Assembly: GCA_001871075.1 (NCBI GenBank)
Contig: MNUP01000135.1
Location: 1-16,815, forward strand
Length of the DNA stretch: 16,815 bases
Reading direction: 5' to 3'
Source of the DNA: Candidatus Desantisbacteria bacterium CG1_02_49_89
GTDB lineage: Bacteria > Desantisbacteria > UBA1551
This document shows positions 1 through 16,815 of the stretch, piece after piece. A model generated the notes under the pieces. That model ran no database searches. It saw only the letters and a program-made list of their open reading frames with translations, and was not told where the DNA came from. The position numbers were made by a program, and so were the translations under genes. Each line of letters opens with the position of its first letter. Position 1 is the stretch's first letter.

Positions 1-119
1 AAGGCAGAATCTGGAAAGTAGGGCGATTTCCAGAACAGGAAGTAACCGTGTGTCTTATCCCCAACAAAAAGATTATTGTGTTAAAAGATGAGCAGAAAAT
101 CGGAGAGTACCAACTATGA
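1..119 (+). CDS. C-terminal end of a transposase/integrase-like protein (partial)
   Basis: An open frame enters from the left edge (first full codon at 3) and stops at TGA 117-119. It gives 38 residues ending IPNKKIIVLKDEQKIGEYQL. This resembles the small beta-rich C-terminal tail that follows the DDE catalytic core in integrase-type transposases; the catalytic residues would lie outside the window. The frame is followed directly by two 12-bp direct repeats (123-134 and 146-157), as expected for an insertion sequence end with doubled transposase sites. The IS family cannot be fixed from this tail alone, and another DNA-binding protein is possible. Confidence 0.5.
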   Translation, partial: GRIWKVGRFPEQEVTVCLIPNKKIIVLKDEQKIGEYQL

Positions 120-122
120 GCG

Positions 123-157
123 ATGTGACATTTTAAGGTTCCCAAATGTGACATTTT
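123..157. repeat. Probable insertion-sequence end with doubled 12-bp repeat
   Basis: ATGTGACATTTT occurs at 123-134 and again at 146-157, a 23-bp period of about two helical turns. It starts four bases after the stop codon of the transposase-like frame. Doubled short motifs just outside a transposase stop are typical of IS ends, so the right border of the element is probably near 157. The left end is outside the window, so the inverted partner cannot be checked. Confidence 0.5.
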
Positions 158-188
158 GAATGTTGCGGAACAGGTTTTTTATTTTCCC

Positions 189-217
189 TTGACAAAAGAT
201 GGAATTTACTATATAAT
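189..217 (+). promoter_or_regulatory. Consensus sigma70-type promoter upstream of tRNA-Ser
   Basis: A perfect -35 box TTGACA (189-194) and a perfect -10 box TATAAT (212-217) are separated by 17 bp. It lies about 130 bp upstream of the tRNA and points toward it, with no intervening gene. The AT-rich sequence after the -10 box (to about 251) closely resembles the leader of the promoter at 16485-16512. Confidence 0.75.
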
Positions 218-316
218 ATACTTGCTTAAATATACATCATTAAATATATATCCTAAAGTAATCTTCTGGATAATGGATGGGTGTCCGCCCGTCCCCTTCG
301 GGGCGGGTCGAGACCT

Positions 317-346
317 CGCCCGTTCATCCGGAGGATGAAACGGGCG
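317..346. repeat. GC-rich hairpin abutting the tRNA 5' end
   Basis: CGCCCGTTCATCC (317-329) pairs with the sequence ending at 346 around a very short loop, with one bulged base. A smaller GC-rich palindrome (CCCG.CCCCTTCGGGGCGGG) lies just upstream at about 288-308. The stem ends one base before the first tRNA nucleotide (348). It may be a REP-like repeat, or a structure in the tRNA precursor leader. Confidence 0.6.
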
Positions 347-347
347 G

Positions 348-436
348 GGAGAGGTGGCCGAGTGGCTTAAGGCAGGCGCCTGCTAAGCGTCTAGTCCCTT
401 TATCGGGTCTCCCGGGTTCGAATCCCGGCCTCTCCG
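348..436 (+). tRNA. tRNA-Ser (anticodon GCU)
   Basis: The sequence folds as a class II tRNA. The acceptor GGAGAGG (348-354) pairs with CCTCTCC (429-435), discriminator G436. A short D arm is followed by an anticodon stem GGCGC/GCGTC around loop CTGCTAA, so the anticodon is GCT and reads AGC/AGU serine codons. A long variable arm follows, typical of serine tRNA, then a T arm CCGGG-TTCGAAT-CCCGG. No CCA is encoded; it would be added after transcription. The gene is downstream of the consensus promoter at 189-217. Its last 18 bases plus two following bases recur at 708-727. Confidence 0.95.
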
Positions 437-438
437 TA
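419..438 (+). repeat. att-like direct repeat, copy 1 (inside tRNA-Ser 3' end)
   Basis: CGAATCCCGGCCTCTCCGTA covers the T loop to just past the tRNA 3' end and is repeated without change at 708-727. Homology between the two places starts sharply inside the T loop, the same position many integrases use as attB in tRNA genes. No integrase is present in the window. Confidence 0.65.
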
Positions 439-458
439 TTTTTCCCGAAGGGAAAAAT
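438..458 (+). terminator. Possible tRNA terminator hairpin
   Basis: ATTTTTCCC (438-446), loop GAA, GGGAAAAAT (450-458) forms a perfect 9-bp stem two bases after the tRNA. It lacks a clean T tract on the 3' side, so it may be a processing signal or a weak terminator. A second perfect palindrome (GTCCCGATG-TAA-CATCGGGAC, 462-482) follows at once. Confidence 0.4.
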
Positions 459-461
459 GGA

Positions 462-522
462 GTCCCGATGTAACATCGGGACGGTCTATTGCTCTATTCT
501 CCATTTTCAGTAGCAGGGATTC
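462..522 (+). repeat. Post-tRNA module copy 1: palindrome plus 40-nt tail
   Basis: A GTCCCGAT...ATCGGGAC palindrome (462-482) is followed by a 40-nt tail (483-522) matching 804-842 with few differences; the last 20 bases (503-522 versus 823-842) are identical. With copy 1 of the tRNA-end repeat it makes a module repeated at 708-842. The structured RNA-like insert begins at 523. Confidence 0.6.
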
Positions 523-707
523 GAAAGGCACTTTCCGCCACTGGGTGAGTGGTCGCCTGAATAAAGGCGACCGTGCTACGAACGCCGCCGAGATGGTGAG
601 GCGGCTGGAAAAGCGAGTCCGACAAAGAGGACGAGCGGCAGGAAAGTGCCCCGGCTCCGGGTAAATCCGAAACTGTAACCCAGTTCTATTGAGGATTTAC
701 AAAGGAC
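523..707 (+). ncRNA. Candidate structured non-coding RNA of unknown class
   Basis: This segment is packed with mutually consistent helices. A closing helix pairs 527-539 with 637-650 (13 bp, one bulged A at 640). Inside it lie hairpins 551-558/565-572 (8 bp), 584-589/600-605 (6 bp, GC only) and 613-620/629-636, the last holding tandem G-A/A-G mismatches between a GC clamp and GTCC/GGAC. Outside it, 661-668 pairs with 693-700 (8 bp) and encloses 671-675/681-685. No convincing protein frame covers it. The boundaries are sharp: it fills exactly the space between two copies of the tRNA-end module. The short mobile structured form recalls ORF-less HEARO (IscB omegaRNA)-type elements, but I cannot confirm that family from sequence memory. 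It is not a recognisable RNase P, tmRNA, SRP or 6S RNA. Confidence 0.5.
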
Positions 708-725
708 CGAATCCCGGCCTCTCCG

Positions 726-727
<2 letters not shown>
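708..727 (+). repeat. att-like direct repeat, copy 2 (tRNA-Ser 3' end duplicate)
   Basis: An exact 20-bp copy of 419-438, without the rest of a tRNA upstream. It lies 289 bp downstream of copy 1 and directly after the structured RNA-like segment. It can be an attachment-site remnant or one border of a tandem duplication. Confidence 0.65.
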
Positions 728-3946
<3,219 letters not shown>

Positions 3947-3966
3947 ATTCTTTATTCCCTATTCTT

Positions 3967-3988
3967 CTTCCCCCTCTAACGGGGGAAG
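3967..3988. repeat. Hairpin after lacZ (REP-like)
   Basis: CTTCCCCC (3967-3974), loop TCTAAC, GGGGGAAG (3981-3988) is a perfect 8-bp stem 20 bp after the lacZ stop. There is no T tract, so it is more likely a palindromic repeat or mRNA-stabilising stem than a rho-independent terminator. Purine-rich low-complexity sequence follows to about 4035. Confidence 0.5.
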
Positions 3989-4047
3989 ATGGAGATGAGG
4001 GTATTATGAGGGAGAGGGTGGGGTGAGGGGAAAAACAAGAGGATACA

Positions 4048-6720
4048 GTGCCTGCGAGAAAATTAGAAAAAATATTCAACCCCAAAGGGATCGCGGTTGT
4101 GGGGGCGACCAACAAGAAGGGCCACGTTGGCTATTCCCTGATGAAGAATCTTGTGGGCAGCGGCTACGAGGGGATAGTCTATCCCGTGAACATTACCAGG
4201 GAAAGCGTTTACGGAGTAAAAGCGTATAAATCTCTTTCCGAAGTGCCCGGCGAGGTTGACCTCGCGGTTGTGGCAACCCCGGCTGCCACCGTGCCCGGCA
4301 TTGTTGATGAGTGCGGAAAAAAGGGCGTGAAGGGAGTTGTGATAATTTCCTCCGGGTTCAAGGAGGCAGGAAAAGAAGGCGGGGAGATGTGCGCGAAGAT
4401 CCTGGAGACCGCGAAGCTTTACGGCATGAGGATAATCGGGCCCAACTGCCTCGGCTTCATAAAACCCTCGATAAGCCTTAACGCGAGCTTTGCCAACAAG
4501 ATGGCGCTCCCGGGCAGGATCGCCTTTATTTCCCAGAGCGGCGCGCTTGGCACCGCTATCCTGGACTGGTCCGTAAGCCAGAATGTCGGGTTCAGCCATT
4601 TCATTTCCATCGGTTCGATGATAGACGTGGGATTCCACGACCTTATAGATTATTTCGGGCAGGACCCCGGGACTACCAGCATCCTGCTTTACATGGAATC
4701 TCTGACCGACGCGAGGCAGTTCATGAGCGCCACAAGGGCTTTCGCGAGGGCAAAGCCCATAATCATCCTGAAGGCGGGCAAGAGCTCTGAAGGCGCGCAG
4801 GCCGCGAAATCCCACACAGGCAGCATTACCGGGGATGACGCGGTTTTTGATGCGGCATTCAAAAGGGCGGGCGCGATAAGGGTGAATACCATCGGAGAAT
4901 TATTTGCGTGCGCCCAGACCCTGACCGCGCAGAAAAAGGTGCAGGGAAGAAGGCTTGCCATTGTCACGAACGCCGGCGGCGCGGGGGTTGTTGCCACGGA
5001 TTCCCTGATCGAGCTGGGCGGCACGCTCGCGAAACTTTCGGACGGGACGATGGCATCCCTGGACGCGGTCATGCCCGCGAACTGGAGCAGGGGGAATCCT
5101 GTTGACGTGCTCGGGGACGCGGATCCCGAAAGGTACAGAAAGGCGATGGAGGCCTGCATCGCGGACGAGGGAGTTGACGGGATACTTACGATCCTCACCC
5201 CGCAGGCAATGACAGACGCGGCAGGTGTCGCGAAAGAGATCACGGCGCTTCAGGGCAGGGACAAAAAACCCATACTTACCTCCTGGATGGGCGAGGAGGA
5301 CGTGAACAAGGGCAAGGAGATACTTGAAAAAGGCAATATCCCGGTCTACAAGATCCCTGAGACAGCGGCGCGGTCTTTCATGGATATATACAGGTATTCC
5401 AGGAACTTAGAGTTGCTTTATGAAACGCCTGCCACCATACCGCACGCGTTCAGGCCGGAAATCGAAAAGAACAGGGAACTCATAAGCGGCATTATGAAAG
5501 AAGGCAGGTTTGCCCTGACCGAATCCGAGGCAAAGCAGGTCTTTGAAAATTACGGGATACCCACGGTAAAAAGCGGGATCGCGGCAACCGCGGCCCAGGC
5601 AGGGCAGAAGGCAGCGGAAATAGGGTTCCCGGTAGTGATGAAAATACTTTCCCCGGACGTTCTTCACAAGACGGACGCCGGCGGCGTGAAGCTCGATATA
5701 AAAACAAAAGAAGAAGCGGAAAAGGCTTTCGATGAGATCAACGCTTCCGTGAAAAAATATTTGCCTGCGGCAAAAATAGTAGGCGTGATAATCGAGGAAA
5801 TGGTTTCAAAGAGATACGAGCTGCTCATAGGCTGCAAAAAGGACCCGATCTTCGGGCCTGTCATAGTGTTCGGAATGGGCGGCATAGCGGTTGAGGTTTT
5901 CAAGGACGTGGATACAGGCCTTCCGCCGCTGAACATGGCGCTCGCTATGCGCATGATAGAGGAAACAAAGATCTACACCCTGCTGAAAGGCTACAGGGGA
6001 ATGAAGGGCGTTGACATCCCGGCGATCCAGTTCCTGCTTTACAAGTTCGCCTACCTTGTTATAGATTTCCCGCAGATAAAAGAGGTGGACATCAACCCGT
6101 TCGCGGTGGACGAGAACGGCGGGGTGGTCCTGGACGCCAAGATCCTGCTTGACGAGAAGACCGCGGGCAAAGACATAAAACCGTATTCGCACCTGGTCAT
6201 CCTGCCCTACCCCAAGGAATACGTAAGGCAGAGCAAGATGAGGAACGGCAGGGAGTTCACGCTTAGGCCCATCAGGCCCGAGGACGAGCCGATGGAAGCG
6301 GAGATGTTCAAGAATTTTTCAGAGGAAACCCTGAGGTTCAGGTTTTTCCAGCTCATCAAGAACATAACCCACGAGTTCCTGATAAGGTTCACCCAGATAG
6401 ATTACGACAGGGAGATCGCGATAATCGCCGAAGTCGAGGAAGACGGCGGGAAAAAAATGGCAGGCGTGGTAAGGCTGGTCGCAGACCCGGACATAGAGAC
6501 GGCGGAATTCGCGATAGTTGTCGCGGACCCCTGGCAGCGCCAGGGCATAGGCAGCATATTCACGGACTACATACTTGAGATAGCCAAAGAAAAGGGCCTG
6601 AAGGCGATCTACGCGAGCGTCATGAAGTCAAATTACATAATGATCCATATGTTCAGGAAGCGCGGTTTCAGGATGGAAGAGAAAGACGATATGTACCACG
6701 CTGAGCTCATACTGCAATAA
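4048..6720 (+). CDS. Acyl-CoA synthetase (ADP/NDP-forming) fused to GNAT acetyltransferase
   Basis: An 890-residue fusion. Residues about 8-140 form a CoA-binding Rossmann domain (IAVVGATNKKGHVG). Residues 150-460 form succinyl-CoA-ligase-like domains. Residues 473-700 are an ATP-grasp domain. The C-terminal 155 residues (from about 735) are a GNAT acetyltransferase with an acetyl-CoA loop (QRQGIG). The layout is that of Pat/PatZ protein lysine acetyltransferases. Unlike what I recall for E. coli PatZ, the synthetase part keeps His256 in KSHTGS, the phosphohistidine position of ADP-forming acetyl-CoA synthetases, and a second His540 in LHKTDAGG. So it may still interconvert acyl-CoA + ADP + Pi and acid + ATP, with GNAT-dependent lysine acetylation as a second activity. 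GTG 4048 is chosen for AAGAGGA six bases upstream and because the family N-terminus (KLEKIFNPKGIAVVGA) starts at once. The gene is monocistronic. Confidence 0.88.
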   Translation: MPARKLEKIFNPKGIAVVGATNKKGHVGYSLMKNLVGSGYEGIVYPVNITRESVYGVKAYKSLSEVPGEVDLAVVATPAATVPGIVDECGKKGVKGVVIISSGFKEAGKEGGEMCAKILETAKLYGMRIIGPNCLGFIKPSISLNASFANKMALPGRIAFISQSGALGTAILDWSVSQNVGFSHFISIGSMIDVGFHDLIDYFGQDPGTTSILLYMESLTDARQFMSATRAFARAKPIIILKAGKSSEGAQAAKSHTGSITGDDAVFDAAFKRAGAIRVNTIGELFACAQTLTAQKKVQGRRLAIVTNAGGAGVVATDSLIELGGTLAKLSDGTMASLDAVMPANWSRGNPVDVLGDADPERYRKAMEACIADEGVDGILTILTPQAMTDAAGVAKEITALQGRDKKPILTSWMGEEDVNKGKEILEKGNIPVYKIPETAARSFMDIYRYSRNLELLYETPATIPHAFRPEIEKNRELISGIMKEGRFALTESEAKQVFENYGIPTVKSGIAATAAQAGQKAAEIGFPVVMKILSPDVLHKTDAGGVKLDIKTKEEAEKAFDEINASVKKYLPAAKIVGVIIEEMVSKRYELLIGCKKDPIFGPVIVFGMGGIAVEVFKDVDTGLPPLNMALAMRMIEETKIYTLLKGYRGMKGVDIPAIQFLLYKFAYLVIDFPQIKEVDINPFAVDENGGVVLDAKILLDEKTAGKDIKPYSHLVILPYPKEYVRQSKMRNGREFTLRPIRPEDEPMEAEMFKNFSEETLRFRFFQLIKNITHEFLIRFTQIDYDREIAIIAEVEEDGGKKMAGVVRLVADPDIETAEFAIVVADPWQRQGIGSIFTDYILEIAKEKGLKAIYASVMKSNYIMIHMFRKRGFRMEEKDDMYHAELILQ

Positions 6721-6900
6721 ATACAGTGGTCAGTGGTTAGTTAGTGGATAGCGGGTAGCGGTTGCAATGTAGGGGCTCAATTCATTGAGCCCGGGATCGC
6801 GTAGGGGCGACCTTGGTCGCCCGAAGATCATTGCGACCCGCCGTCGAGGCGGGGAAGCAATCTTGTAGCTGCAGGGCTTGCCCTGCAAATAGGGGCGCAA
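6721..6900. repeat. Spacer filled with palindromic repeats
   Basis: Three palindromes follow each other: GGGCTCAA-TTCA-TTGAGCCC (6773-6792), GGGCGACC-TT-GGTCGCCC (6805-6822), and the GCAGGGC-TT-GCCCTGC unit (6871-6886) that recurs five more times in this window. The segments start with variants of GTAGGGGC or GTAGCTGC, which suggests several related short repeat units in tandem. No gene or clear promoter is seen. Further copies of the 22-bp unit are at 7852-7873, 10074-10095, 10122-10143, 10221-10242 and 10320-10341. Confidence 0.75.
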
Positions 6901-7710
6901 TTGCCAGGAAATAAGGTAAACCTTCTTCTGAAATATTACACCGAAGTGACAAGGTCAAAGCACCTGCATTTCGGTTTCTGGGAGCCGGGCGAGGAACTGG
7001 ATATGAAAAACCTGCGCGTCGCGCAGGACAGGTATCTGCGCCACCTGCTCAGTTACATCCCGGCCGGAGTGAAAACCGTGCTTGACGCGGGCTGCGGCGT
7101 GGGGGGCAACGCGGTTGAGCTAAAAAACAGGGGCTATGACGTTGTAAGCCTTTCACCCGATCCCTACCAGGAAAAAGTTTTCAGGGAAAACACCGGCGGG
7201 AAGGTCCAGTTCTGCCTGACCGGATTTGAGGATTTCCGGGCCGAGCGCAGGTTCGACCTGGTCCTGATGTCCGAGAGCTTCCAGTATATGGATCTCACGG
7301 CCGGCCTGAAAAAATGCCGCGAGGTCCTGAACGGCAGGGGATGGGTTCTCATATCGGATTTTTTCAAGGTGGACGGCGTTGACGACCGTGAGGTGCACAT
7401 ATCCGGCCATTCGCTTTCCGGTTTCCTGAAAGAGCTGGAAGCGGAAGGTTTTAAGATCGCCAGGCAGGAGGATGTCACGGACAGGACAGGGCCCACGCTT
7501 AATTTCATGATATCGCTTTTCAATGATTATGCCATACCCAGCATCAGGATGCTCGCGTACGCCATGGAGACCTACATCCCGTTCGTTTACAAGATCTCGC
7601 GCCGGCTTTTCAGGAGCCCTATAAAGAAGGCGCTTGAAAAAAGCCTGGTGGATGATAAGACTTTCGCGAAATGCCGCAGATATATGTTCTATTTACTTCA
7701 ACTGCAATAA
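6901..7710 (+). CDS. Class I SAM-dependent methyltransferase, substrate unknown
   Basis: A 269-residue protein with a Rossmann methyltransferase fold. The SAM-binding motif I is VLDAGCGVGGN (about 60-70), an acidic position follows about 20 residues later (VVSLSPDP), and motif IV-like FDLVLMSES is near 117-125. The N-terminal LLLKYYTEVTRSKHLHFGFW resembles small-molecule methyltransferases of the Methyltransf_11/tocopherol-methyltransferase type, in which this segment covers the active site. The basic, hydrophobic C-terminus may help substrate or membrane contact. TTG 6901 is the first plausible start: AGGGG at 6891-6895 is the only Shine-Dalgarno-like sequence and comes from the repeat-rich spacer. 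An alternative upstream start is not evident. It is a lone gene, so the pathway is unknown. Confidence 0.82.
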   Translation: MPGNKVNLLLKYYTEVTRSKHLHFGFWEPGEELDMKNLRVAQDRYLRHLLSYIPAGVKTVLDAGCGVGGNAVELKNRGYDVVSLSPDPYQEKVFRENTGGKVQFCLTGFEDFRAERRFDLVLMSESFQYMDLTAGLKKCREVLNGRGWVLISDFFKVDGVDDREVHISGHSLSGFLKELEAEGFKIARQEDVTDRTGPTLNFMISLFNDYAIPSIRMLAYAMETYIPFVYKISRRLFRSPIKKALEKSLVDDKTFAKCRRYMFYLLQLQ

Positions 7711-7925
7711 GACAGTGTCCAGTGGCCCGCCCCTTCGGCGGGTCGCCATGCCTCGTCGGCAGGTCGCCGAAGTGGTGACCGTAGTGGCGACCAGTATCCA
7801 GCAAATAATTTTAAATTTCAAATTGCAAATTTCAAATTGCAAATTGAAGGAGTAGCTGCAGGGCTTGCCCTGCTATTTTGAATAAAAATTCTATTTCCTT
7901 CATTGTAAATTGATAAGGAGAAAAG
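7711..7925. repeat. Spacer with AT-rich tandem repeat and 61-bp repeat before the helicase
   Basis: A GC-rich palindromic stretch (7723-7790) is followed by tandem AAATTTCAAATTGC-type repeats (about 7811-7846). Next comes a REP-like unit inside a 61-bp segment (7852-7912) that is identical to 10221-10281. The last bases, ATAAGGAG, hold the helicase ribosome binding site. No gene is seen. Confidence 0.7.
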
Positions 7926-9116
7926 ATGGACCAATCTAACACAAGTTTTGTTAACCTCGGTATTGCTCCGGGATTTCTGGAAGCTTTAGGGAGAATGAAG
8001 ATCACTATTCCTACGCCCATCCAGAACAAGGCGATCCCGGTGGCGATGGAAGGCAAGGATGTTGTGGGCATTGCTCAGTCAGGCACAGGCAAAACGATCG
8101 CGTTCGGCATACCGATGATGCAGCGCCTCGCTCAAAGAAGGGGGAAGGGGCTTGTGCTCGCTCCTACCAGGGAACTTGCGGTCCAGGTGGGCGAGATGCT
8201 GAGGAGCCTGAGCCACGCGCCCGGGATGGAGATCGCTGTCCTTATAGGCGGCGCCCCGATAAACAAACAGCTGAACCAGCTTAACAGGAACCCGCGCATA
8301 CTCGTGGCCACGCCGGGAAGGCTGATGGACCATGTTGAGAGAAGAAGGAACCTGCTGAGCGACGTGAACGTGGTGGTGCTTGACGAGGCTGACCGCATGC
8401 TTGATATGGGTTTCAAGCCGCAGATAGACCGTATCCTGCAGCAGGTGCCCAGGGACAGGCAGACCATGCTTTTTTCCGCGACGATGCCTTCCGAGATAGC
8501 CGGTATCGCGAGGACTTACATGAAACTTCCTGTCAGCGTTGAGGTCGCGCCTGCGGGAACCGCGGCGGAAACAGTCGTCCAGGAGCTTTTTATCGTAATG
8601 CACGACAGCAAGGCGCAGCTTCTGCGCAGGCTTCTCGAGCAATACAAGGGGTCGGTCCTGCTGTTTACGCGCACTAAGGCCGGCGCGAGGAAGGTGAAGA
8701 TAAGAGTGCAGTCTATGGGGCACAACTCCGCTGAGATACACTCAAACCGTTCTCTTTCCCAGCGCAGGGAAGCCCTTGAAGGCTTTAAATCAGGCAAATA
8801 CAGGGTGCTGGTCGCCACCGATGTCGCGGCCCGGGGTATTGACGTTAAGGGTATTGAGCTGGTCATAAATTATGACCTTCCCGACGAGGCGGAAAGTTAC
8901 GTGCACCGCATCGGGCGGACAGGGCGCGCCGGCAAGCCCGGGCACGCCATATCTTTCGCGATGCCGGACCAGCTGCAGGGAGTGCGCAGCATCGAAAGGC
9001 TGATAAGGACTACTTTACCCGTTTCCAAGCACCCCGATATGCCAGTTACGCAGTTTTCAACGCACTACGTCAGGTATACTCCGCGCAGGCGGCACGGCAC
9101 GCACAGGTACCGTTAA
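7926..9116 (+). CDS. DEAD-box ATP-dependent RNA helicase, RhlE-like
   Basis: A 396-residue DEAD-box helicase that unwinds short RNA duplexes with ATP, in ribosome assembly or RNA decay. All core motifs are present: Q motif PTPIQ with Gln33, Walker A AQSGTGKT (50-57), PTRELA (80-85), TPGR (129-132), DEAD (153-156), SAT (184-186), ARGIDV and HRIGRTGR (327-334). It is close to the two-domain minimum, with a short basic tail (RYTPRRRHGTHRYR) likely to contact RNA. ATG 7926 follows AAGGAG at a good distance. The sequence around the Q motif fits the RhlE/CsdA group, but subgroup assignment by eye is weak, so no symbol is given. Confidence 0.93.
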   Translation: MDQSNTSFVNLGIAPGFLEALGRMKITIPTPIQNKAIPVAMEGKDVVGIAQSGTGKTIAFGIPMMQRLAQRRGKGLVLAPTRELAVQVGEMLRSLSHAPGMEIAVLIGGAPINKQLNQLNRNPRILVATPGRLMDHVERRRNLLSDVNVVVLDEADRMLDMGFKPQIDRILQQVPRDRQTMLFSATMPSEIAGIARTYMKLPVSVEVAPAGTAAETVVQELFIVMHDSKAQLLRRLLEQYKGSVLLFTRTKAGARKVKIRVQSMGHNSAEIHSNRSLSQRREALEGFKSGKYRVLVATDVAARGIDVKGIELVINYDLPDEAESYVHRIGRTGRAGKPGHAISFAMPDQLQGVRSIERLIRTTLPVSKHPDMPVTQFSTHYVRYTPRRRHGTHRYR

Positions 9117-9320
9117 AAACAGGGACAAGGAACCAGATACCAGGGACAAGATGCAAGGGACAAGATGCAAGTGAAGGATTTTTATTTAAATAAGATTCTA
9201 TTTCCATCCCTAGCACCTTGCCACTTGTCACTTGTCCCTGAAGTAAATACAAGAACAGACACCATCGATGCGTCCTAGGCAAGAACTAAAGCCGGGCTTA
9301 ACGGCCCTGCGGGAGGCAGA
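9117..9320. other. Spacer between helicase and PilZ gene
   Basis: A long imperfect inverted repeat pairs about 9152-9178 (AGGGACAAGATGCAAGTGAAGG region) with about 9220-9240 (CACTTGTCACTTGTCCCTG) around an AT-rich loop. It may act as a bidirectional terminator-like hairpin or be degenerate repeat DNA. Closer to the PilZ gene, GCCG-CGGC forms a small hairpin just before the GGGAGG ribosome binding site. I could not match a c-di-GMP riboswitch here. Confidence 0.45.
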
Positions 9321-10070
9321 ATGGAAAAGAAATGGAAGAGACCAGACATATCCATCCCCGTTAAATACAGGATCATAAGCGGGGGAACGGGCGGGAGTAA
9401 CGGAACCGGGGCGGCAGTTATGCCGGATGGCGCTATTTTAAACGCAGAGGAAGACCTGCTGAAAATGCTTATCGAGAAGGGAGCGCGCGCCGGGGACAGG
9501 ATCGAAGTTGAAATGGAGATCTTCGAGCTGCTGAAAGACAACCGTTTTACGGCGGATATCATACAATTGCAGGAAGACAAGCCGGGTTTTGAGACAGCTG
9601 TTTTAAAGATAAGGGAAATGCTGGGGAAAAACCGCAGGATGTTCCTGGAGCGTATTTCCGAGATGCAGACCGAAACGGAGTTGAGGGGTGAAAAGAAGGA
9701 AAAAAGGATCTGGGCGAGAGTGGAGACATTTCTAAACGTTAAATATGATATTATCGCCCACGAGGGAGACGCGATAGACGTTGATTCCGTTGAGCCGCGC
9801 GCGGAGCTTCCTTATTACGGCAGGATACTGGACATAAGCGAGGGCGGGCTTAAATTTTTTAAGGACACGAACAGCGTTGTCCGGATCGGGGATGTCCTGG
9901 AAATCCTTTCTGATATACCGAATATCTCTGAGGACCAGCGCTTCTTTATAAAAACCGTGGCAGACAGGGGCGAGGCGAAAAGGGGCGGTCTGTTCGGATG
10001 TGTCTTTTTGAAAGTCAAAAAAACCCTGCGAGACCGTATAATCGATTACATCGCCAGGAAAAGTGGGTAG
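9321..10070 (+). CDS. PilZ-domain protein (c-di-GMP effector), with a second degenerate PilZ-like half
   Basis: A 249-residue cytoplasmic protein. The C-terminal half (about 125-245) has both c-di-GMP-binding motifs of PilZ: RxxxR as RIWAR (129-133) and D/NxSxxG as DISEGG (171-176), followed by the beta strands GDVLEILSD and GCVFLKV. The N-terminal half begins KRPDISIPVKYRI and continues GDRIEVEMEIFE...FTADIIQLQED. This looks like a PilZ barrel that lost the RxxxR and DxSxxG motifs, so the protein may be a tandem with one binding domain. A charged helix (about 85-128) links the halves. The start follows GGGAGG. The gene is alone, so its output target (motility, polysaccharide or other) is not indicated. 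Confidence 0.8.
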   Translation: MEKKWKRPDISIPVKYRIISGGTGGSNGTGAAVMPDGAILNAEEDLLKMLIEKGARAGDRIEVEMEIFELLKDNRFTADIIQLQEDKPGFETAVLKIREMLGKNRRMFLERISEMQTETELRGEKKEKRIWARVETFLNVKYDIIAHEGDAIDVDSVEPRAELPYYGRILDISEGGLKFFKDTNSVVRIGDVLEILSDIPNISEDQRFFIKTVADRGEAKRGGLFGCVFLKVKKTLRDRIIDYIARKSG

Positions 10071-10367
10071 TTTGTAGCTGCAGGGCTTGCCCTGCTAATG
10101 CAGTCGTAGGGCAAGGTTTTTGTAGCTGCAGGGCTTGCCCTGCTATGTAGCGGTCCCGATTTACCTGTCCGCCAGTTAGTTTGGAGGATCGGGACAATCT
10201 TGTCATTATCTATGTAGTTTGTAGCTGCAGGGCTTGCCCTGCTATTTTGAATAAAAATTCTATTTCCTTCATTGTAAATTGTTAATTGTAAATTTTAAAT
10301 TGATAAGCGAAGCAATTTTGTAGCTGCAGGGCTTGCCCTGCTATGTAGTTATTATCCGGGAGCGTAT
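10071..10367. repeat. Repeat cluster before ychF
   Basis: Four copies of the REP-like unit built on GCAGGGC-TT-GCCCTGC lie here (10074-10095, 10122-10143, 10221-10242, 10320-10341). There is also a GTCCCGAT...ATCGGGAC palindrome (10153-10195) like those after the tRNA. The third unit continues into a 61-bp stretch identical to 7852-7912, followed by AATTGTAAATT-type repeats. The ychF ribosome binding site GGGAG sits at 10358-10362. No gene is seen. Confidence 0.8.
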
Positions 10368-11444
10368 ATGCTTTCAATGGGGATAGTGGGCCTGCCCAAC
10401 GTGGGCAAGTCCACTCTTTTTAATTCTCTGATAAAAAAGAGAAAAGCGCCGGCCATGAATTACCCGTTCTGCACCATAAAGCCGAACGTGGGCGTGGTGG
10501 AGGTTTTTGACGAAAGGTTTTTTAAGCTGGCGGAGATGTCGCGCGCGCGCAGCGTTGTGCCCGCGGCAATAGAGTTCGTGGACATAGCCGGTCTGGCAAA
10601 GAACGCCTCGAAGGGAGAAGGTCTGGGGAACCAGTTCCTTGCCGACATCCGGGAAGTGGACGCCATACTTGAAGTGGTTCGTTTTTTCGAAGACGGCGAG
10701 ATCATGCACGTGGAAGGCGAGCTGGACTGCGAACGCGACCGTGAGGTAGTGGACCTGGAGCTCGCGCTTGCTGACCTTGAAGTGGTGAGCAAGCGCCTGG
10801 ATAAAGCTTACAGGGCGGCGCGCGCAGGGGACAAGGACGAAAAGAAGATATTCGATATATTAGGCAGGGTGAAAATATCGCTTGAAAAAGGGGACCTTGC
10901 CTCTGAGGCTGGGCTTAATGACGACGAAAAATTCGCGGTCAAGAGCCTGAGCCTGCTGACGCTCAAGCCCATCCTGTGCGTGGCGAACGTCAGTGAAGAG
11001 CAGTTCAGGACCGGTTCCTGGAAGAAAATGACTGACCATCCCGAAAGATACCTTCCCATATGCGCGAAGATCGAAGAAGAGCTTATTGACCTGGACAGGG
11101 ATGACTCAAAAAAATACCTTGAATCTATTAACGCGGGCGATTCCGGCCTTGACAGGCTCATCAAAGAAAGCTACAGGACTCTTGACCTAATCGCCTTTTT
11201 TACGGTAGGCGAGGAAGAGACCAAGGCCTGGAAAATAAGGAACGGCACCAAAGCGTCGGAAGCCGCGGGCGAAATACATTCTGATTTTGAAAGAGGGTTC
11301 ATAAGGGCGGAGGTCATAAACTGGAAAGTCCTTCTGGAGGCAGGTTCAGAACTGGCTGCGGTTGAAAGGGGATTGATCAAGGGAGAGGGCAGGGACTATA
11401 TCGTGCGCGACGGGGACTGCATAACCTTCAAGTTCAACGTATAG
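10368..11444 (+). CDS. ychF: Redox-regulated ATPase YchF (OLA1 family)
   Basis: A 358-residue member of the universal YchF/OLA1 family (usual length about 363), which binds ribosomes and prefers ATP. The N-terminal G domain shows the P-loop GLPNVGKS (8-15), switch/G3 DIAG (72-75) and a non-canonical G4, NVSE (207-210), which replaces NKxD and fits ATP preference. A helical coiled insert (about 125-200) follows, with a C-terminal TGS domain (about 277-356: FFTVGEEETKAW...RGFIRAEVI). The start MLSMGIVGLPNVGKSTLF is the family standard; GGGAG lies six bases upstream. HVEGELDCERD deviates slightly from the common HVEGSVDPVRD. Confidence 0.96.
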   Translation: MLSMGIVGLPNVGKSTLFNSLIKKRKAPAMNYPFCTIKPNVGVVEVFDERFFKLAEMSRARSVVPAAIEFVDIAGLAKNASKGEGLGNQFLADIREVDAILEVVRFFEDGEIMHVEGELDCERDREVVDLELALADLEVVSKRLDKAYRAARAGDKDEKKIFDILGRVKISLEKGDLASEAGLNDDEKFAVKSLSLLTLKPILCVANVSEEQFRTGSWKKMTDHPERYLPICAKIEEELIDLDRDDSKKYLESINAGDSGLDRLIKESYRTLDLIAFFTVGEEETKAWKIRNGTKASEAAGEIHSDFERGFIRAEVINWKVLLEAGSELAAVERGLIKGEGRDYIVRDGDCITFKFNV

Positions 11445-11874
11445 CCAAAGATAAAGCCGTATTTTCGTTTTGGTGTCATTGCGACACAAGCTTTTAGACA
11501 ATGAAAATGACAATTACGAGCTCAATTGATTGACGGTTTCTGGTGTCATTGCGGGCGCAGCGTGGCAATCAAAAAAAGCAACGGCAGGGTTTATCCTGCC
11601 GGGTTCCCCCTTTGTAAAAGGGGGATTGAGGGGGATTTTGCAGGGCAGACCTTTTCGAAGACCCGCCAGTTTTTAAGGAGGGAGGTCTGCGTAGCTCAAA
11701 CCTTCAGGTTTGAGAGTGAATATTCAAGGTCTGACCCCCAAGCTTGCACAAATAGGTTTTTATTTATCTTTCGTAGGGCAGACCTTCAGGTCTGCGTAGC
11801 TCAAACCTTCAGGTTTGAGAGTGAATATTCAAGTTCTGACCCCCAAACTTTTATAGTAAAAAAGGAGATCCCCG
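11445..11874. repeat. Repeat-rich spacer before mscL with a 63-bp direct repeat
   Basis: Two 63-bp direct copies (11683-11745 and 11788-11850) differ at two positions and lie 105 bp apart. Each contains the hairpin CTCAAACCTTCAGGTTTGAG; the second is preceded by GCAGACCTTCAGGTCTGC. Earlier palindromes are GGCAGG...CCTGCC (11583-11600) and CCCCCTTTGTAAAAGGGGG (about 11606-11624). Reading frames through here are made of repeats and are not genes. The mscL ribosome binding site AAGGAG is at 11862-11867. Confidence 0.75.
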
Positions 11875-12219
11875 GTGTCCATTTTAAAGGAGTTCAAAGA
11901 ATTTGCGGTTAAAGGCAATGCCATTGATATGTCCGTAGGTATAGTGATCGGTGCGGCTTTTGGTAAGATCGTCAGTTCTTTGGTAAATGATGTTATTATG
12001 CCGCCTATCGGTATCTTGATCGGCGGGGTTGATTTCAAGGACCTGAAACTGATACTTAAGGGCGCCACGGCAGATGCGCCGGCAGTGACCCTCAATTACG
12101 GGCAATTCATTAATTCGGTGCTTGATTTCCTGATCGTCGCCATCGCGATCTTTATGGTGATAAAAGGCATCAACACATTGAAAAAGAAAACCGAACAAAC
12201 CAGGACTGAACCTAAATAA
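11875..12219 (+). CDS. mscL: Large-conductance mechanosensitive channel MscL
   Basis: A 114-residue inner-membrane channel that opens on strong membrane tension and releases solutes during osmotic downshock. The N-terminal amphipathic helix [20 protein letters not shown] leads into TM1 (about 16-44, with the pore-lining [17 protein letters not shown]). A short periplasmic loop ([15 protein letters not shown]) and TM2 (about 73-96, [16 protein letters not shown]) follow, then a charged tail. It is shorter than E. coli MscL (136 aa), mainly in the loop and C-terminal helix, which is usual in many bacteria. It starts with GTG after AAGGAG. It lies next to the transposase remnant at 12220. Confidence 0.95.
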
Positions 12220-12471
12220 ACCGTTCGATCGCGCGGTGGTATTGTCAAGGAGCCGCAGGATTATCCCTGGTCAAGCGCACTGAGCCATATCAAAAGAAAT
12301 GGCAATCTTTTACTGTCAGGCGACCTTCCTCTTGTGGGTGAAATAAAGGACTGGAAAACATATCTTTCAAGCCAGGAAGATGAGGAGGCCCTGAAAGAAC
12401 TAAGGCAATGCACTCTTACGGGAAGGCCCGCAGGAAAGGATGATTTCGTTATCAAGATGGAGTGCCTGCTG
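12220..12471 (+). pseudogene. REP-associated tyrosine transposase (RAYT, Y1 family), C-terminal fragment, left part
   Basis: An open frame from 12220 encodes VKEPQDYPWSSALSHI, then an acidic helix and LTGRPAGKDDFVIKMECLL. This matches the C-terminal half of TnpA_REP/IS200-like transposases (VxEPxDYPWSS...GRPxGxxxF). The HUH histidines and the catalytic tyrosine would be upstream and are missing: the mscL stop is at 12217-12219, so the N-terminal part was deleted or displaced. The frame breaks at 12471, exactly where the 116-bp element begins, and appears to continue at 16390. Confidence 0.75.
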
Positions 12472-12587
12472 TGTAAATTGTAATCAAAAATTGACCCACC
12501 TTGTAATGACAATTGACCCGTCTTTTATATTGTAGGAGTGGGTCAAACCAGATTACAATATGGGTCAAAGATGCATTACTATTGACA
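12472..12587. mobile_element. 116-bp MITE-like element, copy 1, with IS21-like double-motif ends
   Basis: The element starts TGT and ends ACA. Its left 51 bp and the reverse complement of its right 51 bp align without gaps; both contain two spaced copies of a GTAAT block followed by TTGACCC. About 14 bp lie between the arms. Ends with repeated internal sites and TG...CA borders are typical of IS21-family ends, so this looks like a fused end-to-end deletion derivative. The right terminus is TTGACA, a perfect outward -35 box. The second copy (16274-16389) differs at one base. I see no target-site duplication. Confidence 0.7.
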
Positions 12588-12674
12588 TTATTTAGTCAAT
12601 TAGATGAGTTGCATAATATATTAAAAGAAAAATTATTACCAGAAATAATTGATTATGGGTTTATTAGTGAATAA
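12588..12674 (+). pseudogene. C-terminal fragment of an unknown gene cut by the element
   Basis: Directly after the element, a frame reads LFSQLDELHNILKEKLLPEI and ends ...DYGFISE with stop TAA 12672-12674. It has no start and is AT-rich like the following genes. It is probably the 3' end of a gene lost when the segment was joined at the element. The length (28 codons) is too short for a family call, and chance is possible. Confidence 0.35.
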
Positions 12675-12743
12675 AAGATGAAGTAATGAAATAGAAATTT
12701 ATAAGTAAGTTATTCGTATTTTGATAAGTAGGGAGTAAATAAC

Positions 12744-13469
12744 ATGACTAAAAGTGGACAGCTTGTTTGCTCATATCTTGAAAATATCCCAAGAGAAGGT
12801 TTAGAAAAATATCAGAAAATAATTCGGGAATATGCAAAAGGAAGACACGGAATATATGCCTTGTATAAAAGCGGAAAATTGTATTACGTAGGATTAGCTT
12901 CAAATTTACGCTCCAGGCTTCATCATCATTTACAGGACAGACACGCTCAAAGCTGGGATAGGTTTAGTATCTATTTAACAATTAATGATAGACAACTTAA
13001 GGATTTGGAGACTTTGGTTCTTAGGATCGCCAGTCCTAAAGGGAATTTACAAGAAGGAAAATTTATCCAATCTGAAGATTTGAAGAGGAAATTCAGAAGG
13101 CAATTTACTGAATTTCAAAGACATGAACGGGACATTTTCTTTCAAGATAACCATCCAACGTTTGAACCAGATCAACAGCCAGAACCCATTAAGGGTCGTA
13201 AAGCAACCCTTGCAGATTATATAAAAAGACGTATACATATTCGATTTGAATACAAAGGGCATCTTTACATTGCCCATGTGCGAAGGGATGGAACTATAAC
13301 ATTTGCAGCTGAAGGTCACAGGGCAAAGGAATTACAGGGGAAAGTTTATACTTCGCCTTCACTGGCTGCTACGGCAATAACTAATCATAAAATGAATGGT
13401 TGGAAAGCTTGGAAATATGAACGTTCTCCTGGTGAATGGGTATTATTAGATGAGCTAAGGAAACAGTAA
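12744..13469 (+). CDS. GIY-YIG nuclease-domain protein with C-terminal RAMA-like domain
   Basis: A 241-residue protein. Residues 33-100 carry a GIY-YIG core: GIY (36-38), YVG (48-50), Arg56/Arg58 in LRSRL, and Glu89 in KDLETL as the metal ligand. The C-terminal part (about 155-238: IHIRFEYKGHLYIAHV, then GKVYTSPSLAATAIT and NGWKAWKYE) resembles RAMA domains, predicted modified-DNA recognition modules that have an SPSxAA segment and a final NGWxxW. It is therefore plausibly a DNA endonuclease guided by a modification-sensing domain. SD AGGGAG (12730-12735) precedes ATG 12744. It is coupled by a TAATG overlap to the next gene. Base composition is far more AT-rich than the genes to the left. The nuclease motif is clear; the RAMA call is moderate. 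Confidence 0.75.
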   Translation: MTKSGQLVCSYLENIPREGLEKYQKIIREYAKGRHGIYALYKSGKLYYVGLASNLRSRLHHHLQDRHAQSWDRFSIYLTINDRQLKDLETLVLRIASPKGNLQEGKFIQSEDLKRKFRRQFTEFQRHERDIFFQDNHPTFEPDQQPEPIKGRKATLADYIKRRIHIRFEYKGHLYIAHVRRDGTITFAAEGHRAKELQGKVYTSPSLAATAITNHKMNGWKAWKYERSPGEWVLLDELRKQ

Positions 13470-13957
13470 TGAAAACAGACATCGGTGAATATATAGTAGG
13501 CGCTTATTTAAAAGTAATAGAGGGTTGCAGTTTTATTGATTATAATGTAAGACCTCCTGGCGGAGGGTTGGAAGGATTAAATGAAATTGATGTTCTGGGT
13601 TTTGATTTGGAAAAGAGAGCTATTTATTTGTGTGAAGTAACAACGCACATTCTTGGACTTAATTATGGAAGTCATACGGAAACAATTCAAAAAATAAATG
13701 ATAAATATTTGAGGTTAAAGGAGTATGCAAAAAAGAATTTAAAAGTATTTACAAAATTTAATTATATGTTTTGGTCTCCCGTTGTAAGTAAAGGGTATCT
13801 TACAAATGAACTCGAAAAAATTCAAGGCTTGAAAGTTATTATTAATGAAAAATATACTGAAAAGATAGATATGTTGAGAAAAAAAGCAAAAAGATTTACA
13901 CAGGATTTTGGAAATCCTTTTTTTAGAGTTCTCCAAATTTTAGAAAAGTTAAAATAG
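13469..13957 (+). CDS. PD-(D/E)XK-like nuclease-fold protein, possible restriction-type partner
   Basis: A 162-residue protein starting on the ATG that shares its A with the previous stop (TAATG), so translation is probably coupled. The pattern fits a small PD-(D/E)XK fold: an N-terminal helix with Glu7, a strand GLNEIDVLGFD with Asp41, and a strand AIYLCEVTTHI with Glu56. The expected Lys after Glu-x is Thr58 (EVT), so it may be inactive or use another residue. The C-terminus is basic and helical. With the upstream GIY-YIG/RAMA protein it could form a two-subunit nuclease. I do not recognise a named family. Confidence 0.6.
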   Translation: MKTDIGEYIVGAYLKVIEGCSFIDYNVRPPGGGLEGLNEIDVLGFDLEKRAIYLCEVTTHILGLNYGSHTETIQKINDKYLRLKEYAKKNLKVFTKFNYMFWSPVVSKGYLTNELEKIQGLKVIINEKYTEKIDMLRKKAKRFTQDFGNPFFRVLQILEKLK

Positions 13958-14030
13958 ATCAGCTTGACTTTGAGCCACCATAAATAATAAGTGTTTTAAA
14001 AACTGATAGGACAGATCACAAAGAGAGAAA

Positions 14031-14585
14031 ATGGACGTTAATAGTAGTTATAAATTAATATATTCTAAGATTTCTAAAGAATGGTTTAATTTATCGTTTA
14101 CGTTAAATGAGCCATCTTTTTATAGATTTTTTTGTTTATGGAATTCGTTTAATGCGTTATATATTTTAATAGGCGATCTTTATACAAGAGATTCTGAAAG
14201 ACAAAAAATACTAATTGGACAATTGAATAAAGACGATGCTAACAAGATTATTGAATCCGCAAAGAATCTTATAAGAGATCCGATTAGAGATTTAAAGGGA
14301 GAATTATTCAAATTAAATCAACCTCCAGACGTTGAAAATTTTGATTATACAAAGCTAACATATGAAAGGGATTATACAAACTTAGAAAAGTTAGAACATA
14401 TTGTAACTATTTTATATCGTATAAGAAATAATTTAACGCATGGTTCAAAAAAAATAACCGGCATGAATATAGAAATAGTAAATAAAGCAAATTTAGTTTT
14501 AAAAATAATCGTTGAAAAATGTATAGAAGAAAAATTACCCAAATTAGATAATGAAAATTCAAATAACTATAATGGAGATAAATAA
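14031..14585 (+). CDS. HEPN-domain protein, putative RNase
   Basis: A 184-residue, helix-rich protein. Arg132-Asn-Asn-Leu-Thr-His137 in LYRIRNNLTHGSK is the R(x4)H motif of HEPN ribonucleases, with the usual polar residue after the Arg. Earlier helices (FYRFFCLWNSFNALYIL, about 30-47) match the start of Apea-like HEPN domains. HEPN proteins commonly cleave RNA in toxin-antitoxin and phage-defence systems. The stop abuts the next ATG with no spacer, which suggests one operon and possible control by the amidotransferase-like partner. The SD is weak (AAAGAGAG). Confidence 0.7.
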   Translation: MDVNSSYKLIYSKISKEWFNLSFTLNEPSFYRFFCLWNSFNALYILIGDLYTRDSERQKILIGQLNKDDANKIIESAKNLIRDPIRDLKGELFKLNQPPDVENFDYTKLTYERDYTNLEKLEHIVTILYRIRNNLTHGSKKITGMNIEIVNKANLVLKIIVEKCIEEKLPKLDNENSNNYNGDK

Positions 14586-15371
14586 ATGTGCAGATTGTTT
14601 GGAATTATGGCTAATAGAGAAGTAGATATCGATTTTTCATTTTACAAAGCTGACAAACCATTTAAATCGTTTTCAAGAAGTAATCCAGATGGATGGGGAA
14701 TAGGTTATTACAAAAATGGCAAGGCAGAAGTTTTTAAGGAAGGATTGGACGATGTTGAAAAATATGACTTTAACAAAATAGAGTATATAAAATCAAATAT
14801 AGTTATTTCACACGTAAGAAAAGCCGCTCAGTATGGTGGCAATTCAAGTAAAAATGCGCATCCTTTTAAATATAAAAATTGGATATTTGCCCATAACGGT
14901 GTTGTAAAAAGAGAAAGAATATTAGAATGTTTGGATGAAGAATACAAACAGGAATTAACCAGCGAAAACGATACCGAAATATATTTTCGTTTACTTTTAC
15001 AAGAAATTAATAGGAGTTCTAATGTAATTAATGGAATAAAAACTGGTATTAAAATAGTAAAGGAGCAGGTTGATTATACTGGTCTGAATTTTGTCATGTC
15101 TGACGGAGAAACTTTATATGCTTACAGAGATGCTTCAGAAAACAAAAATTATTATTCCTTATATTTTCTTGAACGAAAACCCCAAAAAGGAAAAGAATTT
15201 AATTTTAAATCTAAGGCAACCAATCAATTAATGCACAGTAAATGTTTATTGGGCGAAAAAGCAGTTTTGTTTTGTTCGGAAAAAATGACTGAAGAAGAAT
15301 GGCAAGAAATTGAATTAGGAAAATTATTTATTGTAGATCCTAAGTTAGAAATAACAAAGATTAAATTATAA
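14586..15371 (+). CDS. Class II glutamine amidotransferase (YafJ/DUG3-like)
   Basis: A 261-residue Ntn-hydrolase. After Met removal, Cys2 of MCRLFG is the N-terminal nucleophile. Other landmarks are NPDGWGIGYY (33-42), SHVRKAA (75-81), NAHPF (90-94) and FAHNG (101-105), the last forming the oxyanion site. The domain hydrolyses glutamine, or acts on a gamma-glutamyl or amide bond in stand-alone members. No synthase domain is attached. It follows the HEPN gene with no gap (SD GGAG 14574-14577 lies in that gene), so the two are likely co-translated. Its role here is unknown: it could modify the HEPN protein, supply a modification, or be unrelated cargo. Confidence 0.85.
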   Translation: MCRLFGIMANREVDIDFSFYKADKPFKSFSRSNPDGWGIGYYKNGKAEVFKEGLDDVEKYDFNKIEYIKSNIVISHVRKAAQYGGNSSKNAHPFKYKNWIFAHNGVVKRERILECLDEEYKQELTSENDTEIYFRLLLQEINRSSNVINGIKTGIKIVKEQVDYTGLNFVMSDGETLYAYRDASENKNYYSLYFLERKPQKGKEFNFKSKATNQLMHSKCLLGEKAVLFCSEKMTEEEWQEIELGKLFIVDPKLEITKIKL

Positions 15372-15459
15372 ATTAAGGAAGATTGCCGATTACCCGAGTA
15401 TATTTTGCAGCATTTTCAAGTTCTGCGTGTATAATAAGATAATACCATTCATTTTCTGC

Positions 15460-15488
15460 TTGATTAATAGGAAGAAATGTGGTATAAT
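15460..15488 (+). promoter_or_regulatory. Sigma70-type promoter for the small membrane protein
   Basis: TTGATT (15460-15465), 17 bp, TATAAT (15483-15488). The -10 box is perfect and the -35 matches at four of six positions. It points toward the small gene at 15647, leaving a leader of about 150 nt that contains no clear structure. Confidence 0.6.
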
Positions 15489-15646
15489 GATATAAGAGGT
15501 TAGGGGTTGGGAATAGGGAAGGCTAAAGTAGCTTACAAGTTAAAAGCGGTTCTTTGAAAATTGGGGATTGAAGAGGCATGCCTGCCCGGAAGAAAGGTTC
15601 TTTAAAGGAAAAGGTAATAAAGACGATGGTGTTAGAAGGAGGGTGC

Positions 15647-15853
15647 ATGGAACAGAACAACCCGGCAGGGCAGCAGAATTTGAACAAGAAATGGCTTAAG
15701 GAGTTTTTCCAGATTCCTCTTGATTGGCTTTCATTTTTACTGGTAGCAACCGTGTCAATTATCCACGCAATAAAAACATCATATTATCTTACAAACACAG
15801 AAGAGGGAAAGGCGGAAATAGAAAGGCAGGCAAAAGAAAGGTTGGATAGGTAA
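15647..15853 (+). CDS. Small single-pass membrane protein, unknown function
   Basis: 68 residues with a hydrophilic N-terminus, one predicted membrane helix (about 25-43, LDWLSFLLVATVSIIHAIK), then YYLTNTEEGKAEIERQAKERLDR, a charged helix. I choose ATG 15647 because AAGGAGG (15636-15642) lies just before it. The longer frame from ATG 15578 would add 23 residues but has a poorly placed ribosome binding site and would run through this strong one. No family is recognised. A terminator-like hairpin follows at 15924. Confidence 0.6.
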   Translation: MEQNNPAGQQNLNKKWLKEFFQIPLDWLSFLLVATVSIIHAIKTSYYLTNTEEGKAEIERQAKERLDR

Positions 15854-15923
15854 AGAAACTGGTAGAGGTGGCGTGCCTCAGTTTGACTTTAAACCACTAT
15901 ACGTAAAAATATAGATGGAAATT

Positions 15924-15960
15924 AGAAGCCGGTGCTATCACAGGGCCGGTTTTCTATTTT
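15924..15960 (+). terminator. Probable rho-independent terminator
   Basis: AAGCCGG pairs with CCGGTTT (one G-T pair) around a loop in which GTG-CTAT-CAC can form an inner stem. A TTTTCTATTTT tract follows. It lies 70 bp after the small membrane protein gene and before the next promoter, as expected for the end of that transcript. Confidence 0.65.
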
Positions 15961-15984
15961 GTCTCTCCTTATAATCGAATACAC

Positions 15985-16012
15985 TTGACTTTTTCAAGTT
16001 TTAATATATAAT
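15985..16012 (+). promoter_or_regulatory. Sigma70-type promoter for the CsgG/FlgO-like fragment
   Basis: TTGACT (15985-15990), 16 bp, TATAAT (16007-16012), about 100 bp before the ATG at 16116. The downstream leader is AT-rich and has a TATATTCAATATATAA stretch similar in style to the leaders of the promoters at 189 and 16485. Confidence 0.6.
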
Positions 16013-16115
16013 AGACTTGCATAATTAGATGCTATATTCAATATATAAATAATGAACTCAAGTTAGATTACAACACAGACCCAGACTGCGTTATAGTTGA
16101 CAAGGAGTATTAAAA

Positions 16116-16337
16116 ATGAAAAAACTAATCTTGATCTCATTGTTAGTATTATTAGCGGCAACTGCCTATGCACAAGATACAAAGACTACTGCTGCGGTTA
16201 TGGATTTAACTGCTGAGCAGGGAGTTTCCGCAGGTACAGCAAAGGCACTTTCAGACTATTTGCGAGTCCAGCTTGTAAATTGTAATCAAAAATTGACCCA
16301 CCTTGTAATGACAATTGACCCGTCTTTTATATTGTAG
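16116..16337 (+). pseudogene. CsgG/FlgO-like exported protein, truncated after about 52 codons by the 116-bp element
   Basis: The first 52 codons give a signal peptide (MKKLILISLLVLLAATAYA, predicted cut before Gln20), then AAVMDLTAEQGVSAGTAKALSDYLRVQL. This looks like the opening strand and helix of CsgG/FlgO-type proteins (VAVLDL...GVS..EA.ALSD.LR). At 16274 the 116-bp element begins, and the frame runs on in element sequence to a stop at 16335-16337. The gene has a good SD (AAGGAG 16102-16107) and promoter, so a short exported peptide might still be made. The rest of the gene is absent on both sides of the element. Confidence 0.65.
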
Positions 16338-16389
16338 GAGTGGGTCAAACCAGATTACAATATGGGTCAAAGATGCATTATTATTGACA
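16274..16389. mobile_element. 116-bp MITE-like element, copy 2
   Basis: Same orientation as copy 1 (12472-12587), 1802+2000 bp further on (offset 3802), identical except one base near its right end (C12579 versus T16381). The same paired ends and outward TTGACA terminus are present. Its left edge cuts the CsgG/FlgO-like gene. Its right edge abuts the tail of the transposase remnant at 16390. No target duplication is seen around this copy or around the pair. Confidence 0.7.
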
Positions 16390-16425
16390 GCCAGATCAAG
16401 GGGAAGGCCAGAGAAAATAAAATAA
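16390..16425 (+). pseudogene. RAYT transposase remnant, right part (C-terminal tail)
   Basis: Immediately after the element, the codons read ARSRGRPEKIK and stop (16423-16425). A basic tail with GRP and a few lysines is the usual end of REP-associated tyrosine transposases. The reading phase fits the left part, which ends on a complete codon at 12471. The following ATGGTCGCTGTCCCTA (from 16427) resembles sequence commonly flanking such genes. Together this indicates one gene split by the 3918-bp segment, possibly with loss of a few codons. Confidence 0.65.
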
Positions 16426-16484
16426 ATGGTCGCTGTCCCTATTAAAATTAAAGTTTTCTTCCCTTAATTTCATATCAAATAATC

Positions 16485-16512
16485 TTGACATTGAACGAAA
16501 ATATGCTATAAT
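16485..16512 (+). promoter_or_regulatory. Consensus promoter for the small protein/nucleotidyltransferase pair
   Basis: TTGACA (16485-16490), 16 bp, TATAAT (16507-16512); both boxes are perfect. The AT-rich leader after it (to 16548) shares TCATTAAATATATAT and the surrounding spacing with the leader at 212-251. The ATG at 16565 follows about 50 bp downstream. Confidence 0.75.
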
Positions 16513-16564
16513 ATAGTCTCCTAAATATCTATATCATTAAATATATATTCGCGGGAAGGAAACG

Positions 16565-16747
16565 ATGCCGGTTTTGAAGACAAAGCTGAATAATGAGGAA
16601 AAAGAACTGGATTTTGAGCTGAAGTACCAACTGTCGCTGACAACAGAGCAGAGGTTCAGGATGATGTTTAAAAAATCAAGGGAAATGCAGGAGATGCTGC
16701 AGAAAAATGGACACCGAAAACCTTTTGAGGTCATTAAAAGAAAATAA
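16565..16747 (+). CDS. Small charged protein upstream of a nucleotidyltransferase
   Basis: 60 residues, highly charged and mostly helical (LTTEQRFRMMFKKSREMQEM, then LQKNGHRKPFEVIKRK). SD GGAAGGAAA lies just upstream. I recall small proteins of this kind preceding stand-alone nucleotidyltransferase genes. Its last 41 bases overlap the start of the next gene in another frame, so the two are likely translated together, possibly as a toxin-antitoxin-like or complex-forming pair. No domain name is assigned. Confidence 0.6.
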   Translation: MPVLKTKLNNEEKELDFELKYQLSLTTEQRFRMMFKKSREMQEMLQKNGHRKPFEVIKRK

Positions 16748-16815
16748 GGTAAAATTCGTTATCATAGGCGCCACTGCTTTTCCTGTGCACGGTTACAGCA
16801 GGGCAACCCTTGACA
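16707..16815 (+). CDS. Minimal nucleotidyltransferase, N-terminus (partial, runs off the window)
   Basis: A frame from ATG 16707, inside the previous gene, reads MDTENLLRSLKENKVKFVII then GATAFPVHGYSRATLD and continues past the right edge. The pattern, a short helix, a hydrophobic strand, G-A-x-A, HGxxRAT and then an Asp, matches the start of AbiEii/DUF6036-type nucleotidyltransferases, in which the following DxD coordinates metal; that motif lies beyond the window. Such proteins act as toxins or antitoxins in several systems. Frame overlap with the small gene is 41 bp. Confidence 0.65.
   Translation, partial: MDTENLLRSLKENKVKFVIIGATAFPVHGYSRATLD

Follow-up and report, generated by a model that had tools for sequence, protein, structure and literature searches.

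What is the compact, protein-less segment downstream of a serine tRNA gene in Candidatus Desantisbacteria bacterium CG1_02_49_89, and how did it come to lie between copies of the end of that tRNA? The segment belongs to a stretch of 16,815 nucleotides that was analysed as a whole (the window). The element occupies positions 516-727 of the window and is a compact structured element, with a fold z of about -5.2 to -5.5. Positions 523-707 fold at -78.5 kcal/mol compared with -56 +/- 4 for dinucleotide shuffles (z -5.5), and 0 of 200 shuffles are as good, confirming the claim of the initial annotation that pairing is far above that of an ordinary spacer. For 513-727 the values are z -5.2 on the plus strand and z -5.15 on the minus strand, so the strand is not picked by energy alone. 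The annotation was also right that no protein explains the segment, as no ORF in the window is confined to 516-727. Rfam models at gathering thresholds match only tRNA in the window. With E values up to 10, the element gives only tRNA-derived and chance matches, and no mobile-RNA family is among them.

The right border of the element had been placed correctly, while the left border lies further out. Positions 708-727 are identical to 419-438, the part of tRNA-Ser(GCU) from the T-loop to the 3' end, which makes the right border at 708 exact. The true left border is 516 and not 523, since 516-525 is the reverse complement of the T-loop and the 3' strand of the T-stem of the tRNA. Pairing of 516-523 with 708-715 forms an outer helix, P1, which closes the whole element and had been missed. 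Inside it, nine base pairs of a proposed 13-bp closing helix are conserved in relatives (527-535/642-650), followed by a CGCCA bulge and a CTG/CAG pairing (541-543/639-641), while the extra GCC/GGC pairing is peculiar to the window copy. The hairpin with tandem G-A mismatches at 613-636 is real, and relatives carry G-A or Watson-Crick pairs there. The two tRNA-derived modules that were said to flank the segment are mixtures: the tRNA 3'-end copies belong to the element, while a separate repeat (GAGTCCCGATGTAACATCGGGACGGTCTATTGCTC...), common after tRNAs in this genome, had been included with them. The features are listed in Table 1. The overlapping helices of the 3' domain possibly represent a pseudoknot or alternative pairings, and the degenerate inverted T-arm at 836-845 is read as what is left of a tandem unit of the kind present at L165, L174, and L179.

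Table 1. Features of the element and its surroundings in the window. Individual loci have L-numbers; G000 is the source genome of the window.
Feature	Position	Strand	Basis
Intact tRNA-Ser(GCU), host tRNA gene	348..436	+	ARAGORN; Rfam RF00005, 54.8 bits
Target segment, T-loop C56 to tRNA 3' end plus TA	419..438	+	Identical to 708-727 (repeat family D9)
Spacer: terminator-like hairpin and a repeat found after many tRNAs	437..515	+	Copies across G000
Inverted tRNA T-arm copy (GGGATTCGAA), P1 5' strand	516..525	+	Inverted match to tRNA positions 70-79; pairs with 708-715
Helix P2 5' strand	527..535	+	9/9 pairs in window, L092 and L078, with compensatory differences
CTG pairing with CAG 639-641, above conserved CGCCA bulge	541..543	+	CGCCACTGG..CAG kept in relatives
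Hairpin, conserved GAATAA loop	551..572	+	L065: loop unchanged, stem different; also in L169
Hairpin, loop GA-GAWGGT-GA (tandem G-A mismatches)	584..605	+	Loop constant, stems changed in three copies
Apical hairpin, tandem G-A mismatches	613..636	+	Homologous to hairpins of L092 and L078
Helix P2 3' strand	642..650	+	Pairs with 527-535
3' domain: CCGGCTCCGG, then overlapping helices 659-664/676-681 and 661-668/693-700	651..707	+	Both kept in L092 and L078 despite sequence changes
Second tRNA-Ser 3' end copy; 708-715 is P1 3' strand	708..727	+	Repeat and inverted-match comparison
Degenerate second inverted T-arm (GGGATTCTAA) inside repeat 813-846	836..845	+	Repeat family D7

The window contains several other repeats. 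A repeat with a terminator-like hairpin (GAGTCCCGATGTAACATCGGGACGGTCTATTGCTCTATTCTCC or GAGCAATAGAGAATAGAGC) is found at 441-510 and 728-835, and it trails many tRNA genes throughout G000. A REP-like repeat, GTAGCTGCAGGGCTTGCCCTGCTA, consists of GTAG followed by a hairpin and has six copies (6861-6893, 7848-7880, and 10070-10348). There is also a direct repeat of 116 nt, 99% identical, with copies 3.8 kb apart at 12472-12587 and 16274-16389.

The element is not unique but is one copy of a dispersed family. Relatives immediately follow many different tRNA genes in G000, in Ca. Desantisbacteria CG1_02_38_46 (G001), and in Omnitrophota. The order of parts is constant: an intact tRNA, a spacer, an inverted copy of the T-arm of that tRNA, a folded core, and a direct copy of the 3' end of that tRNA beginning at T-loop position C56. 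The inverted T-arm and the direct 3'-end copy pair as P1, and both match each host tRNA. The ends are therefore copied from the adjacent tRNA in both orientations, a feature that the initial annotation did not detect. The junction is at C56, or at R57 or A58 in a few copies. The direct repeat extends 18-21 nt from C56 to the tRNA 3' end, where identity usually stops. The elements are about 100-300 nt long and protein-less, and they are always near the tRNA and on its strand.

Within Desantisbacteria, the layout is shared by several cores. Core copies in G000 follow tRNA-Leu (L032/L078) and tRNA-Pro (L031/L065), and G001 has three core copies, after tRNA-Lys, tRNA-Leu, and tRNA-Gly, all in one cluster. 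A survey of all 84 tRNAs in the two genomes found one layout and several unrelated-looking cores, some of them truncated. Three more T-loop elements (L064, L075, and L093) have the layout unchanged and cores unlike that of the window; those of L064 and L075 contain TCGAAC-AAGGGARCGCARYTCCCTT-GCGGAAT. On the 5' side of tRNAs, G000 also has elements arranged as mirror images (L033, L041, L076, L079, L082, L083, and L086). In these, the 5' part of the tRNA is copied as far as the D-loop or anticodon loop, a core resembling GTC..GACATCACTTATGTC..GAC GGGTGGAAGAG..CACCCAGGA comes next, and the intact tRNA follows. At L079, the last part of the element is the anticodon stem, copied in inverted orientation. 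Short GIY-YIG ORFs are clustered at tRNA genes as well (L115, L117, L122, L123, and L124, and in Omnitrophota L138, L143, and L158), and a partial tRNA copy frequently lies on the opposite side.

The window-type core is narrowly distributed. When 84,980 genomes were scanned for its patterns, one more convincing copy emerged, on an Omnitrophota contig (L056). Eight other matches in the genome collection were not counted, since no tRNA was found in their loci; they come from Halomonas, Krumholzibacteriia, Alloalcanivorax, Cytophagales, Prevotella, a gammaproteobacterium, and two Phycisphaerae. Phycisphaerae Bin_14R has two dispersed copies of GCGGCTCGCCACTGGTAAAGCGGRCTTGGATGCCTGCGTCAGAGCCGCTC (L053 and L059) with the CGCCACTGGTAAAGC..GCGTCAG motif of the window core, a short hairpin, in a locus without a tRNA. 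A covariance model of the window-type core (R1) matches only the source lineage and one Omnitrophota locus, so it is unsuited to gauging breadth. Exact window-core patterns have no match in viral contigs, and a DNA similarity search of phage and plasmid collections found no match to the element.

In Omnitrophota, loci with GIY-YIG genes led to elements of identical layout with a different core. The most constant motif of this core, GCGACCTNATGGGAGC, is a hairpin with tandem G-A mismatches. It has 19 matches in 10 of 285 Omnitrophota genomes, compared with 0 for a reversed-pattern control, and 17 of the 19 have a tRNA on the same strand no more than about 330 nt upstream, representing nine amino-acid families. 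Outside Omnitrophota (386 diverse genomes and viral contigs) the motif has 15 matches, none near a tRNA, and these serve as a negative control. A second covariance model, R2, was built from eight Omnitrophota cores with P1 and all tRNA sequence left out. On 12 genomes it has 58 matches, spread over nine of them. Of the 55 that entered the analysis, 42 lie no more than 600 nt downstream of a tRNA on the same strand, 39 of them no more than 130 nt, and several of the others are at contig ends or decayed. Matches to R2 are found in 23 of the 285 Omnitrophota genomes and in none of the 386 diverse genomes. Nineteen further loci come from genomes previously unseen; 13 of these have a tRNA upstream, and several others start near a contig end. 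At L180, a group I intron (positions 1163-1374, 83 bits) is present just upstream of an element, apparently within a tRNA gene.

The two arms of P1 match each other copy by copy. Among 38 scorable copies, 249 of 304 positions are Watson-Crick between the left and right arms, while 10,000 re-pairings among copies gave a mean of 189 and a maximum of 213. The P1 mismatches have no G-U bias, so P1 may be a decaying side effect of insertion, and selection on P1 as an RNA helix is not claimed. The mismatch pattern fits an arm that was perfect at insertion and decayed later.

The Omnitrophota core has compensatory changes beyond chance, as expected of a structured RNA. Changes on both sides are found in 25 of 27 core pairs among 38 aligned copies, and the covariation score is 0.527 compared with 0.155 for shuffled and about 0.05 for slid controls. 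The alignment behind these values was fitted to the R2 model, and this fitting favours the structure. In the core type of the window, only a few copies have compensatory differences. The ratio of G-U to A-C in core helices is 13:3 in the 16 best copies and 19:13 in weaker copies, and in tRNA acceptor stems at element loci it is 29:1. The G-U excess in core helices favours a structure of the sense strand and does not separate RNA from single-stranded DNA.

Occupation of orthologous tRNAs differs between related genomes. The main evidence of gain and loss within the lineage of the window is the Arg-Lys-Leu-Gly cluster, where Lys and Gly are empty in G000 and occupied in G001, and Leu is occupied by different cores. 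In the Thr-Tyr-Gly cluster of two Omnitrophota species (G059 and G225), one is occupied at Thr and Tyr and the other at Tyr (with a different core) and Gly. Tandem copies at L165, L174, and L179 share a block consisting of the tRNA 3' part, the flank, and the inverted arm. Polymorphism is seen between species; no excised or within-species polymorphic copies were seen, which counts against mobility.

The cores represented by the window and by R2 are probably modular cores within one element class. R2 has no match in G000 or G001, so the two cores are not one sequence family. Four links connect them. They have identical T-loop insertion geometry. The window, L065, and Omnitrophota L169 share a module of two hairpins whose loops, GAATAA and GAWGGT, are conserved and whose stems have changed. 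Desantisbacteria type B also has in common with one group of Omnitrophota elements the sequence GGTGGCCGRCY, located after domain 1. Finally, the left flanks of L056 and L180 are near-identical, while the core is window-like in L056 and R2-like in L180. Judging from these flanks, the two are apparently one Omnitrophota locus with swapped cores.

Several known ways of inserting DNA at tRNA genes could produce part of this pattern. The T-loop and the tRNA 3' end are classic integrase targets, and the elements could be internally deleted, non-autonomous relatives of tyrosine-integrase elements, mobilised by an integrase located elsewhere. The T-stem/loop would be attB and the 18-21 nt repeat the att identity block. 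The target, the usual end of repeat identity at the tRNA 3' end, the direct repeats at the tRNA, and the restored tRNA all agree with this, and they are also what the family shares with the tyrosine-recombinase elements that have att sites in the T-loop or anticodon loop of tRNA genes. At the right junction identity begins at C56, so that T54 and T55 of a full 7-nt overlap are missing there. However, an integrase normally needs one fixed overlap, and here one core is found at many different tRNAs, with its own matching ends at each. The tRNA-matched inverted T-arm and the covarying core are left unexplained, and there is no integrase within the elements, whose 100-300 nt cores have no room for a gene. 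This origin seems unlikely. We give a similarly low rating to hitchhiking on GIY-YIG homing endonucleases, which would cut tRNA genes and have the break repaired with a cassette bearing the tRNA half that restores the gene. G000 has seven short GIY-YIG ORFs, five of them within about 450 nt of a tRNA, the ORF of L083 lies between tRNA-Ser and a tRNA-Ser 3' copy, and Omnitrophota have similar loci; partial tRNA copies and a restored tRNA are common to these cassettes and the elements. In contrast to the cassettes, the elements are structured, lack an ORF, and join at C56, while the L069 and L083 cassettes join the tRNA copy at T60/C61. GIY-YIG cassettes are also mostly on the 5' side of tRNAs, and a tRNA is present at just 8 of 30 Omnitrophota GIY-YIG loci. 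GIY-YIG ORFs cluster at the same tRNAs and are a candidate for the T-loop cut, not a proven agent.

Three further explanations, in which the element is a host RNA, an omegaRNA, or an intron, are less probable. A host RNA that acts in cis on tRNA maturation and spread by tRNA duplication, without being mobile, would account for the conserved structure and the constant strand and closeness to the tRNA. It is very unlikely given that one core is found at non-homologous tRNAs and is missing from orthologous ones, and that elements are often beyond a terminator-like hairpin (as in the window and L165). The initial annotation suggested an ORF-less HEARO/IscB-type omegaRNA. In an IscB/TnpB-type system the inverted T-arm would be a 5' guide, the core an omegaRNA scaffold, and the nuclease supplied in trans. 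The OMEGA RNAs of IscB elements are likewise protein-less structured inserts with a possible 5'-side guide, and the inverted arm has a sharp edge next to the core and a fuzzy one (9-14 nt) at its other end, which recalls a seed and guide. But neither HEARO nor another mobile-RNA model matches the window element at E values up to 10, the Omnitrophota copies (18 loci) have no Rfam match at gathering, no ORF of an IscB/TnpB nuclease was noticed next to the elements, and both ends here are tRNA-derived, leaving little probability for such a system. A group I-like self-splicing intron in the T-loop is the least probable reading. GAA with GGRNTC complements the continuous T-loop junction in the manner of an internal guide sequence, but the upstream tRNA is already complete, and Intron_gpI does not match the element at E values up to 10, although the library does detect the tRNA-linked intron of L180. 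Membership in HEARO or group I introns is thus not supported. Integron attC sites were considered and rejected. They are also imperfect palindromes bounded by inverted boxes, but the R' box GTTRRRY is lacking at the crossover (right junctions are, for example, GTAGGAGG|CRANNCC), the boxes are tRNA-specific, and there is no cassette gene. REP/MITE and IS200/IS605-derived elements are non-autonomous hairpins too, and target pairing by short guide sequences is a feature of IS200/IS605. The present elements differ from them in their tRNA specificity, their tRNA-derived direct repeat of about 18-21 nt, and their larger covarying core.

The best explanation, to which we assign a probability of about 0.7, is a new family of non-autonomous mobile elements that are specific for the tRNA T-loop and mobilised in trans by a putative enzyme, with window 516-727 as one copy. 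The suggestion of a new mobile RNA in the initial annotation comes close to this. It was to be abandoned if homologues with compensatory changes were lacking; such homologues were found, as were dispersed copies sharing the same borders, so it survives. The RNA form is plausible rather than proven, because it could be single-stranded DNA that is active. The family is apparently undescribed. Literature searches, mostly of open-access papers, found no description of such an element, and we know of no element in which a protein-less core that covaries occurs together with specificity for the T-loop of many different tRNAs and with ends that match the target in both orientations.

Under the preferred reading of a mobile family, insertion at the T-loop would duplicate the tRNA 3' end, so that the upstream tRNA stays intact. 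The element carries the inverted T-arm, and pairing of this arm with the second 3'-end copy closes it. The element probably moves as a folded strand, either RNA or single-stranded DNA, and a trans-acting candidate enzyme would cut tRNA genes in the T-loop, where the folded intermediate would be inserted. The most speculative step is that the inverted T-arm may be more than one side of a structural helix and may act as a guide that pairs with the target and is acquired or rewritten whenever the element inserts. Its sharp and fuzzy sides resemble those of a guide and its seed, but the arm could also have arisen by template switching during insertion or by palindrome correction. We therefore offer only tentatively, as a doubtful possibility, a class of self-retargeting mobile elements, in which a structured RNA or single-stranded DNA would be guided by its 5' arm to the T-loop of one tRNA, the arm would be rewritten for each new tRNA, and the tRNA would be regenerated so that insertion is harmless.

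The matched ends and the tRNA that is always intact suggest an unfamiliar, harmless way of moving in a genome. The results also carry a warning that tRNA flanks in both phyla contain false tRNA fragments and overlooked RNAs. They make it testable which enzyme would read the inverted T-arm and whether changing the arm changes the target. If the explanation is right, Omnitrophota and Ca. Desantisbacteria, two little-known phyla, harbour a large family of elements whose ends are copied from the adjoining tRNA and which leave that tRNA intact.
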